Positions 1 to 64,000 of a DNA stretch of 64,000 nt are shown in pieces. The stretch comes from Geodermatophilus sabuli (GTDB lineage: Bacteria; Actinomycetota; Actinomycetes; Mycobacteriales; Geodermatophilaceae): positions 1-64,000 of the forward strand of contig NZ_JAAGWF010000030.1 in NCBI RefSeq assembly GCF_010686765.1, in the 5' to 3' direction. The position numbers and the translations under genes are program-made. Position 1 is the first letter of the stretch. Each line of letters starts with the position of its first letter. The notes below the pieces were generated by a model, which was given only the letters and a program-made list of their open reading frames with translations, did not search any database and was not told the origin of the DNA.

Positions 1-100
1 CCCCCACCACTCGCAGGCTCGCGGTGGGACCCTGCAGCGGGGCCGCCGCTGCCCCCACCACTCGCAGGCTCTGGGTGGGACCCTGCGGCGGGGCCGCCGA
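1..100. repeat. Two tandem copies of a post-stop intergenic repeat
   Basis: Two near-identical units start at 1 and 52 (period 51). Each begins CCCCCACCACTCGCAGGCTC and continues with GGTGGGACCCTGC and GGGGCCGCC. Inside a unit, CCCACC can pair with GGTGGG, or GCAGG with CCTGC, so two alternative hairpins are possible. The unit is followed by a GGGGAGGACGGGGTCC stretch that runs to the stop codon of the gene ending at 126. Related copies follow stop codons at 1786, 7794, 13891, 54716 and 56443. The first copy may continue to the left of the window. A transcription-terminator-like or REP-like role is inference. Confidence 0.8.
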
Positions 101-125
101 GGGGTGGGGAGGACGGGGTCCTCTC

Positions 126-1055
126 TCAGCCGGCTGCCCAGCGGGCGAGCTCGGCGTTGACCAGCTCGGGGGCCTCCTCGTGCGGGAAGTGGCCGACGTC
201 GGCCAGCTCCCGCCACGCGTAGGCGCCGGCGACGTAGCGGCTCGAGCCGCGCGCCGAGGACGGCAGCACGCAGGCGTCCAGGTCGCCGTGCAGCTGCAGC
301 GTCGGGGCGGTCACCGGCGCGGCCATCCGGCGGGCGTAGCGCAGCCCGTCCGGGCGCACCTGGGAGCGCCCGGCCCAGCGGAAGTACTCCATCGAGCCGT
401 AGGCGGCCTGCGGGATGCGGGCCGCCGACCGGTACCGGCCGACCGCCTCGGCGAAGTCCGCGGTCGAGGTCCACGCCGGACCCGCCCACCGGCGCATCAG
501 CTCGGCGACCGGGTCGTCGTCGGCGCGGGTCAGCCGCCGCTCGGGCAGCCGCGGGAGCTGGAAGCCCAGCAGGTGCCGGAACGCCCGTCGCTGCGCCCGG
601 TCGGTCATCGCCGCGCGGAGCCGGCGCGGGTGGGCCATCGACAGCACGGCCAGCCGGCGGACGCTGCGCGGGTGCAGGGCGGCGACCGACCAGGCGACCA
701 GCCCGCCCCAGTCGTGCCCGACCACCACGGCGTCCCGCTCGCCGAGCGCCCGGACCAGGGCGGCGACGTCGGAGGCGGCGGTCGGCAGGTCGTACCCGCG
801 CGGGGGCTTGTCGCTGCCGCCGTAGCCGCGCAGGTCGGGGGCGACGGCGTGGAACCCGGCCGCCGCCAGGGCCGGCAGCTGGGCACGCCAGCTCCACCAG
901 AACTCGGGGAAGCCGTGCAGCAGCAGCACCAGCGGGCCCTCGCCGGCCTCGGCGACGTGCAGCCGGACGCCGTTGGCCGACACGTCGCGGTGGGTCCAGG
1001 GTCCGGGAAGCAGGACGCTGGTGGCGTCCGGCGGCTCCTCCTCGGGGGCAGTCAC
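126..1055 (-). CDS. ephE: Epoxide-hydrolase-like alpha/beta hydrolase (EphE-type)
   Basis: A 309-residue alpha/beta-hydrolase. The oxyanion motif HGFPEFWWSW lies at residues 47-56, the nucleophile D115 sits in GHDWGG, and a C-terminal GHFPHEE supplies the catalytic histidine. HGFPEFW followed by an Asp nucleophile is typical of soluble epoxide hydrolases, which hydrolyse epoxides through a covalent alkyl-enzyme ester. The GTG at 1055 leaves a normal N-terminus; the open frame continues upstream but only as the shadow of the neighbouring gene. It follows a holin-like membrane protein by 23 bases, the order known from mycobacteria (Rv3669-ephE). The physiological epoxide is unknown, and a haloalkane-dehalogenase-like activity cannot be excluded. 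Confidence 0.85.
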   Translation of the reverse strand: MTAPEEEPPDATSVLLPGPWTHRDVSANGVRLHVAEAGEGPLVLLLHGFPEFWWSWRAQLPALAAAGFHAVAPDLRGYGGSDKPPRGYDLPTAASDVAALVRALGERDAVVVGHDWGGLVAWSVAALHPRSVRRLAVLSMAHPRRLRAAMTDRAQRRAFRHLLGFQLPRLPERRLTRADDDPVAELMRRWAGPAWTSTADFAEAVGRYRSAARIPQAAYGSMEYFRWAGRSQVRPDGLRYARRMAAPVTAPTLQLHGDLDACVLPSSARGSSRYVAGAYAWRELADVGHFPHEEAPELVNAELARWAAG

Positions 1056-1078
1056 CGGCCGGGGTGTGCCCGCACTGC

Positions 1079-1582
1079 TCAGACCTTGTAGTTGTCGCTG
1101 CCGCGCAGCTGCACCCGGCCGTTGGTCACGGTGGGCACCTCGCGGTGGCGTTGCCCGGGCGCCTCGCGGTGCATGACCTCGGGCAGCTCGCGCAGCGTCT
1201 CCAGCGTGCGCTCGGGCTTCTCGATCTTCTTCAGGCTGCTGCGGCCGATCAGCGCGGCCACCGCCGCCAGCAGCACGATGAGGAACCACACGATGAGGTA
1301 GGAGATCCAGCGCTCCAACCCGAGCCAGGTCAGGAACTCGGCGATGGCGACGAAGATGAAGATCAGCGAGAAGGCCAGGAGGGCGCCGGCGGCACCGAAC
1401 GCCCCGGCGCCGATGCCCGCCTTCTTGGCCGACTTGCCGACCTCCGCCTTGGCCAGCTCGATCTCGCTGCGGATCAGCGTCGAGACGTCGGCCATCGCGC
1501 TCTGCACCAGCGCGCCGATGGAGGGTTCCTCCGCGCCGGTGGGCCGGCCCTGCGACGGGGTCGACGATGCGCTGTGGGCCAC
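1079..1582 (-). CDS. Phage-holin-family (holin superfamily III) membrane protein
   Basis: A 167-residue protein with an amphipathic N-terminal helix (about 20-52), two transmembrane segments (about 57-82 and 93-113) and a charged cytoplasmic tail. This is the actinobacterial protein family named for distant resemblance to phage holins (DUF1469/Holin_3_6). It is a housekeeping chromosomal gene rather than phage debris: it lies between acs and the epoxide hydrolase as in mycobacteria (Rv3669). The GTG start at 1582 is chosen because GGGAGGAG precedes it at good spacing. Its function is unknown; membrane organisation is a guess. Confidence 0.8.
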   Translation of the reverse strand: MAHSASSTPSQGRPTGAEEPSIGALVQSAMADVSTLIRSEIELAKAEVGKSAKKAGIGAGAFGAAGALLAFSLIFIFVAIAEFLTWLGLERWISYLIVWFLIVLLAAVAALIGRSSLKKIEKPERTLETLRELPEVMHREAPGQRHREVPTVTNGRVQLRGSDNYKV

Positions 1583-1740
1583 GGGGGCTCCTCCCTGGAG
1601 GGACGTCGGTCGGCCACCGCGGGGACGCGGCGACTGGGGGAATCGTGCCCCATGATCGCCGGGCGCGCGTCTCCGCGTCCCCCGAACGGGCTCGCGCGCC
1701 GGGGAGGGGCGCACCCCTTCCCGGCACGGCCCCGTCCCGG

Positions 1741-1785
1741 GCCCTGCCCTGAGCTTGCGAAGGGTGGGGAGGACGGGGTCCTTCT
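1741..1785. repeat. Degenerate copy of the post-stop repeat family
   Basis: Read on the minus strand directly after the acs stop codon: AAGGACCCCGTCCT (a small AGGAC/GTCCT hairpin), then CCCCACCCTTCGC and AAGCTCAGGGC. It keeps the order of elements seen at 1-125 and 7795-7855 but is more diverged in its second half. It probably serves as the 3' end signal of acs. Confidence 0.6.
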
Positions 1786-3738
<1,953 letters not shown>

Positions 3739-3817
3739 GGCGGCTTCCTCCCCGGTCTCGGCGTCGCACCGACGCCCCTGTGCGTGCGTCCGGCCGACGC
3801 GACGTGCTCCCCACCAC

Positions 3818-3823
3818 ACCGTA
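3818..3823 (-). promoter_or_regulatory. Candidate -10 element of acs
   Basis: TACGGT on the minus strand, 80 bases before the acs start codon, in the 152-base divergent gap between acs and the FhuF-like gene. It matches the TAnnnT pattern seen at other starts in this window. No convincing -35 is visible. Confidence 0.3.
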
Positions 3824-3890
3824 TGGGCCGGGGCCACTCCGCGTCTGCCCCGTGCGCCGCCCGCCCGGCGGCGACGGCCAGACTGGGCCG

Positions 3891-4595
3891 GTGGGCACGA
3901 CGGCGCAGGCGGAGGTCGCCGCGCGGGTGCCCGGCGCCGGCGCCCTCGGCCTGCTCGTGCCCTCGTCGGCCCGGCCGCTGCCCGCCGTCCTCCTGGCCGA
4001 TCCGGACTGGACCGCGCAGCGGCTGACCGAGCTGGCGGTGCGCCACCGGGGCGGCGACCGGCGGACGCTGGCCACCGTGTGGTGGTACTCCGCGTCCACC
4101 GTCCTGCTCACGCCCTCGCTGGCCGGGCTGGTGACCGGGCGACCGCTGTCCGCGCGGCTCGCCGACACCACGCTGGCCGAGCTGCCCGGCGGGACGCTGG
4201 CCGCCGCCGTCTCGGCCTCGCCCGGCGGTCCGCTCGCCTGCGAGCTGCGGGAGGCGCTCGGCGCGGTGGTCGCGGCCGTCGCCACCGCTGGCGGGATGCG
4301 GTCGCGGCCGCTGTGGGCGATCGCGACCGACTCGCTGGCCGGCCGGCTGCTGGCGCTCGGGCAGGCGCTGGGCGACGTCCCGGCGGTCACCGCGCTGGCC
4401 GGGCCGCTCGCGGCGGCGGTGGGCACCCCGTTGCCGGCGCCGCGGTACGACGACGTGGCCGGCGTCCGCTTCGTCCGGCGGGCCTCGTGCTGCCTGCTGT
4501 ACCGGCTGCCCGGGGGGCCGCTGTGCACCTCGTGCCCGCGCCGTCCCGCGGCCGAGCGCCGGGGCCTGCTGGAGCGGGCCGCCCGCACACGCTGA
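3891..4595 (+). CDS. FhuF-like (2Fe-2S)-binding protein
   Basis: A 234-residue protein whose C-terminus carries the FhuF cysteine pattern [17 protein letters not shown], which in E. coli FhuF binds a [2Fe-2S] cluster and reduces iron in ferric hydroxamate siderophores. The rest is Ala/Leu-rich and fits the FhuF/ferric-iron-reductase fold. The start is the GTG at 3891, because the frame upstream of it encodes unlikely protein. No siderophore genes are nearby, so the electron partner is unknown. It converges with the QueA-like gene downstream. Confidence 0.75.
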
Positions 4596-4603
4596 CCGGG
4601 CCT

Positions 4604-4632
4604 CCCGTGCCGGGGCGCGGCCGGTGCACGGG
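4604..4632. terminator. Hairpin between convergent genes
   Basis: CCCGTGC (4604-4610) and GCACGGG (4626-4632) are perfect reverse complements 15 bases apart in the 48-base gap between the convergent FhuF-like and QueA-like genes. There is no T tract, as is usual in such GC-rich genomes. A bidirectional terminator is inferred. Confidence 0.45.
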
Positions 4633-4643
4633 CGGTCCCGTCG

Positions 4644-5657
4644 TCAGGGCAGGAAGAGCATGGTGTCGCCGTACTCGTGCCAGAGGTAGCCCCGGTCGCG
4701 TGCCGCGGCGTACGCCTCGTCGACCAGGTGCCGCCCGGCAACCGCCTCCAGCAGCAGGAGGTGGCTGGCGTCGGCGGCGTGCAGGCCGGTGAGCAGGCCG
4801 GTCACCGCCCGGGCCGGGCGGTCCGGGCCGAGCACCAGGTCGGTCCAGCCGGCCGTCGGACGGGTCACGCCGTCCTCGCCGGTCGCCGTCTCCAGCGCGC
4901 GGGTGACGGTGGTGCCCACGGCGACCACCCGGCGGCCGGCCCGGCGGGTCCCGGTCACCAGCCGCGCGGTGACCTCCGGGACGGTGAACCGCTCGGGCAT
5001 GGGCGGTTCGTGCACCTCCGGGCTGGAGACCCCGGCGTGCAGCACGACCGGGACGACCGGGATCCCGCGCGCCATCAGCCGCACCAGGAGCCGCTCGGTG
5101 AAGGGCCGCCCCGCGCTGGGGTTCTCCGCGCTGCCGGGCTCGCTGGCGTACACGTTCTGGGCGTCGGCCAGCGGGAACGCCGCGGAGAGGTAGCCGTAGC
5201 GGATCGGCTGCCCGTACCGGTGCAGGTGGCCGGCTGCCGGCACCGGCGGGTCGGGGCGCGCCCGCCACAGCCGCCCCGGGCGGGCCGGGTCCGGGAAGCC
5301 GCTGAGCAGGGTGAGCCGTACGCCTCCGGGCAGCGCCAGCTCGGTGCCCGGCTCGACGCCGCGGTCGGGGCCGTCGTTGGCCGGCCGCCGGACCTCCACC
5401 ACCCAGTCGCCGTCGTCCAGGGTGGTCGACACGTGCAGCGGGGCGATGCCGCCGTCGGCGCGGCGGACGTCGAGTCGCGCGGGCAGCGTCGCGGAGGTGT
5501 TGACGACGACGAGGTCGCCCGGTTCGAGCAGGCCGGGCAGGTCGCGGAAGACCGCGTCGCGCAGGACGCCGGGACGCACCAGCATCAACCGGACGGCGTC
5601 GCGCGCCAGCCCCCGTCGCTCGGGTGGGGCGGCCGCCTCGCGGGGCGCGGCGGTCAC
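4644..5657 (-). CDS. QueA-like S-adenosylmethionine:tRNA ribosyltransferase-isomerase family protein
   Basis: A 337-residue member of the QueA family. Recognisable family features are the N-terminal beta-barrel segment (LEPGDLVVVNTSATLPAR), the PFTERLLVRL region, LHAGVSSPEVHEPPMPERF and the C-terminal LLLLEAVAG...YLWHEYGDTMLFLP. True QueA transfers ribose from SAM to preQ1 in tRNA, but no other queuosine genes (tgt, queG) are in the window. Length is close to real QueA (about 350). The GTG start overlaps the SDR stop by four bases (GTGA), so the two are one operon running away from the SoxR box. Its substrate may differ from tRNA; the family call is firm, the reaction is not. Confidence 0.8.
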   Translation of the reverse strand: MTAAPREAAAPPERRGLARDAVRLMLVRPGVLRDAVFRDLPGLLEPGDLVVVNTSATLPARLDVRRADGGIAPLHVSTTLDDGDWVVEVRRPANDGPDRGVEPGTELALPGGVRLTLLSGFPDPARPGRLWRARPDPPVPAAGHLHRYGQPIRYGYLSAAFPLADAQNVYASEPGSAENPSAGRPFTERLLVRLMARGIPVVPVVLHAGVSSPEVHEPPMPERFTVPEVTARLVTGTRRAGRRVVAVGTTVTRALETATGEDGVTRPTAGWTDLVLGPDRPARAVTGLLTGLHAADASHLLLLEAVAGRHLVDEAYAAARDRGYLWHEYGDTMLFLP

Positions 5658-6349
5658 CGGTCGGCCTCGACGGCGGTCAGGTCGGCGGCCCGGTACCGGC
5701 CGCTGGGCAGCTCGCCGTCGACGAGCCGGAGCAGCGCCGGGACGACGGTGCCCGGCTCGGGGAGTCCCGTGGCGTCGGGTTCGGCCGCCCGGTGCAGGTC
5801 GGTGGCCATGTCGCCGGGATCGACCGCGTACACCCGCAGGGCCGGGTGCTCGACGGCGAGGACTGCGGTCAGCTGGTCCAGCGCGGCCTTGCTCGCGCCG
5901 TACCCGCCCCAGCCCGCGTAGGCCTCGACGGCGGCGTCGCTGCTGATGGCCAGGAACCGTCCGCGAGCCCGCTCCAGGGCGGGCAGCACCGCCTGCAGGA
6001 GCGCCAGCGGAGCGACGGTGTTGACCGCGAGGACCCGCTCCAGGGCGGCCACCGGGAGGTCGGCCAGGCGGGGCAGCGGGCTGGGACCCAGCTCGCTGGC
6101 GTTGGCGACCAGCAGGTCCAGGCGGTCGGGGACGGCGGCGGCGAGGGCGGCGCGGTGGGCGGGATCGGCGACGTCCCCGGCGACGGCGGTGACCAGGTCG
6201 GGGCGGGGGAGGGCGGCGACGGCGGCGGCCAGGCGTTCCGGGTCGCGGCCGTCCACGACCAGGCGCCAGCCGCGCCGGGCGAGGACGTGCGTGAGGGCGG
6301 CGCCGAGCCCGCGGGAGGCGCCGGTGACGAGTGCGGTGGGCGTGCTCAT
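5654..6349 (-). CDS. Short-chain dehydrogenase/reductase
   Basis: A 231-residue classical SDR: cofactor motif TGASRGLG near the N-terminus, NAS in place of the NNAG motif, catalytic Ser in AISSDAAV, and the YGASK active-site Tyr/Lys pair. Such enzymes reduce or oxidise carbonyl/hydroxyl groups with NAD(P)H. The ATG at 6349 lies six bases from a GACGGT hexamer, so the transcript may be leaderless. A TTGACC element 19 bases upstream of that hexamer brackets the SoxR box, the long spacer typical of MerR-family-controlled promoters. It is the first gene of an operon with the QueA-like gene and is probably induced by redox-active compounds. Confidence 0.85.
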   Translation of the reverse strand: MSTPTALVTGASRGLGAALTHVLARRGWRLVVDGRDPERLAAAVAALPRPDLVTAVAGDVADPAHRAALAAAVPDRLDLLVANASELGPSPLPRLADLPVAALERVLAVNTVAPLALLQAVLPALERARGRFLAISSDAAVEAYAGWGGYGASKAALDQLTAVLAVEHPALRVYAVDPGDMATDLHRAAEPDATGLPEPGTVVPALLRLVDGELPSGRYRAADLTAVEADR

Positions 6350-6364
6350 GGGACTACCGTCGGA

Positions 6365-6382
6365 CCTCAAGCCGACTTGAGG
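6365..6382. promoter_or_regulatory. SoxR box (operator)
   Basis: CCTCAAGCCGACTTGAGG is an 18-base perfect inverted repeat apart from its central four bases. It equals the established SoxR operator pattern CCTCAAG-N4-CTTGAGG. It lies between soxR and the divergent SDR-queA-like operon. On the minus strand it sits within a 19-base spacer between TTGACC (6386-6381) and GACGGT (6361-6356), the geometry MerR-family activators untwist. Confidence 0.9.
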
Positions 6383-6400
6383 TCAAGGCCGGGAGGCGCC

Positions 6401-6871
6401 ATGGCGGAGCTGCTCACGATCGGGGAGGTGTCGCAGCGGTCGGGGATGGCCGCGTCGGCACTGCGGTACTACGAGACCCAGGGGTTGATCAGCTCGTCCC
6501 GGACGCCCGGGGGCGCGCGCCGGTTCCCGCGCAGCGTCCTGCGGCGGCTCGCGTTCGTCCGCGCGGCACAGAACGTGGGGCTCACCCTGCCCGAGGTCCG
6601 GGCGGCGCTGGCCACGCTGCCGGAGGGGCGGACGCCGTCGGCGCGGGACTGGGCGCGGCTCTCCTCGACCTGGCAGGCCCGGCTGGACGAGCAGATCGCG
6701 GCGCTGCAGCAGTTGCGGGACGGCCTGTCGTCCTGCATCGGCTGCGGCTGCCTGTCGCTCACCCGGTGCCGCCTGTCCAACCCCGGCGACGTCGCGGCCG
6801 CCCAGGGACCGGGTGCCCGCTGGCTGTCACCCGCACTGCGGCGGGCGTCGGTGGTGCCCGACGCCGGGTGA
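6401..6871 (+). CDS. soxR: Redox-sensitive transcriptional activator SoxR
   Basis: A 156-residue MerR-family regulator with an N-terminal winged helix (LTIGEVSQRSGMAASALRYY), a coiled dimerisation helix and the SoxR [2Fe-2S] cysteine cluster CIGCGCLSLTRC (C-x2-C-x-C-x5-C). Oxidised clusters switch on target promoters; in actinobacteria the usual signals are redox-cycling natural products rather than superoxide. The ATG at 6401 follows GGGAGG. The only visible target here is the divergent SDR-queA-like operon across a consensus SoxR box, possibly with autoregulation. Confidence 0.95.
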   Translation: MAELLTIGEVSQRSGMAASALRYYETQGLISSSRTPGGARRFPRSVLRRLAFVRAAQNVGLTLPEVRAALATLPEGRTPSARDWARLSSTWQARLDEQIAALQQLRDGLSSCIGCGCLSLTRCRLSNPGDVAAAQGPGARWLSPALRRASVVPDAG

Positions 6872-6942
6872 GGGCCGGCCGCCTCCGCAGCGGGCCGGGT
6901 CCCCGGTGGTGATCGGCCGCCGGCGCGGGTAGGGGAGGGCGC

Positions 6943-7794
6943 ATGACCGTCATGCCCGCCGCGTTCATCGGGCACGGCAACCCGATGAACGCCGTCGAGA
7001 CCAACCGCTACACCGAGGCATGGCGGGCGTTCGGGCAGGCCGTGCCGCGCCCGCGCGCGATCCTCGTGGTCTCGGCGCACTGGTACGTGCACGCCACCGC
7101 CGTGACGGCGATGCCCAGTCCCCGCACCATCCACGACTTCTTCGGCTTCCCCCGCGAGTTGTTCGACGTCAGCTACGAGGCGCCGGGTCTGCCGAGCCTG
7201 CACGAGGAGATCGCCGACATCGTGCACCCGACGTGGGTGGGTGCCGACGTGGACAGCTGGGGCATCGACCACGGCGCCTGGTCGGTGCTGCGGCACGCCT
7301 TCCCCGAGGCCGACATCCCGGTCGTGCAGTTGTCGATCAACGCGCTCAAACCGTTCGACGACCACCTGCAGCTGGGTGCCTCGCTGGCGCCGCTCCGGGA
7401 GGACGGCGTGCTGGTGATCGGCAGCGGGAACGTCGTCCACAACCTGGCCGGGGTGAGCCGCGCCCTGTCCGACGGCGGCTTCGACTGGGCCCGCCGGTTC
7501 GACGAGCGCGCCCGGGAGCTGATGCTCGAGGACCCCGCTGAGGTGGCCCGCCTCGACGGCCATCCCGACTTCGACCTCGCCGTCCCGACGCCGGACCACT
7601 TCCTGCCGCTGCTCTACGTCGCCGGGATGGCCGGCGCGACCGGGACGGCGGCGGAGGTGCTCGTCGACGGTTACGCCTACGGCTCGCTGTCGATGACGGC
7701 CTACACCGTGGGCATGACCCCGCCACCGGCGGAGGGGACCGGTGTCGCGGCGCCGCTGCCCGACGAGCCGCCGCCGGACGGCGCCAACATCTGA
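6943..7794 (+). CDS. ygiD: LigB-type extradiol dioxygenase, 4,5-DOPA dioxygenase-like (YgiD)
   Basis: A 283-residue class III extradiol dioxygenase of the DODA/YgiD family: the N-terminal FIGHGNPMNA and VSAHW motifs carry iron-binding histidines, and IGSGNVVHNL and TPDHFLPLLYVAG lie further on. Members open catechol rings; YgiD acts on L-DOPA in vitro. It is about 20 residues longer than E. coli YgiD because of a Pro-rich tail. It follows soxR by 71 bases on the same strand, so co-transcription is possible, although no SoxR box precedes it. The stop codon is followed at once by a member of the post-stop repeat family. Confidence 0.88.
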   Translation: MTVMPAAFIGHGNPMNAVETNRYTEAWRAFGQAVPRPRAILVVSAHWYVHATAVTAMPSPRTIHDFFGFPRELFDVSYEAPGLPSLHEEIADIVHPTWVGADVDSWGIDHGAWSVLRHAFPEADIPVVQLSINALKPFDDHLQLGASLAPLREDGVLVIGSGNVVHNLAGVSRALSDGGFDWARRFDERARELMLEDPAEVARLDGHPDFDLAVPTPDHFLPLLYVAGMAGATGTAAEVLVDGYAYGSLSMTAYTVGMTPPPAEGTGVAAPLPDEPPPDGANI

Positions 7795-7855
7795 GAGGAC
7801 CCCTCTGCCCCCCACCACCCGCAGGCTCGTGGCGGGACCCTGCAGGGGGCCGCCC
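7795..7855. repeat. Post-stop repeat family copy
   Basis: Directly after the ygiD stop: GAGGACCCC, then CCCCCCACCACCCGCAGGCTC, GGCGGGACCCTGC and GGGGGCCGCC. This is the same element as at 1-125 in the opposite orientation relative to the window, in both cases reading away from the preceding stop codon. It fills the space between convergent genes. Confidence 0.75.
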
Positions 7856-8128
7856 TCACCCCGCGACGGCCGGCCTCTCGGGGCCGGCCACGTCGCTGAT
7901 CCGGGGGAACGGGGTGGTCGAGAAGACCACCTCGACCGGCAGCCCGAAGAACTCCGCGATGCGCAGCGCCAGGAACAGGCTCGGGTTGTACTCGCCGCGT
8001 TCGAGGTAGCCGACGGTCTGGTAGTGCACGCCCAGGGCGTCGGCGAGCTCCCGCCGGGTCACCCCCTGCTCGGCGCGCAGCAGGGCGATCCGGTTGAAGA
8101 CGGCGTCCCCGGAGCGGTCCGCGCTCAC
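7856..8128 (-). CDS. XRE-family helix-turn-helix regulator
   Basis: A 90-residue single-domain Cro/C1-type repressor: NRIALLRAEQGVTRRELADALGVHYQTVGYLERG is the HTH, followed by the YNPSLFLALRIAEFFGLPVEVVF segment common to the YozG-like subgroup. It starts at a GTG (8128). It lies 75 bases downstream of an ABC exporter operon on the same strand, a frequent arrangement for these regulators with DrrA/DrrB-like transporters, so it may control that operon. No effector domain is present. Confidence 0.85.
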   Translation of the reverse strand: MSADRSGDAVFNRIALLRAEQGVTRRELADALGVHYQTVGYLERGEYNPSLFLALRIAEFFGLPVEVVFSTTPFPRISDVAGPERPAVAG

Positions 8129-8203
8129 GTCAGGTCCTCGCCGGCGCTCGCCGGCCCCGGTCGAGGGCCCGCTGCCGGCCCTCCGGTGAGCTCGCCAGTC
8201 TGC

Positions 8204-9058
8204 TCACTTGACCCACTGCAGTGCGGCCTCCTTGGCCTCCTGGACCTGCGACCCGGACTGCCGCTGGGCCATCCGGCGCAGCACCCGCGGCGTCACCAGC
8301 AGACCGAACACCGCCCAGGCACCCAGCACGAGCACCGTCATCCCGGTGCGCCAGGAGTCGCCGATCTCGATGCTCGCGGCGGCGTCGGGCAGGAACGCCG
8401 ACCGCATGCCCAGGCCGATCCAGTACGTCGGGAAGACCTGGGCCGCGATCTGGACCCAGTGCCACATCGACTGGATCGGGAAGAAGATCCCGGAGATGGC
8501 CGTCAGCACGATGACCGGCAGCATCCCCCAGGTGCCCACCTTCTGGACGCTCGGGACCACCGAGCCCAGGATCATCCCGAGCGGCAGGGTGGCGAGCAGT
8601 CCCAGGACGGCGACCCACGCGACGGTGGCCCACCCGGCGAGGCCGTTGCTCATGACGTCGTCGAAGAGGAAGAAGCTGGGCACGAGGATGACCAGCAGCA
8701 GCGGCAGCAGGCTCAGGGAGTGGTAGAGCAGCTGCCCGGTCACGTACCCCTGCATCCCGTGCGGCATGGCCTTGTGGCGCAGCAGCGTGCCGTCCTCCCG
8801 CTCCATCGCCAGGGCGTAGGCGGGGCCGATGACCACCCCGAACGCGAGCAGGGCGCCGAGGATGCTCGGCAGCGCGAACGTCGGGTACATCAGCCCGGTG
8901 TCGCCGACCTCGTTGTCCCGGTTGGTCCACAGCAGGACGAGGGTGCCGACGGCCATGAACAGGTAGAAGCCCTGGTCCTGGGTGCTCCGGAGACTGAGCA
9001 GGAACTCTGTCCAGCCCCGGCGCAGGCCGAGGCTGATCGCGTGCCGGGTGGGGTTCAT
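8204..9058 (-). CDS. ABC-2 type transporter permease
   Basis: A 284-residue integral membrane protein with about six hydrophobic helices and the ABC-2 permease layout, including the conserved EREDGTLL loop after the second helix and PTYWIGLGMR before the last. It forms the channel half of a DrrAB-type exporter with the ATPase whose stop overlaps its ATG (ATGA at 9055-9058). Substrate unknown. Adjacent to an XRE regulator. Confidence 0.88.
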   Translation of the reverse strand: MNPTRHAISLGLRRGWTEFLLSLRSTQDQGFYLFMAVGTLVLLWTNRDNEVGDTGLMYPTFALPSILGALLAFGVVIGPAYALAMEREDGTLLRHKAMPHGMQGYVTGQLLYHSLSLLPLLLVILVPSFFLFDDVMSNGLAGWATVAWVAVLGLLATLPLGMILGSVVPSVQKVGTWGMLPVIVLTAISGIFFPIQSMWHWVQIAAQVFPTYWIGLGMRSAFLPDAAASIEIGDSWRTGMTVLVLGAWAVFGLLVTPRVLRRMAQRQSGSQVQEAKEAALQWVK

Positions 9059-9984
9059 CGGGTTGCCTCCGCGAGGACGGGCGTGGTCCGGTCGCCGGAC
9101 TCGAACCGCTGCACCATGGCGATGTAGGTGTCCTCGAGGCTGGCCCGGTTGACCTCGAGGTCGGTGATCTCCTCGCCGTACTGCTCGAACAGCCGGCGGA
9201 CGAACGGCGTGGGGTCCTCCGTGGCGTGCACGAACCGTTCGCCGCCCCGGGCCCAGCGCACCTCGGACGTGCCGGCCACCTGCCGGGTGAGCTCCGCCGC
9301 GCTGCCGTCGGCCACGATCCGGCCCGCCGCCAGGATGAGAATCCGGTCGGCCAGCCGCTCGGCCTCGGCCAGGTCGTGCGTGGTGAGCAGGATGCTCGTG
9401 CCCTCCAGGTCCGACAGCCGGTGCACGAGGTCGTGGAAGTCGCGCCGCGCCTGTGGGTCGAAGCCGGCCGTCGGCTCGTCGAGGAACAGCAGCTCGGGGC
9501 GGCCGATGATGCCCATGGCGACGTCCAGCCGCCGTCGCTGCCCGCCCGACAGCGTGCCGATCTTCCGGTCGGCGTTCTCCGTCAGCCCGACGGTGTCCAG
9601 CAACCAGTCCAGCTCGTAGGGCCGTGGGTGCTCCGGCGTGGAGTACGGGGCGAAGTATCCCCCCAGCTGCTCCAGCAACCGGCGCGGCGTCCAGCGCGCG
9701 TGGTCGCGCCACGACTGGAGCACCACCCCCACCCGTGCCCGCCAGGCGTCACCGCCCTGCGCCGGGTCCTCGCCGAGCACCCGGACGTCTCCGCCCGAGC
9801 GCATCCGGAAGCCCTCGAGGATCTCGATCGTCGTCGTCTTGCCGGCACCGTTGGGGCCCAGCAGGCAGACCACCTCTCCGGCGTGCACGTCGAAGTCGAC
9901 GCCGGTCAGCACATCGTGGGAGCCATAGGTCATGCGCAGGTCACGTACGCGGACCACGGCGTCGTCGGCGAGCTCGCGGGGCAT
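9055..9984 (-). CDS. ABC transporter ATP-binding protein (DrrA/CcmA-type)
   Basis: A 309-residue ATPase: Walker A GPNGAGKTTT, signature LSGGQRRR, Walker B LLFLDEPTAG, D-loop and switch TTHDL. A C-terminal extension of about 90 residues resembles that of DrrA-type exporters. It energises the permease encoded immediately downstream, with which it shares a four-base overlap. The ATG at 9984 follows TGGGAGG. A small inverted repeat lies 28 bases upstream of the start. Confidence 0.92.
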   Translation of the reverse strand: MPRELADDAVVRVRDLRMTYGSHDVLTGVDFDVHAGEVVCLLGPNGAGKTTTIEILEGFRMRSGGDVRVLGEDPAQGGDAWRARVGVVLQSWRDHARWTPRRLLEQLGGYFAPYSTPEHPRPYELDWLLDTVGLTENADRKIGTLSGGQRRRLDVAMGIIGRPELLFLDEPTAGFDPQARRDFHDLVHRLSDLEGTSILLTTHDLAEAERLADRILILAAGRIVADGSAAELTRQVAGTSEVRWARGGERFVHATEDPTPFVRRLFEQYGEEITDLEVNRASLEDTYIAMVQRFESGDRTTPVLAEATR

Positions 9985-10011
9985 CGGCCACCTCCCAAGG
10001 GGTCGAGCACA

Positions 10012-10025
10012 TAGTAGGAGTACTA
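10012..10025. promoter_or_regulatory. Inverted repeat between divergent genes
   Basis: TAGTA-GGAG-TACTA, a perfect 5-base inverted repeat in an AT-rich patch of the 71-base divergent gap between the ABC ATPase and a membrane protein. Position and symmetry suggest a repressor operator, perhaps of the XRE regulator at 7856-8128; this is inference. Confidence 0.45.
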
Positions 10026-10055
10026 CATCAGCCGTACAAGTGCTTACATGGACGC

Positions 10056-10640
10056 ATGCGACAGGTGCTGCGCACGATGCTCCGGTCGGAAGCGGGGAAC
10101 TGGCGCGCGCTGGCCGATGCCATCCGGCGCCGCCCGCCGGCGACCGGGGGTGCGGTCGCGCTGCCCTACGCCGGCCAGGACGGGGCCGCCATGGGCGTGA
10201 TCGGCGGGCTCGGGCTGCTGGAACTGGTCGTCGTCCACGTGCTGGTGCCGTGGCCGGTGCTGCGCTGGGTGCTCTTCGCCCTGGGCCTCTACGGGCTGGT
10301 CTGGTTCGCCGGCTTCGTCGTGTCCCTCCGGCGGCACCCCCACCTGCTGCGTCCGGGCGCGCTGGAGCTGCGCTTCGGCCACGTCCGCTCCGTGCACGTG
10401 CCGCTGGCGGGCCTGGTCGGCGTGCGCCGGCACGTCCAGGGGGGACACCGCCGGAACGTGGAGCTCGACGGGGACCGGCTCGCGGTCTCGTTCATGGGCG
10501 AGACCAACGTCGAGCTGCGGTTCGACCCTCCGGTGCAGGTGGAGGGGCAGCCCGGGCCGGTGGTGCGGGTCGCCTTCTCCGCCCACGACGCGGCTGCCGC
10601 CGTCCGGGAACTGCGGGCCCGCGTCAGCGCGGCGGACTGA
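10056..10640 (+). CDS. Hypothetical membrane protein
   Basis: A 194-residue protein that I do not recognise. It has two adjacent transmembrane helices (about 45-90, around VLVPWPVLRWVLFALGLYGL) followed by a soluble domain of beta-strand character with HVRSVHVPLAGLVGVRRHVQ, reminiscent of bacterial PH-like domains. The open frame begins far upstream, but the ATG at 10056 is the first position that gives sensible protein and clears the divergent promoter. Its last 17 bases overlap the 3' end of the convergent cobA-like gene. Confidence 0.65.
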   Translation: MRQVLRTMLRSEAGNWRALADAIRRRPPATGGAVALPYAGQDGAAMGVIGGLGLLELVVVHVLVPWPVLRWVLFALGLYGLVWFAGFVVSLRRHPHLLRPGALELRFGHVRSVHVPLAGLVGVRRHVQGGHRRNVELDGDRLAVSFMGETNVELRFDPPVQVEGQPGPVVRVAFSAHDAAAAVRELRARVSAAD

Positions 10641-11883
10641 CCTCCGCGAGCAGCCCGACGACGTCCCCGACCACCCACACCGCGGGCGGCCGGATCTCCT
10701 CGTCGGCCAGGGTCTGCACGAGGCCGCTCAGCGTCGTGCGCACCGTGCGCTGGGTCGGCATGGACCCGTCGGCGACCACGGCCACCGGTGTCTGCGCGGG
10801 CCGGCCGTGCCGGATGAGCGCCGCGGCGATCTCCGGTGCGGTGTCGACACCCATGAGGACGACGAGCGTGCCGCGCAGCCGCGCCAGCGCCGTCCAGTCG
10901 ACCAGGGACGACGGGTGGCCCGGGGGGAGGTGCCCGGAGACGACGACGAACTCGTGGGTCAGGCCCCGGTGGGTCACCGGGATGCCGGCCAGCGCCGGGA
11001 CGCCGATCGCGCTGGTCACCCCGGGCACCACCTCCACCGGCACCCCGGCGGCCGCGCACGCCTCCAGCTCCTCCATCCCGCGGCCGAAGACGAACGGGTC
11101 GCCGCCCTTGAGCCGGACCACCCGCTTCCCGGCCCGGGCGTGCTCGACCAGCAGCGCGTTGATCTGCTCCTGCGCCATGGAGCGGCCGCGCGGCAGCTTG
11201 GAGGCGTCGATCACCAGGACGTCGGGCGGCAGGGAGGCCAGCAGCGACTGGGGGGCCAGGTGGTCGGCGACGACGACGTCGGCCTGCGCCACCGCGTGCT
11301 GACCGCGGACGGTGATCAGCCCCGGGTCGCCGGGACCGCCCCCGACGAGGACGACGCTGCCGGCCCGCCCGCCCACCGGTGTGCGTCCGGCGCGGTCGCG
11401 GATGCTGCCGTCGCTGAGGCCGGCGACCACGGCGTCGCGGACGCCGACGGCCCGCTGCGGGTCGCCGCCACCGTGCACGCCCACGACCAGGTCACCCTGC
11501 CGTCCGACGGCGGGGGTCCACGCGCTGGACGCCGACCGGTCGTCGGCGCGGGCGCAGAAGACCCGTGCCCGCTCCGCCTCCGCGGACACCGCCGCGTTGA
11601 CCGCCGGGTCGTCGGTCGCCGCCACCGCGTACCAGGCGCCGTCGAGGTCGCCGGACTCGTACCGGCGGGCCACCCAGGTGACCGACCCGGGCTCGACCAG
11701 GGCCTCCAGGGCCGGCGTGAGGTCGGGGCTGACCACCGTGACGCGGGCGCGCGCCTCCAGCAGGCCGGCCACCCGGCGGTGGGCGACCTGACCGCCGCCG
11801 ACGACGACCACCCGGCGGTCGAGCAGGCGCAGGCCCACGGGGTAGACGATGCCGCTGACCGGGGAGACGGGGGTCGCGTTCAC
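10624..11883 (-). CDS. cobA: Siroheme synthase / uroporphyrinogen-III C-methyltransferase (CysG-like fusion)
   Basis: A 419-residue fusion. The N-terminal part (to about 165) is a CysG-B/Met8-like precorrin-2 dehydrogenase with the Rossmann motif VVVVGGGQVAHRR. The C-terminal part is SAM uroporphyrinogen-III methyltransferase (SUMT) with VGGGPGDPGLITVRG, VRLKGGDPFVFGRG and EVVPGVTSA. Together they take uroporphyrinogen III to precorrin-2 and sirohydrochlorin, the branch point to siroheme and B12. The GTG start overlaps the cobT stop (GTGA), so the gene is translationally coupled behind cobT. There is no clear ferrochelatase motif beyond the N-terminal domain. Confidence 0.93.
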   Translation of the reverse strand: MNATPVSPVSGIVYPVGLRLLDRRVVVVGGGQVAHRRVAGLLEARARVTVVSPDLTPALEALVEPGSVTWVARRYESGDLDGAWYAVAATDDPAVNAAVSAEAERARVFCARADDRSASSAWTPAVGRQGDLVVGVHGGGDPQRAVGVRDAVVAGLSDGSIRDRAGRTPVGGRAGSVVLVGGGPGDPGLITVRGQHAVAQADVVVADHLAPQSLLASLPPDVLVIDASKLPRGRSMAQEQINALLVEHARAGKRVVRLKGGDPFVFGRGMEELEACAAAGVPVEVVPGVTSAIGVPALAGIPVTHRGLTHEFVVVSGHLPPGHPSSLVDWTALARLRGTLVVLMGVDTAPEIAAALIRHGRPAQTPVAVVADGSMPTQRTVRTTLSGLVQTLADEEIRPPAVWVVGDVVGLLAEVSPPR

Positions 11884-12974
11884 TTCTCGGTGACCCCCGC
11901 GGAGTCGAAGGTGGCCACGTCGCGCAGTGCCCGGGCCGCGCTGGTCACCAGCGGCCAGGCCAGCAGCGCGCCGGTGCCCTCGCCCACGCGCAGGTCCAGG
12001 CCGAGCAGCGGCCGCAGGTCCAGCGCCCGCAGCGCGACGGCGTGTCCGGGCTCGGCGGAGGTGTGCCCGGCGAGCGCGTGGTCGATGGCGGTCGGGCACA
12101 GCGCAGCGGCGACCAGCGCGGCGGCACCGGCGATGACGCCGTCCAGCAGCACCGGCACCCGCGCGGCCGCGGCACCCAGCACGAACCCGGCCAGCGCGGC
12201 GTGCTCCAGACCCCCGACCTCGGCCAGCGCGGCGAGCGCGGCCTCCGGCGTCCTCGGGGGGACGGGGACGCGGGCCACCGCGCGGGTGACGACGCCGACC
12301 TTCCGGCGCAGCGTCGCGTCGTCGACGCCGGTGCCCCGGCCGGTGGCCGCCGCGGGCTCGGCGCCGGTGAACGCGCAGACCAGCGCCGCCGAGGCGGTCG
12401 TGTTCGTGATCCCCATGTCTCCGGTGACCAGGCACCCGGCGCGCTCGGCCAGCGTGGTCGCGACCTCGATCCCGACCTCCACCGCGCGGTGTGCCTCGGC
12501 CACGGTCATCGCCGGCCCGACGGCGAGGTCGGCGGTGCCGTGCCGCACCTTGCGGCTGAGCAACGCCGGGGTGGGGTCGACCGCGTAGGGGGTCGCCACG
12601 CCGACGTCCACCACCACGACCTCGGCACCGAGCTGCGCGGCGAAGGCGTTGACCACGGCCCCGCCGCGGGCCAGGTTCGCCACCATCTGGGCGGTCACCT
12701 CCTGCGGCCAGGGGGTGACCCGCTGGGCGTGCACCCCGTGGTCGCCGGCGAAGACCGCGACCACGGCGGGCGAGGGCAGTGGAGCCGGGCAGGCGCCCGC
12801 GGTGCCGGCGAGCCGGACGGCGACGTCCTCCAGGACACCGAGCGATCCCGGTGGCTTGGTCATCCGGTCCAGCCGGTCGCGGGCGGCCCGCTCGGCGGCG
12901 GCGTCCCGCGGCCCGACGGCGGCGATGGTGTCGCCCAGGAGCGTGCCGGCGAACGGGTGGCGGTCGGTGCTCAG
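11880..12974 (-). CDS. cobT: Nicotinate-nucleotide:dimethylbenzimidazole phosphoribosyltransferase
   Basis: A 364-residue CobT that makes alpha-ribazole phosphate for the lower ligand of cobalamin. Family motifs: TKPPGSLG, FAGDHGV, GDMGITNTT and the catalytic-glutamate region VGEGTGALLAWPL. The start is unusual. The conserved N-terminus needs about 37 residues before the only downstream ATG (12863), and the best start is a CTG at 12974 preceded by GAGGAGA at 5-6 bases. It gives the usual family length (E. coli 359). The longest ATG frame (13157) would run into the divergent gene. Coupled to cobA downstream by a GTGA overlap. Confidence 0.9.
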   Translation of the reverse strand: MSTDRHPFAGTLLGDTIAAVGPRDAAAERAARDRLDRMTKPPGSLGVLEDVAVRLAGTAGACPAPLPSPAVVAVFAGDHGVHAQRVTPWPQEVTAQMVANLARGGAVVNAFAAQLGAEVVVVDVGVATPYAVDPTPALLSRKVRHGTADLAVGPAMTVAEAHRAVEVGIEVATTLAERAGCLVTGDMGITNTTASAALVCAFTGAEPAAATGRGTGVDDATLRRKVGVVTRAVARVPVPPRTPEAALAALAEVGGLEHAALAGFVLGAAAARVPVLLDGVIAGAAALVAAALCPTAIDHALAGHTSAEPGHAVALRALDLRPLLGLDLRVGEGTGALLAWPLVTSAARALRDVATFDSAGVTEK

Positions 12975-13099
12975 CGGATCTCCTCGGGCAGGCGGGGCGA
13001 GGCCCGCGGCGGCGGTGGCGCGGGAGGGATCGGCTCCAGGATCGCAGCCCGGCCGCCGGCCGGCGCACGCGAGGTGCCGCGCGCCGGTCGGTCCGTCTC

Positions 13100-13133
13100 T
13101 TGACGGAATGGAAAGTGACGAGGCAGACTTTCC
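13100..13133 (+). promoter_or_regulatory. Promoter with operator-like inverted repeat
   Basis: TTGACG (13100-13105), an 18-base spacer and CAGACT (13124-13129) resemble -35/-10 elements; the -10 ends seven bases before the ATG at 13137, so the mRNA may be leaderless. GGAAAGT (13110-13116) and ACTTTCC (13127-13133) are perfect reverse complements overlapping spacer and -10. The same TTGACGG-N3-GGAAAGT string occurs upstream of the paralogous module at 51860, which points to shared control by its wHTH regulators. Confidence 0.55.
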
Positions 13134-13136
13134 GGT

Positions 13137-13601
13137 ATGGAAAGCAACGAGCTGCACGACCGCGCCGCCGCCGAGGCGGAGCTGGCCGCCCTCGCCGCCA
13201 CCCGCACGGCGCTGGCCGACCGGGTGGTGCAGCCGCTGTGGTACGACGTGCTGCTGGGCCTGCTGGTCGCCGGCTTCGTCTCCTCCTACGCCACCCGTGA
13301 CCCGTTCTGGATCATGGGCGCGTTCCTGGTGTTCATGGCCGGCATCTGGGGGCTGGTGGCGGTCTACCGGCGGCTCACCGGGATGTGGGTGGACGGGAAC
13401 CGGCCGGGGCCCACCCGGCGGGCGATCCGGGTGTGGGCGGTCCTCTACGCGGCCGTCCTCGCGGGTGGGGCGCTCGCCGAGTACCTGCTGGGGGTCCGCG
13501 GCGTCATGGTGGTCGCCGGGATCGTCCTCGGGATCGGGATCGTGGTCATCAGTCGCTGGTGGGCACGGATCTACGTCGCCGAACTGCGCGGCCAGCTGTG
13601 A
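13137..13601 (+). CDS. Hypothetical four-helix membrane protein paired with a wHTH regulator
   Basis: A 154-residue protein with a charged N-terminal helix and about four transmembrane segments in two pairs. Family not recognised. The ATG at 13137 lies seven bases from a candidate -10 element. Its stop overlaps the GTG of a winged-helix regulator (GTGA). A second membrane-protein/wHTH pair of the same layout lies at 51100-51860, and in both pairs the regulator follows the membrane protein. A role in sensing or in countering a membrane stress is conceivable, but nothing in the sequence proves it. Confidence 0.75.
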   Translation: MESNELHDRAAAEAELAALAATRTALADRVVQPLWYDVLLGLLVAGFVSSYATRDPFWIMGAFLVFMAGIWGLVAVYRRLTGMWVDGNRPGPTRRAIRVWAVLYAAVLAGGALAEYLLGVRGVMVVAGIVLGIGIVVISRWWARIYVAELRGQL

Positions 13602-13891
13602 CCGCCGTCCAGCCGGTGTTCGACGGGGTGATCCACCCGCCGCCCCGACTCCAGATCTGCGGCCTGCTGGCCGCCGTCGACACGATGGACTTCGCCGTCG
13701 TGCGGGAGTCGGTGGGGGTCAGCGACTCGGTGCTGTCCAAGCACGTCCGGCAACTGGAGGAGGCCGGGTACGTGGCCGTGCGCAAGGCCACCCGCGCGGC
13801 ACGGGTGCGCACCAGCCTGGCGCTGACCGACGCCGGCCGCGTGGCCTTCGACGCGCACGTCGCCGAGCTGCGCCGCATCGCCGGGGTGTGA
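13598..13891 (+). CDS. Winged-helix DNA-binding regulator (MarR/ArsR-like)
   Basis: A 97-residue single-domain regulator: PRLQICGLLAAVDTMDF, recognition helix VSDSVLSKHVRQLEEAGYV, beta wing VRKATRAARVRTSLALTDAG. It belongs to the small wHTH_27 type, in which the wing motif is followed by AFDAHVAELRRIAG. About half of its residues match the protein at 51100-51432. The GTG start overlaps the upstream stop codon by four bases. It probably represses its own operon through the GGAAAGT-N10-ACTTTCC repeat. Confidence 0.85.
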   Translation: MTAVQPVFDGVIHPPPRLQICGLLAAVDTMDFAVVRESVGVSDSVLSKHVRQLEEAGYVAVRKATRAARVRTSLALTDAGRVAFDAHVAELRRIAGV

Positions 13892-13950
13892 CGGAGGACC
13901 CCACCCCCACCGCTCGCCGCCTGGCTGGGGCCCCGCCGGCGGCCCGGGGA
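13889..13950. repeat. Diverged post-stop repeat copy
   Basis: Starting at the wHTH stop codon: GGAGGACCCC, CCCCCACCGCTCGC, then a diverged tail with GGGGCCCCGCC and GGCGGCC. Order and position match the copies at 1-125 and 7795-7855. It separates the regulator from the AbrB-type gene downstream. Confidence 0.6.
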
Positions 13951-13960
13951 GACTGGGCGC

Positions 13961-15028
13961 GTGTCGGGGACGCGGCGGTGGGCCGGGCTGGGCGACGCGG
14001 CCTCTGTCCTGGTCCTCGCGGTGGCGGCCACGGTGCTCCTGGACGCGCTGGACACGCCCTCCCCGTCGTTGTTCGGCGGTCTGCTCGCCGGCCTGGTCCG
14101 CGGTCTGGCCGGGCGCCGGCGGCTGACCGTGCCCCGGTCGGGCATGACGGCGGCGCAGGCCCTCATCGGCGTCTCCGTCGGGGGACTGGTCGACGTCGAC
14201 ACCCTCGCCGCGATCGGGCAGGACTGGCTCGCGGTGCTGCTGGTCACGATCGGCACGCTCCTGCTCACCCTGCTGGCCGGCCTGCTCATGCGCCTGCAGC
14301 CGGGGATCAGCCCGGTGACCGGCGCCTTCGGGATGATCGCCGGTGGGGCGTCGGGCATCACCGCGATGTCCCGGGAGCTGGGCGCCGACGAGCGCATGGT
14401 CGCCGTCCTCCAGTACCTGCGGGTGCTGCTCATCGTCGTCCTCATGCCGTTGGCGGCCACGGTCGTCTTCGGCGTCGAGTCCGGTGCCGGGGGACCGGTC
14501 ACGGGCGAGGCCGGACCGGGCTGGCCGGCCGGGCTGCTGTACGCGGCGGTCTCCGTCGCCGTGGGGCTGCCGCTGGCCCGGCTGCTGCGCATCCCCGTGC
14601 CGGCCCTGCTCGGGTCCCTGCTGGTGGCCGCCGTCCTGGACCTCAGCGGGCTCTCCCGCGGGGCGCAGCTGCCCGCGCCGCTGGAGACGGTGGCCTTCCT
14701 GCTCATCGGGCTGGCCGTGGGGCTGAACTTCACCCGGGAGAGCCTGCGCACCATCGGCCGGGCCCTGCCGCTGGCCCTGGCGGTCATCGTCGGCGTCATC
14801 GTCGGCTGCGCGGGCCTGGGCGCGGTGCTCACCCTCACGACCGGGGCCAGTGCCCTCGACGCCTACCTGGCCACCACCCCCGGCGGCCTCTACGCCGTGC
14901 TCGCGACGGCCCGCGACGGTGGCGCGGACGCCACCTTCGTGCTCGCCGTCCAGGTGCTGCGGCTGTTCGTGATGCTGCTGTCCGCGCCACTGCTGGCCCG
15001 GTGGCTGCGTCGCCCGGACCCCGCCTGA
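13961..15028 (+). CDS. AbrB-family (AbrB duplication, PF05145-type) membrane protein
   Basis: A 355-residue protein with about ten hydrophobic helices arranged as two similar halves, each with a GGLLAGL/LLGSLLVAA-type start and a GM.AGGASGI or TPGGLYAVL motif. This is the AidB/AbrB regulator-like transporter family (E. coli AbrB), not the DNA-binding AbrB of Bacillus. Members are thought to move small molecules, with glycolate or other organic acids suggested. The GTG at 13961 is about 70 bases after the preceding gene. Stand-alone; no regulatory site recognised. Confidence 0.8.
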   Translation: MSGTRRWAGLGDAASVLVLAVAATVLLDALDTPSPSLFGGLLAGLVRGLAGRRRLTVPRSGMTAAQALIGVSVGGLVDVDTLAAIGQDWLAVLLVTIGTLLLTLLAGLLMRLQPGISPVTGAFGMIAGGASGITAMSRELGADERMVAVLQYLRVLLIVVLMPLAATVVFGVESGAGGPVTGEAGPGWPAGLLYAAVSVAVGLPLARLLRIPVPALLGSLLVAAVLDLSGLSRGAQLPAPLETVAFLLIGLAVGLNFTRESLRTIGRALPLALAVIVGVIVGCAGLGAVLTLTTGASALDAYLATTPGGLYAVLATARDGGADATFVLAVQVLRLFVMLLSAPLLARWLRRPDPA

Positions 15029-15111
15029 GACCGGCCGGCGCCACGGCGCCACCCGTCCGAGGAGCAGCCGCCGGCGCCGGGCACGCCTACCCTTGCCGGG
15101 GCGCCAGGGAG

Positions 15112-15372
15112 GTGAGCGAGCTGTCCGAGGAGACGACCGGTACCGACACCGGCACGGAGGACGCCGTGCTGCTGTTCGTCGGCGGCCCGCTCGACGGGCG
15201 GGTGGAGATCCGCGAGGCGCGGCACGGCGAGCCCCTGCCGACGATCACCCACGTCCACCTCCACGGCGGGCCCAAGGTCGTGCACCGCTACGACCTGACC
15301 CCGCTGAGCCCGCAGGCCGGCGTCTACCACCTCCGCACGGCGGGCGACCCGGACCGGTCCCTCGCCGACTGA
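15112..15372 (+). CDS. Small hypothetical protein
   Basis: An 86-residue acidic, soluble protein with LLFVGGPLDGRVEIRE and ITHVHLHGGPKVVHRYDL. The GGPLDG...HRY pattern occurs in small conserved actinobacterial proteins of unknown function. The GTG at 15112 follows CAGGGAG; the same frame upstream is the shadow of other genes. No partner is evident. Confidence 0.65.
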   Translation: MSELSEETTGTDTGTEDAVLLFVGGPLDGRVEIREARHGEPLPTITHVHLHGGPKVVHRYDLTPLSPQAGVYHLRTAGDPDRSLAD

Positions 15373-15480
15373 GGGGACGTCGTCCGTCATGGCGCCGGGC
15401 TGACGGATGGCACTGGCCGCTGCGCGCCCACCGCTGACACCGTTCCGGCATGACCACAGCTGCCGGCGGGTGTTCCGGTC

Positions 15481-15924
15481 GTGCGTGAGGCCCTGCTGCT
15501 GGTGCACGTCGCCGCCGGGACGGCGGGCCTGCTGCTGGGTCCGCTCTGGCTGGCCGCCCGGCTGCGCGGTTCTCCCGCCCGCGCCGCCGCCGCCGGCTAC
15601 CTGGGGGCGGTCGGCGCGGTGGCCGTCAGCGGAGCCGGTCTCGCGCTGACCGCGCCCGGCCTGCTGTGGCTGCTGCCGGTGGCCCTGCTCACCTGCGGGC
15701 TGGCCGGCGCCGGGGCGCTCGTGCGCCGGTGGGACCGGCCGCACTGGCGGACGACGCAGCCGCACCTGCTGGGCGGCTCCTACATCGCGCTGGTGACCGG
15801 GCTGCTCGTGGCGTCCACCGGCAGCCCGGTGTGGTGGGTGCTGCCCGCACTCGTCGGCCAGTTGCCCATCGCCGTCGCCAAGCGCCGGCTGCACGCGGTC
15901 CCCTCCCCGCCGGTGCCCGCCTGA
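15481..15924 (+). CDS. Hypothetical membrane protein (DUF2306-like)
   Basis: A 147-residue protein with four predicted helices and small polar loops: LLLVHVAAGTAGLLLGPLWL, then AAGYLGAVGAVAVSGAGLAL, and a loop with RRWDRPHWRTTQPHLLGGSYIA. The HVAAG..GLLLGPLWL start resembles DUF2306 proteins. Function unknown. GTG start; converges closely with the DCC-family gene. Confidence 0.65.
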   Translation: MREALLLVHVAAGTAGLLLGPLWLAARLRGSPARAAAAGYLGAVGAVAVSGAGLALTAPGLLWLLPVALLTCGLAGAGALVRRWDRPHWRTTQPHLLGGSYIALVTGLLVASTGSPVWWVLPALVGQLPIAVAKRRLHAVPSPPVPA

Positions 15925-15928
15925 CCGG

Positions 15929-16351
15929 TCACCGGTCCTGCCCCGTCCGGCCGTGCTGCCCCGGCGCAGGCGGTGGCACCGCGCACGCGGCGGTGCCACC
16001 GGGCAGCCGGTGCCGGTTGGCCGCGACCAGCCGGTAGACCCGCGGCGCGATCGCGCTGACCGGCCAGCACGACAGCAGGACGCCGAGGACCGCCCAGAGC
16101 CCTTCGGCTGCCCGGAGGGCCCGCCCGACCGCCGGCGCGCCGCCGGACACCTCGCCGTCCCGGCCGATCCACAGCACCTCCGAGCGCGCGCGGGCCGCCG
16201 TCACGCCCAGCGACGCCAGGTCGGCGGACTGCCAGGCGACCACGGAGGAGTCGGCGGGGAGCAGCCGTCGGGCCACGGTGGCGCAGCGGCCGCAGAAGGC
16301 GCAGTCGCCGTCGAAGAGCAGCACCGCTCCCGGCGGCCGCGGCCCGGTCAC
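15929..16351 (-). CDS. DCC-family thiol-disulfide oxidoreductase-like protein (DUF393)
   Basis: A 140-residue DCC protein: FDGDCAFCGRC near the N-terminus gives the family its name and carries a CxxC redox pair, followed by the AWQSADLASLGVT and VLWIGRDGEVSGGAPA segments. The C-terminal half has a hydrophobic stretch. The GTG start overlaps the sigma-factor stop (GTGA), so it is co-transcribed with the ECF41-type sigma gene, a known genomic partner of that sigma family. Substrate unknown. Confidence 0.85.
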   Translation of the reverse strand: MTGPRPPGAVLLFDGDCAFCGRCATVARRLLPADSSVVAWQSADLASLGVTAARARSEVLWIGRDGEVSGGAPAVGRALRAAEGLWAVLGVLLSCWPVSAIAPRVYRLVAANRHRLPGGTAACAVPPPAPGQHGRTGQDR

Positions 16352-17235
16352 GGCCGGATCCCCCGGACCGCGGTGAGCTTGCTGGGGTTCAGCTGGGCCC
16401 GTACCGCGGTGACCAGGCCGTCGGCGGTGTCGAGGTCGACGGTGCCCAGCAGCTCGTCGCCCACGTGCACGAGCACGCCCACCCGGCCGTTGAGCGGCGT
16501 CAGTGTCCAGCGCGCGCCCGACACGTCGGAGCTGATGGCCGCGAGGAAGCGGGCGGCCTTGGCCGCTCCCGTGATCGGCCGGAGTGCCGCCTTCTGGGTG
16601 CCGCCGGCGTCGGTGAGCACCACGACGTCCGGCGCGAGGACCGCGAGCAGCGCCGAGACCTGGCCGTCGACGGCGGCTCGCATGAAGGCCTCGGTGACGC
16701 GGACGTGCTCGGCCGGGTCGGTCGCCGCCCGGGGACGTCGCTCCCGGACGTGCCGGCGCGCGCGGGACGCGAGCTGGCGGACCGCGGGCTCCGAGCGGTC
16801 GACGGCCCGGGCCACCTCGTCGTGTCCGAAGCCGAACAGGTCGTGCAGCACGAACACGACCCGTTCCAGGGGCGACAGCGACTCGAGCACCACGAGGAAG
16901 GCCTGGGACACGCTCTCGGCCAGCAGCACGGGCTGGGCGGGGTCGTCGCCGTCCTCCGCGGTGGGCACCGGCTCGGGCAGCCACGGGCCGATGTAGCTCT
17001 CCTGGCGGTGTCGGCGGGACCGCAGGCCGTTGAGCGCCAGCCGGGTGACCGTGGTGGTGAGGAAGGCCCGGGGATCGCGCACGCCGGCGTGGTCGACGGT
17101 GGACCAGCGCAGCCAGGTCTCCTGCACGACGTCCTCCGCGTCCGCGATGCTGCCCAGGACCCGGTAGGCGACACCGGTCAGCAGCGACCGGTGCTGCTCG
17201 AAGGTGTCCGCCGGTCCGGGGCTCGGAGTGGTCAC
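16348..17235 (-). CDS. ECF41-type RNA polymerase sigma factor with C-terminal SnoaL-like domain
   Basis: A 295-residue sigma factor. The sigma-2 region includes YRVLGSIADAEDVVQETWLRW and sigma-4 includes LSPLERVVFVLHDLFGFGHDEVA. An NTF2/SnoaL-like C-terminal domain of about 120 residues follows. The linker motif YIGPWLPEP and the C-terminal NPSKL (family NPDKL) are ECF41 hallmarks; the family DGGGK is degenerate here (DAGGTQK). ECF41 factors lack an anti-sigma protein and are self-regulated by this domain. The GTG at 17235 (V4 of the longest frame) is chosen because the ECF41-like promoter ends at the upstream ATG, leaving GTG as a leaderless start. Confidence 0.9.
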   Translation of the reverse strand: MTTPSPGPADTFEQHRSLLTGVAYRVLGSIADAEDVVQETWLRWSTVDHAGVRDPRAFLTTTVTRLALNGLRSRRHRQESYIGPWLPEPVPTAEDGDDPAQPVLLAESVSQAFLVVLESLSPLERVVFVLHDLFGFGHDEVARAVDRSEPAVRQLASRARRHVRERRPRAATDPAEHVRVTEAFMRAAVDGQVSALLAVLAPDVVVLTDAGGTQKAALRPITGAAKAARFLAAISSDVSGARWTLTPLNGRVGVLVHVGDELLGTVDLDTADGLVTAVRAQLNPSKLTAVRGIRP

Positions 17236-17244
17236 GAGGGACAT

Positions 17245-17270
17245 GACACCGCGTCCACCCCGGTCGTGAC
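17245..17270 (-). promoter_or_regulatory. ECF41-like promoter of the sigma gene
   Basis: On the minus strand GTCACG (17270-17265), 14 bases, then GGTGTC (17250-17245). The divergent promoter at 17298-17323 has the same two hexamers with the same 14-base spacing. Published ECF41 promoters have TGTCACA and CGTC. The start site would fall at about the GTG at 17235. Autoregulation is inferred. Confidence 0.7.
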
Positions 17271-17296
17271 GTCGACCGCGCCGCGCGACGGCGCCA

Positions 17297-17323
17297 TGTC
17301 ACGATCTCCGGCCCCGCGGTGTC
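17297..17323 (+). promoter_or_regulatory. ECF41-like promoter of the FAD oxidoreductase
   Basis: TGTCACG (17297-17303) as -35 and GGTGTC (17318-17323) as -10, separated like the divergent sigma-gene promoter. Eight bases lie between the -10 and the ATG at 17332, so the transcript is probably leaderless. This makes the oxidoreductase the likely target of the neighbouring sigma factor. Confidence 0.72.
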
Positions 17324-17331
17324 TGCTCGGC

Positions 17332-18543
17332 ATGAGCAGAGACGAACTGGTGGTGGTGGGCGGGGGCCTGGCCGGGCTGGTCGCTGCGGTGACGGCGGCC
17401 GAGGCGGGCGCGGACGTGCGGCTCGTGGAGAGCCACTCCCGGCTGGGCGGACGGGCGCGCTCGACGCCGGCGCCCTTCGTGGCCAACGAGGGACCGCACG
17501 TCTTCTACGGGGACGGTGCGGCGTGGTCGTGGCTCCGCCGCCGGGGACTGGCGGACCCGTACCGGCGGCTGCCGCCGGCGGCCGCCGCCGGGATCCGCTT
17601 CCGGCGGGGCGGGCGGGTGCGCGCCACCCCACCGCCGGGCCTGGTGCGGCTGCTGCCCCGGCGGCGCCGGACCGCGCCGGTCGAGCAGGACTTCCGCAGC
17701 TGGGTGGCCGGCACGCACGGGGACGAGGTGGCGGCGGCGGCCTCCTCGTTCGCCGGTGTGGCGACGTTCACGGCCGACCCCGGACGGCTCTCGGCGGCCT
17801 TCGTGTGGGAGCGGCTGCTGCGGGTGACCAACCCGGCCGGGGGTCCGCGCTACGTCGTCGGCGGCTGGGGGGCGCTGGTCGACCGGCTCGAGGCGCGTGC
17901 CCGCGGTCTCGGCGTCGTCATCGAGACCGGGAGCCACGTCGCCACCCTGCCCGACCGGCCGACCGTCGTCGCCACCTCGCTGCCGGCCGCCCGTGCGCTG
18001 CTCGGCCGGCCGCTGGCGACCCCGGCCGTCTCGGGCGCCACCCTGCTGCTCGACGTCGCCGTCCCGCGGCGGCGCGGTGACCTCTTCGTCGTCTCCGACA
18101 TCGACGAAGCGGGCTGGGTGGAGGCGTTCTCCCGGGTCGACCCGAGCCTCGCCCCGGCGGGGAGCGACCTGGTCCAGGCCCAGCGACCGCTGCGGGAGGG
18201 GGAGGACCGGGCGGCGGCCTCCCGGGCCCTGGCGGAGCTGGTGGACGGCGCGGTGCCCGGCTGGCAGGAGCGGACGACGTGGTGCCGCTCCGCCGTGGCG
18301 CGCGGCCGGACCGGCGCGCTCGACCTGCCCGGCTCCACGTGGCGGGACCGGCCGGCCGTGGACCAGGGCGACGACGTCTTCCTGGCCGGCGACGAGGTGG
18401 CCGCACCCGGGCTGCTGTCCGAGGTCTCGGTCACCAGCGCCGTCACGGCGGCCTCGGCGGCGGTCACGCGGCTGGGCGTTCGGCACTCCGCGGTGGACGG
18501 GGTCCCGCGTCGGGGGCTGGTGGCGCCCCGGCGGTTGGGCTAG
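17332..18543 (+). CDS. FAD-dependent oxidoreductase (amine-oxidase/phytoene-desaturase-like)
   Basis: A 403-residue flavoprotein: dinucleotide-binding VVGGGLAGLVAAVTAAEAG, acidic end ESHSRLGGRARS, a middle substrate domain, and a C-terminal FAD motif VFLAGDEVAAPGLLSEVSVTSA. The family includes phytoene desaturases, protoporphyrinogen oxidase and flavin amine oxidases; the exact reaction cannot be told. The ATG at 17332 lies eight bases after an ECF41-like -10 element. It is divergent from the sigma/DCC operon, and oxidoreductases are known ECF41-linked targets. Confidence 0.85.
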   Translation: MSRDELVVVGGGLAGLVAAVTAAEAGADVRLVESHSRLGGRARSTPAPFVANEGPHVFYGDGAAWSWLRRRGLADPYRRLPPAAAAGIRFRRGGRVRATPPPGLVRLLPRRRRTAPVEQDFRSWVAGTHGDEVAAAASSFAGVATFTADPGRLSAAFVWERLLRVTNPAGGPRYVVGGWGALVDRLEARARGLGVVIETGSHVATLPDRPTVVATSLPAARALLGRPLATPAVSGATLLLDVAVPRRRGDLFVVSDIDEAGWVEAFSRVDPSLAPAGSDLVQAQRPLREGEDRAAASRALAELVDGAVPGWQERTTWCRSAVARGRTGALDLPGSTWRDRPAVDQGDDVFLAGDEVAAPGLLSEVSVTSAVTAASAAVTRLGVRHSAVDGVPRRGLVAPRRLG

Positions 18544-18578
18544 CGTCTATTCATCGGCTGTTGAATTGGGGAGGGGAC

Positions 18579-19301
18579 ATGGACGCCGCTGTCACCGTCA
18601 CCGATCTGGTCATCGACCGCGGGCGCCGCCGCGTGCTGGACGGCTTGTCGTGCGCGGTGCCCCGCGGGGAGGTGACCGGCCTCCTCGGCCCCAGTGGCAG
18701 CGGCAAGACGACGCTGCTGCGCGCGATCGTCGGCGTCCAGCGGACCCGATCGGGGCAGGTCACCGTCCTCGGGTGCCCGGCCGGCGCTCCGCCGCTGCGC
18801 ACGCGGGTCGGCTACGTCACCCAGGCCCCCAGCGTCTACGCGGACCTGACCGTGCGGGAGAACGCCCGGTTCTTCGCCGCCCTGTACGGCCGCGGTGCAC
18901 GAGAGGCCGACACCGCGATCGCCGACGTCGGGTTGGCCGACGCCGCCGGACAACTGGTCGCCGACCTCTCCGGCGGCCAGATGAGCCGGGCGTCCCTGGC
19001 CTGCGCGCTGGTCGGCCGGCCGGAGCTGCTGGTCCTGGACGAGCCGACGGTCGGGCTGGACCCGGTGCTGCGGGCCGAGCTGTGGGACCGGTTCCACGCC
19101 CTCGCCGCCGAGGGGACCACCCTGATCGTGTCCAGCCACGTGATGGACGAGGCCGGCCGCTGCGACCGGCTGCTGCTGCTGCGCGAGGGTGCCCTGCTCG
19201 CGGACTCGACGCCGACCGAACTGCGCGCACGGACCGGCACCGACGACCTCGACGAGGCGTTCCTGACCCTCGTCCGCTCCCAGCCGGGGGTGGCGGCATG
19301 A
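18579..19301 (+). CDS. ABC transporter ATP-binding protein
   Basis: A 240-residue ATPase: Walker A GPSGSGKTTLL, Q-loop VTQAPSVYADLTV, signature LSGGQMSR, Walker B LLVLDEPTVG and H-loop SSHVM. Compact DrrA/NodI-like type without a long C-terminal domain. The ATG follows GGGGAGG. Its stop overlaps the permease start (ATGA), so the two form one exporter. A rare AT-rich patch lies just upstream, 18545-18570. Confidence 0.92.
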   Translation: MDAAVTVTDLVIDRGRRRVLDGLSCAVPRGEVTGLLGPSGSGKTTLLRAIVGVQRTRSGQVTVLGCPAGAPPLRTRVGYVTQAPSVYADLTVRENARFFAALYGRGAREADTAIADVGLADAAGQLVADLSGGQMSRASLACALVGRPELLVLDEPTVGLDPVLRAELWDRFHALAAEGTTLIVSSHVMDEAGRCDRLLLLREGALLADSTPTELRARTGTDDLDEAFLTLVRSQPGVAA

Positions 19302-20113
19302 CCACGGCGACCCGCACCACCGACACCGGCCGGACCGTCGGCCCCCGGGCGCGGACCACCGGCGTCCGGCTCACGGCGGCCGTCACCGGCCGCGTCCTGC
19401 GACAGCTGCGTCACGACCCCCGCACGATCGCGATGATGGTCGTGCTGCCGAGCATCCTGCTGGGGCTGCTGTACCTGCTCTGGAAGGACCTCCCGACCCT
19501 CCCGGGGCAGCCCAGCACCTTCGACCGCGTCGGCCTGACCATGCTCGGCGTCTTCCCGTTCGTGGTGATGTTCCTGGTCACCAGCATCGCGATGCTGCGG
19601 GAGCGCACGACGGGCACGCTCGAACGACTGCTCACCACCCCGCTCGCAAGGCTGGACCTGCTGCTCGGCTACGGCCTCGCCTTCGGGCTGGCGGCGGCGG
19701 TCCAGGCGGTGGTGACGGTGGCCGTCGCGACGACGTTCTACGACCTGGACGTCGCCGGATCGCTCTGGCTGGTCGTGGTCATCGCGGTCGTGGACGCCGT
19801 CCTCGGGGTCGCCCTGGGGTTGCTGGCCAGCGCCTTCGCCCGCAGCGAGTTCCAGGCGGTGCAGTTCATGCCGGTGGTCGTGCTGCCGCAGTTCTTCCTC
19901 TGCGGCCTGCTCGTGCCCCGGGAGCAGATGGCCGGCTGGCTGCAGGCGATCAGCGACGTCCTGCCGCTGACCTACGCGGTCGAGGCGCTGCAGGAGGTCG
20001 GCCGGTCGGCGGCCGGGACGGGCACCCTGTGGCGGGACGTCGGAGTCGTCGCCGCGGTCGCCCTGCTCGCCCTCGCCCTGGGCGCGGCGACCCTGCGCAG
20101 GCGCAGCGGCTGA
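19298..20113 (+). CDS. ABC-2 family transporter permease (DrrB/NodJ-like)
   Basis: A 271-residue permease with six transmembrane helices and the ABC-2 signature around RERTTGTLERLLTTPLARLDLLLGY and QFMPVVVLPQFFLCGLLVPREQMAGWLQ. Partners the ATPase with which it overlaps by four bases. DrrB-like exporters move drugs or lipids; the substrate here is unknown. Confidence 0.92.
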   Translation: MTTATRTTDTGRTVGPRARTTGVRLTAAVTGRVLRQLRHDPRTIAMMVVLPSILLGLLYLLWKDLPTLPGQPSTFDRVGLTMLGVFPFVVMFLVTSIAMLRERTTGTLERLLTTPLARLDLLLGYGLAFGLAAAVQAVVTVAVATTFYDLDVAGSLWLVVVIAVVDAVLGVALGLLASAFARSEFQAVQFMPVVVLPQFFLCGLLVPREQMAGWLQAISDVLPLTYAVEALQEVGRSAAGTGTLWRDVGVVAAVALLALALGAATLRRRSG

Positions 20114-20135
20114 CCCCACCCGGTGAGGCGCGGCC

Positions 20136-20690
20136 TCAGCCGCCGTGCAGCTCCCGCACGGCGGCGACCACCTCGTCGAACCGGCGCCGGTCGAGGGCGG
20201 CCCCCTCGCGGCGGGCCGCCCCGGGTGGGAGCAGGAGGAGGCGGTCCAGGCGCACCTCGCTGGAGCGCCCGCGGGAGTCCCAGCCGCCGCGGCCCACGTC
20301 CATCCAGCTGCGACCGTGCCGGGCCTCGTCGGCGGCGTCCCGGTCGTGGTCCTGGCTGGACAGCATCAGCCCGACCAGCTCACCCCCGCGCCGGCCGACG
20401 ACCAGCAGGGGCCGGTCCTTGCCCCGGCCGTCGCCCTCGTCGAACGGGACCCAGGCCCACACGACCTCGCCCGGGTCGGGCCGGCCGTCCTCCCGCGGGC
20501 GGTGCTCGAGGTCGGTCCCGGCCAGGCCGCCCGTCAGGTCCCGGACGCCTCCGCCGGCCGTGGGGGGCGGAGCCGGCGCGCGGCGGGCGGTGCCGCCGTC
20601 CGGGACCGCACGGCGGCCAGCCGCCGTGCGGGGGCCGGGCGGCACGAGGGCGCGCAGCAGCCGGGTGAGCCGTCGACCGAGACCTGTCAT
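20136..20690 (-). CDS. PemK/MazF-family protein with long N-terminal extension
   Basis: A 184-residue protein. Residues from about 70 match the PemK/MazF toxin fold: DPGEVVWAWVPFDEGDGRGKDRPLLVVG, then VGLMLSSQ and WDSRGRSSEVRLDRLLLL. MazF toxins cut mRNA. The 65-residue Arg/Pro-rich N-terminus is not typical, and no antitoxin gene overlaps or precedes it, so this may be one of the large actinobacterial family of solitary PemK-like proteins. The ATG at 20690 lies six bases after TACGGT, which suggests a leaderless mRNA. A 16-base palindrome lies 27 bases upstream. Confidence 0.75.
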   Translation of the reverse strand: MTGLGRRLTRLLRALVPPGPRTAAGRRAVPDGGTARRAPAPPPTAGGGVRDLTGGLAGTDLEHRPREDGRPDPGEVVWAWVPFDEGDGRGKDRPLLVVGRRGGELVGLMLSSQDHDRDAADEARHGRSWMDVGRGGWDSRGRSSEVRLDRLLLLPPGAARREGAALDRRRFDEVVAAVRELHGG

Positions 20691-20716
20691 GCCGGCACCG
20701 TACGGATCAGTCCCGC

Positions 20717-20732
20717 GTGTCACTTGTGACAC
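20717..20732. promoter_or_regulatory. Perfect palindrome GTGTCAC-TT-GTGACAC
   Basis: Seven-base arms with a two-base centre, located between the PemK-like gene (minus) and the small basic protein (plus), just upstream of the PemK-like TACGGT. It is likely an operator. It resembles an inside-out CRP/GlxR half-site order, so the regulator is not assigned. Confidence 0.55.
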
Positions 20733-20833
20733 AACGGCACCAAATGGTCACGGGGATGGTTCGACGTGCCGATGTCAGGGCACCATGTCGGCACGGGGCA
20801 GGTCAGGGGGCCTCCCGGGAGAGGGTGGCTGTG

Positions 20834-21031
20834 ATGACCTCGGCCGAGCCAGTGCCGCCTGCAGCACCACGGGGACGCGAGGTGAAGGCCAGCGTGCTCG
20901 CCGCCTTCCAGCTCGTGGAAGACGCCCGGTACCGCGGCAACGACCGCCGCAGCAGGCAGGACCGCCGGCGCGCACTGGCCGAGCGGACGGTCGCCAACCG
21001 CAAGCTCGCCCGCGACCTGCCCGCCAGCTGA
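20834..21031 (+). CDS. Small basic hypothetical protein
   Basis: A 65-residue, strongly basic protein with REVKASVLAAFQLVEDARYRG and a cluster of Arg residues (NDRRSRQDRRRALAERTV), probably helical. Family not recognised. ATG at 20834 and the in-frame GTG at 20831 are both possible starts behind GGGAGAGGG. Divergent from the PemK-like gene; not an obvious antitoxin. Confidence 0.5.
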   Translation: MTSAEPVPPAAPRGREVKASVLAAFQLVEDARYRGNDRRSRQDRRRALAERTVANRKLARDLPAS

Positions 21032-21062
21032 CCCCCGATCGGCCGCCGCGGCGGCCGGTTCC

Positions 21063-21650
21063 TCAGAGTTCGAGCCGCAACCCCGCGCGCAGCTGCTCCT
21101 CCTCCGGGATGGACGCGTCGCGGCAGTGCTCGCGCAGCACCTGGGAGAACGGCGGGAACTGCGAGCGCTCGACGCGCCGGTCGGGGTCCCACAGACCCGA
21201 GCGCATCACCGACTTCGAGCACTGGAAGTAGGCCCGCTCGACCTGCAGCAGCAGCACCGACCGGGGCGCCTTGCCGAACTCGGTGAGGTCCAGGTCGAGC
21301 TCGTCGGGTCCGTGCAGCGTCGTCGTCCCGTACACCCGCAGCGTCTCGTCGATCCCGGGCACGAAGAACATCAGCGCCGCGCGGGGGTTGGCCGCCAGGT
21401 TGCGCAGGCTGTCGACCCGGTTGTTGCCCGGCCGGTCCGGCAGCGCAAGCCGGTGCACGTCGAGGACCCGCACGAAGCCCGGGTCGCCGCCACGGGGCGA
21501 GGTGTCCGGCCAGCCCTCGGGCGAGGCGGTGGCGAGGGTGGCGAACGGGGACAGCGCGATGAAGGCCGCGCAGTACCCGTCGATCCGGTCGATGACCTTG
21601 TCGAGCACCAGCTTCGAGGGGTCGCGGTAGCTGTCCAGCACGGCGTCCAT
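21063..21650 (-). CDS. Pyridoxamine-5'-phosphate-oxidase-family flavin protein
   Basis: A 195-residue split-barrel flavin protein: LSPFATLATASPEGWPDTSPRGGDPGFVRVLD is the FMN-binding barrel, followed by NLAANPRAALMFFVPGIDETLRVYGTT. It resembles the MSMEG_1061-type subgroup of FMN-dependent PPOX proteins rather than PdxH. The ATG at 21650 lies six bases after TACCGT. Divergent from a thioesterase gene only 34 bases away. Confidence 0.85.
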   Translation of the reverse strand: MDAVLDSYRDPSKLVLDKVIDRIDGYCAAFIALSPFATLATASPEGWPDTSPRGGDPGFVRVLDVHRLALPDRPGNNRVDSLRNLAANPRAALMFFVPGIDETLRVYGTTTLHGPDELDLDLTEFGKAPRSVLLLQVERAYFQCSKSVMRSGLWDPDRRVERSQFPPFSQVLREHCRDASIPEEEQLRAGLRLEL

Positions 21651-21684
21651 GGGCTGACGGTAACCCGGGCTACGGTCGTCCCCC

Positions 21685-22071
21685 GTGCCCGCCCAGTGGA
21701 GTTCCCCGGTCCGGTACGTCGAGTGCGACCAGCAGGGGCTGGTCTTCAACGCGCACTACCTCACCTGGGCCGACGAGGCGTCGACCGTCTGGTGGGCCGC
21801 CCACGGGCTGCCCTGGGACGAGTTGGTCGCCCGGGGGGTCGAGCCGGTCGTGAAGGCCAGCGCGCTGGAGTGGTCCTCCCCGGCCCGCTGGGGGGACACG
21901 GTGACGGTGGACGCCGAGACCGACCGGGTGGGGACGACGAGCGCCACGGTCCGGTTCACCGTCCGGGTGGGGACGCGGACCTGCTGCGTCGTCCGCAGCA
22001 CGTACGTCGCCACCGCCGCGGGACGCCCGACCCCCTGGCCGGACGACGTCCGGACCCTGCTCGCCGGCTGA
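21685..22071 (+). CDS. Acyl-CoA thioesterase (4-hydroxybenzoyl-CoA-thioesterase family)
   Basis: A 128-residue hot-dog-fold thioesterase: VRYVECDQQGLVFNAHYLTWADEA contains the active-site Asp of the YbgC/4HBT type, and the core helix follows. It hydrolyses acyl-CoA esters; the chain specificity is unknown. GTG start eight bases after TACGGT (21671-21676). Confidence 0.85.
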   Translation: MPAQWSSPVRYVECDQQGLVFNAHYLTWADEASTVWWAAHGLPWDELVARGVEPVVKASALEWSSPARWGDTVTVDAETDRVGTTSATVRFTVRVGTRTCCVVRSTYVATAAGRPTPWPDDVRTLLAG

Positions 22072-22091
22072 CCTGCCGATCGGCAGCGCGC

Positions 22092-22736
22092 TCACCAGCC
22101 GGCCTTCTCCTGCCCGGACAGCTCGGCGATGGCCGACATGATCCGGTCGGTCACCTCGCGGCGCGCGCGGCCGTTCCCGGCGCCGCCGCGGTGCTCGGGG
22201 AAGGTCAGCGGCGTCCCGAAGACGACCGAGACCTTGTGCGGGCGGGGCCAGTTCGACCCCACCGGCTGCACCCGGTCGGTGCCGGTCACGGCGACGGGCA
22301 CGACCGGGCAGTCGGCGGTCAGCGCCAGCCACGCCACCCCGGTCTTCCCGCGGGCCAGCCGGCCGTCGCGGGAGCGGGTGCCCTCGGGGTAGATGCCGAA
22401 GCCACCACCCTCCCGCAGCACGCCGAGGGCGGTGTCGAGCGCGGCCTGGGCCGCCCGGTGCGTCCCGCGCTCCACGGGCAGCGCGCCGAGCGCGGTGAAC
22501 AGGGTGCGGGTCAGCCAGCCGCCGACCCCGGTCCCGGTGAAGTACTCCGCCTTGGCGAGGTAGCCGACCCGGCGGGGCGCCGAGAGGGGGATGACCATGC
22601 TGTCGATGAACGACAGGTGGTTGCTGGCGATGATGAACGCGCCGGTCGCCGGCACGTTCTCCCGCCCGGTCACGTGGGTGCGCAGCGCGAGGCGGAACAG
22701 CGGGCGCAGCAGGAACCGGACGACGAGGTAGATCAC
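22092..22736 (-). CDS. 1-acylglycerol-3-phosphate O-acyltransferase (PlsC family)
   Basis: A 214-residue acyltransferase: the catalytic NHLSFIDS (NHx4D) motif near residue 39, YPEGTRSRDG near 117, and VPVAVTGTD. One N-terminal hydrophobic helix anchors it at the inner face of the membrane. It transfers an acyl group to lysophosphatidate or a related acceptor in phospholipid synthesis. GTG start; monocistronic by spacing. Confidence 0.9.
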   Translation of the reverse strand: MIYLVVRFLLRPLFRLALRTHVTGRENVPATGAFIIASNHLSFIDSMVIPLSAPRRVGYLAKAEYFTGTGVGGWLTRTLFTALGALPVERGTHRAAQAALDTALGVLREGGGFGIYPEGTRSRDGRLARGKTGVAWLALTADCPVVPVAVTGTDRVQPVGSNWPRPHKVSVVFGTPLTFPEHRGGAGNGRARREVTDRIMSAIAELSGQEKAGW

Positions 22737-22845
22737 GCCGCGCTTCCCCTCTCGGGTGGGGGACGCCGGCGGCCGCCGACGACAGCGGCATCCTCCCCTG
22801 CGGCGGGGAACCGGCCGCGCAGGGGCGGGGCGCGCCCCCGCGGGG

Positions 22846-23598
22846 TCAGGTCCGGATCGGTCCGGGCGGGCAGACGTCCCGAACCAGCGCGCGGACGTCG
22901 GCGGGCAGTGGGGTCCGCCCGGTCGCGGACTGGGCGATGGCGACGGCCACGTCGCGGACCTTGCGGTGCGAGTTGCTCGAGATGTGCGCCAGCAGGTCGA
23001 AGGCCACCTGCTCGCTGCAGCTGGTGAGCAGCATGAGGATGCCCTTGGCCTGCTCGATGGCCGCGCGGCTGCTCATCGCGGTGCGCAACTGGGCGATCTC
23101 GGTCTCCAGCGCGTGCACCCGCTCGCCGTCCCCGGGCGCCGCTGCGGCGGACGGGGTCGGCTGCGGCGGGTCGAACGCCGGGGACTCCGGTGCGGGCACC
23201 TCGACGAGCAGGCCTTCCAGCGCGGTGGCCGAACCGACCGCGTCGACCACCGGTTCCCCCACGAGGACGGCGCTGCGCTCGCCGCCGCGCCGGCTGGACA
23301 GCCGCACCGTCAGCGCGAACGGCCGGCCCTGGGTGCAGGCGGCGGTGACGGCCTCCAGCAGCCGCGGGCGGTCGTCCGGGTGCAGCGCCCGGAGCAGCAG
23401 GTCCACGCAGGGGTGGGCGGCGGTGCGGGGCAGGCCGAGCACCACGGTCATCTCCGGCGTCCACGACCAGGCGCCGGTGCGCCGGTCGAACCGGTAGCGG
23501 CCGGCGACTCGCCGGGCGACCGGGACGGGCCGTGCTGCCGGCGGGCCCGGTCGGGCGGGCTCGCGGACGGGAAGGACGGGGGACGACGTCGCGGTCAT
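22846..23598 (-). CDS. PAS and ANTAR domain regulator
   Basis: A 250-residue protein. A PAS-like domain (about 40-135, with the RTGAWSWTPEMTVVLGLPRT and LHPDDRPRLLEAV segments of PAS_3 type) is followed by a linker and a C-terminal ANTAR RNA-binding domain (LRTAMSSRAAIEQAKGILML...DLLAHISSNSHRKVRDVA). ANTAR proteins bind paired RNA hexaloops and act as antiterminators. Such PAS-ANTAR proteins are abundant in Geodermatophilaceae. The ATG at 23598 follows TCGGAG. The signal sensed is unknown. Confidence 0.88.
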   Translation of the reverse strand: MTATSSPVLPVREPARPGPPAARPVPVARRVAGRYRFDRRTGAWSWTPEMTVVLGLPRTAAHPCVDLLLRALHPDDRPRLLEAVTAACTQGRPFALTVRLSSRRGGERSAVLVGEPVVDAVGSATALEGLLVEVPAPESPAFDPPQPTPSAAAAPGDGERVHALETEIAQLRTAMSSRAAIEQAKGILMLLTSCSEQVAFDLLAHISSNSHRKVRDVAVAIAQSATGRTPLPADVRALVRDVCPPGPIRT

Positions 23599-23797
23599 CT
23601 CGACTCCGAGGGGTGGCTCCGGTGCGCCGCCCAGCCGCGTGTTCGACGAGGACGGGATGCCGGTGGGGGTGACCACCGGTCGCTCCGCTGCCCCCGGACC
23701 GTACGTCGTCCGCTGCCCGCGTGCACGCCCAGTCCCGGTGCGGTCGCGCGGTCCGTCGTGTCGCCACGGGCCGTCCGCTGCCGCACCCCGGGGGCGG

Positions 23798-25201
23798 TCA
23801 GACGACCGTGGCCGGGCGGACGAGCGGGTGCTGCGCGGGCGGCCGGCTGCCCAGCTCGGTGTCGACCCGGGCGAGCAGGGCCACCGCCTCCCGCAGCCGG
23901 GCCGGCGGGAGGGTGAAGGGCAGCCGCAGGTGGTCGTCGAAGGCGTGCCCCGTGCCGAAAGCGCGGCCCTCGGCGAGCAGCAGGCCGAGGGGCGCGGCGG
24001 CGGCGCTGAGCGCGGCCGAGCTGCTGCCGGCCGGCAGCCGGCACCACAGCGACAGTCCACCGCCGGGCCGGGACGCCGACCAGTCCGGCAGCGCCCGCGC
24101 CACCTCGCCGAGCAGGACGTCCCGGCGTTCCCTCAGCGCGCGTCGCCGCTGGTCGAGGATGCCGTCCAGGTCGCGCAGCAGGATGGCGGCGGCCAGCTGG
24201 TCGAGGACCCCGACCGACAGCTGCCGGCGGCCCAGGGCGGCGCCGAGCTGGGCGGCCAGCGCGGCGTCCGTCCGCAGCCAGCCGATCCGCAGCCCGCCCC
24301 AGACCGCCTTGGACAGCCCGCCCACGGTGACCGTCGCCGCGTCGGGCAGCCCGGCGGCGAACGGGGGCAGCGGCCCGTCGTCCAGGTACAGCTCCGCGGT
24401 GACCTCGTCGACCAGCGCCAGCACGCCGTGCTGCCACAGGGTGGCCGACAACCGTCGCCGTCCGGCCGCCGTCAAGCGCGCGCCGGAGGGGTTGGAGAAG
24501 TCGGGCATGAGGAAGGCCAGCCGCGGGCTGCTCTGCCGGGCGACCAGCTGGGCGGCTCCGACCAGCGCGTCGGGGTCGGCCGCGTCGACCGGCGCCGGGA
24601 CGCAGCGGCCGCCCGCGGCGCCGACCATCCCGATCGCGCCCGGATAGGTGGGGTGCTCCACGAGGACCCGGTCGCCGGGCTGCAGGAGGGTCTCGACCGC
24701 GACGGCGGTGGCGTCACCGGTGCCGGCGGTGACCACCACCTGGTCGGGGTCGGTGGGCAGGCCGCGCGTGGTGAACCGGTCGGCGATCGCGCGGCGGAGC
24801 TCGGGGAGCCCGCCAGGGGCGTAGCCGTGGCCCGCGGTGAGGCCGGGGAGCGCGGCCAGCGCCTCCTGGTAGGCGGTGAGCACCTCCGGCACCGCCTCGG
24901 GCGCGGCGTGCGCGAGGTCGAGCACGGCGGGGTCGGTGCTCGGCGCCCGCCACCCGGTGCCGGTCTCGGGCAGCTCGGTGACCGTGCCGGACCCGTGCCG
25001 GGTGACGGCGAAGCCCTGCTCGCGCAGCAGCCGGTAGGCCGAGGCGACGGTGACCCGGCTGGCGCCCAGCTCGGCGGCCAGCTCCCGCTCGGCCGGCAGC
25101 CGGGTGCCGCTGGGCAGGGCGCCCGTGGCGACGAGCTCGCGCACGCGGCGGGCCAGCCCCGCGTACCGCGGACCGGGCACCGCCTCGACCGGGCCGACCA
25201 T
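23798..25201 (-). CDS. MocR-type regulator (GntR wHTH fused to PLP aminotransferase-like domain)
   Basis: A GntR winged helix (PAERELAAELGASRVTVASAYRLLREQGF, about residues 20-75) is joined to a fold-type-I aminotransferase domain with the PLP-lysine region VGGLSKAVWGGLRIGW. MocR proteins sense PLP or amino acid ligands and usually control a divergent gene. I place the start at the ATG at 25201 (467 residues). The frame reaches 25261, with ATGs at 25249 and 25261, but a 25201 start keeps all three operator half-sites upstream of the coding region. The likely target is the small membrane-protein gene at 25311. Confidence 0.82.
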   Translation of the reverse strand: MVGPVEAVPGPRYAGLARRVRELVATGALPSGTRLPAERELAAELGASRVTVASAYRLLREQGFAVTRHGSGTVTELPETGTGWRAPSTDPAVLDLAHAAPEAVPEVLTAYQEALAALPGLTAGHGYAPGGLPELRRAIADRFTTRGLPTDPDQVVVTAGTGDATAVAVETLLQPGDRVLVEHPTYPGAIGMVGAAGGRCVPAPVDAADPDALVGAAQLVARQSSPRLAFLMPDFSNPSGARLTAAGRRRLSATLWQHGVLALVDEVTAELYLDDGPLPPFAAGLPDAATVTVGGLSKAVWGGLRIGWLRTDAALAAQLGAALGRRQLSVGVLDQLAAAILLRDLDGILDQRRRALRERRDVLLGEVARALPDWSASRPGGGLSLWCRLPAGSSSAALSAAAAPLGLLLAEGRAFGTGHAFDDHLRLPFTLPPARLREAVALLARVDTELGSRPPAQHPLVRPATVV

Positions 25202-25222
25202 CGTGGCCAGTTCACGTGCCGA

Positions 25223-25292
25223 AGTGGACTGGTCTGCTCGTGGTGGCATGCAGGCCACCATGCCGCAGTGGACTCACATCGTCCAGTCCACT
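25223..25292. promoter_or_regulatory. MocR operator: three AGTGGACT half-sites
   Basis: AGTGGACTGG (25223-25232), AGTGGACT (25267-25274) and CCAGTCCACT (25283-25292). The first and third are exact reverse complements over ten bases; the first two are direct repeats 44 bases apart. Direct-plus-inverted half-sites are typical of MocR regulators. They lie between the MocR gene and a divergent membrane-protein gene. Confidence 0.7.
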
Positions 25293-25310
25293 CGATGCCA
25301 CGCTCTTCCC

Positions 25311-25574
25311 ATGACCTCAGGTGGTGTCGTCACGTTGCTCGTGCTGCTGGGACTGGTCGCCCTCTCGGTGACCACCCTCGTCGTCGCCGTCCGCGGCGGC
25401 CGCGGACCGGCTGACCCGCCGGCCAGTCACCTCCGGACCGATCTGGCCGGCTTCCCCGTCCCGCCCGCGCCCCGGGGAGCCCTGCACCGCCGTCCGCGGC
25501 AGCCGCGGGTGCCGGCGGCGCGCTCGTCGGTGCGACTGCTCCGGGCCGCACGGCGCACGTCGCCCGCGCGCTGA
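25311..25574 (+). CDS. Small hypothetical membrane protein
   Basis: An 87-residue protein with one N-terminal transmembrane helix (VVTLLVLLGLVALSVTTLVVAV) and a basic, Pro/Arg-rich cytoplasmic tail. Family not recognised. The ATG at 25311 is 19 bases from the last MocR half-site, so it is probably under MocR control. Confidence 0.6.
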   Translation: MTSGGVVTLLVLLGLVALSVTTLVVAVRGGRGPADPPASHLRTDLAGFPVPPAPRGALHRRPRQPRVPAARSSVRLLRAARRTSPAR

Positions 25575-25647
25575 CCGGTCCGGGTGAGGGCGTCGCGGCG
25601 TCCCTCGCCCGGACGTCGCGGCGCGGCCGTCCCTAGGATCGGCGGAC

Positions 25648-26205
25648 ATGCGTCTGCCCGGCCGTTACCCCGGCACTGCTCGGCCGATCGTCACCTACGG
25701 CAGCGATCCGGTGCTGCACCGGCCGTGCGCGCCGGTCACCGAGTTCGGCCGGGACCTGCGCCGGCTGGTCCTCGACATGTTCGCCTCCATGGAGGCCGCC
25801 GACGGCGTCGGCCTGGCCGCCAACCAGATCGGCGTCGACGCGCGGGTGTTCGTCATCGACTGCCCCGACGCCGAGGGGGAGGACGTCGTCGGCTACGTGG
25901 TCAACCCGGTGCTGACCCTGCCGGACCCGCGCGAGGGCGAGCCGGCCGAGGAGGTCACCGACGAGGGCTGCCTGTCGGTGCCCGGGCCCTACGCGGAGCT
26001 GGCCCGCGCCTTCCGTGCCCGGGTGGACGGCGTCGACCTGGCCGGTGACCCCGTCTCGATCGAGGCGACCGGGATGGCGGCGCGCTGCCTGCAGCACGAG
26101 GTCGACCACCTCGAGGGGACCGTCTACGTCGACCGGCTCGACGCCGGGACGCGGACGCGGCTGCTGGCGGAGGCGGCCGGTCCGGCCGGTGAGCTGCCCG
26201 CGTGA
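25648..26205 (+). CDS. def: Peptide deformylase
   Basis: A 185-residue PDF that removes the formyl group from nascent proteins. All three active-site motifs are present: GVGLAANQIG, EGCLS and QHEVDHLEG, with the metal ligands Cys, His and His. The length matches actinobacterial PDF. The ATG lies eight bases after TAGGAT (25634-25639), suggesting a leaderless transcript. It is not linked here to fmt, its common partner. Confidence 0.95.
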   Translation: MRLPGRYPGTARPIVTYGSDPVLHRPCAPVTEFGRDLRRLVLDMFASMEAADGVGLAANQIGVDARVFVIDCPDAEGEDVVGYVVNPVLTLPDPREGEPAEEVTDEGCLSVPGPYAELARAFRARVDGVDLAGDPVSIEATGMAARCLQHEVDHLEGTVYVDRLDAGTRTRLLAEAAGPAGELPA

Positions 26206-26224
26206 GGCTGCCGCGGGCGCGGGG

Positions 26225-26614
26225 TCAGGCGCTGGGCCAGAACGCCCAGGCGGTCAGCCACACCGTGCCGACCGTCAGGACCATGGCGACCGGCACGTGC
26301 AGCGCGATGTCGCCGGAGCTGCCCAGGGCGGCCTGGACGAACGTGAGCACGAAGACGACGGCGGCCAGGGCGGCCGGCCACCAGACCCGGGTCGAGCGGC
26401 CCTCGAGGACGGTGGCCGCCAGGATCAGGAAGGTGGCCACGTGGAGGGCGATCGCGCCGGCCCCGTGACCTCCGAGGGCGTCCTCCCCGGTGACGAGCTG
26501 ACCGGCCGAGAAGAACTGCCAGATCAGCACGAGCACGGAGAGCACGGTGGCGGCCTGGGCGAACCGGATGGCCGTCGTCGGGGCGGCGACGGCGGTGTCG
26601 CGGGTCCGGGTCAT
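26225..26614 (-). CDS. Hypothetical four-helix membrane protein
   Basis: A 129-residue protein with four transmembrane helices. Histidines recur at helix ends (GGHGAGAIALHVATFLI and GSSGDIALHVPVAMVL), a repeat that hints at a duplicated two-helix unit and perhaps heme or metal binding. Family not recognised. The ATG at 26614 follows GGAGGACCC. It converges with def. Confidence 0.65.
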   Translation of the reverse strand: MTRTRDTAVAAPTTAIRFAQAATVLSVLVLIWQFFSAGQLVTGEDALGGHGAGAIALHVATFLILAATVLEGRSTRVWWPAALAAVVFVLTFVQAALGSSGDIALHVPVAMVLTVGTVWLTAWAFWPSA

Positions 26615-26832
26615 CGGGTCCTCCGGGTTCGGTGAGGCGGAGACAGGGGCGCTTCCTTGAAGATTGAAGCAGAATCCCGTCGCGATCACCAGGGACGACT
26701 GGCGGTGCTCGGCCTGGACGGCACGCTGGTCACTCCGTCCCCGTGCCGCCGCCGCCCATGGAGGGCACCACCCGGCGTGCTGGCCGTGGCCACCGGCGAG
26801 CCGGCCTCCTTCGCCGTCCGCGACCGCCCGGG
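26615..26832. other. Intergenic region with TTGAAG direct repeat
   Basis: A 218-base gap between the start of the four-helix protein gene (minus) and the end of the MFS gene. It contains an AT-rich patch with two direct copies of TTGAAG one base apart (about 26656-26668), a possible regulator site for the minus-strand gene. The weak plus-strand frame across it shows no recognisable protein. Confidence 0.35.
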
Positions 26833-28092
26833 TCAGGCGGCGACGGGTTCGGCCTGCTCGACGGCCGCGGAGACCCGCTCCGTGCGCCGGCGGCGCAGCA
26901 GGCCCACGACGGCCACCAGCGCCAGCACGATGACGACGACCCCGTACACCTCCGCCGTCGGGCGCAGCCCGACCTCGCCCGCGACCAGGCCGGCGGCGAT
27001 CGCGGGCAGGCTGAAGGCCAGGTAGCCGACGACGAAGATGCTGGACAGCAGCCCGGCCCGCTCACCCGGCGCGACGCCCCGGGTGACGGTGCCCATCGCG
27101 CCGAGGAAGGCCGAGCCGAAGCCGAAACCGGAGAGCACCGCGCCGACGAAGAACAGCAGCACGCTGCCCGTGAGCAGCGAGGCGACGGTGCCCGTGACGC
27201 CGACGGCGAAGACCAGGCAACCGCTGAGCATCGACGTGTACGCGGGGACCCGCCACATCGTCACCGAGCCGACCGCGCCCATGCCCTGCATCGCGAGGAT
27301 CAGCAGACTGCCGACGAGGTGGTCCTCGATGCCGAAGACGTCGGCGGCGAGCGAGGGCCCGAGCGACAGGTAGAGGCCGCCCAGCGACCACATCGCGACC
27401 ACGGCCGGCAACGCCACGAGGAAGGGCCCGCGCTGCGTGGACGGCACGTGCACCTGCGGGCGGAGCGAGGCGAGCGCCCCGGGCAGCCGCGGCGAGGTCT
27501 CCGGCAGCACCAGCACCGCCGCCGCGGCGAGGGCGAAGGCCGCCGTCAGCGCCCCGAACACCCAGACGGTGGGCCGGGCGACGAACTCGACGAGCACCCC
27601 GGCGCCCACCGCGCCGAGGGAGAGCCCGACGGTCGGCGAGGCGGCGTTGAGCAGGGGCCCGAGCGGCCGGTCACGGCGCTGCAGGTCCAGCAGCATCGCG
27701 CCCAGGGTGCCGGTCAGGGCGCCGACCGACAGGCCCTGCACCACCCGCGCGGCCATCAGCCAGCCCGCGCCGTCGGCCAGCAGGAAGAGCACCATGGCGG
27801 CGACCTGCAGCAGCATCCCGGCCGCGATGACCGGCCGCCGACCCACGTGGTCGGACAGGGCGCCGACCACCAGCAGCGCGGCCAGCAGCGCGATCGCGTA
27901 GATGCCGAAGACGGTGGCGAGGACGCCGGCGGAGAAGCCGAACTGCTCCTGGTACACCCGGTACAGCGGTGAGGGCACACCCGAGGCGGCCAGCACCAGC
28001 ACGAGCAGGACGGCAGCCGCCCAGAACGCGACCGGACGCGGGACTCGGCGGGAGGGCACGACAGCTCGCAAGCCCTCCCGCCGTGGGCGCAT
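26833..28092 (-). CDS. Major facilitator superfamily transporter
   Basis: A 419-residue MFS permease with twelve predicted helices. The loop 2-3 motif is VGALSDHVGRRPVIAAG, and the second helix pair carries VFGIYAIALLAALLV. It resembles drug/metabolite:H+ antiporters of the DHA1/Bcr type. The start is uncertain between ATG 28092 and GTG 28059 (VPSRRV...). The gene begins 26 bases after the MftD-like gene, so the two are probably one transcript, and it could export or import a compound acted on by that enzyme. Confidence 0.85.
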   Translation of the reverse strand: MRPRREGLRAVVPSRRVPRPVAFWAAAVLLVLVLAASGVPSPLYRVYQEQFGFSAGVLATVFGIYAIALLAALLVVGALSDHVGRRPVIAAGMLLQVAAMVLFLLADGAGWLMAARVVQGLSVGALTGTLGAMLLDLQRRDRPLGPLLNAASPTVGLSLGAVGAGVLVEFVARPTVWVFGALTAAFALAAAAVLVLPETSPRLPGALASLRPQVHVPSTQRGPFLVALPAVVAMWSLGGLYLSLGPSLAADVFGIEDHLVGSLLILAMQGMGAVGSVTMWRVPAYTSMLSGCLVFAVGVTGTVASLLTGSVLLFFVGAVLSGFGFGSAFLGAMGTVTRGVAPGERAGLLSSIFVVGYLAFSLPAIAAGLVAGEVGLRPTAEVYGVVVIVLALVAVVGLLRRRRTERVSAAVEQAEPVAA

Positions 28093-28118
28093 TCCCGGCG
28101 CCCGGCGGGTCGGCCGGC

Positions 28119-29288
28119 TCAGTCCCGGGTGAAGCCGGGCGGGACGATGACGTCCTCGCGGGTGAGGTCGTGCACCGAGGACTTCCCGAGGCCCAGCAGT
28201 GCCTCGTCGATGCCCGAGCGCAGGATCGACAGCACGTTCTGCACGCCGCGCTCGCCGCCCGCGGCCATGCCCCACAGGTAGGCGCGGCCGATCATGACGG
28301 CCTTGGCGCCCAGGGCCATCGCCTTCACCACGTCGGCGCCACGCCGGACCCCGCCGTCCATCACGACCTCGACCTGGTCGCCGACGGCGTCGACGATCCC
28401 GGGCAGCGAGCGGATCGCGCCGGGCGTGCTGTCCAGGTTGTTGCCGCCGTGGGTGGAGACGGAGATGGCGCTGACCCCGGCGTCGACCGCGCGACGGGCG
28501 TCGTCGACCCGCGTCACGCCCTTGAGCATGAACGGGCCGCCCCACTGCTCGCGCAGCCACGCGACGTCCTCCCACCGGGGCAGCGCGGTGCCCATCCACT
28601 CGCCGTAGGCGCCGAAGAAGTTCGGCGGCTCCTGGCCGTCGAGCGCCAGGTTCGGCACGCTGAGCTCGGGGATGGCGCCGGTCCGCAGGTAGGTGGCCAG
28701 CCAGCGCGGCTTGCGCAGCACCTCGGGCGCGAACTTCAGCGCGTTCTTGACGTCGATCTTCTCGGGGATCGGCGGGCTGCCCCAGTCGCGCCGGGAGGCG
28801 AACGACCAGTCCAGGGTCATGATCAGGCCCTTGGCGCCGGCGGCGCGGGCGCGCTCGGCCCGGGCGAGGATGGTCTCGCGCGAGCCCACCCAGTACATCT
28901 GGAAGAACAGCTTCGAGTGCGCGGCGCCGACCTCCTCGACCGGCTTGCTGGCGAACGAGGACAGCCCCATCGCCACGTCCTCGGCCGCGGCCGCGCGGGC
29001 GACGGCGACCTCGCCGTCGGGGTGCACCGCCTGGACGCCGGTGGGCGAGATGAGCACCGGCATGGACATCTCCTGGCCCATGACCGTGGTCGCCGTCTCC
29101 CGCTTGGCGGCCAGGTCGGCCACGTGCGGGCGCCAGGCGAGCTCGTCGAAGGCGGCGACGTTGTCGTTCGCCGTCAGGCCCTTCTCGGTGCCGGCGACCA
29201 GCGCCAGGTACACCGACCGCGGCAACCGCTTCTTCGCGCGGTGCTGGGCCTCCTCGACGGTCTCGAACCAGTCCTTCGTGCTCGCCAT
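28119..29288 (-). CDS. mftD: MftD-like FMN-dependent alpha-hydroxy-acid dehydrogenase family protein
   Basis: A 389-residue flavoprotein of the lactate dehydrogenase (LldD)/glycolate oxidase family. It starts ASTKDWFETVEEAQHRAKKRLP and ends VHDLTREDVIVPPGF, features shared with pre-mycofactocin synthase MftD (M. tuberculosis Rv0694) rather than respiratory LldD. The catalytic His is in STHGGNNLDSTP and the FMN-binding region is VMDGGVRRGADVVKAMALGA. MftD oxidises a cyclised Val-Tyr core in mycofactocin biosynthesis. No mftA, B, C, E or F is in the window, so this is either a detached mftD or a paralogue with another substrate. ATG after GGAGGAA. Confidence 0.85.
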   Translation of the reverse strand: MASTKDWFETVEEAQHRAKKRLPRSVYLALVAGTEKGLTANDNVAAFDELAWRPHVADLAAKRETATTVMGQEMSMPVLISPTGVQAVHPDGEVAVARAAAAEDVAMGLSSFASKPVEEVGAAHSKLFFQMYWVGSRETILARAERARAAGAKGLIMTLDWSFASRRDWGSPPIPEKIDVKNALKFAPEVLRKPRWLATYLRTGAIPELSVPNLALDGQEPPNFFGAYGEWMGTALPRWEDVAWLREQWGGPFMLKGVTRVDDARRAVDAGVSAISVSTHGGNNLDSTPGAIRSLPGIVDAVGDQVEVVMDGGVRRGADVVKAMALGAKAVMIGRAYLWGMAAGGERGVQNVLSILRSGIDEALLGLGKSSVHDLTREDVIVPPGFTRD

Positions 29289-29366
29289 GGGTTCCTCCGG
29301 GTGCGCTGCCGACCGGCGGCGCGGACCGGGTGAGAACCGGTGACGCCCGCCACGTTCCGAGCCATG

Positions 29367-29382
29367 GTGCCAGGGGTGGCAC
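29367..29382. promoter_or_regulatory. Palindrome GTGCCA-GGGG-TGGCAC upstream of the mftD-like gene
   Basis: Perfect six-base arms with a four-base centre, 79 bases before the start codon of the mftD-like gene and within the 136-base gap to the next gene. It is likely an operator for the mftD-MFS transcript; the regulator is unknown. Confidence 0.5.
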
Positions 29383-29424
29383 TCAGTGTCACGCGGGTCT
29401 TCCCGCTGCCGGAAAGGGGAGGGC

Positions 29425-30114
29425 TCAGCGCGCCCGAGGGGCGTCCAGGGCCATCCACACCTGGCGCCGGTCGGTCCGTGTGTGGACCCGGGCCATCGCC
29501 TCCACCCGCCGGCGCTGGTCGGCGGTCGCGGTGCGCTGCACGACCGCGACCTCGGCGTCCCGCATCGCCTGCTCGGCCGCGACCTCCTCGGGCGTCGAGG
29601 GCCGTTCGTCGAGGACCTCGCCCGGCTCACCGGTGGTGGGCCGGGCGTAGGGGCTCTCCGGCGGCAGGTTCCCGCTGACCCGGCCGTAGGTGCCCAGGAG
29701 CAGGAGGACCAGGCCCGCGACGACGGAGAACGCGACGTTGGGCAGCTCGAAGGCGAGGACGTTGAGGCCCGTGCGCAGCACGGCGAGGTTCGCCAGGGCC
29801 GAGAGCAGGAAGAGCGCGCCGACGACGATCATCACCGTGGAGGCGATGCGGGGCCCGCGGGCCGCGGCGGTGAACAGCACGACGGCGGTGGCCACCGAGA
29901 TGGCCGACAGCAGGCCGTTGGAGGACAGGCCGAGGACCTGCTCGCCCTCGGTGGAGAAGAAGTCGAGCCCGCCGGCGAAGCCGAGCAGGCCGAAGGTGGC
30001 GATGACCAGGCCGACGACGACGGCGCCGATCCGGTGGACCACCAGCACGGGGCTGCCGGCGGCCGGCTCGGCCGGGGCGTCGGGGTGCGGCTGGGGCCGG
30101 GGACTCAGGGCCAT
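29425..30114 (-). CDS. DUF4383-type membrane protein
   Basis: A 229-residue protein with four transmembrane helices (about 25-150, including HRIGAVVVGLVIATFGLLGF and RIASTVMIVVGALFLLSALANL), the DUF4383 pattern, and then a charged tail with a predicted helix (STPEEVAAEQAMRDAEVAVVQ). Function unknown. The start ATG at 30114 lies downstream of a pair of overlapping hairpins that separate it from the PLP-enzyme gene. Confidence 0.75.
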   Translation of the reverse strand: MALSPRPQPHPDAPAEPAAGSPVLVVHRIGAVVVGLVIATFGLLGFAGGLDFFSTEGEQVLGLSSNGLLSAISVATAVVLFTAAARGPRIASTVMIVVGALFLLSALANLAVLRTGLNVLAFELPNVAFSVVAGLVLLLLGTYGRVSGNLPPESPYARPTTGEPGEVLDERPSTPEEVAAEQAMRDAEVAVVQRTATADQRRRVEAMARVHTRTDRRQVWMALDAPRAR

Positions 30115-30143
30115 GGGGGCGCTCCTGGGGAGAGGCGGTGGTA

Positions 30144-30173
30144 CCCGGTCTTCCGACCGGGCGAGTCGCCCGG
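30144..30173. terminator. Two overlapping hairpins
   Basis: CCCGGTC-TTCC-GACCGGG (30144-30161, UUCC tetraloop) overlaps CCGGGCGA-G-TCGCCCGG (30157-30173). The two cannot form together. They lie just after the PLP-enzyme gene and before the DUF4383 gene on the minus strand, so a terminator or attenuator-like switch is plausible; there is no U tract. Confidence 0.55.
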
Positions 30174-30193
30174 ATGCAGTCCTGGTCGACGCG

Positions 30194-31144
30194 CTACGCG
30201 TGTGCGAGGAGCTCGGCGGCCAGTTCCCGGGCGACCGGGTGGCCGAAGAGGCCCGGCAGCCCACCGGTGTGCAGGAACACCGTCCGCTCGCCGGGTCGGA
30301 TGCTGCCGTCGGCCACGGCGGCGGCCAGCCCGGCCAGGGCCTTGGCCGTGTAGACGGGGTCGAGCAGCAGCCCCTCGGTGCGGGCGGCGGTGCGCATGGC
30401 CGCCATCGCCGCGGGCGTGAGGACGCCGTAGCCGTCACCGGCCTGGTCACGGCGCAACCGCAGCGGGCCGGGGGAGTGACCCAGGGCGGCCACCAGACCG
30501 GCCACCCGCTCGGTGGGATCGGGTACCGCCGCGGTGTCCACGCCCAGCACCCGGTCGGCGCCGAGCCCCGCGACCAGGCCGGCCATCGTCCCGCCGGAGC
30601 CGACGGCCACCACCACGTGCGCGGCGTCGGGTGCCTGCTCGGCGAGTTCCGCGGCGCAGGCCAGGTAGGCCCGCGCGCCCGTGGGGGAGGAGCCGCCCAG
30701 GGGCAGGACGGCGGGCACCTGCCCCTCGGCACGCAGCTGCTCGGCCACCTCGGCCACCCGGTGGTCGAGCTCGTCGCCGTCGACGTCCCCCGCGGCCACC
30801 ACCCGGGCACCCAGCAGCTCCTCGAGGGCGAGGTTGCCGGGGTGCTCGGCGGTCGGCGTCCCGCCCAGCACGAGGACGGCGCCCAGCCCGCAGCGGGCGG
30901 CCGCGGCCGCCGTCATCCGCGCGTGGTTGCTCTGGGCGCCGCCGCTGGTGACCAGCACCGTGGCCCCGGCGGAGCGGGCGTCGGCCACGAGGTGTTCCAG
31001 CTTGCGCACCTTGTTGCCGCCGCCGAAGTCCGTGAGGTCGTCCCGCTTGACCGCCAGGTCGCCGGCGCCCAGGCCCAGCGCGGCGGCCAGCCGCGGTGCG
31101 GGGTCCAGCGGGGTGGGCCAGTGCGACAGGGTGAGGGGGGTCAT
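30194..31144 (-). CDS. D-cysteine desulfhydrase / ACC-deaminase-family PLP enzyme
   Basis: A 316-residue fold-type-II PLP enzyme. The PLP lysine lies in FGGGNKVRKLEHLVADA, the SGGAQSNHARM motif binds substrate carboxylate, and GSGGTMAGL contacts the PLP phosphate. The family contains D-cysteine desulfhydrase and ACC deaminase, which sequence alone does not separate reliably; desulfhydrase is the commoner function. ATG at 31144. Divergent from a TPR protein, 50 bases away. Confidence 0.82.
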   Translation of the reverse strand: MTPLTLSHWPTPLDPAPRLAAALGLGAGDLAVKRDDLTDFGGGNKVRKLEHLVADARSAGATVLVTSGGAQSNHARMTAAAAARCGLGAVLVLGGTPTAEHPGNLALEELLGARVVAAGDVDGDELDHRVAEVAEQLRAEGQVPAVLPLGGSSPTGARAYLACAAELAEQAPDAAHVVVAVGSGGTMAGLVAGLGADRVLGVDTAAVPDPTERVAGLVAALGHSPGPLRLRRDQAGDGYGVLTPAAMAAMRTAARTEGLLLDPVYTAKALAGLAAAVADGSIRPGERTVFLHTGGLPGLFGHPVARELAAELLAHA

Positions 31145-31194
31145 GGCGCGATCCTGCCCGGGAAGCCCGGCGCCGTCCGCGCCGTTCCCCCGTC

Positions 31195-31524
31195 ATGGAC
31201 CGCACGTTCGAGATCGACCTGCACTCGGAGTTCCTGCGCGCCGACCTGTTCCTCTCCATGGGGCAGCCGATCGAGGCGGCCAAGGTGCTCGCGCCCGTGG
31301 TGGCGGCCGAGCCCGGCAACGAGGCCGCGCTCGAGTTGCTCGCGCGCGCCTACTTCGGGTCCGCCCAGCTCGGTCGCGCCGAGGAGGCGCTGACCCGGCT
31401 GGTCGTGCTGGCGCCGGCCAACGGCTGGGCCCGCCGGGCGCTGGCCCGCACGCTGGAGCGGCAGAGCCGGGGCGACGAGGCGGTGCCGCACCACCGGATG
31501 GCCGATGCCCTCGGCGCCGAGTAG
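31195..31524 (+). CDS. Tetratricopeptide-repeat protein
   Basis: A 109-residue all-helical protein with about two to three TPR units: LRADLFLSMGQPIEAAKVLAPVV, then GNEAALELLARAYFGSAQLGRAEEALTRLV and NGWARRALARTLERQ. A protein-interaction scaffold without enzymatic domain. ATG start; no operon partner. Confidence 0.8.
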   Translation: MDRTFEIDLHSEFLRADLFLSMGQPIEAAKVLAPVVAAEPGNEAALELLARAYFGSAQLGRAEEALTRLVVLAPANGWARRALARTLERQSRGDEAVPHHRMADALGAE

Positions 31525-31614
31525 CCCTCTGTACGCGAGGTCGCTGGGCCCGCGGCCGGCCACGTCCGCGCAGGTCCGTGCATCGACCCGGCGTCCCCGG
31601 GGTACGGGCCCGAC

Positions 31615-31839
31615 ATGAGCATCCTCGGACGACTGATGGGTACGGCAGAGAACACTGCTCGCAACGCCGCGCGTGGCGGACGCACCACAGGGCGCAGCGT
31701 GGGGCGCACCACGGGCCGGGCGACGACGGGGCGCGGCTACGGCCGCAGCATGCCCCGCAGCACCGGCCGCGGCCGGGCCACGCCCGCCGCCTCGGGTGGC
31801 CTCGGCGGCATGCTCAGCGGCCTGCTGCGCCGCCGCTGA
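31615..31839 (+). CDS. Small Arg/Gly/Thr-rich low-complexity protein
   Basis: A 74-residue, very basic protein. Residues 20-55 are repeats of the pattern T-T/S-G-R and G-R (GRTTGRSVGRTTGRATTGRG), like an RGG-box nucleic-acid-binding tail, flanked by short hydrophobic ends (MSILGRLMGTAEN and GGLGGMLSGLLRR). I do not recognise it. The ATG is preceded by a weak TACGGG; codons follow the local third-base bias, supporting that it is translated. Confidence 0.5.
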   Translation: MSILGRLMGTAENTARNAARGGRTTGRSVGRTTGRATTGRGYGRSMPRSTGRGRATPAASGGLGGMLSGLLRRR

Positions 31840-31842
31840 CGG

Positions 31843-32622
31843 TCAGGGGACGACGGCCGCGGCCACCAGCAGGGTGGCCGCGGCTGCCGTCTCGCCCACG
31901 GCGCCCATGACGTCGCCGGTCACCCCGCCCAGGCGGGCGCGTGCCCGGCGCAGCACCACCTCGGCCGCGACCAGGCCGGCGAGGACGCTGCCGCAGACCC
32001 GACCGGCGAGTGGCCAGTCCCCGCCTGCGCCGGCCAGCACCAGCCCCGCGGTGGCCAGCGCCCACCCGGCGAGCCAGGTCCTCGACACCGTCCCCGCGAC
32101 GGCTCGCCCGAGCGACGAGCCCTCGGCCACCGGGACGCCCCGCAGGCCGGTGCGCGCCATGGCGAGCCGCGCGGTGAGCACCGCGGTCCACACCGGGAGC
32201 CAGCCGTCCGCCGTCCCCAGCAGGGCTGCCGCGCAGCTGATCTGCAGGAGGACGGTCAGCAGCAGGGTGAGGACGCCGAACGGCCCGACGTCCCCCTGAC
32301 GCATCACCTGCAGCGCCCGCTCCCGCCCGCGCAGCGGTCCCAGACCGTCGGCGGTGTCGGCGAGACCGTCCAGGTGCAGACCGCGGGTGAGCGCGGCCAG
32401 GGCGGCCACGCCCAGCACCGCGCCCACCAGTGGGGAGACCAGGCGCGCACCGGCGACCGCGATGCCGGTCGCCACCCCGCCCAGCACCAGCCCGACCAGC
32501 GGCGCCCACGGCAGGACCCCGCGGGTGGACGACGCCGCCCGCGCCGGCACCGGGAGCACCGTGAGCAGGGCGGCGGACTCGAGCGGCCCGGTCCACCGCG
32601 ACCGTCGGTCGCCCGCGTTCAC
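31843..32622 (-). CDS. cobS: Adenosylcobinamide-GDP ribazoletransferase (cobalamin synthase)
   Basis: A 259-residue membrane enzyme that joins alpha-ribazole to adenosylcobinamide-GDP. The family motif LHLDGLADTADGLG is near residue 82 and GDVGPFGV follows; there are about six transmembrane helices. Next to a phosphatase that could be CobC. GTG start at 32622. Its product requires CobT (11880-12974) and CobU (54954-56294), both elsewhere in the window. Confidence 0.93.
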   Translation of the reverse strand: MNAGDRRSRWTGPLESAALLTVLPVPARAASSTRGVLPWAPLVGLVLGGVATGIAVAGARLVSPLVGAVLGVAALAALTRGLHLDGLADTADGLGPLRGRERALQVMRQGDVGPFGVLTLLLTVLLQISCAAALLGTADGWLPVWTAVLTARLAMARTGLRGVPVAEGSSLGRAVAGTVSRTWLAGWALATAGLVLAGAGGDWPLAGRVCGSVLAGLVAAEVVLRRARARLGGVTGDVMGAVGETAAAATLLVAAAVVP

Positions 32623-32641
32623 CGCGGGGCGAGCCGAGGGC

Positions 32642-33193
32642 TCACAGGTCCAGCTCCAGCCGGGTCACCGAGCCGTTGGGCGGGGTCACGGCAGGCAACG
32701 CGTCCGGCCCGAGGCCGGCGGCGACGGCCTGTGCGGCCCGGATGGTGTCGCCGTGGGTGACCAGGGCGATGACCTCCGCGGGTCGCTCGGCACAGAGGTG
32801 CTCGAGGAACGCACCGACCCGGCCGTGCAGTTCGGCCAGGCTCTCCCCACCCTCGGCGGCCCAGTGCGGATCGGTCCAGTCGACCACGTCCCAGAGCTCG
32901 CGGGAGGGTCGGCCCTCCAGCACGCCGTAGCCCTGCTCGCGGAGCGCGGGCGTGGTGGTGGACGGCAGGCCGGTCGCGCGGGCGCAGTGCTCCGCGGTCT
33001 GCACCGCCCGCCGCAGGTCGCTGGAGACGAGCAGCTCGGGTCGCAGGCTGGCCAGCTCGCTTGCGGCGCGGGCGGCCTGGGCGTGACCGAGCTCGGTCAG
33101 CGGCACGTGCGCCGTCTGGCCCTGCATGAGGCCCGCGGCGTTCCACTCGCTCTGTCCGTGGCGGACGAGGAGCAGGGACAGCAGCTTGGCCAT
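32642..33193 (-). CDS. Histidine phosphatase family protein, possible alpha-ribazole phosphatase (CobC)
   Basis: A 183-residue branch-1 histidine phosphatase: LLVRHGQSEWN holds the phosphohistidine, ELWDVVDW and GGESLAELHGRV the acid region, and VTHGD the second histidine. CobC removes phosphate from alpha-ribazole phosphate or adenosylcobalamin phosphate. The only support for that role is the gene immediately downstream being cobS, 19 bases away. A general phosphoglycerate-mutase-like phosphatase is the alternative. ATG ten bases after TACGCT. Confidence 0.8.
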   Translation of the reverse strand: MAKLLSLLLVRHGQSEWNAAGLMQGQTAHVPLTELGHAQAARAASELASLRPELLVSSDLRRAVQTAEHCARATGLPSTTTPALREQGYGVLEGRPSRELWDVVDWTDPHWAAEGGESLAELHGRVGAFLEHLCAERPAEVIALVTHGDTIRAAQAVAAGLGPDALPAVTPPNGSVTRLELDL

Positions 33194-33255
33194 GGTGGTC
33201 GGGAGCGTAACCAGGGAGTTCGGATCCCCGGTGGCGTGCTCGTACCGTCGTCGCC

Positions 33256-34041
33256 GTGACCATTCCCGTCCGCCCCGGTGCCGCCCGGCCTGCCGCTGCG
33301 GGTGCTCCGGACGCGCTCGCCCCGCTGCTCGACCTGCCCGGCGTCCGCGACGCCGCCGACGCGGCCCGCAGCGGCATCGACCGGTTGCTCGGCCACCGGG
33401 TCCTCCGGCGGGAGTCGGCCGGGGTCAGCGCGGAGTCCGCCCTCCGCGGCGCGCGCGCCTCGGCCGCTCTCGAGGGTGTCGACGTCCCGCTGGCGCTCCT
33501 GCGCGCCGGCCAGGTGGCCGACCCGGTCGTGCAGGGCGCGCTCCGGACCTCGGGCGCCCTGGGCTCGATGGTCGAGACGTGGTCGCGCGCGCCGGGCCAG
33601 GTGCTGGCGCGTCTGCACGTGCTGGCCGCGGCCGACCTCGTCGACCGCTCCGCTCTGGGGCGTCCGGCTGCCCACGCCGGTCCTCGGCTCGCGGGGCTGT
33701 TCGCGCTGGTCACCGGGACGACGAGCATCCCCGCCGTGCTCGTGGCCGGGCTCGTGCACGGCGAGCTGGCGGCCCTGTCGCCGTTCGGGACCGCCGACGG
33801 GATCGTCGCCCGTGCCGCCGGCCGGCTGACCGGGATCGCCCGGGGCCTGGACCCCAAGGCGGTGTCGGTGCCCGAGGTCGGGTTCGCCGAGCTGGGCCGC
33901 GAGCGGTACGACCAGGCGCTGGCTGGATACGCCTCGGGTCGGCCCGAGGGCGTGGCCGGTTGGCTCGTCCACTGCTGCCGGGCCACCGAGCACGGTGCGC
34001 TGGAGGGCCTGGCGGTGTGCGAGAGCCTGCTGCGGGGCTGA
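33256..34041 (+). CDS. Degenerate Fic-like conserved hypothetical (Rv3662c-type)
   Basis: A 261-residue helical protein. SALRGARASAALEGVDVPL and LSPFGTADGIVARAAGRLTG align with the Fic-domain N-terminal helix and the Fic active-site loop HPFx(D/E)GNGR. The catalytic His is Ser, and the acidic, Asn and Arg positions are only partly kept, so AMP-transfer is unlikely. The gene lies beside the HAD phosphatase and ssd as in mycobacteria (Rv3662c-Rv3660c). GTG start seven bases after TACCGT (33243-33248). Function unknown. Confidence 0.7.
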   Translation: MTIPVRPGAARPAAAGAPDALAPLLDLPGVRDAADAARSGIDRLLGHRVLRRESAGVSAESALRGARASAALEGVDVPLALLRAGQVADPVVQGALRTSGALGSMVETWSRAPGQVLARLHVLAAADLVDRSALGRPAAHAGPRLAGLFALVTGTTSIPAVLVAGLVHGELAALSPFGTADGIVARAAGRLTGIARGLDPKAVSVPEVGFAELGRERYDQALAGYASGRPEGVAGWLVHCCRATEHGALEGLAVCESLLRG

Positions 34042-34132
34042 GGGTGCCGCCGCGCCGGGCGGGGCGGCCGATGGAGCCGCCGCGCTGGGCGTCGAGGCGG
34101 TCGCCGGTGACGGGTCGGGTGCCGGTGGCCCG

Positions 34133-34981
34133 TCAGGCGCCGCGGCGGCGGCGGCGTCCGGTGACGGGCGCCGGCGCGACCGGGCCGGCGGCGAGTTCGC
34201 GGAGCGCCCGCCGGCGGGCGTACCAGGCCAGGCCCACCACCGCTGCTCCGACGCTCATCGCGGCACCGGTCACGACGGGCGTGGTCGGCACGGGGAAGCG
34301 GGACCGCATGGACACCGGCCGGGTGAAGGCCAGCACGGGCCACCCGCGCTCGGCCGCGGCCCTCCGCAGCGCCCGGTCGGGGTTGACGGCCGTGGGGTGC
34401 CCGACCTCCGAGAGCATCGGCAGGTCGGTGACCGAGTCGCTGTAGGCGTAGCAGTCGGCCAGGTCGTAGCCGCCCGCCGCAGCCACCTCGCGGACCGCGA
34501 CCGCCTTGTTCTCCCCGTAGGCGTAGAAGTCGATCTCGCCGGTGTAGCGGCCGTCGACGGTGACCATGCGCGTGGCGACCACTCGGTCGGCTCCGAGCAT
34601 CTCGCCGATCGGCTCGACCATCTCCGCACCGCTGCTGGAGACGATGACGATCTCCCGGCCGGCCGCCCGGTGCTCCTCGATGAGGTCGGCGGCCTCGGCG
34701 TAGACCAGCGGGTCGACGATGTCGTGCAGGGTCTCCCGCACGATCTCGTGCACCGTGGCGACGTCCCAGCCCGTGCACATGTGGGTGATCTGCGCCCGCA
34801 TGCGTTCCATCTGCTGGGCGTCGGCGCCGGACAGGGAGAAGACGAACTGGGCGTAGGCGCCCTTGAGGACGGCCCGGCGGTTGATCAGCCCGCCCTGGAA
34901 GAACGGCCGGCCGAAGGCCAGCGTGCTGGACTTGGCGATGACGGTCTTGTCCAGGTCGAAGAACGCCGCTGCGCGGGTCAC
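34133..34981 (-). CDS. HAD-IB family hydrolase (SerB-like)
   Basis: A 282-residue HAD phosphatase: motif I FDLDKTVI, motif II VSSSG and motif III AYSDSVTDLPMLSEVG. A C-terminal hydrophobic helix (VVTGAAMSVGAAVVGLAWYARR) suggests membrane attachment. Orthologous by position to Rv3661. It is not phosphoserine phosphatase proper; substrate unknown. Leaderless start is likely: TACAGT lies eight bases before the GTG at 34981. Divergent from ssd across a 125-base gap. Confidence 0.88.
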   Translation of the reverse strand: MTRAAAFFDLDKTVIAKSSTLAFGRPFFQGGLINRRAVLKGAYAQFVFSLSGADAQQMERMRAQITHMCTGWDVATVHEIVRETLHDIVDPLVYAEAADLIEEHRAAGREIVIVSSSGAEMVEPIGEMLGADRVVATRMVTVDGRYTGEIDFYAYGENKAVAVREVAAAGGYDLADCYAYSDSVTDLPMLSEVGHPTAVNPDRALRRAAAERGWPVLAFTRPVSMRSRFPVPTTPVVTGAAMSVGAAVVGLAWYARRRALRELAAGPVAPAPVTGRRRRRGA

Positions 34982-35030
34982 GGTTCACGACTGTAAGTGG
35001 ATTCCCGGACGGTGACGGGGATCGCACGCC

Positions 35031-35059
35031 GTCCACACCCCTTCGGGTCATCCACAGAT
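35031..35059. promoter_or_regulatory. GTCCACA-N13-TCCACAGAT element upstream of ssd
   Basis: GTCCACA at 35031-35037 and TCCACAGAT at 35051-35059. The same pair with the same 13-base spacing is at 38915-38943, upstream of the flp-like gene. Each half also resembles actinobacterial DnaA boxes (TTGTCCACA). Shared control of the two tad transcription units is inferred. Confidence 0.6.
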
Positions 35060-35106
35060 CCCGTGCGTCCCTCCCGGCACCTCCGCGCCGGCACTGGGGT
35101 GGGTCC

Positions 35107-36204
35107 GTGGTCGATCCCCGGTCCCTCCCCGCCCGCCCGCTCCTCGTCAGCACCGACGAGGACCTCCTCGACGACCTCCTGCGGCTCATGGCGGCTGCCG
35201 GCGCCGAGCCGGAGGTCGCCACCGACGGCCCGGCGCTGCGCCGCGCGCACCGCGAGGCACCTCTCGTCCTGCTCGGCGCCGACGTCCTCGCCGCGACGCC
35301 CGTCCGCACGCTGCCTCGCCGGCCGGACGTCGTGGTGGTGGCCCCCGGTGAGCCCCCCGCCGCGGCCTGGGCGGCGGCGGTGGAGCTGGGCGCGGAACGG
35401 GTGGTCGTGCTGCCGGCCGACGAGGGCTGGCTGCTGTCCCGGGTCGCGTCGGCGCTCCGGCGCCCGGTCGACCGTGGCTGCCTGCTCGCCGTCGGCGGCA
35501 GTTGCGGAGGCGCGGGGGCGAGCACGGTGGCCGCGGCGGTGTCCCTCACGGCGGCCGCCCGGGGCGAGGGGGTGCTGCTCGTGGACACCGACGGCTGGGG
35601 CGGGGGGCTGGACCTGCTGCTCGGCGCCGAGCGCGCCGAGGGTCTGCGCTGGCCGGAGCTGTCCGGGCTGCGGGGCCGGGTCGACGGCAACGCCCTGATG
35701 GCCGCCCTGCCGGAGGTGGGCGGCGTGGCGGTCCTCGCCGCCTCCCGCGAGGCGCCGGGGGACGTCGGGCCGGAGGCGCTCGCCGCCGTCGTGGAGGCCG
35801 CCCGCACGGCGGGCCACCGGGTCGTCGTCGACCTCGCCCGCTCGGCGGCCGGTGCCGTGCCCGAGGCGGTGCTGGCCGAGGCCGACCTCCCGCTGCTCGT
35901 CGTGCCCGCGCGGTTGCGGTCGGCGTCAGCCGGGCGCCTGCTGGTCGCGGACGATCCGGCCGGCCGGCCCGCCGGCTGGTCGGCGGCCCAGCTGCTCGTC
36001 CGGCGGGTTCCCGGCGGCCTCTCGGCGGGCGAGGTCGCCGACGTGGTGGGGCGGCCGGTGCTCGCCGAGCTGGGGCACGATCGCAGCGCGGTGCCCCGGG
36101 GCGAGCGTGGCCATCCCCCGTCGGTGGCCGCCCGGTCACCGCTGGGGACGGTCGCCCGGCGGGTCCTCCGCGAGCCGGTCCGCGCGGCCGGGGCTGCGGC
36201 ATGA
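35107..36204 (+). CDS. ssd: Septum-site-determining-like protein Ssd (CpaE/TadZ-type)
   Basis: A 365-residue MinD/CpaE-superfamily protein. An N-terminal pseudo-receiver-like domain (about 1-120) is followed by a P-loop region GGSCGGAGASTVAAA, where the usual lysine of the deviant Walker A is alanine, as in other CpaE/Ssd proteins. It localises the tad pilus machinery (TadZ role), and in mycobacteria Ssd affects septation. GTG start. It overlaps tadA by four bases and heads the tad operon. Confidence 0.85.
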   Translation: MVDPRSLPARPLLVSTDEDLLDDLLRLMAAAGAEPEVATDGPALRRAHREAPLVLLGADVLAATPVRTLPRRPDVVVVAPGEPPAAAWAAAVELGAERVVVLPADEGWLLSRVASALRRPVDRGCLLAVGGSCGGAGASTVAAAVSLTAAARGEGVLLVDTDGWGGGLDLLLGAERAEGLRWPELSGLRGRVDGNALMAALPEVGGVAVLAASREAPGDVGPEALAAVVEAARTAGHRVVVDLARSAAGAVPEAVLAEADLPLLVVPARLRSASAGRLLVADDPAGRPAGWSAAQLLVRRVPGGLSAGEVADVVGRPVLAELGHDRSAVPRGERGHPPSVAARSPLGTVARRVLREPVRAAGAAA

Positions 36205-37346
36205 GCGGGGGGACGCTCGTCGACCGGGTCCGGGCGCGCCTGGCCGCCGAACCGGAGGTGCCGACGAGGGCCGTGGTCGCAGCCCTGGTGCGCGAGGAGT
36301 CCGGCGGCCTGCTCGGCGACGACGACGTGCTGCGCGCGGTCCGCGACGCGGTCGACGAGCTGTCCGGGGCGGGGCCGCTGGAGCCGCTGCTGCGCGCGTC
36401 GGGGGTGAGTGACGTCCTGGTCAACGGCCCCGGCGAGGTCTGGGTGGACCGCGGAGCCGGCCTCGAGCGCAGCACGGTCCGCTTCGCCGACGAGGACGCC
36501 GTGCGTCGCCTCGCCGTGCGCCTGGCGGCCGCGGCCGGACGGCGGCTGGACGACGCCGCGCCCTGGGTGGACGCCGGCCTGCCCGACGGGACCCGGTTGC
36601 ACGCCGTCCTGCCGCCGGTGTCGGGCAGCGGCACCTGCTTGTCCTTCCGGGTGCTGCGGCGGGCGTCGCTGTCCTTCGCGGACCTGGCCGCACGCGGCAC
36701 CTTCCCCGGGGACTGCGCGGCCCTGCTGCAGGCGCTCGTCGCCCGGCGCCACGCCTTCCTCGTCACCGGCGGCACCGGCTCGGGCAAGACGACGCTCCTC
36801 TCGTCGCTGCTCGGGCTCGTGCCTGCGGTCGAGCGCCTGCTGCTCTGCGAGGACGCGCCCGAGCTGGCGCCCACCCATCCGCACGTCGTCCGGCTGACCA
36901 CCCGTCCGCCGAACGTGGAGACGGTCGGAGAGGTGACGTTGCGCGACCTGGTCCGCCAGGCGCTGCGCATGCGCCCCGACCGGCTCGTGGTGGGGGAGGT
37001 GCGCGGGGCGGAGGTCGCCGATCTGCTCGCCGCGCTCAACACCGGCCACGACGGTGGCTGCGGCACGCTGCACGCCAACCGGCCCGCCGAGGTGCCGGCG
37101 CGCCTGGAGGCGCTCGGCGTCGCCGCCGGGCTCGACCGCCTCGCGGTGCACAGCCAGGCGGCTGCTGCCCTCTCGGTGGTGGTCCACCTGCGCCGCACCC
37201 CCGTCGGGCGGTGTGTCGAGGAGATCGGCGTCGTGCGCCGGTCGGGTGAGCTCGTCACCGTCGAACCCGGGTGGCGCGCCGACGGGGGCCCGTGTCCGGC
37301 CGCGGCCGCCCTGGCCCGCCTGCTCGGCGCCGCGGGGGACGGCTGA
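36201..37346 (+). CDS. tadA: TadA/CpaF secretion ATPase
   Basis: A 381-residue type II/IV secretion ATPase that powers Flp pilus assembly. Walker A GGTGSGKTT is near residue 191, the Walker B-like DRLVVGEVRG near 261, and the His box GHDGGCGTLHANRP near 276. The DVLVNGPGEVWVDRG N-terminal domain is typical of CpaF. Overlaps ssd (ATGA). Cytoplasmic, partner of TadB/TadC. Confidence 0.93.
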   Translation: MSGGTLVDRVRARLAAEPEVPTRAVVAALVREESGGLLGDDDVLRAVRDAVDELSGAGPLEPLLRASGVSDVLVNGPGEVWVDRGAGLERSTVRFADEDAVRRLAVRLAAAAGRRLDDAAPWVDAGLPDGTRLHAVLPPVSGSGTCLSFRVLRRASLSFADLAARGTFPGDCAALLQALVARRHAFLVTGGTGSGKTTLLSSLLGLVPAVERLLLCEDAPELAPTHPHVVRLTTRPPNVETVGEVTLRDLVRQALRMRPDRLVVGEVRGAEVADLLAALNTGHDGGCGTLHANRPAEVPARLEALGVAAGLDRLAVHSQAAAALSVVVHLRRTPVGRCVEEIGVVRRSGELVTVEPGWRADGGPCPAAAALARLLGAAGDG

Positions 37347-37347
37347 G

Positions 37348-38163
37348 GTGGGTACGACCATGGTCCTGCTCGGTGCGGCGGTGCTGGCGTGGCCGGGCAG
37401 CCGGTCGCTGCGCCGGGCGCGGTGGGCCGACCTGGTGGACGGGCGGAGCCGGGAGCGGCGACCACGCCGGCGGGGCGTCGCGGTGCCACCCCCGCTTGCC
37501 TGCGGCATCGGGGTGGCGGCTGCCGCGGCGTCGGTGACGACACCCCTGGTGGCTGCTCTCGCCGGGGCAGGGGCGGCGGGCGCGACGCGCGCCCAGCTGC
37601 GCCGTCGGGCCGCGGCACGCGAGGAGGCGCGGCTGGACGCCCTGACCGAGTCGCTGGCCGCGCTGGCCGCCGAGCTCCGCAGCGGGCGGTCGCTGGACGG
37701 GGCGACCAGCGCCGCCGCCGCTGCCTGCGCGGACGCCGACAGCGGGCGGGCGCTCGCGCAGGCCGTGCGGGCACCGGCGCTGCCGGGCGGGAGGGACCGA
37801 CCGGTCGCGGCCGGCGGTCCCGAGGTGGCGCAGGCGTTGCGGCGGGTGTCGGCGGCCGTGGTGCTCAGCGTCCGCACCGGGTGCTCGCTGGCCGCGGTGG
37901 TCGGCGCGGTCGAGGACGACCTGCGCGCGCGACGCCGGCAGCGCCACGACCTCCGGTCGGCCACGGCGGGGGCGCGGGCGAGCTCGGCCCTGCTGGCCGG
38001 GCTGCCGGTCCTCGCCCTCGCGATGGGCGGCGGGGTGGGTGCCGATCCATGGCGGGTGCTCACGGCGACCGGGCCCGGCCAGCTGCTCCTGGTCGTGGGG
38101 GTGGCGCTGGAGGCCGCCGGGCTGGCGTGGTCGGGCCGGCTGGTGCGACGGGCCGTGCGGTGA
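37348..38163 (+). CDS. tadB: TadB-like type II secretion system F-family protein
   Basis: A 271-residue membrane protein of the GspF/TadB fold: two N-terminal helices (SVTTPLVAALAGAGAAGAT), a cytoplasmic four-helix domain with LTESLAALAAELRSGRSLDGA and VRTGCSLAAVVGAV, and C-terminal helices. GTG 37348 is the start; ATG 37360 is an in-frame alternative. Rather divergent and shortened compared with proteobacterial TadB, as in actinobacteria. Confidence 0.85.
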   Translation: MGTTMVLLGAAVLAWPGSRSLRRARWADLVDGRSRERRPRRRGVAVPPPLACGIGVAAAAASVTTPLVAALAGAGAAGATRAQLRRRAAAREEARLDALTESLAALAAELRSGRSLDGATSAAAAACADADSGRALAQAVRAPALPGGRDRPVAAGGPEVAQALRRVSAAVVLSVRTGCSLAAVVGAVEDDLRARRRQRHDLRSATAGARASSALLAGLPVLALAMGGGVGADPWRVLTATGPGQLLLVVGVALEAAGLAWSGRLVRRAVR

Positions 38164-38176
38164 ACGGGGCCCGGCC

Positions 38177-38902
38177 ATGACCTGGGCGGTGGTCCCGCTG
38201 CTCGCAGCCGCCCTGGCACTGTGGCCGCCGCGGCGGGCGGCCGTCGTCGCCCGCGCCCGCTCCCTGGCCGTACGACGGCCCGAGTCGTCGCCGGACCCGC
38301 CCGGTGCCGCGACCGGCGGTGCGCGCCGGCGGTGGCCGCTGGCCGCGGCGGCCGGCCTGGCAGCCGGGCTCCTCGTGGGTGGCCCCCTGGGCGGGGTGGC
38401 GGCCGTGCTGGTCGCTGTCGGTGTCGAGCGACTGTTGCGCTCCGGTGCCGACGACCGCCGCCGGGTGCACGGGGCCCTGGTGGCGGACCTGCCCGTCGCC
38501 TGCGACCTGATCGCGGTGTGCCTCGCCGCTGGCCTCCCGGTGGGGGGCGCGCTCGCCGCCGTGTCCGCCGTCCTCCCTGGGCCGCTCGGTCCCGAGCTGG
38601 CGACGGTCGCCGGCCTCTACCGGCTGGGCGCACCGCTGCGCCAGGCGTGGGCCGAGGTGCCGCCGGAGCTGACCGGCCTGGGACGCGTCCTCGTCCGGGC
38701 CGGGGAGTCGGGGTCAGCGGTCGTGCCGGCGCTGCAGGGGCTCGCCACGGACACCCGTGCGGAGGCCCGCAGCCACGCCGACGCGGGCGTGCGCCGCGCC
38801 GGGGTCTGGGTCCTGGCCCCGCTCGGGGTCTGCTTCCTGCCGGCATTCCTCTGTCTCGGCGTCGTCCCGCTGGTGCTCGGCATCGCTGCGGACGTCTTCT
38901 GA
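38177..38902 (+). CDS. tadC: TadC-like type II secretion system F-family protein
   Basis: A 241-residue GspF-like protein: hydrophobic N-terminus, LVADLPVACDLIAVCLAAGLPVGGALAAV, VRAGESGSAVVPALQGLA and two C-terminal helices (VLAPLGVCFLPAFLCLGVVPLVLG). It pairs with TadB in the pilus platform. ATG 14 bases after tadB. Followed by a 129-base gap before the pilin-like gene. Confidence 0.87.
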   Translation: MTWAVVPLLAAALALWPPRRAAVVARARSLAVRRPESSPDPPGAATGGARRRWPLAAAAGLAAGLLVGGPLGGVAAVLVAVGVERLLRSGADDRRRVHGALVADLPVACDLIAVCLAAGLPVGGALAAVSAVLPGPLGPELATVAGLYRLGAPLRQAWAEVPPELTGLGRVLVRAGESGSAVVPALQGLATDTRAEARSHADAGVRRAGVWVLAPLGVCFLPAFLCLGVVPLVLGIAADVF

Positions 38903-38914
38903 CGCGCTGCGGCC

Positions 38915-38943
38915 GTCCACAGTCCCGCTCCGTCTCCACAGAT
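38915..38943. promoter_or_regulatory. GTCCACA-N13-TCCACAGAT element upstream of the flp-like gene
   Basis: GTCCACA at 38915-38921 and TCCACAGAT at 38935-38943, identical in sequence and spacing to the element before ssd. Placed about 90 bases before the GTG of the pilin-like gene. Confidence 0.6.
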
Positions 38944-39031
38944 GCGGGAAGCCCCTGGGACCGGCCGCGCGGGGCCACGAGGGTCGGAGGGGTGGCGGCC
39001 CGGACGGCGGGCCGGAGACCGAGGAGCACCC

Positions 39032-39295
39032 GTGACCGACAGCCCTGACGAGCAGCCCGCCCCCGAGACCACCCCGTCGGCGCCCGGCGGCACACCTCCG
39101 GGCGGAGGGGGCCTGCGGGCGCGCTGGGCCCGGGTCCGCGCCGGCGCCGAGGCCGGGATGAGCACCGCCGAGTACGCCGTGGGCACGGTCGCCGCGTGCG
39201 CGTTCGCCGCCGTCCTCTACCGGGTGGTGACCGGCGGCTCGGTGGTCGAGGCACTGGGCGACCTGGTCGCCTCCGCGCTCGCCACCCTCTCCTGA
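39032..39295 (+). CDS. Flp-pilin-like DUF4244 protein
   Basis: An 87-residue pilin-like protein: a Pro/Gly-rich leader, then GAEAGMSTAEYAVGTVAACAF, the Flp-type processing site and hydrophobic helix with the expected Glu, and a short C-terminus. Probably the major pilin (Rv3656c position). GTG after GAGGAG. A prepilin peptidase (TadV) is not in the window. Confidence 0.82.
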   Translation: MTDSPDEQPAPETTPSAPGGTPPGGGGLRARWARVRAGAEAGMSTAEYAVGTVAACAFAAVLYRVVTGGSVVEALGDLVASALATLS

Positions 39296-39296
39296 G

Positions 39297-39779
39297 ATGG
39301 CGCCGGCGGCGGTCGCGCGGCGCGCGGCCCGGCTCCGGACCGGCCGGCGACGCGAGGCCGGGATGGTGACCGCCGAGACGGCGGTGGTGCTGCCCGTGCT
39401 GCTGCTCGTCCTCGCCGGTGCGGTCGCCGCCGTCACCGTGGTCGGTGCCCAGCTGCGGTGCGTCGACGCGGCCCGGGAGGGCGCTCGTGCCGCGGCGCGA
39501 GGGGAGGAGACCGCGGTGGTGGTCGCCCTGGCGGCGCGCGCGGCGCCGGCGGGTGCGCTGACCACGGTGGCCGTGGACGGGACGGCGGTCACGGTGACCG
39601 TCACCGCGGTCGTCGCGCCGCTGGGCCCGGTGCCGCTGCGGGTGTCCGTGTCGGCGTCCGCCGTCGCGCAGCGGGAGCCCGGCAGCGTTCCGCCGGCGTC
39701 GACCGCAGGTCTCGAGGACGGGATGGTCGGGACGGAGGAGGCGCCGGTGGGGCCCGAGGCCGTCGCGCCGGCGCCATGA
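39297..39779 (+). CDS. TadE-like pseudopilin
   Basis: A 160-residue protein with the TadE start REAGMVTAETAVVLPVLLLVLAGAV (processing-like site and transmembrane helix) and a following AREGARAAARGE segment, then a Thr/Val-rich external domain. ATG two bases after the pilin stop; overlaps the next gene by four bases. Position of Rv3655c. Confidence 0.85.
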   Translation: MAPAAVARRAARLRTGRRREAGMVTAETAVVLPVLLLVLAGAVAAVTVVGAQLRCVDAAREGARAAARGEETAVVVALAARAAPAGALTTVAVDGTAVTVTVTAVVAPLGPVPLRVSVSASAVAQREPGSVPPASTAGLEDGMVGTEEAPVGPEAVAPAP

Positions 39780-40162
39780 CCCGATGGAACCGGTCGGACC
39801 GCGAGCGCGGGTCGGCCACGGTGTGGGTCGTGGCGCTGTCGGGCGTCCTGGCCGCGATCGGCGTCGCCGCCGTGCTCGTCGGCTCCGCCGTCGTCGCCCG
39901 GCACCGGGCCACCGGTGCCGCCGACCTCGCGGCGCTCGCCGCGGCCGAGCAGGCGGTGCGCGGGGCGAGCGGGCCCTGCGCCGTGGCGGCGGAGGTCGCC
40001 CGGGCCAACGGCGCCCGTCTCACCGGCTGCGCGGTGGACGCGGCCGCGGTGGTCGACGTCGCGGTCCAGGTCGCCGTGCGCCTGGGACCGCTGGGCGTCC
40101 GTCACGCGCCCGCCCGGGCGCGGGCGGGACCGGTCGCGCCCGGTCCGGAGCCCGTTCCGTGA
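39776..40162 (+). CDS. TadE/Rv3654c-like protein (TadG-type N-terminus)
   Basis: A 128-residue protein: RERGSATVWVVALSGVLAAIGVAAVLVGSAV is the TadG/TadE-like helix, then AADLAALAAAEQAV and two cysteines that could form a disulfide. Known in mycobacteria as helicase/secretion-neighbourhood TadE-like (Rv3654c). Last gene of the tad operon; converges with the helicase at 40177. Confidence 0.83.
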   Translation: MTRWNRSDRERGSATVWVVALSGVLAAIGVAAVLVGSAVVARHRATGAADLAALAAAEQAVRGASGPCAVAAEVARANGARLTGCAVDAAAVVDVAVQVAVRLGPLGVRHAPARARAGPVAPGPEPVP

Positions 40163-40176
40163 GCGCGCCGGCGGAC

Positions 40177-42762
40177 TCAGAAGACCAGGTCGTCCTCGAC
40201 CGGCTCCGTGGCAGCGGGGGGCGGTGACGGTGCGGCACGGCCCACCGGCCTGCCCTCGGCCCGTGCGGCGCGGTGGCGGGTGGTCCGGGCGCTGCCGACC
40301 GGGGCGGTCGGCAGAGCGACGTGGGCGGCGTCCTCGGGCTCGTCGAGGTCGGCGTCCTCGTCGGCGTCCTCGGCGGCGGCCTCGGCAGCGGCGAGCTCGT
40401 CGAGGACGACGTCGAGCACCCGGACGGCACCGGCCTTGTCCAGCGGCTCGTTGCCGTTCCCGCACTTGGGCGACTGGACGCAGGACGGGCAACCGCTCTC
40501 GCACTCGCAGCTGGCGACCGTCGCCCGGGTCGCCTGCAGCCACCGCCGCAGCACGGCGAATCCCCGCTCGGCGAAGCCCGCACCCCCGGGATGGCCGTCG
40601 TAGACGACGATCGTGGCCGCACCGGTGTCCGGGTGCAGGGCGGTCGACAGGCCGCCGAGGTCCCACCGGTCGCAGGTGGCCAGCAGCGGCAGGATGCCGA
40701 TCGCCGCGTGCTCGGCGGCGTGCAGCGATCCCGGGAGGGCCACCTCGTCCACCTCGGCGCGGGTCACGGCCCGGTCGTCGAAGGTCAGCCACACCGCGCG
40801 GGTCCGCAGCTGCCGGGCGGGCAGGTCGAGCGGGAACTCGGCCAGCACCTCGCCGGTCCCCAGCCGCCGTCGCTGGTAGGCCACCACCTGGTTGGTCACG
40901 TCGACGACGCCGGTGTGCGCGGTGACGGTGCCGAGCCGCCGGGTGCGGTCGGTGGAGACGATCCCGAGGTCGGTGACGTCGCGCGCGACCGTCGTCCACT
41001 CGGGGCTCTCCGCGTGCACCACCGCGCAGGCGTCGTCACCGCAGAACTCGTCCACGACGTACGTCGCCCCGCGGTGCACGTAGAGGGCGCCGGTGTGCAC
41101 GGTGGCGTGCGCGGCGCCGCCGTCCACCGTGCCGAGCAGCCGACCGGTCGCCCCCTCGATGATGGTGACCGGCTCCAGCCCACTGCCCCGGATGTCGACG
41201 TCCGGCCGGCCCCGGCCGGCCCAGTACCAGCCGGTCGGCCGCCGACGCAGCAGCCCCTCGGCGACCAGTTCCTCGATCCGCGCCTGCGCGGCCGGCCCAC
41301 CGAAGTCGGCGAGGTCCTCGGGGGTCAGCGGCAGCTCGGCGGCCGCGCAGCACAGCTGGGGGCCGAGCACGTAGGGGTTGGTGGGGTCGGTGACGGTGGC
41401 CTCCACCGGTCGGCCGAACACCGCCTTCGGGTGGTGGGCGAGGTAGTGGTCCAGCGGGTCGTCCCGGGCGACGAAGACGACCAGCGACTCCCGCTGCGCC
41501 CGGCCCGCCCGCCCGGCCTGCTGCCAGAGCGAGGCCAGCGTGCCGGGGTAGCCGGCCAGGACGACGGCGTCGAGGCCGGCGATGTCGATGCCCAGCTCGA
41601 GCGCGTTCGTGGTGGCCACGCCGAGCAGGTCCCCGGTCGACAGCGCGCGCTCCAGCTCGCGGCGCTCCTCGGGCAGGTAACCGCCCCGGTAGGAGTCCAC
41701 CCGCCGGGCCAGGTCGGCCCGGCCGCGGTCGACCAGCACCCGTCGCGCCTGCTCGGCCACGGACTCCGCGCTGCGGCGCGAGCGCACGAACGCCAGGGTC
41801 CGGGCCTCGCGCTCCACGAGGTCGGCGAGCAGGGTCGCGGCGTCGGCCGCTGCCGAGCGGCGCAGCGGGGCACCGTGCTCCCCGGTCCGCTCGGTCAGCG
41901 GCGGCTCCCACAGGGCGAAGGTCGTCCCCGGCCGAGGCGAGCCGTCCTCGGTGACCGCGACCACCGGTGCCCCGACAAGCCGGCTCGCGGCCTCGGCCGG
42001 CTCGGCGACCGTGGCCGAGGCGAGCAGGAACACCGGGTCGGCGCCGTACCGCCGGCAGATCCGCCGCAGCCGGCGCAGCACGTGACCCACGTGCGAGCCG
42101 AACACGCCGCGGTAGGCGTGGCACTCGTCGACGACGACGTAGGCCACCCGGCGCAGCGTGCTCGACCACCTCTGGTGGGCCGGGAGGACGCCGCGGTGCA
42201 GCATGTCCGGGTTCGTGACGATCCAGCGCGCGTGCCGACGCACCCAGTCCCGCTCCTCGGCGGGGGTGTCCCCGTCGTAGGCGGCTGGACGCACCGACGG
42301 ATCGGCCAGCGCCGCCACCGAGGCGAGCTGGTCACGGGCGAGGGCCTTGGTCGGCGCGAGGTAGAGCACGCACGCCCGGGGGTCCTCGGCCAGGCGGGTC
42401 AGCGCCGGCAGCTGGTAGGCCAGCGACTTGCCCGAGGCCGTCCCGGTGGCGACGACGACGGACCTGCCGTCGCGGGCGAGCTGCGCGGCCTGCACCTGGT
42501 GCCGCCACGGGGCCTGGACCCCGGCGGACTCCAGCCGCACCCGCAGCGCCGGGTCCACCCAGTCCGGCCACGGCTGCGTGCGGCTGTCCCGGACCGGCAA
42601 CCGGTGCACGTGGGTGACCGGCTGCTCCTCGGCGGGTGTGCCGGCGAGCAGCGCCGCCAGCAGCTCCGCGCCGGGCAACGCCGTCGCGGGCGGGACACGC
42701 CCCCCTGGACCGTGGTCCTGGCCGGGAGGGGGAGCCGACCGGACCGGGTGGAGCGTGGTCAC
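40177..42762 (-). CDS. DEAD/DEAH-box helicase with DUF1998 zinc cluster (MrfA/Hrq1-like)
   Basis: An 861-residue helicase: motif I ATGTASGKSLAYQ near residue 104, motif II DECH, SAT motif LLASATVAEP, and motif VI QQAGRAGR. The C-terminal MZB/DUF1998 region has the four-cysteine cluster CECESGCPSCVQSPKC. Homologues (B. subtilis MrfA, yeast Hrq1) move 3'-5' and repair mitomycin lesions. Asp/Glu-rich linker at the end. GTG at 42762. Position of Rv3649. Confidence 0.92.
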   Translation of the reverse strand: MTTLHPVRSAPPPGQDHGPGGRVPPATALPGAELLAALLAGTPAEEQPVTHVHRLPVRDSRTQPWPDWVDPALRVRLESAGVQAPWRHQVQAAQLARDGRSVVVATGTASGKSLAYQLPALTRLAEDPRACVLYLAPTKALARDQLASVAALADPSVRPAAYDGDTPAEERDWVRRHARWIVTNPDMLHRGVLPAHQRWSSTLRRVAYVVVDECHAYRGVFGSHVGHVLRRLRRICRRYGADPVFLLASATVAEPAEAASRLVGAPVVAVTEDGSPRPGTTFALWEPPLTERTGEHGAPLRRSAAADAATLLADLVEREARTLAFVRSRRSAESVAEQARRVLVDRGRADLARRVDSYRGGYLPEERRELERALSTGDLLGVATTNALELGIDIAGLDAVVLAGYPGTLASLWQQAGRAGRAQRESLVVFVARDDPLDHYLAHHPKAVFGRPVEATVTDPTNPYVLGPQLCCAAAELPLTPEDLADFGGPAAQARIEELVAEGLLRRRPTGWYWAGRGRPDVDIRGSGLEPVTIIEGATGRLLGTVDGGAAHATVHTGALYVHRGATYVVDEFCGDDACAVVHAESPEWTTVARDVTDLGIVSTDRTRRLGTVTAHTGVVDVTNQVVAYQRRRLGTGEVLAEFPLDLPARQLRTRAVWLTFDDRAVTRAEVDEVALPGSLHAAEHAAIGILPLLATCDRWDLGGLSTALHPDTGAATIVVYDGHPGGAGFAERGFAVLRRWLQATRATVASCECESGCPSCVQSPKCGNGNEPLDKAGAVRVLDVVLDELAAAEAAAEDADEDADLDEPEDAAHVALPTAPVGSARTTRHRAARAEGRPVGRAAPSPPPAATEPVEDDLVF

Positions 42763-42964
42763 CTCCCCACTGTCACACCCGGGGGCAACCCCCCACCGCC
42801 GTCGCCCGGTCGGGGACAGCAGACCGTCGAGCTACCGACACGGCTTGTGATTCCCCTTACACTCACGCGACCCCGGCCCGAGGAGCCCTCCACGCGCGTG
42901 GGCGGACCTCCGCCGACCGCAGCGCAGGTGGACCCCGGGGCAGCCGACGCACTTGGAGGAACAC
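42763..42964. promoter_or_regulatory. Intergenic region with hppA promoter and leader
   Basis: CCGACA (42835-42840), 17 bases, then TACACT (42858-42863) read as a sigma-70-type promoter toward hppA. About 95 bases of leader follow, with several G/C-rich self-complementary patches and a strong GGAGGAA just before the ATG. No known riboswitch is recognised. The helicase side has no clear promoter. Confidence 0.5.
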
Positions 42965-45226
42965 ATGCCGGACAGCGCACTCTCCGGCGGGGACATCGTC
43001 CTGGTGACGATCGTGCTCGCCATATCGATCGCCGCCCTGGCCTTCGCCGCCTACCTGGTGCGAGCCGTCATCGCGGCCGACCAGGGCACGGCGTCGATGC
43101 GCGAGATCGCCAAGGCGGTGCAGGAGGGCGCAGCGGCGTACCTGCGGAGACAGTTCCGCACTCTCGGGGTCTTCGCCGTCATCGTCTTCCTCCTGCTGCT
43201 GGTGCTGCCGGTGGCCGACGGAGGCTGGGGGACCCGGATCGGGCGGGCGGTGTTCTTCCTGGTCGGCGCGTTGTTCTCCGCGATGGTCGGGTTCATCGGG
43301 ATGACGCTGGCCACGCGTGGGAACGTCCGCGTCGCCGCCGCCGCGCAGAGCGGGGGGTACCTGCCCTCCTTCCGGATCGCCTACCGCACCGGCGGCGTGG
43401 TCGGGATGATCACGGTCGGGCTCGGCCTCTTCGGATCGGCGCTGGCCCTGCTGCTGTTCGACGAGACCGCCCCCGTCGTCCTCGAGGGCTTCGGCTTCGG
43501 TGGCGCGCTGCTGGCCATGTTCATGCGCGTCGGCGGCGGCATCTTCACCAAGGCCGCGGACGTGGGCGCCGACCTCGTCGGCAAGGTCGAGGCCGGCATC
43601 CCCGAGGACGACCCCCGCAACGCCGCCACCATCGCCGACAACGTGGGGGACAACGTCGGCGACTGCGCCGGCATGGCCGCTGACCTCTTCGAGTCCTACG
43701 CCGTCACCCTGGTGGCCGCCCTCATCCTCGGGCAGGTCTTCTTCGGTGCCGTGGGGATGGTCTTCCCGCTGGTCGTGGCCGCCATCGGCGTGATCGCCTC
43801 GGTCGTGGGGATCCTCGCCACCAACCCGGGCAAGGGCGACTCGAGCGGGCTGGCACCCATCAACCGCGGCTTCTTCGCCTCCGCCGTCGCCTCGCTGGTG
43901 CTGGTCGCTGCGGCGTCGTTCACGGTGCTGCCCAGCGTCGCCGACATCCCGGACACCGCGGTCAGCCCGCAGGTGCTCGGCTTCGTCGCCGTCCTCGTGG
44001 GCATCGTGCTGGCCGCCGCCATCCAGCTCCTGACCGGCTACTTCACCGAGACCAGCCGCAAGCCGGTGCAGGACGTCGGCCGCAGCTCCCTGACCGGCCC
44101 CGCCACGGTCATCCTCTCCGGGATCTCCCTCGGCCTGGAGTCGGCCGTCTACGCGGCGCTGCTCATCAGCGGTGCGGTGTACGGAGCCTTCCTCGTCGGG
44201 GGCGGCGCCGCCCTCTACGCCGTGGCGCTGGCCGGCTGTGGGCTGCTGACCACGGCCGGGGTCATCGTCGCCATGGACACCTTCGGCCCGGTGAGCGACA
44301 ACGCCCAGGGCATCGCGGAGATGTCCGGCGACATCGACGAGGAGGGTGCGCGGGTGCTCACCGACCTCGACGCCGTCGGCAACACCACCAAGGCGATCAC
44401 CAAGGGCATCGCGATCGCGACCGCCGTCCTCGCCGCGACCGCGTTGTTCGGCTCGTACAACGCCCAGATCGAGGTCGCCCTCGAGGAGGCCGGCGACACC
44501 CTCGGGACGGCGTTCAGCCTGGTGAACCCCAACAACGTCGTCGGCGCGGTGCTCGGTGCCGCGGTGGTCTTCTTCTTCTCCGGGCTGGCCATCAGCGCCG
44601 TGTCCCGGGCGGCCGGCCGGGTGGTGTTCGAGGTGCGCGAGCAGTTCCGCACCCGGCCCGGGATCATGGACTACAGCGAGCGGCCCGACTACTCCGCCGT
44701 CGTGGACATCTGCACCAAGGACTCCCTCCGCGAGCTCGCCACCCCCGGCCTGCTCGCCGTCCTCGCGCCGGTGGCGGTGGGCTTCGGGCTGGGCTTCGGT
44801 CCGCTGGCCGCCTACCTGGTCGGGGCGATCGCGGCGGGCACGCTCATGGCGGTCTTCCTGGCCAACTCCGGCGGGGCCTGGGACAACGCCAAGAAGATGG
44901 TCGAGGACGGCGCGTACGGCGGGAAGGGCAGCGAGTCCCACGCGGCCACCGTCATCGGGGACACCGTCGGCGACCCGTTCAAGGACACCGCCGGTCCGGC
45001 GATCAACCCGCTGATCAAGGTGATGAACCTGGTCGCCCTGATCATCGCTCCGGCCGTGGTCAGCACGTCGGTCGGTGCTGACCAGAACACCACGTTGCGG
45101 GTGCTCATCGCGGTCGCGGCAGCTCTCGTGATCGTCGGCGCGGTGGTCGTGTCCAAGCGCCGGTCGATCGTCGTGGGCGGCGCGAGCACCGACTCGTCCA
45201 GCTCGCTGACCACCAGCGTCCCCTGA
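42965..45226 (+). CDS. hppA: K+-insensitive H+-translocating pyrophosphatase
   Basis: A 753-residue membrane pyrophosphatase with about 16 helices that couples PPi hydrolysis to proton export. Signature DNVGDNVGDCAGMAADLFES binds Mg-PPi, and GDTVGDPFKDTAGPA repeats it near the C-terminus. GNTTKAITKG carries Lys at the position that is Ala in K+-dependent enzymes, so it is of the K+-insensitive H+ type. ATG at 42965 follows TTGGAGGAA. The 3' end is followed by a long hairpin. Confidence 0.96.
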   Translation: MPDSALSGGDIVLVTIVLAISIAALAFAAYLVRAVIAADQGTASMREIAKAVQEGAAAYLRRQFRTLGVFAVIVFLLLLVLPVADGGWGTRIGRAVFFLVGALFSAMVGFIGMTLATRGNVRVAAAAQSGGYLPSFRIAYRTGGVVGMITVGLGLFGSALALLLFDETAPVVLEGFGFGGALLAMFMRVGGGIFTKAADVGADLVGKVEAGIPEDDPRNAATIADNVGDNVGDCAGMAADLFESYAVTLVAALILGQVFFGAVGMVFPLVVAAIGVIASVVGILATNPGKGDSSGLAPINRGFFASAVASLVLVAAASFTVLPSVADIPDTAVSPQVLGFVAVLVGIVLAAAIQLLTGYFTETSRKPVQDVGRSSLTGPATVILSGISLGLESAVYAALLISGAVYGAFLVGGGAALYAVALAGCGLLTTAGVIVAMDTFGPVSDNAQGIAEMSGDIDEEGARVLTDLDAVGNTTKAITKGIAIATAVLAATALFGSYNAQIEVALEEAGDTLGTAFSLVNPNNVVGAVLGAAVVFFFSGLAISAVSRAAGRVVFEVREQFRTRPGIMDYSERPDYSAVVDICTKDSLRELATPGLLAVLAPVAVGFGLGFGPLAAYLVGAIAAGTLMAVFLANSGGAWDNAKKMVEDGAYGGKGSESHAATVIGDTVGDPFKDTAGPAINPLIKVMNLVALIIAPAVVSTSVGADQNTTLRVLIAVAAALVIVGAVVVSKRRSIVVGGASTDSSSSLTTSVP

Positions 45227-45240
45227 TCCCGGCACACCGG

Positions 45241-45276
45241 GGATCCTCCGGCCGGTTCCGGCCGGCCGGAGGGTCC
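45241..45276. terminator. Strong hairpin after hppA
   Basis: CCTCCGGCCGG (45245-45255), loop TTCCGG, CCGGCCGGAGG (45262-45272): an 11-base perfect stem extended by GGA/TCC pairs. It starts 14 bases after the hppA stop. No T tract. Confidence 0.75.
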
Positions 45277-45396
45277 TGCCGCGGGTTGTGGACGGCGTTC
45301 GGGCATGTGGACGAGGGCGAGCCCGGAGTCGCCCGCCTTCCCTAACGTCCGGCCGAGCCGGTCCACCAGGGGCCCGGCCCGACGCCGGAGGTCCCC

Positions 45397-45711
45397 GTGT
45401 CCGTCACCATCGCCGCCCAGTTCGACGCCATCGAGGCGTTGGCCGACGAGTTGGCGGCGCTGGCCACCGAGCTGGGTGCCGAGGCGGAGCAGTGCCGGTC
45501 CACGGTCGCCCCCCTGACCACCGCGCTGTCGGGGACGACCGGGGAGCGGGCCGCGGCCGCGGGGGCTGGCTGGGGGTCGCTGGTCGGCCTGCTGGCCCAG
45601 CAGACCGGTGCACTCGCGGCGACCCTCGATGCGGCCGTCACCTCCTACCGGCTGGCCGACGCCGCGCTGTCGGACCGGCTGCTGTCGCGCGCGGACACGG
45701 GCACCCGATGA
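45397..45711 (+). CDS. WXG100-like small helical protein
   Basis: A 104-residue, Ala-rich, cysteine-poor helical hairpin: TIAAQFDAIEALADELAALATELGAEAEQ, a central GWGSLVG, then QQTGALAATLDAAVTSYRLADAAL. The length, two-helix layout and a central Trp-x-Gly-like turn match ESAT-6/WXG100-type proteins exported by type VII systems, but no EccC-type genes are near. The stop overlaps the next start (ATGA), so it is coupled to the DUF1023 hydrolase. GTG start. Confidence 0.65.
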   Translation: MSVTIAAQFDAIEALADELAALATELGAEAEQCRSTVAPLTTALSGTTGERAAAAGAGWGSLVGLLAQQTGALAATLDAAVTSYRLADAALSDRLLSRADTGTR

Positions 45712-47216
45712 GCAGCGCGACGCTGCCCGACATCGCCGGGTGGGACGTGCCGTCGCTGCGCGCAGCGGTGTCGGTCCTCACCGCGGTGGCCGACCGGCTG
45801 CCGGCGTGGCGGGCCCGCATGGAGGTCGTCGGCCGGTCACTGGGGCACGCCGACTGCTGGTACGGCCCGGCCGCGACCGCGGCCGCGGCCGCCCTCCAGG
45901 AGGTGTCCACCGCGGCGACGGCAGTGACCGCCGCGCTCACCGAGTCGCTGGAGCAGGCCGCGCAGCTGCTGGTCTCGGCCGACACGGCGCAGGAGCTGGC
46001 GGAGCAGGCGCTGGCCACGGCCGCCGCCGTCCCGGTCGAGCTCGACGGCGACGGCCGGGTGACCGGTCCGCTCCCGGAGTCGTCCGGCGCCGGACCGGAC
46101 GCCGGGAGCACCGCGGCCGTCCTCCGGGCGGAGGCCCTGGCGGGGGACGCCGTATACGCGGCGGGGTCGGCCGCGCTGGCGGCGTCGGCGGCAGCCGACG
46201 CGCTCGCGCCCCTGGGGGTCGCCTCCTCCCTCGCCCCGGCCACCTTCGACGACCTGAGCTGGCTGCTGGCGGTGAGCGGGCCCGCCACCCCGCCCCCGCC
46301 CCCGTCGGCGGACGCCGGCCCGGACCAGGTCGCCGCCTGGTGGGCCGCGCTGTCCACGGCCGCCCGGTCGAGCGCCATCGCCGGGCATCCCGCCCGGATC
46401 GGCGCACTCGACGGGGTCCCCACCTGGGCCCGGGACCGCGCCAACCGCCTGCTGCTCGGGCGGGAGCTGGCCGATCCGGCCCGACCGGGGCACGCCGTCG
46501 CGGAGTCGGTGTCCACGGAGATCCGCGAGAGGGAGGAACGCGGCGAGGACGTCCAGTTGCACCAGTTCCGGCCCGACGAGGGACTGGTCGCCCTCGCACT
46601 GGGCGACCTCGACGAGGCCGACGCCGTGGCGGTGCTGGTGCCGGGCGTCGGCACCGACGCGGCGTACGACCTCGACGCGGTCGCGGACGACGCCGCCGCG
46701 GTGGCGCACGCCACGGGAGCCGCCGCGCCGGAGCTCGCCGTCGCGACGGTGGCGTGGCTGGGGTACCGCGCGCCACCACTCGCCCGCGCCCTGTCCACGT
46801 CCGCTGCCAGGAGCGGCGGTCCGGCGCTCGACCGGGCCCTCGACGGCCTCGTCGCCGCACGGTCGACCGACCCGCCCCGGACGACCGTCCTGGCGCACAG
46901 CTACGGCACCGTCGTGAGCGAGCGCGCGGCCCAGGCGCCCGGCGTCCTCGCCGCCGACTCCGTCGTCCTCCTGGGCAGCCCGGGCATGGACGGCGACGCC
47001 GACGCCCTCGAGGCCGCGGAGGTCTACGAGGCGTCGTCGCGCAGCGACTACGTGACCTGGCTGGAGGTCCACGGCGAGCAGACGTGGGACACCGGCTTCG
47101 GCGCCTCGGCGCTGCCCACCGACGACGACATGGGGCACAGCGACTACTACGACCCCGACCGCCCCACACTGCCGGCCATGGGCGAGGTGGTGGCCGGCAC
47201 CTGGGAGCCCCGATGA
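45708..47216 (+). CDS. DUF1023-type alpha/beta hydrolase with WXG100-like N-terminal helices
   Basis: A 502-residue protein. The N-terminal 150 residues are helical and contain a WYGPAATAAAAALQ segment like the WXG motif. The C-terminal part is a DUF1023 alpha/beta hydrolase with VLVPGVGTDA, the nucleophile elbow AHSYGTVV and a later GHSDYYDP that may supply the histidine. Such proteins are frequently type VII effector-like or cell-surface esterases in actinobacteria. It is co-transcribed with the small WXG100-like protein. No signal peptide; export by a type VII system encoded elsewhere is inferred. Confidence 0.8.
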   Translation: MSSATLPDIAGWDVPSLRAAVSVLTAVADRLPAWRARMEVVGRSLGHADCWYGPAATAAAAALQEVSTAATAVTAALTESLEQAAQLLVSADTAQELAEQALATAAAVPVELDGDGRVTGPLPESSGAGPDAGSTAAVLRAEALAGDAVYAAGSAALAASAAADALAPLGVASSLAPATFDDLSWLLAVSGPATPPPPPSADAGPDQVAAWWAALSTAARSSAIAGHPARIGALDGVPTWARDRANRLLLGRELADPARPGHAVAESVSTEIREREERGEDVQLHQFRPDEGLVALALGDLDEADAVAVLVPGVGTDAAYDLDAVADDAAAVAHATGAAAPELAVATVAWLGYRAPPLARALSTSAARSGGPALDRALDGLVAARSTDPPRTTVLAHSYGTVVSERAAQAPGVLAADSVVLLGSPGMDGDADALEAAEVYEASSRSDYVTWLEVHGEQTWDTGFGASALPTDDDMGHSDYYDPDRPTLPAMGEVVAGTWEPR

Positions 47217-47433
47217 AGGCCCACGCCGGGCGCTGCGGTGGCGGTGCCGCGGGCGGACCGGGGGCCGGAACACACCCGTGCAGGGGAGGACGGCGCGCCC
47301 ACGGTGGCTCGCCGCTGGGCTCTCCGTCGGTGTCGTGGCCTACCGTGGCGTCGCGGAGGGCGTACGCGCAGCAACCGCGTCGCCCGGCGCCGGACCGCCG
47401 GCGCCCGTACCGAGCAGCACCGACAGGAGCACC
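47217..47433. other. Leader region of topA
   Basis: 217 bases between the DUF1023 hydrolase and topA. A TACCGT hexamer (about 47341-47346) resembles the -10 elements of other genes here; no good -35 is seen. AGGAG lies just before the topA GTG. An open frame in phase with topA crosses the region, but its composition does not look like topoisomerase. Confidence 0.4.
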
Positions 47434-50340
<2,907 letters not shown>

Positions 50341-50348
50341 GGTCCGCC

Positions 50349-51113
50349 GTGGCGACCGGCTCGCTGGACCCGGCGACCTGGGACGCGCGGCGGACGTCCT
50401 TCGGGGCGGTCGCGGCGGGCTACGCCGCGCTGCGACCGGGCTACCCGGCCGACGCGGTGACCTTCCTGCTGGGGGAGCGGCCCCGGCGGGTCGCCGACGT
50501 CGGGGCGGGCACCGGGTTGCTCACCGGCGTCCTGGTCGCCGCCGGTCACGACGTCGTCGCCGTCGACCCCGTCGAGGAGATGCTCGACCAGCTGCGGGCC
50601 GCGTACCCGGACGTGTCGGCGGCCGTCGGCGGCGCGGAGGCCCTGCCGCTGCCCGACGCCGCCGTCGACGCGGTCGTCGCCGGCCAGGCGGCCCACTGGT
50701 TCCGGCCGGCGGCGGCGGCGGCCGAGATGCGCCGTGTCCTGCGCCCGGGCGGCGTGGTCGGGCTGGTGTGGAACACCCGCGACGAGCAGGTGCCGTGGGT
50801 CGGGGCGCTCGGCGAGGTCCTGGCCGCGGAGTCCCGGGACCACGAGGCCGACCAGGCCGTGGTCGAGGACTTCGCCCGCGAGCTGGACGCCGACGTCGAG
50901 CGGTTCGGCTCGGGCGTCGTCCAGCGACTGGCACCGGAGGACGTGGTGCAGGGGATCGCCACGCGCAGCTACGTCGCCACGATGGACGACGCCCGGCGGG
51001 CGGAGTTCCTCGGGCGGGTACGGGAGCTGCTGGCCGGCCATCCCGACACCCGCGGCCGCGACCTGCTGGACCTGCCCTACCGCACCGACGCCTACCGGCT
51101 CACTCCGCGCTGA
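50349..51113 (+). CDS. Class I SAM-dependent methyltransferase
   Basis: A 254-residue methyltransferase of the UbiE/BioC-like methyltransferase-11 type: motif I RVADVGAGTGLLTGVLV, VVAVDPVEEMLDQL, then VVAGQAAHWF and MRRVLRPGGVVGLVW. Substrate unknown. GTG start eight bases after topA. Its last 14 bases overlap the convergent wHTH gene. Confidence 0.85.
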   Translation: MATGSLDPATWDARRTSFGAVAAGYAALRPGYPADAVTFLLGERPRRVADVGAGTGLLTGVLVAAGHDVVAVDPVEEMLDQLRAAYPDVSAAVGGAEALPLPDAAVDAVVAGQAAHWFRPAAAAAEMRRVLRPGGVVGLVWNTRDEQVPWVGALGEVLAAESRDHEADQAVVEDFARELDADVERFGSGVVQRLAPEDVVQGIATRSYVATMDDARRAEFLGRVRELLAGHPDTRGRDLLDLPYRTDAYRLTPR

Positions 51114-51432
51114 CCGGCGGCAGTGCGCCGTCGGCGATCGTCCGCAGCGCCGCCACGTGCGCCGCGAACGCCGCCCGGCCCCGGTTCGACAGCCGCAGCC
51201 ACGTCCGCGGCCGCTTGCCGACGTAGCCCTTGCGCACCTCGACGTAGCCGGCCTTCTCCAGCGCGCTCACCGTCTTCGACAGCAGCGAGTCGCTGACCTG
51301 CACCCCGTCGCGGACGAAGCCGAACTCCGCCTCCTCGGCCGCGGCCAGGGTGGCCATCACCGAGAAACGGACCGGCGCGTGGATGGCCTCGTCCAGACCG
51401 TGCCGCGGGTGCTCACCGGAGGGATCGCTCAC
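51100..51432 (-). CDS. Winged-helix DNA-binding regulator, paralogue of 13598-13891
   Basis: A 110-residue wHTH: APVRFSVMATLAAAEEAEFG, recognition helix VSDSLLSKTVSALEKAGYV, wing VRKGYVGKRPRTWLRLSNRG and AFAAHVAALRTIAD. The last two thirds match the regulator at 13598 closely, including spacing. GTG start overlaps the upstream membrane-protein stop (GTGA). Probably autoregulates through GGAAAGT-type sites upstream. Confidence 0.86.
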   Translation of the reverse strand: MSDPSGEHPRHGLDEAIHAPVRFSVMATLAAAEEAEFGFVRDGVQVSDSLLSKTVSALEKAGYVEVRKGYVGKRPRTWLRLSNRGRAAFAAHVAALRTIADGALPPVSAE

Positions 51433-51860
51433 CGCGGCAGCTCCCGCCAGGCGCCAACTAGGCCCGGCACCGCCACCAGCAGCGCCAGCGGCACCCAGAA
51501 GGCCGCGCGGTGTGCCAGGCCCGGCGCCGTCGTGCCCACCGCCAGGCCGACCGCGAACACCGCGGCCCAGGCGCCCATCGCCAGGCCGAAGCGGCGGCTG
51601 AAGCCGTACCGGGTCGACCGCCGGCCGATGACCAGCACCAGGACCGCGCCGAGGACGGCGGCACCGAAGACGACCGCCGCGGCGAGCACGCCGCGGTCCC
51701 CGTCGGCGACCGGCTGGGCCAGGAACAGCCCCGCGCTGGCGCAGCCGAGGACGGCGAGGAAGCCGGCGGGCTGGGATCCGGCGTCCCGCCGGACCCGGGC
51801 GTCGGCGTCCGCGGCCCGCGCGAGCAGGGCGGCGGCGGTCGATGGGGTCGGAGTGCTCAT
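51429..51860 (-). CDS. Hypothetical four-helix membrane protein paired with a wHTH regulator
   Basis: A 143-residue protein: soluble Ala/Arg-rich N-terminus, then four transmembrane helices (GFLAVLGCASAGLFLAQPV, VLAAAVVFGAAVLGAVLVLV, and two more). Topology and gene order equal the pair at 13137-13891, although sequence similarity between the two membrane proteins is weak. ATG at 51860. The promoter region overlaps the 3' end of the tam gene. Confidence 0.75.
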   Translation of the reverse strand: MSTPTPSTAAALLARAADADARVRRDAGSQPAGFLAVLGCASAGLFLAQPVADGDRGVLAAAVVFGAAVLGAVLVLVIGRRSTRYGFSRRFGLAMGAWAAVFAVGLAVGTTAPGLAHRAAFWVPLALLVAVPGLVGAWRELPR

Positions 51861-51901
51861 GGCGTCCCTTCCTCGGAAGTCAGGGGAGCACCTTGGCAAC
51901 T

Positions 51902-51925
51902 ACTTTCCTGACCGTCAAGTACTTG
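51902..51925 (-). promoter_or_regulatory. Promoter/operator of the second membrane-protein/wHTH module
   Basis: On the minus strand: TTGACG (51918-51913), CAAGGT 17 bases further as a possible -10 (51895-51890), GGAAAGT (51908-51902), and the ten-base palindrome CAAGTACTTG (51925-51916). The string TTGACGG-N3-GGAAAGT is shared with the promoter at 13100-13116. Confidence 0.55.
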
Positions 51926-52733
51926 CCGTATCGGGCACCCGTCCCACCGCGAACACCCGCCGGAAGGGCAGCAGGGTCGTGCCGTCGGGTCGCGGGGGGT
52001 AGGCCGCCCGCAGCGCGGCGGCGTAGGCGTCGCTGAGCTCGGCGGCGTCGGCGTCCCCGAGCCGGCCGAGCACCGGCCGCAGCACCGTGCTGCGCACCCA
52101 CTCCAGCACCGGGTCCGTGCCGCGCAGGACGTGCAGGTACGTCGTCTCCCAGGCGTCGACGCCCAACCCGGCTCCGGTGAGCACGTCCAGGTAGCCGGCC
52201 GGGTCGAGGACCGCGTCCGCCGGCGGGGCGGCACCGCCCAGCAGCGCGGCCCAGCGCGGGGACCGGCACAGGTCGGCCAGCAACCGGTGCGTCGGCGCGC
52301 GGGAGTTCCCCGGCACCTGCAGCGCGAGCGTGCCGCCGGGCGCGAGCTGCCCGGCCCACCGTCGCAGCAGGTCCGCGTGGCCGGGCACCCAGTGCAGGAC
52401 GGCGTTGGTGACCAGGACGTCGACGGGCGCGCCGGGCGTCCAGTCGCGCAGGTCGCCGGCGACGAAGTCCACCCGCCCGGGGACGGCGTGGGCGGCCGCC
52501 GCGGCGAGCATCTGCGGCGAGGAGTCCACGCCGGTCACCCGGGCACCGGGCCAGCGGGCGGCGAGCGACGCGGTGAGGGCACCCTCGCCGCAGCCGAGGT
52601 CGACGACGACCCGGGGTGCGGGGGCGTCGACGCGGGCCAGCAGGTCGGTGAACGGTCGCGCCCGCTCTCCGGCGAACCGCAGGTAGCCGGCCGGGTCCCA
52701 GGCACCGGGCGCCACCCGGGAGGAGCTCGTCAC
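51915..52733 (-). CDS. tam: Trans-aconitate 2-methyltransferase-like protein
   Basis: A 272-residue methyltransferase: WDPAGYLRFAGERARPFTDLLARV is the N-terminal signature of Tam, then VVDLGCGEGALTASLA (SAM motif I), GVDSSPQML, LVTNAVLHWVPGHADLL and FRRVFAVGR near the end. Tam methylates trans-aconitate, a side product that inhibits aconitase. Leaderless start likely: TAGGGT lies eight bases before the GTG at 52733. Confidence 0.9.
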   Translation of the reverse strand: MTSSSRVAPGAWDPAGYLRFAGERARPFTDLLARVDAPAPRVVVDLGCGEGALTASLAARWPGARVTGVDSSPQMLAAAAAHAVPGRVDFVAGDLRDWTPGAPVDVLVTNAVLHWVPGHADLLRRWAGQLAPGGTLALQVPGNSRAPTHRLLADLCRSPRWAALLGGAAPPADAVLDPAGYLDVLTGAGLGVDAWETTYLHVLRGTDPVLEWVRSTVLRPVLGRLGDADAAELSDAYAAALRAAYPPRPDGTTLLPFRRVFAVGRVPDTAST

Positions 52734-52920
52734 GCGGCCCGACCCTAGGGGTCGGCGCCGTCCGGGGACCGTCGGTGCAGCCCGGTACCGTGGCGACCGC
52801 CCAGGGCCCGCAACGCCCGCAACTCCTGACCTCCCGGGGGCCGAGATCACCGCGTCCGTCGACGGCCCGGCCGACCGGCTCGCCCTGCCCGTCCCGGCTG
52901 ACGGTCCCCCCCGGTCCGGC

Positions 52921-53541
52921 CTGTTCGTCGCCTTCGAGGGTGGCGAGGGCGCCGGGAAGTCCACCCAGGTCCGGCTGCTGCAGGAGTGGCTCGCCGCCGA
53001 GGGGCACGCCGCGCGGGCGACGCTCGAGCCGGGGGGCACGCCGGTCGGGGCCGCCGTCCGCGCGATCGTGCTGGACCGGGCGCACACCGGGCTCGCGTCG
53101 CGGGCCGAGGCGCTGCTCTACGCCGCCGACCGGGCCCAGCACGCGCACGCGGTGCTGCGCCCGGCGCTGGCGGCCGGCGAGGTCGTCATCACCGACCGCT
53201 ACATCGACAGCTCACTGGCCTACCAGGGCGCGGGCCGCACCATCCCGCTCGACGACGTCGCCACGATCTCGGGCTGGGCCACCGAGGGTCTCCGGCCCCA
53301 CCTCACGGTGCTGCTCGACGTCCCGCCCGAGACGGGCCTGGCCCGTGCCCGCGGGCGCGCCGAGGCCGACCGGCTGGAGTCGGAGTCCCTGGAGTTCCAC
53401 CAGCGCGTGCGGGCGACCTTCCGGACGCTCGCCGGGACCGACCCCGGCCGCTACCTCGTCCTCGACGCCACCCGCCCGGTCGACGAGCTGGCCGCCGCGG
53501 TGCGCGCCCGGGTCGGGCCCCTGCTGCCGGTGCGCTCGTGA
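52921..53541 (+). CDS. tmk: Thymidylate kinase; start codon unclear
   Basis: A Tmk that phosphorylates dTMP: P-loop FEGGEGAGKSTQ, LEPGGTP (usually REPGGT), TDRYIDSSLAYQG and the LID region GLARARGRAEADR. No ATG, GTG or TTG exists in frame between a stop at 52684 and a GTG at 53068, which is already past the P-loop. The CTG at 52921 gives 206 residues and the usual N-terminus, but there is no Shine-Dalgarno. Codon bias in this frame extends upstream to about 52828, so an N-terminal extension is also possible, joined by a frameshift at the G5 run 52836-52840. Overlaps holB by four bases. Confidence 0.88.
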   Translation: MFVAFEGGEGAGKSTQVRLLQEWLAAEGHAARATLEPGGTPVGAAVRAIVLDRAHTGLASRAEALLYAADRAQHAHAVLRPALAAGEVVITDRYIDSSLAYQGAGRTIPLDDVATISGWATEGLRPHLTVLLDVPPETGLARARGRAEADRLESESLEFHQRVRATFRTLAGTDPGRYLVLDATRPVDELAAAVRARVGPLLPVRS

Positions 53542-54716
53542 CCGGGGACGGCGTCTGGGCGCAGGTAGTCGGCCAGCCGGCGGTCGTCGCCGAGCTGCGG
53601 GCCGCGGTCGCGGACCCGGCGGCCATGACCCACGCCTGGCTGTTCACCGGTCCGCCCGGGTCCGGCCGGTCGGTGGCCGCCCGGGCCTTCGCCGCCGCGC
53701 TGCAGTGCCCCGACGGCGGGGACGGCACCTGCCACGCCTGTCGCACGGTGCTGGCCGGCACCCACGCCGACGTGCACGTCGTGGTCCCCGACGGCCTGTC
53801 GATCGGCGCCCTGGAGGCCCGCGAGCTGGTGCGGGTCGCCGGCCGGGCGCCCTCTCAGGGCCGCTGGCAGGTGATCCTGGTCGAGGACGCCGACCGGATG
53901 ACCGAGCAGGCGGCCAACGCCGTGCTCAAGATGATCGAGGAGCCGCCCGCGCGCACCGTGGTCATGCTCTGCGCGCCGAGCCTGCACCCCGACGACGTCC
54001 CGGTCACCATCCGCTCCCGCTGCCGCGTGGTGGGCCTGCGCACGCCGCCGGTCGACGCGGTGGCCGACGTCCTGGTGCGGCGGGACGGCGTCGACCCGGC
54101 GCTGGCCGCGTGGTCGGCGGCGGCCTCGGGCGGCCACGTGGGGCGGGCCCGGCGCCTGGCGCAGGACGAGGACGCCCGGCTGACCCGCAAGGCGGTGCTC
54201 GACGTCCCGCTGTCGCTGGTCTCCCTCGCCGCCTGCCTCAACGCCGCCGACGACCTGGTCGGAGCGGCGAAGGAGGAGGCCGACGAGGCGACCTCCGCCC
54301 TCGACGGCGCGGAGACCGAGGCGGTCAAGGCCAGCCTGGGCGTCGGGGCGCGTGGTCCGGGCGTCGCGGCGGCGAGCCGGGGGGCCGGGGTGCTCAAGGA
54401 GCTGGAGCGCAAGCAGAAGTCGCGGGCCACCCGGCTGGGTCGCGACTCCCTCGACCGGGCCCTGGTCGACCTCGCCGCGCTCTACCGGGACGCCCTCGTG
54501 CTCGCCGTCCAGCGGGCGGCCGGTGGCGGCGAGCCCCCGACGCTCGCCCATCCCGACCGGCGCACCGACGCCGAGGAGCTCGCCGCGCGGATCGGCCCGG
54601 AGGGCGCGCTGCGGCGCATCGACGCGGTGCTCGCCTGCCGGGTCGCGCTGGAGCAGAACGTGAAGCCGCAGATCGCCCTCGAGGCGCTCACCGTGGCGCT
54701 CCGGCTCCCGGCCTGA
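53538..54716 (+). CDS. holB: DNA polymerase III subunit delta'
   Basis: A 392-residue clamp-loader subunit. AAA+ core: Walker A-like GPPGSGRSVAARAF, zinc-binding cysteines in CPDGGDGTCHACRTV, Walker B region VILVEDADRMTEQAANAVLKMIEEPP and the sensor RSRCRVV (SRC motif). Lys-to-Arg in the Walker A fits delta', which does not hydrolyse ATP. The C-terminal collar domain is long. GTG start coupled to tmk (GTGA), the usual order in actinobacteria. Confidence 0.94.
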   Translation: MTGDGVWAQVVGQPAVVAELRAAVADPAAMTHAWLFTGPPGSGRSVAARAFAAALQCPDGGDGTCHACRTVLAGTHADVHVVVPDGLSIGALEARELVRVAGRAPSQGRWQVILVEDADRMTEQAANAVLKMIEEPPARTVVMLCAPSLHPDDVPVTIRSRCRVVGLRTPPVDAVADVLVRRDGVDPALAAWSAAASGGHVGRARRLAQDEDARLTRKAVLDVPLSLVSLAACLNAADDLVGAAKEEADEATSALDGAETEAVKASLGVGARGPGVAAASRGAGVLKELERKQKSRATRLGRDSLDRALVDLAALYRDALVLAVQRAAGGGEPPTLAHPDRRTDAEELAARIGPEGALRRIDAVLACRVALEQNVKPQIALEALTVALRLPA

Positions 54717-54785
54717 ACGACGGGCCCGTCTCCCCAGCCCCCGCAGGCTCGGGGCGGTGCCCTGCCGGAGGGCCGTGCCACGGTG
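54717..54785. repeat. Post-stop repeat family copy before tRNA-Thr
   Basis: After the holB stop: GACGGGCCCGTCTCC, CCCCAGCCCCCGCAGGCTCG, GGCGGTGCCCTGC and GGAGGGCC. The second half matches the copies at 1-100 and 7795-7855. The first half forms a GACGGGCCCGTC palindrome in place of GAGGACCCC. Confidence 0.65.
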
Positions 54786-54809
54786 TCGTAGGCTGTGCCC
54801 CGCACGCCC

Positions 54810-54882
54810 GCCGCCTTAGCTCAGTCGGTAGAGCATCTCACTCGTAATGAGAAGGTCGTCGGTTCGATTCCGACAGGCGGCT
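54810..54882 (+). tRNA. tRNA-Thr (anticodon CGT)
   Basis: 73 bases fold as a complete cloverleaf. Acceptor GCCGCCT pairs with AGGCGGC, the D arm is GCTCAGTCGGTAGAGC, the anticodon arm TCTCACTCGTAATGAGA presents CGT (reads ACG, Thr), and the T arm has GTCGGTTCGATTCCGAC. The discriminator is T; CCA is not encoded. A TAGGCT hexamer (54790-54795) may be its -10 element. Confidence 0.97.
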
Positions 54883-54953
54883 CTCCTCTCCACAGCGGCT
54901 CCGCCTCCGGGTGGGGCCGTTCTGGCGTCCGCGGAAGGAGCACCCCGCCGGTC

Positions 54954-56294
54954 ATGGAGGTGCTGCTGCTGGGCACCGGGTCGGCCGACGGCTGGCCCAA
55001 CGCCTTCTGCCGGTGTGCCTCCTGCAGCCGGCAGCTCGCCGACGGGGTGCTGCGCACGCCCACCTCCGCCCTGGTCGACGACGTCCTGCTGCTCGACTGC
55101 GGACCCGAGACGCCCCGGTCGGCCCTGCGCGCCGGGCGGCGGCTGGACCGGCTCGAGGCCGTGCTGCTCACCCACGCCCATCCCGACCACAGCGCACCCA
55201 TGGCCCTCCTGGCGCGCAGCTGGGCGGACCGCACCGAACCGCTGCTGCTGGCCGGGCCCGCGGCGGTCCTGGACGACTGGCGGCCCTGGGTCGGTCCCGA
55301 CGCCCGGGTGCGGTGGCAGCCGGTGACGCCCGGGGACCGGTTCTCGATCGGCCGGTACGCGGTCGAGGCGTTGGCCGCCGACCACGACGAGCCGGCCGTG
55401 CTGTGGCTGGTCACCGACGGCGAGGGACGGCGGCTGCTCTACGCGACAGACACCGGGCCCCTGCCGGCGGGCACCGTCGCGGCGCTCACCGGCCGCCGGC
55501 TGGACCTGCTGCTGCTGGAGGACACCTTCGGGGACTCGGCGACGCACGGCACCCGCCACCTCGACCTTCGGTCCTTCGCCGCGGAGACCGCCCGCCTCCG
55601 CCGGGCCGGCGCCCTCGACGACGACAGCCGCGTGGTCGCCGTCCACCTCAGCCACCACAACCCGCCGGAGGAGGAGCTCGGCCGGCGCCTCGCGGAGCTC
55701 GGCGCGTCCGCCGGCCGGGACGGGGAGGTGGTGCTGTCCGGGGCCGGCCAGCGGCGGACGCCGGCGCACCGCACCCTCGTCCTCGGCGGCGCGCGCTCCG
55801 GCAAGTCGACGGCCGCCGAGCGCCTCCTGGCCGCCGAGCCGGACGTCACCTACGTCGCCACCGGGCGCCCGCCGGACGACGCCGATGCGGACTGGGCGCA
55901 GCGCGTCCGCCACCACCGGGAACGGCGGCCGGCGACCTGGCGCACGCTCGAGACCACCGACCTCGCCCGGGCCCTCGACGAGGCCCGCGGCCCGGTGCTC
56001 GTCGACTGCCTCGGCACCTGGCTCACCGCCGTCCTCACCGACGCCGGCGCGTGGGACGACGTCGCCAGGTGGGAGGAGCGCGCGCAGCGGCAGGTGGACG
56101 AGCTGCTGCGGGCCTGGCGGTCGGTCGACGTCCCGGTGGTCGCGGTGAGCAACGAGGTCGGCTCGGGCGTCGTCCCGGCACACCGGTCGGGCGGGGTCTT
56201 CCGGGACTGGCTCGGGCGGCTCAACCAGGCGGTCGCCGCGGCCAGCGAGCGTTCGCTGCTGCTGGTCGCCGGCCGGGTGGTCGAGCTGCCCTGA
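54954..56294 (+). CDS. cobU: MBL-fold hydrolase fused to CobU (adenosylcobinamide kinase/guanylyltransferase)
   Basis: A 446-residue fusion. Residues 1 to about 260 are a metallo-beta-lactamase-fold protein of the PhnP/RNase Z-like type with CRCASC near the N-terminus, THAHPDHSAP as the metal motif, AADHDE, YATDTG and HLSHHN. From about 270 follows CobU: P-loop GGARSGKST, ATGRPPDD, RPATWRTLET, VDCLGTWLT and VSNEVGSGVVP. CobU phosphorylates and guanylylates adenosylcobinamide. The MBL half may act on a corrinoid or cyclic phosphate intermediate, which is not shown. The ATG at 54954 is 14 bases after AGGAG. Confidence 0.9.
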   Translation: MEVLLLGTGSADGWPNAFCRCASCSRQLADGVLRTPTSALVDDVLLLDCGPETPRSALRAGRRLDRLEAVLLTHAHPDHSAPMALLARSWADRTEPLLLAGPAAVLDDWRPWVGPDARVRWQPVTPGDRFSIGRYAVEALAADHDEPAVLWLVTDGEGRRLLYATDTGPLPAGTVAALTGRRLDLLLLEDTFGDSATHGTRHLDLRSFAAETARLRRAGALDDDSRVVAVHLSHHNPPEEELGRRLAELGASAGRDGEVVLSGAGQRRTPAHRTLVLGGARSGKSTAAERLLAAEPDVTYVATGRPPDDADADWAQRVRHHRERRPATWRTLETTDLARALDEARGPVLVDCLGTWLTAVLTDAGAWDDVARWEERAQRQVDELLRAWRSVDVPVVAVSNEVGSGVVPAHRSGGVFRDWLGRLNQAVAAASERSLLLVAGRVVELP

Positions 56295-56312
56295 GCCCGG
56301 CGCCGGACACGC

Positions 56313-56349
56313 CGACGGCGGTGCACCCGGTGGGGGTGCACCGCCGTCG
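56313..56349. terminator. Long perfect hairpin between cobU and ppa
   Basis: CGACGGCGGTGCACCC (56313-56328) pairs with GGGTGCACCGCCGTCG (56334-56349) around a five-base loop: a 16-base perfect stem between two convergent genes, so it probably ends both transcripts. Confidence 0.85.
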
Positions 56350-56394
56350 ACGTCCGTCGTGCGCTCGGGCGAGGGGCCGAGGTGGCCACCCCTC

Positions 56395-56442
56395 AGGGGC
56401 CCGCGCCGAGCGTGCGCGGCGTGGGGGAGGGGTGGTCCTCCT
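56395..56442. repeat. Diverged post-stop repeat after ppa
   Basis: On the minus strand after the ppa stop: AGGAGGACC, then CCCCTCCCCCACG and a diverged CGCTCGGCGCGGGCCCCTG. Element order and position match the other copies. Confidence 0.5.
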
Positions 56443-56934
56443 TCAGTGGTGGTCCTCGTCCTTGGCGCGCTGGATCGAGGCGTGGATCTCCGCCTCGGCA
56501 TCGTCGCGGCCGACCCACTCGGCGCCCTCGACCGACTTGCCCGGCTCGAGGTCCTTGTAGGTCTCGAAGAAGTGCTGGATCTCCAGCCGGTCGAACTCGG
56601 AGACGTCGGTGATGTCCTGGAAGTGGGCCATCCGCGGATCGGTCGCCGGAACGGTGAGGACCTTGTCGTCCCCGCCCTTCTCGTCGGTCATCCGGAACAT
56701 GCCGATGGCCCGGCAGGTGATGAGGCAGCCGGGGAAGGTCGGCTCCTCCAGGAGGACCAGGGCGTCGAGCGGGTCGCCGTCCTGGCCGAGGGTGTTCTCG
56801 ATGTACCCGTAGTCCGCCGGATAGCGGGTTGAGGTGAAGAGCATCCGGTCCAAGCGGATGCGTCCGGTGGCGTGGTCCAGCTCGTACTTGTTCCGCTGGC
56901 CCTTCGGGATCTCTACCGTCACGTCGAACTGCAC
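56443..56934 (-). CDS. ppa: Inorganic pyrophosphatase (family I)
   Basis: A 163-residue soluble pyrophosphatase: [18 protein letters not shown], the [22 protein letters not shown] signature with metal-binding aspartates, and [13 protein letters not shown]. It removes PPi from biosynthesis; the membrane pump HppA in the same window uses PPi for energy. GTG start; CACACT seven bases upstream could give a leaderless mRNA. Divergent from dacB with only eight bases between the annotated starts. Confidence 0.96.
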
Positions 56935-56942
56935 GGGTCGTA

Positions 56943-58412
56943 GTGTGGCCCACTGGATCCCGGCCGACCGCCGGAGGTCGTTCCAGGGGGTGCACCATCG
57001 CGTCGAGCGGGCCGGCGACCGTCACGCCGAAGTACTCGCGGCTGCGTCGCCGGCTGCTGCTCGCCACGCTCGTCGTGGTCCTCGCGGTGGCCGCCGGCGT
57101 CTGGTTCCTCGTCGCGCCCGGCACCGACGACGCCGCGCCCGACCCGGCCGCCCCCGAGGCCCGCTTGCCGGAGGTGGCCGCCGCATCCCCCGCGCTCGCC
57201 GCGCTGACCACCTCGGCCCCGGTGCCCGACGGGGACCTGCTCGCCGACGAGCTGTCGCCGCTGCTGGGCGTCCCCGCCCTCGGCCCCGGCGTCTCCGCCG
57301 AGGTCGTCGACGTGGCGACCGGTGAGACCCTCCTCGACCAGGACGCCGGGTCGCCGTCGGTCCCCGCCTCCACCGCCAAGCTGCTCACCGCCGTCGCGGC
57401 GCTCACCACGCTGGGCCCGGGGACGACCTTCGAGACGACGGTGGTCGCCGGCAGCACGCCGGGCGAGGTGGTGCTCGTCGGCGGCGGCGACCCGACCCTG
57501 TCGCGGACCGAGCCGTCGCAGACCTACCCCGGCGCGGCCACCGTCGCCGACCTCGCGGGGCAGGTGCGCTCGGCGCTGCCGCCCGGCGCGCCGGTGAGCC
57601 GGGTCGTGGTCGACAGTTCCCTGTTCACCGGCCCGCTGACCGCCTCCGGCTGGGGTCCGGGGGATGCGCCGTCCACCTACGCCGCCCCGGTGACCGCCAC
57701 CGCCGTCGACGGCGCGCGGGTCCGGCCGGGGGAGAACCCGCGCAGCGGCCAGCCGGGACTGGACGCCGGAGCCGCCCTCGCCGACGCCCTCGGCGTGCCG
57801 AGGGCGACGGTCGCCCTCGGCACGGCCCCCGCCGGCGCGCAGACCCTGGGCACCGTGTCGTCGGCTCCGGTCGCCCGGCTGGTGGAGCAGGCGCTGTCGC
57901 AGTCGGACAACCTGCTCGCCGAGTCGCTGGCCCGGCACGTGGCTCTGGCCCGCGACCTGCCCGCCACGTTCGAGGGCTCGGCGACGGCGGTGACCGACGC
58001 GCTCGCCGACGCCGGGCTCGACGTCACCGGCGTCGCCCTGTCGGACGCCAGCGGTCTGTCCCTGGAGGACCGGGTGCCCGTGGCGCTGCTCGCCGACCTG
58101 CTCACCGCCGCCGCCGACGGGAGCCTGGAGGACGGTTCCGCCGTCCTCTCCGGGTTGGCCGTCGCCGGCTACGACGGCACCCTGGCCGATCGCGGCGACG
58201 ACGACCCGGCGACCGCGCCGGGCACCGTCCGCGCCAAGACCGGCACCCTGCTGGGCGTGCACGCCCTCGCCGGCACCGTCGTCACCGTCGACGGGCGGCT
58301 GCTGGTCTTCGCGCTGGTCGCCGACGGTGCGCCGGCCAACGGCGCGGCGGCCGAGGACGCCCTGGACGAGGTCGCGGCCGCGCTGGCCGGTTGCGGCTGC
58401 CGCGTACCGTGA
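56943..58412 (+). CDS. dacB: D-alanyl-D-alanine carboxypeptidase/endopeptidase (PBP4 family)
   Basis: A PBP4-type serine peptidase for peptidoglycan: one transmembrane anchor (about 37-57), SxxK motif STAK (143-146), SDN motif ([10 protein letters not shown]) and KTG motif (RAKTGTLLG). The N-terminal region includes [17 protein letters not shown]. The start is uncertain. GTG 56943 is the only ordinary in-frame start before the membrane helix but almost abuts ppa and overlaps a possible promoter; an AGGGGG six bases before an ATC at about 56997 is the best ribosome-binding site. Length 489 from the GTG. Confidence 0.9.
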
Positions 58413-58416
58413 GGCG

Positions 58417-59499
58417 ATGAGCAGCCCTTCCTCGATGGTCGACTGGGAGCTCGCCGGGCGCACCGCCCGCCGGCTGGTCGGCCCCGGCCCGCAGACCACC
58501 CGCGAGGAGGCCGCCGCCGTCGTCCGCGAGCTGCACGAGGCGGCCGCCACCGCCGTCGCGCACGTCGAGGACCTGACCGGCCTGCGCGCCCTGCCCGGCG
58601 GCCCCGTCCCCGAGATCGCCGTCGTCGACCGCCCCGGCTGGGTCGACGTCAACACCGCCGGCATGGCCGCGCTGCTCGACCCGCTGGTCGACGCGCTGGC
58701 TGCCAAGCAGGACTCCCGCCCCGGCCCCCTGGCCATGGCGATCGGCTCCCGGGCCACCGGGGTGCAGGCCGGCGGCGTGCTGGCCTTCCTGTCCTCCCGG
58801 GTGCTCGGCCAGTACGAGGTCTTCGGCAGCGGCGGCCGGCTGCTGCTGGTCGCCCCGAACATCGTCGACGCCGAGCGCCGCCTGGGCGTCGACCCGAGCG
58901 ACTTCCGGCTGTGGGTGTGCCTGCACGAGGTGACCCACCAGCTGCAGTTCACCGCCGTCCCCTGGCTGCGCGGGCACCTCGAGGCCCAGATCGGCGAGTT
59001 CGTCGAGGCCACCGACCTCACCCCCGAGGTGCTGCGGGAGCGGCTGCGCGACGTGCTGCACAGCATCGGCGACGCCGTCCGCGGCGGCGACGAGGACGAC
59101 GGCGGGCTGCTGGCGCTCATCCGCGACCCCCGGCAGAAGGCCGTGCTGGACCGCGTCACCGCGGTCATGAGCCTCGTCGAGGGGCACGCCGAGTTCGTCA
59201 TGGACGGCGTCGGCCCCGACGTCGTGCCGTCGGTGAAGACGCTGCGCAAGCGGTTCGCCCAGCGGCGCAAGGGCCGCGGCCCGCTCGACCGCGTGCTGCG
59301 CCGGCTGCTGGGCCTGGAGCAGAAGATGAAGCAGTACGCCGACGGCCGGCACTTCGTCGGCGGCGTGGTCGACCTCGTCGGCATGGAGGGCTTCAACCGG
59401 GTGTGGTCGGGACCGGAGACGCTCCCGCGCATCGAGGAGCTCACCGAGCCGGCCCGCTGGGTCGAACGGGTGCACGGCCGCCCCGCCATCCCCGCCTGA
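58417..59499 (+). CDS. DUF2342 zinc-dependent metallopeptidase-like protein
   Basis: A 360-residue protein of the actinobacterial DUF2342 family (often labelled coenzyme F420 biosynthesis-associated). HEVTHQLQF is the zinc motif, and [14 protein letters not shown] downstream could give the third ligand. [31 protein letters not shown] is a conserved helix pair. Substrate unknown. Leaderless start likely: TACCGT six bases before the ATG, inside the end of dacB. In mycobacteria it has the same neighbours (Rv3626c). Confidence 0.88.
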
Positions 59500-59507
59500 G
59501 GACGACG

Positions 59508-60533
59508 GTGGCCGGTCCGCCGCGGGCCGTCGCCGTGCTGCGGCACGCCGTCCGGTCCGGGCTCCGGCGGTCGGGCCGGCCGGTCCTGGCGGCGTGCAGC
59601 GGGGGGGCGGACTCCGTGGCCCTGGCCGCGGCGCTGGCCTTCGAGGCCCGGGACGCCGGCGTCCGGGTCGGTGGCGTGACCGTCGACCACGGCCTGCAGC
59701 CCGGCTCGGCCGACCGGGCCACCGCCACGGCCGACCTGCTGCGGGGGTTGGGCCTGGACCCGGTCGAGGTGCTGCGGGCCGAGGTGCGCCGCGAGGGCGG
59801 TCCGGAAGGGGCGGCCCGGGCCGCCCGCCACGCGGTGCTGGCCGAGGCCGCCACCGCGGCCGGCGCCCGCGTCGCGCTCGGCCACACCCTCGACGACCAG
59901 GCCGAGACGGTGCTCCTGGGACTGGGCCGTGGCTCCGGACCCCGCAGCGTGGCCGGCATGGTCGAGCACCGGGACGTCGGCGGGGTGACCTGGTGGCGGC
60001 CGCTGCTCGGCGTCCGGCGCGAGACGGCCCGCCGCGCCTGTGCCGACCAGGGCCTGCCCGTGTGGGACGACCCGTGGAACTCCGACCCCGCCTACCAGCG
60101 GGTGCGGCTGCGCACCGAGGTGCTGCCGCTGCTCGAGGGGGTGCTCGGCGGCGGTGTCGCGCCGGCGCTGGCCCGCACCGCCGCGATGCTCCGCGAGGAC
60201 CTCGACGCCCTGGACGCGCTGGCCGCCCGGGAGCGCACCCGGCTCGCCGGGGCCGACGGACTGCCCGCCGCCGAGCTGGCGGGCCTCCCGGCCGCCCTGC
60301 GCCGGCGGGTGCTCCGCAGCTGGCTGTCCGACGCCGGCGTGCCCGATCTGCAGGCCGTCCACCTGGCGGCCGCCGACGCGCTGCTCACCCGCTGGCGCGG
60401 GCAGGGCCGGGTCGACCTACCGGGCGGCTCGGGCGTGCTCCGGACGTCTGGCAGGCTGGTGCTCCTGCCCCCCGACGAGCGGTCCCCGCGTCCCGGGGGC
60501 GCACCCCACAGCCCCGAGGAGCCTTCCGCGTGA
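59508..60533 (+). CDS. tilS: tRNA(Ile)-lysidine synthetase
   Basis: A 341-residue TilS that converts C34 of tRNA-Ile(CAU) to lysidine: PP-loop SGGADS at 31-36, [40 protein letters not shown] and the C-terminal [10 protein letters not shown]. Short form without the extra C-terminal domain, as in mycobacteria. GTG start; its end overlaps hpt by four bases. Confidence 0.94.
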
Positions 60534-61114
60534 GTCAGCCCGCCACCGATCACGGAGAGCTCGGCAACCACCACGGGTACGGCCCCGACATCGACCACGT
60601 GCTGCTCAGCGAGGAGCAGATCCGGGAGAAGATCGAGGAGCTCGCAGCCCAGATCGCGGTCGACTACGCGGGCAAGGAGGTCCTCCTCGTCGGCGTCCTC
60701 AAGGGCGCGGTGCTGTTCATGAGCGACTTCGCCCGGGCGCTGCGGCTGCCCACCCAGATGGAGTTCATGGCCGTGTCGTCCTACGGCTCGGCGACCAGCT
60801 CCTCGGGTGTCGTCCGCATCCTCAAGGACCTCGACCGCGACATCAGCGACCGCCACGTGCTGGTCATCGAGGACATCATCGACTCCGGGCTGACGCTGTC
60901 CTGGCTGCTGAAGAACCTCGGCGGACGGCGTCCCGCGTCCCTCGAGGTCTGCGCCCTGCTCCGCAAGCCCGACGCGGTCAAGGTCGACGTGCCGGTCCGC
61001 TACGTCGGCTTCGACATCCCCAACGAGTTCGTCGTCGGCTACGGACTCGACTACGCCGAGCGCTACCGCGACCTGCCCTACATCGCGACGCTCAAGCCCG
61101 AGGTGTACCAGTGA
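60530..61114 (+). CDS. hpt: Hypoxanthine phosphoribosyltransferase
   Basis: A 194-residue purine salvage enzyme that makes IMP or GMP from PRPP. The PRPP loop is [18 protein letters not shown], followed by [35 protein letters not shown] at the C-terminus (given here in outline: [15 protein letters not shown] and [13 protein letters not shown]). GTG start with GAGGAG upstream, coupled to tilS (GTGA). Confidence 0.95.
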
Positions 61115-61379
61115 CACCGTCGACCTCCCGGTCGACACCGCGGCCTGGAGCCGTCCCCCGCGCGCTCTGAGCGCTGGGTCCAGGACGGACACCCGGCCGG
61201 GGGATCTCCGGGTACCTCGCTGCTTCCGCACAGCTGTCACACAGGGTCTCCGGTGTACCGTCGCCTGCAACGACGCCTCCGAGCGCCGGGGTGCCCGCCC
61301 GGGTCGCAGGGAGCGTCCCCCGGACGATCAGGAGGGTGGACGGGCCAGGCCGGAGCCCCCGGCCGCCCGGCATCGGTGT
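61115..61379. other. Intergenic region with ftsH promoter
   Basis: 265 bases without a gene. TACCGT (61256-61261) is the best -10; 120 bases of GC-rich leader follow, with AGGAGGG about 40 bases before the start codon. The string TGTCACA (61235-61241)-N17-CGTC (61259-61262) overlaps it and resembles ECF41 promoters, probably by chance. No RNA motif recognised. Confidence 0.45.
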
Positions 61380-63374
61380 ATGGAACGCAAGAAGATCTTC
61401 CGGTCCGTGTGGTTCTGGGTCGTCCTCGTCGTCCTCCTGGCGTTGGCGCTCTCCTCCCTGTTCCGCGGCAACGGCGGCTTCACTGAGGTCTCCACCGCGA
61501 CCGCGATCGAGCAGATCACCGACGGCAACGTCGACTCGGTCACGATCAACGACAAGGAACAGACGCTCGAGCTGGACCTGAGCAACCCGGTCGAGGGCAG
61601 CGACAAGATCATCGCTTCCTTCCCGCTGGGCGCCTCCGACGACGTCTTCGACCTCGTGTCGGGCCTCGGTGACGGCAACGGCGACGGCGTCGACTTCGAC
61701 ACCAACGTCACGCAGGACAGCGTCCTGGTCAGCATCCTGATCAGCTTCCTGCCGTTCGTGATCCTGCTGCTCCTCCTGTTCTGGCTGTTCAACTCCATGC
61801 AGGGTGGCGGCCGGGGCGTCATGGCCTTCGGCAAGTCCAAGGCCAAGCAGGTCACCAAGGACACCCCCAAGACGACGTTCGCCGACGTCGCGGGCGCCGA
61901 CGAGGCGATCGAGGAACTGCAGGAGATCAAGGACTTCCTCGCCAACCCGGTGAAGTTCCAGGCCGTCGGCGCGAAGATCCCCAAGGGCGTGCTGCTGTTC
62001 GGCCCGCCCGGCACCGGCAAGACCCTGCTGGCCCGCGCCGTCGCCGGTGAGGCCGCCGTGCCGTTCTTCTCCATCTCCGGCTCGGACTTCGTCGAGATGT
62101 TCGTCGGCGTCGGGGCCAGCCGTGTCCGCGACCTGTTCGAGCAGGCGAAGCAGAACGCGCCGGCGATCATCTTCGTCGACGAGATCGACGCCGTCGGCCG
62201 GCACCGCGGGGCCGGCATGGGCGGCGGCCACGACGAGCGCGAGCAGACGCTCAACCAGATGCTCGTCGAGATGGACGGCTTCGACGTCAAGGGCGGCGTC
62301 ATCATGATCGCCGCGACCAACCGGCCGGACATCCTCGACCCGGCGCTGCTGCGCCCGGGCCGCTTCGACCGGCAGATCGCCGTCGACCGGCCCGACCTGC
62401 TCGGCCGCAAGGCGATCCTCAGCGTGCACGCCAAGGGCAAGCCGCTCGCGCCCGACGTCGACCTCGAGACCGTGGCCCGCCGGACGCCGGGGTTCACCGG
62501 CGCCGACCTGGCCAACGTGCTCAACGAGGGCGCGCTGCTCACCGCGCGCAACAACGGCTCGGTCATCACCGACGAGACGCTGGAGGAGGCGATCGACCGG
62601 GTCATCGCCGGTCCCGAGCGCAAGACGCGGGCGATGAGCGAGAAGGAGAAGAAGGTCACCGCCTACCACGAGGGAGGGCACGCCCTCGTGGCGCACGCGC
62701 TGCCCAACCTGGACCCGGTGCACAAGGTGACGATCCTGCCGCGCGGTCGCTCGCTCGGGCACACGCTCGTGCTGCCGACCGAGGACAAGTACACCCAGAC
62801 CCGCTCGGAGATGATCGACACCCTGGCCTACGCGCTGGGCGGCCGGGCGGCCGAGGAGCTGGTGTTCCACGAGCCGACGACCGGTGCCGGCAACGACATC
62901 GAGAAGGCCACCGCGATGGCCCGGGCGATGGTCACCCAGTACGGCATGAGCGCCAAGCTCGGCGCGGTGAAGTACGGCAGCAACGACGCCGAGCCGTTCA
63001 TGGGCCGGGACATGCACTCCCGCCCGGACTACTCCGAGGCCGTCGCCGCCGACATCGACGCCGAGATCCGGGCGCTGATCGAGGCCGCGCACGACGAGGC
63101 GTGGGAGATCCTGGTGGAGTACCGCGCCGTCCTCGACCAGCTCGTGCTCGAGTTGATCGAGCGGGAGACCCTGTCCAAGGAGGACATGGCCCGGATCTGC
63201 GCGCCGGTCATCAAGCGGCCCTCGCTCGCGCCCTACAACGGCTTCGGCAAGCGGACGCCGTCGGACCAGCCGCCGGTGCTCACCCCGTCGGAGCTGGCCG
63301 TCGCCAACGGCAACGGGCACGTCGGCGAGGGCGCGACCGCGGTCAGCGTGGCGAAGACCCCCTCGCAGCAGTGA
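61380..63374 (+). CDS. ftsH: ATP-dependent zinc metalloprotease FtsH
   Basis: A 664-residue membrane AAA+ protease. Two transmembrane helices (about 9-28 and 117-138) flank a small extracellular domain. Walker A GPPGTGKT is at 208-215, Walker B IIFVDEID at 263-270, SRH around [18 protein letters not shown], and the zinc motif HEGGH at 430-434 with a later Asp ligand. It degrades misfolded and short-lived membrane proteins. The C-terminal Pro/Ser-rich tail is species-specific. Overlaps folE by four bases. Confidence 0.97.
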
Positions 63375-63991
63375 GCGAGCTCCCGGCCGAGCCGGCCGAC
63401 AACCTGCTGACCGTGCCCCGACGGGGGGTCGACGAGGCCCGCGCCGCGGCCGCCGTCCGGGAGCTGCTGCTCGCAGTGGGGGAGGACCCCGACCGCCCGG
63501 GGCTGCGGGACACCCCGAACCGGGTGGCCCGGGCCTACGCGGAGACCTTCGCCGGTCTCTGGCAGGACCCCTCGACGATCCTCGCGACCACCTTCGACGA
63601 GGACCACGACGAGATGGTGCTGGTCAAGGACATCCCGATGTACTCGACCTGCGAACACCACCTGGTGCCCTTCCACGGGGTCGCGCACGTCGGGTACATC
63701 CCCGGGGCCGACGGCAAGGTGACCGGGCTGTCCAAGCTGGCCCGGCTCGTGGAGGTCTACGCCCGTCGCCCGCAGGTGCAGGAGCGGATGACCAGCCAGA
63801 TCGCCGACGCGCTCGACGGGGTCCTCATGCCCCGGGGCGTGCTGGTCGTCATCGAGGCCGAGCACCTGTGCATGGCCATGCGCGGCATCCGCAAGCCCGG
63901 CGCCACCACGGTCACCTCCGCCGTGCGCGGCATCTTCCGGGTCAACGCGGCGACCCGCAGCGAGGCCATGAGCCTCGTGCTGGGACGGTGA
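63371..63991 (+). CDS. folE: GTP cyclohydrolase I
   Basis: A 206-residue enzyme that makes dihydroneopterin triphosphate, first step of folate synthesis. [13 protein letters not shown] holds zinc ligands C94 and H97, and EHLCMAMRG supplies C167. The [11 protein letters not shown] motif is at 47-57. GTG start coupled to ftsH; its stop overlaps the next start (GTGA), the folP position in mycobacteria. Confidence 0.96.
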
Positions 63992-64000
63992 GCGCGCTCG
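63988..64000 (+). CDS. Start of the next gene, probably folP (partial)
   Basis: GTGAGCGCGCTCG begins with a GTG that overlaps the folE stop in the GTGA pattern used throughout. Only four codons are visible. The identity as dihydropteroate synthase is inferred from the conserved ftsH-folE-folP order in actinobacteria. Confidence 0.35.

Follow-up and report, generated by a model that had tools for sequence, protein, structure and literature searches.

Genes of the locus

The window, that is, the whole stretch of DNA analysed, comprises 64 kb of Geodermatophilus sabuli (NZ_JAAGWF010000030.1, positions 1-64,000; genome size 4.79 Mb), a soil bacterium. The locus contains the gene of an ECF41 sigma factor, a gene of a DCC1-like protein behind it and, on the opposite strand, genes of a FAD-dependent oxidoreductase and of two components of an ABC transporter (Table 1).

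Table 1. Genes, putative promoters and the residue 72 codon at the ECF41 locus
Feature	Position	Strand	Remarks
DCC1-like thiol-disulfide oxidoreductase gene	15929..16351	-	start GTG overlaps the sigma stop codon by 4 nt
ECF41 sigma factor gene	16348..17235	-	proposed start GTG 17235; the ORF also opens at ATG 17244
AAC codon of Asn72 of the sigma factor (numbering from ATG 17244)	17029..17031	-	covaries with the first -10 base
Putative promoter of the ECF41 gene	17245..17270	-	GTCACG-N14-GGTGTC, -10 end 9 nt before GTG 17235; kept in L036 as TGTCACA..GGTGTC
Putative promoter of the FAD gene	17297..17323	+	TGTCACG-N16-TGTC, -10 end 8 nt before ATG 17332
FAD-dependent oxidoreductase gene, predicted target	17332..18543	+	flavin amine oxidase / NAD_binding_8 type
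ABC ATPase (18579-19301) and ABC-2 permease (19298-20113) genes	18579..20113	+	first start 35 nt after the FAD stop codon

The sigma factor is represented by sigma2, a WLPEP linker, sigma4, a SnoaL-like C-terminal extension and NPSKL. Domains of the ECF type were found for sigma2 (PF04542, 1.3e-14) and sigma4 (PF08281, 5e-13), while the SnoaL-like domain PF12680 was matched at E 2.8e-4, under the cut-off (21.9 of 27 bits). The SigJ family model NF007214 matched residues 12-294 (314.4, cut-off 271), and TIGR02957 scored 315.8, just under its cut-off of 323.25; both matches extend to residue 293-294 of 298. WLPEP, located between sigma2 and sigma4, is a named motif of ECF41 sigma factors in the cited portion of the ECF41 survey (Wecke et al. 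2012, PMC3426412). The domain matches, together with WLPEP, bear out the assignment to the ECF41 type made in the initial annotation. Neither flanking gene, FAD oxidoreductase or DCC1-like, encodes an anti-sigma factor; the lack of an anti-sigma gene, with control by a fused domain, is an ECF41 trait. SigJ of Mycobacterium tuberculosis (PDB 5xe7) resembles the window sigma factor across sigma2 and sigma4 and the greater part of the extension (residues 14-239 of the latter), but has Asp (RLGLDKLRS) instead of Asn at the residue 72 place in the alignment.

The locus of Geodermatophilus sp. TF02-6 (L036/L038), encoding a sigma factor 78% and a FAD protein 79% identical to those of the window, retains the two promoters with their start gaps as well as Asn72 and TGTC; it differs in longer inter-site DNA, unrelated by eye, and in a DUF6463 gene occupying the place of the DCC gene. 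The DCC protein had no tblastn match in the other 68 loci, nor in any of the 7 genomes of the genus searched with a limit of E 1e-5, where a divergent homologue could be missed. The DCC gene was accordingly dropped as part of a conserved unit, although its co-transcription with the sigma gene, also predicted earlier, is probable because of the 4-nt overlap.

Putative promoters and their occurrence in the genome

The exact pattern GTCACG-N14-GGTGTC occurs in the window only at 17245-17270 (-) and 17298-17323 (+), which confirms the two outward-reading sites described in the initial annotation. The expected number was 0.08, and none of 100 dinucleotide shuffles contained two copies. When two mismatches were allowed, 21 matches were seen against 18.9 expected; since this is the chance level, the signal is carried by the exact pair and not by the loose pattern. 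Both half-sites are common to the two promoters, while the spacer sequences differ.

The published ECF41 promoter, found before the ECF and/or COE gene, is TGTCACA-N16-CGTC in the cited portion of PMC3426412. The window sites, TGTCACG-N16-TGTC on the FAD side and CGTCACG-N16-TGTC on the sigma side, are close variants: T replaces C at the first -10 base in both, and the sigma-side site opens with CGTCAC rather than TGTCAC and so departs from the published -35 by one base. Their assignment to ECF41-class promoters with T for C is supported by these motifs. Among the ECF41 loci, the window's included, 76 sites were detected in 64 of 97, with 2 in the reversed control.

The search of the whole genome for the exact pattern, proposed along with the original description, gave 5 copies (reversed control, 0). 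The third copy precedes, on contig C60, a carboxymuconolactone decarboxylase gene followed by that of an ECF41 paralogue; the remaining two are assigned no target. At C87:333781 the copy is some 100 nt upstream of mraZ (PF02381, 4.6e-30) amid GTGG repeats, which we take to resemble MraZ sites, and looks like a chance overlap with other repeats; that at C114:213729 has no clear gene downstream. The pattern TGTCAC-N17-YGTC gave 12 sites in the host genome, 6 of them at or among ECF41 genes (reversed control, 1), and GTCAC-N16-GTGTC gave 21 matches (reversed control, 2). Loose patterns were rejected for defining a regulon because the two-mismatch counts are at the chance level and 13 of the 21 matches are GTCACC sites.

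Start codons

Both promoters end where the initial annotation placed them relative to the start codons, 8 nt before ATG 17332 and 9 nt before GTG 17235. Downstream of the 175 strict sites, to which the window sigma-side site does not belong because it begins with C, ATG peaks at gaps of 8 (14 sites) and 9 (9 sites), 23 of 175 in all, against a background of roughly 2 for each of the gaps 4-7 and 10-20. ATG or GTG at gaps 8-9 amounts to 30 codons, of which 26 open at least 150 codons. In the numbering of sigmaH (G-11 T-10 T-9), +1 falls eight bases past the -10 triplet. This geometry is the one expected of the leaderless mRNAs predicted earlier, which would probably begin at the start codons or no more than one or two bases away.

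The proposed shift of the sigma start from ATG 17244 to GTG 17235 is likewise well supported, because ATG 17244 is replaced by ATA in the TF02-6 orthologue L036, which keeps GTG and the 9-nt gap.

Predicted targets

The FAD gene product belongs to PF01593 (1.5e-16) and represents the oxidoreductase class of ECF41 neighbours, which include carboxymuconolactone decarboxylase, oxidoreductase or epimerase. Of 69 rows of orthologues, 61 were used, the window and G048 among them; rows with less than 44% identity, a late query start, the other strand or too little upstream DNA were left out. An ECF41-type site is present upstream of 43 of the 61, the window's included, and for 32 of these 43 the fetched DNA contains no ECF41 gene; among the 13 near an ECF41 gene, 2 are without a strict site. 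By these upstream sites the FAD gene is a widespread predicted target of the ECF41 type, even where no ECF41 gene adjoins it. A constant association of the two genes was dropped, 48 of the 61 usable orthologues being without an ECF41 match in the fetched DNA.

No match to a sigma-70-type promoter or a terminator was found in the 35 nt between the FAD stop codon and the ABC genes, and the latter may be transcribed by read-through from the FAD gene. The ABC permease query matched, of the 69 loci, only the window's own; the ATPase query gave weak matches (29-38% identity) in L042, L056, L068 and L103, all more than 1.2 kb from the FAD gene. The FAD oxidoreductase, which the initial annotation took as the one target, stands as a predicted target, but "one" is doubtful: a promoter of the same class precedes the decarboxylase-ECF41 operon on C60, and the ABC pair lies close behind the FAD gene.

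Residue 72 and the first -10 base

Relatives were represented by 90 regions with ECF41 matches (set 1), taken down the list short of its weakest entries, by 60 regions of a later search and by 18 of 434 plasmid records. Proteins with at least 200 matched query residues, or 140 in the later set, were retained; 41 of 108 and 28 of 61 sigma factors were without a strict site. In 99 ECF41 proteins, taking the nearest site and omitting L194 (Ser72), residue 72 and the first -10 base combine as Asp-C in 62, Asn-T in 33 and Asn-G in 4. In set 1, with C or T admitted and L239 (mixed sites) left out of the table, T sites have Asn in 26 of 26 and C sites Asp in 40 of 41, with Ser in 1; when every site within 1.1 kb is counted (n=75), Asn-C 1, Asp-G 2, Asn-G 2 and Ser-C 1 also appear. 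With any base admitted, the 33 later sigma factors with a site comprise Asp-C 22, Asn-T 8 and Asn-G 3; five sigma factors of an already sampled order (L277, two of L292, L320 and L321) have no site within 1.1 kb and hence stand outside these counts. In the plasmid set a site was found in 15 of 18 (Asp-C 14, Asn-T 1), which tests one side only, since nearly all are Asp.

Residue 72 and the first -10 base form the top pair by mutual information, with 0.951 of 1.134 bits against 0.745 for the next; by column, residue 72 of set 1 reaches 0.964 bits and the second-best column 0.662. Coupling of residues 77, 79 and 73 with bases further upstream is weaker and is not claimed; it may reflect shared ancestry, because the distant residue 266 reaches an equally high score. 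The host paralogues follow the same division: Asn with TGTC promoters in the window and on C60, and Asp with CGTC in two of three C15 sigma factors.

On balance, residue 72, in the last sigma2 helix of ECF41, would seem to be a natural toggle for the first -10 base, giving T or G with Asn and C with Asp, one that lineages have flipped repeatedly together with their promoters, splitting paralogues into at least two promoter channels. In the proposed contact, the keto group of T or G would receive a hydrogen bond from Asn, and the amino group of C would give one to Asp. Not every ECF group can follow this rule, because sigmaH of M. tuberculosis has Asn92 but is listed among the sigma factors preferring C-G at that position. 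A DNA-specificity code of residue-nucleotide pairs was reportedly drawn from autoregulated ECF promoters by Todor et al. (2020, PNAS); from its description it resembles the present pairing in kind. The covariation of residue 72 may be new here, unless that code, known to us through citing papers, already lists the pair.

Interpretation and alternative explanations

Taken together, the locus is very likely a module in which a SigJ-like sigma factor of the ECF41 type, carrying a fused regulatory domain of SnoaL-like fold, drives its own gene, with DCC behind it, and the FAD gene from divergent promoters, probably without leaders and with Asn72 matching the -10 T. RNA polymerase with this sigma factor would read TGTCAC/CGTCAC at -35 and TGTC at -10, where Asn72, in the last helix of region 2, would pair with T at the first base, as Asp of the relatives would with C. 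By analogy with the ECF41 literature (PMC3426412, cited portion), the sigma factor may be released when a signal acts on its C-terminal domain. It thus very probably turns on itself and the neighbouring flavoenzyme; the autoregulation predicted earlier gains support from TF02-6, which keeps the sigma-side site and start gap.

The promoters may instead be genuine ECF41-class sites that owe their activity mainly or in part to the C60 paralogue, with cross-talk between the two systems. Asn is present at the residue 72 place of the C60 sigma factor (L149), whose decarboxylase-sigma operon opens with TGTCACG..CCGGTGTC, an exact match to the pattern with the same GGTGTC -10, so some cross-regulation is to be expected. 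As an account of the module this reading is rather unlikely: the two sigma factors share just 51% identity, the adjoining divergent layout is kept in TF02-6, and the orthologue is the sole ECF41 match of that genome (G015) at E 1e-30, so that the neighbouring sigma factor can do without the C60 type there. The sigma gene could start at ATG 17244 on a longer mRNA made from a promoter further upstream, the minus-strand site having no promoter role. This would agree with the longer ORF and with CGTCAC in that site; it is very improbable given the ATA of the 78% identical orthologue, and ATG follows the -10 directly at 0 of 175 strict sites. Another DNA-binding regulator might use the sites as operators, or they might be chance repeats with no link to the sigma factor. 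This is conceivable for sites recognised by pattern alone, one exact copy of which, before mraZ, looks like a chance overlap with other repeats; yet the pattern equals a tested ECF41 promoter, clusters at ECF41 genes and has a -10 base covarying with a sigma residue, leaving this reading hardly any probability.

For the residue rule, the match of Asn/Asp with T/C could reflect the shared ancestry of a few clades rather than contact. Independent switches on the tree are few, 5 well supported (8 with all branches; sign test on the 5, p 0.0625; for T/C alone, 4 pairs, p 0.125), and further columns also differ between the Asn and Asp classes. The match is nevertheless near-perfect, all switches have the same direction, the second-best column of set 1 is far weaker, and residue 72 belongs to the helix that touches the -10 duplex in sigmaH, where its equivalent, N92, makes contact with the duplex. 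Shared ancestry is therefore quite unlikely as the explanation, and the toggle at residue 72 is preferred.

Significance

The module itself is an ordinary, textbook ECF41 arrangement. It shares with the ECF41/COE systems in the cited portion of PMC3426412 the WLPEP linker, C-terminal extension, promoter class, neighbouring oxidoreductase and divergent order; <ECF< >COE> is given there for 55 of 373 cases, and the motif before 36 ECF and 41 COE genes. Unlike the systems of that portion, it has TGTC as the -10 at both sites, two apparently leaderless genes and a DCC gene behind the sigma gene.

The interesting part is the specificity rule, which touches on how a cell with several similar sigma paralogues keeps each of them from switching on the genes of the others. 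If true, the one-residue, one-base rule would make promoter classes predictable from sigma sequences in many genomes, and the several ECF41 paralogues of a genome would be split between at least two separate promoter channels. A widespread flavin oxidoreductase is also marked as a predicted target of the ECF41 type, including where no ECF41 gene lies alongside.

Probable promoter pair and genes of the module

The two divergent promoter-like sites of the form GTCACG-N14-GGTGTC described in the initial annotation were found at the reported positions and are the only exact matches within the window; shuffled windows contained a mean of 0.08 matches, and two matches in 0 of 100 shuffles. The genome search for this pattern returned five exact matches, and the reversed control none. 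Three of the five are located at ECF41 genes, namely both window sites and one on contig C60, which precedes a carboxymuconolactone decarboxylase gene (PF02627), itself upstream of an ECF41 paralogue. The match on contig C87 (L004:930-1530), about 100 nt upstream of mraZ amid GTGG repeats, is probably a coincidence, and no clear gene was found downstream of the remaining match in the whole genome.

Features of the ECF41 module (positions in the window)
Feature	Positions	Strand	Description
DCC gene	15929-16351	-	
ECF41 sigma factor gene	16348-17235	-	
Promoter-like site GTCACGACCGGGGTGGACGCGGTGTC	17245-17270	-	exact GTCACG-N14-GGTGTC match
Promoter-like site GTCACGATCTCCGGCCCCGCGGTGTC	17298-17323	+	exact GTCACG-N14-GGTGTC match
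FAD-dependent oxidoreductase (FAD) gene	17332-18543	+	
ABC ATPase and ABC-2 permease	18579-20113	+	first starts 35 nt past FAD stop

The site on the FAD side reads TGTCACG-N16-TGTC, and that on the sigma side CGTCACG-N16-TGTC. The ECF41 promoter described by Wecke et al. (2012, PMC3426412) and tested in Bacillus licheniformis and Rhodobacter sphaeroides is TGTCACA-N16-CGTC; compared with it, the window sites carry T, not C, at the first -10 base, and C replaces T at the first -35 base on the sigma side. Since the sites resemble this promoter, and divergent pairs of an ECF gene and its COE partner gene often carry the motif before both genes (same source), the arrangement in the window is already known from ECF41 systems. 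The pattern TGTCAC-N17-YGTC is present in 12 copies in the genome (reversed control, 1), six of which fall in the window, at C60 or, four of them, within 18 kb of contig C15. Among 97 ECF41 loci, including that of the window, 76 sites with a gap of 16-18 bases were found in 64 loci, and the reversed pattern occurred twice.

Sigma regions 2 and 4 were recognised in the product of the minus-strand gene, which also matches the SigJ family NF007214 with a score above the cut-off and the crystal structure of SigJ (5xe7, E 1.5e-52); the reported WLPEP and NPSKL motifs are both present. The plus-strand gene encodes a FAD oxidoreductase of the amine oxidase/NAD_binding_8 kind. The start of the DCC1-like gene (PF04134) lies within the sigma stop codon (GTGA, 16348-16351). 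No sigma-70-type promoter match and no terminator match were detected between the FAD and ABC genes, so the ABC ATPase and permease may be read-through partners on the FAD transcript. Across the remaining 68 FAD or ECF41 loci, the permease had no match, and the ATPase had weak, distant matches only, in four.

Start codons and leaderless geometry

Among 175 distinct sites, ATG follows the -10 element at a gap of 8 nt in 14 and of 9 nt in 9, whereas gaps 4-7 and 10-20 have a background of about 2 each. ATG and GTG together account for 30 codons at gaps 8 and 9, of which 26 open frames of at least 150 codons. A second, broad peak lies 31-38 nt after the -10 element, as expected for genes with ribosome sites. 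A sharp ATG peak, often within TCCATG, is also present at gap 3 (35 of 175 sites, e.g., L149 and L172-L196), a position that precedes the transcription start expected for these sites. Is this ATG a conserved initial region, and not a start codon? Because the -10 triplet of sigmaH is numbered G-11 T-10 T-9 (PMC6411747), by analogy +1 would fall on the A of ATG 17332. The leaderless mRNAs proposed for the module are thus predicted from geometry, as are their 5' ends.

Close FAD orthologues were found in 2 of 60 relatives, Geodermatophilus sp. TF02-6 (same genus, 79% identical) and G048 (same order, 61%); the next-best match is 35% identical. In TF02-6 (G015, the same record as L038), the FAD side contains TGTCACA..CGTGTC, 8 nt, ATG, and the sigma side TGTCACA..GGTGTC, 9 nt, GTG, with both gaps as in the window, while the ATG directly after the sigma-side -10 element of the window is ATA. 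The retained GTG geometry and the absence of this ATG support GTG 17235 as the sigma start, as the initial annotation proposed. The strict pattern is matched in G048 by the FAD-side site only, with ATG 8 nt downstream.

FAD gene as a predicted ECF41-type target

A genome scan showed FAD relatives at 67 loci; 61 orthologues, including those of the window and G048, had usable upstream DNA. A site was found within about 220 nt upstream in 43 of the 61 (reversed control, 1; shuffle expectation, 0.05), namely in 11 of 13 with an ECF41 match in the fetched DNA and in 32 of 48 lacking one. Accordingly, sequence evidence points to the FAD gene as a widespread target of the ECF41 type, and it may often be served in trans. 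The first -10 base of these sites is C in 38, T in three and G in two.

Several site-less FAD orthologues of Solirubrobacterales and kin adjoin a gene resembling, by eye, a GntR/aminotransferase (MocR) regulator (L043, L048, L058, L059, L063, L077 and L085). An element ACTGGnACTGTA upstream of FAD is common to L048, L058, L059, L063, L071 and L077.

Residue 72 and the first -10 base

In the first set, 108 ECF41 proteins were aligned and the first -10 base was scored, C or T being admitted. The tree requires five T/C changes, compared with at least 15 in 200 shuffles, and residue 72 (numbered from ATG 17244) is the stand-out alignment column: Asn in 26/26 T-type sigmas and Asp in 40/41 C-type sigmas, with Ser in one. 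When residue columns with no more than 20% gaps were scanned against 14 promoter positions (100 sigmas), residue 72 and the first -10 base formed the top pair (0.951 of 1.134 bits; runner-up, 0.745). By nearest site, with the Ser sigma left out (n = 99), the combinations are Asp-C 62, Asn-T 33 and Asn-G 4. Five independent switches on supported branches all have the same direction (sign test p 0.0625); T and C alone give four (p 0.125). Among all 75 sites within 1.1 kb in the first set, six depart from Asp-C/Asn-T (Asp-G 2, Asn-G 2, Asn-C 1, Ser-C 1); for three of these, the distance to the sigma gene is 349 to 964 nt.

A later set from the phylum, assembled once the rule had been noticed and without restriction on the base, yielded Asp-C 22, Asn-T 8 and Asn-G 3 per sigma, 28 of 61 being without a site. 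Of 18 plasmid loci, 15 of them from Pseudomonadota, 14 showed Asp-C and one Asn-T, and three had no site; this set, nearly all Asp, tests the rule on one side only. For the Asn-type sigmas L323, L326 and L334, the nearest site reads GGTC, with G as the first -10 base, possibly a third promoter class. Residues 77 and 79 couple more weakly with the base before the -10 element, and residue 73 with the base before that; extended -10 reading may be involved, or shared ancestry, since residue 266 scores as high.

The pairing of residue 72 with the -10 base in ECF41 was not found in the literature searched (including passages of PMC3426412, PMC11588781, PMC6372665, PMC6411747, PMC8103513 and PMC8999054), the scope of which did not include Todor et al. 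2020, reportedly a general treatment of the ECF sigma specificity code.

As a SigJ arginine is placed at the position of sigmaH N88 (Li et al. 2019, PMC6411747), alignment of the window sigma with SigJ puts residue 72 at that of N92, which contacts the -11 G:C pair, the neighbour of the base in question (PMC6411747). In sigmaL, the C-G immediately before the -10 element is suggested to be recognised by residues 78-82 (Lin et al. 2019, PMC6372665). On a simple chemical view, the amino group of C would donate a hydrogen bond to Asp, whereas Asn would itself be the donor, to the keto group of T or G. Extension of the rule to every ECF group is disfavoured, because sigmaH has Asn92 yet is listed as C-G-preferring (Lin et al. 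2019, PMC6372665).

ECF41 paralogues of the genome

The 18-kb stretch of C15 (within C15:309000-329827; L147, L148) is an ECF41 redox cluster. It contains three ECF41 genes, and at least four sites of the CGTC type precede genes for two Pyr_redox_2 proteins, a cytochrome b and an epimerase. The ECF41 match at C15:316417 (L147:7400-8068) does not begin until query residue 72, unlike its full-length close kin, possibly because of a frameshift or assembly error.

The window and C60 sigmas, 51% identical to each other, both have Asn and TGTC promoters. On C15, the four sites are of the CGTC type and two of the sigmas have Asp; residue 72 cannot be read in the third match there, which is too short, and the sigma on contig C6 has Thr. 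The window module is therefore predicted to cross-talk with C60 and to be separate from C15. The single target of the initial annotation is accordingly better read as one local target, the FAD gene.
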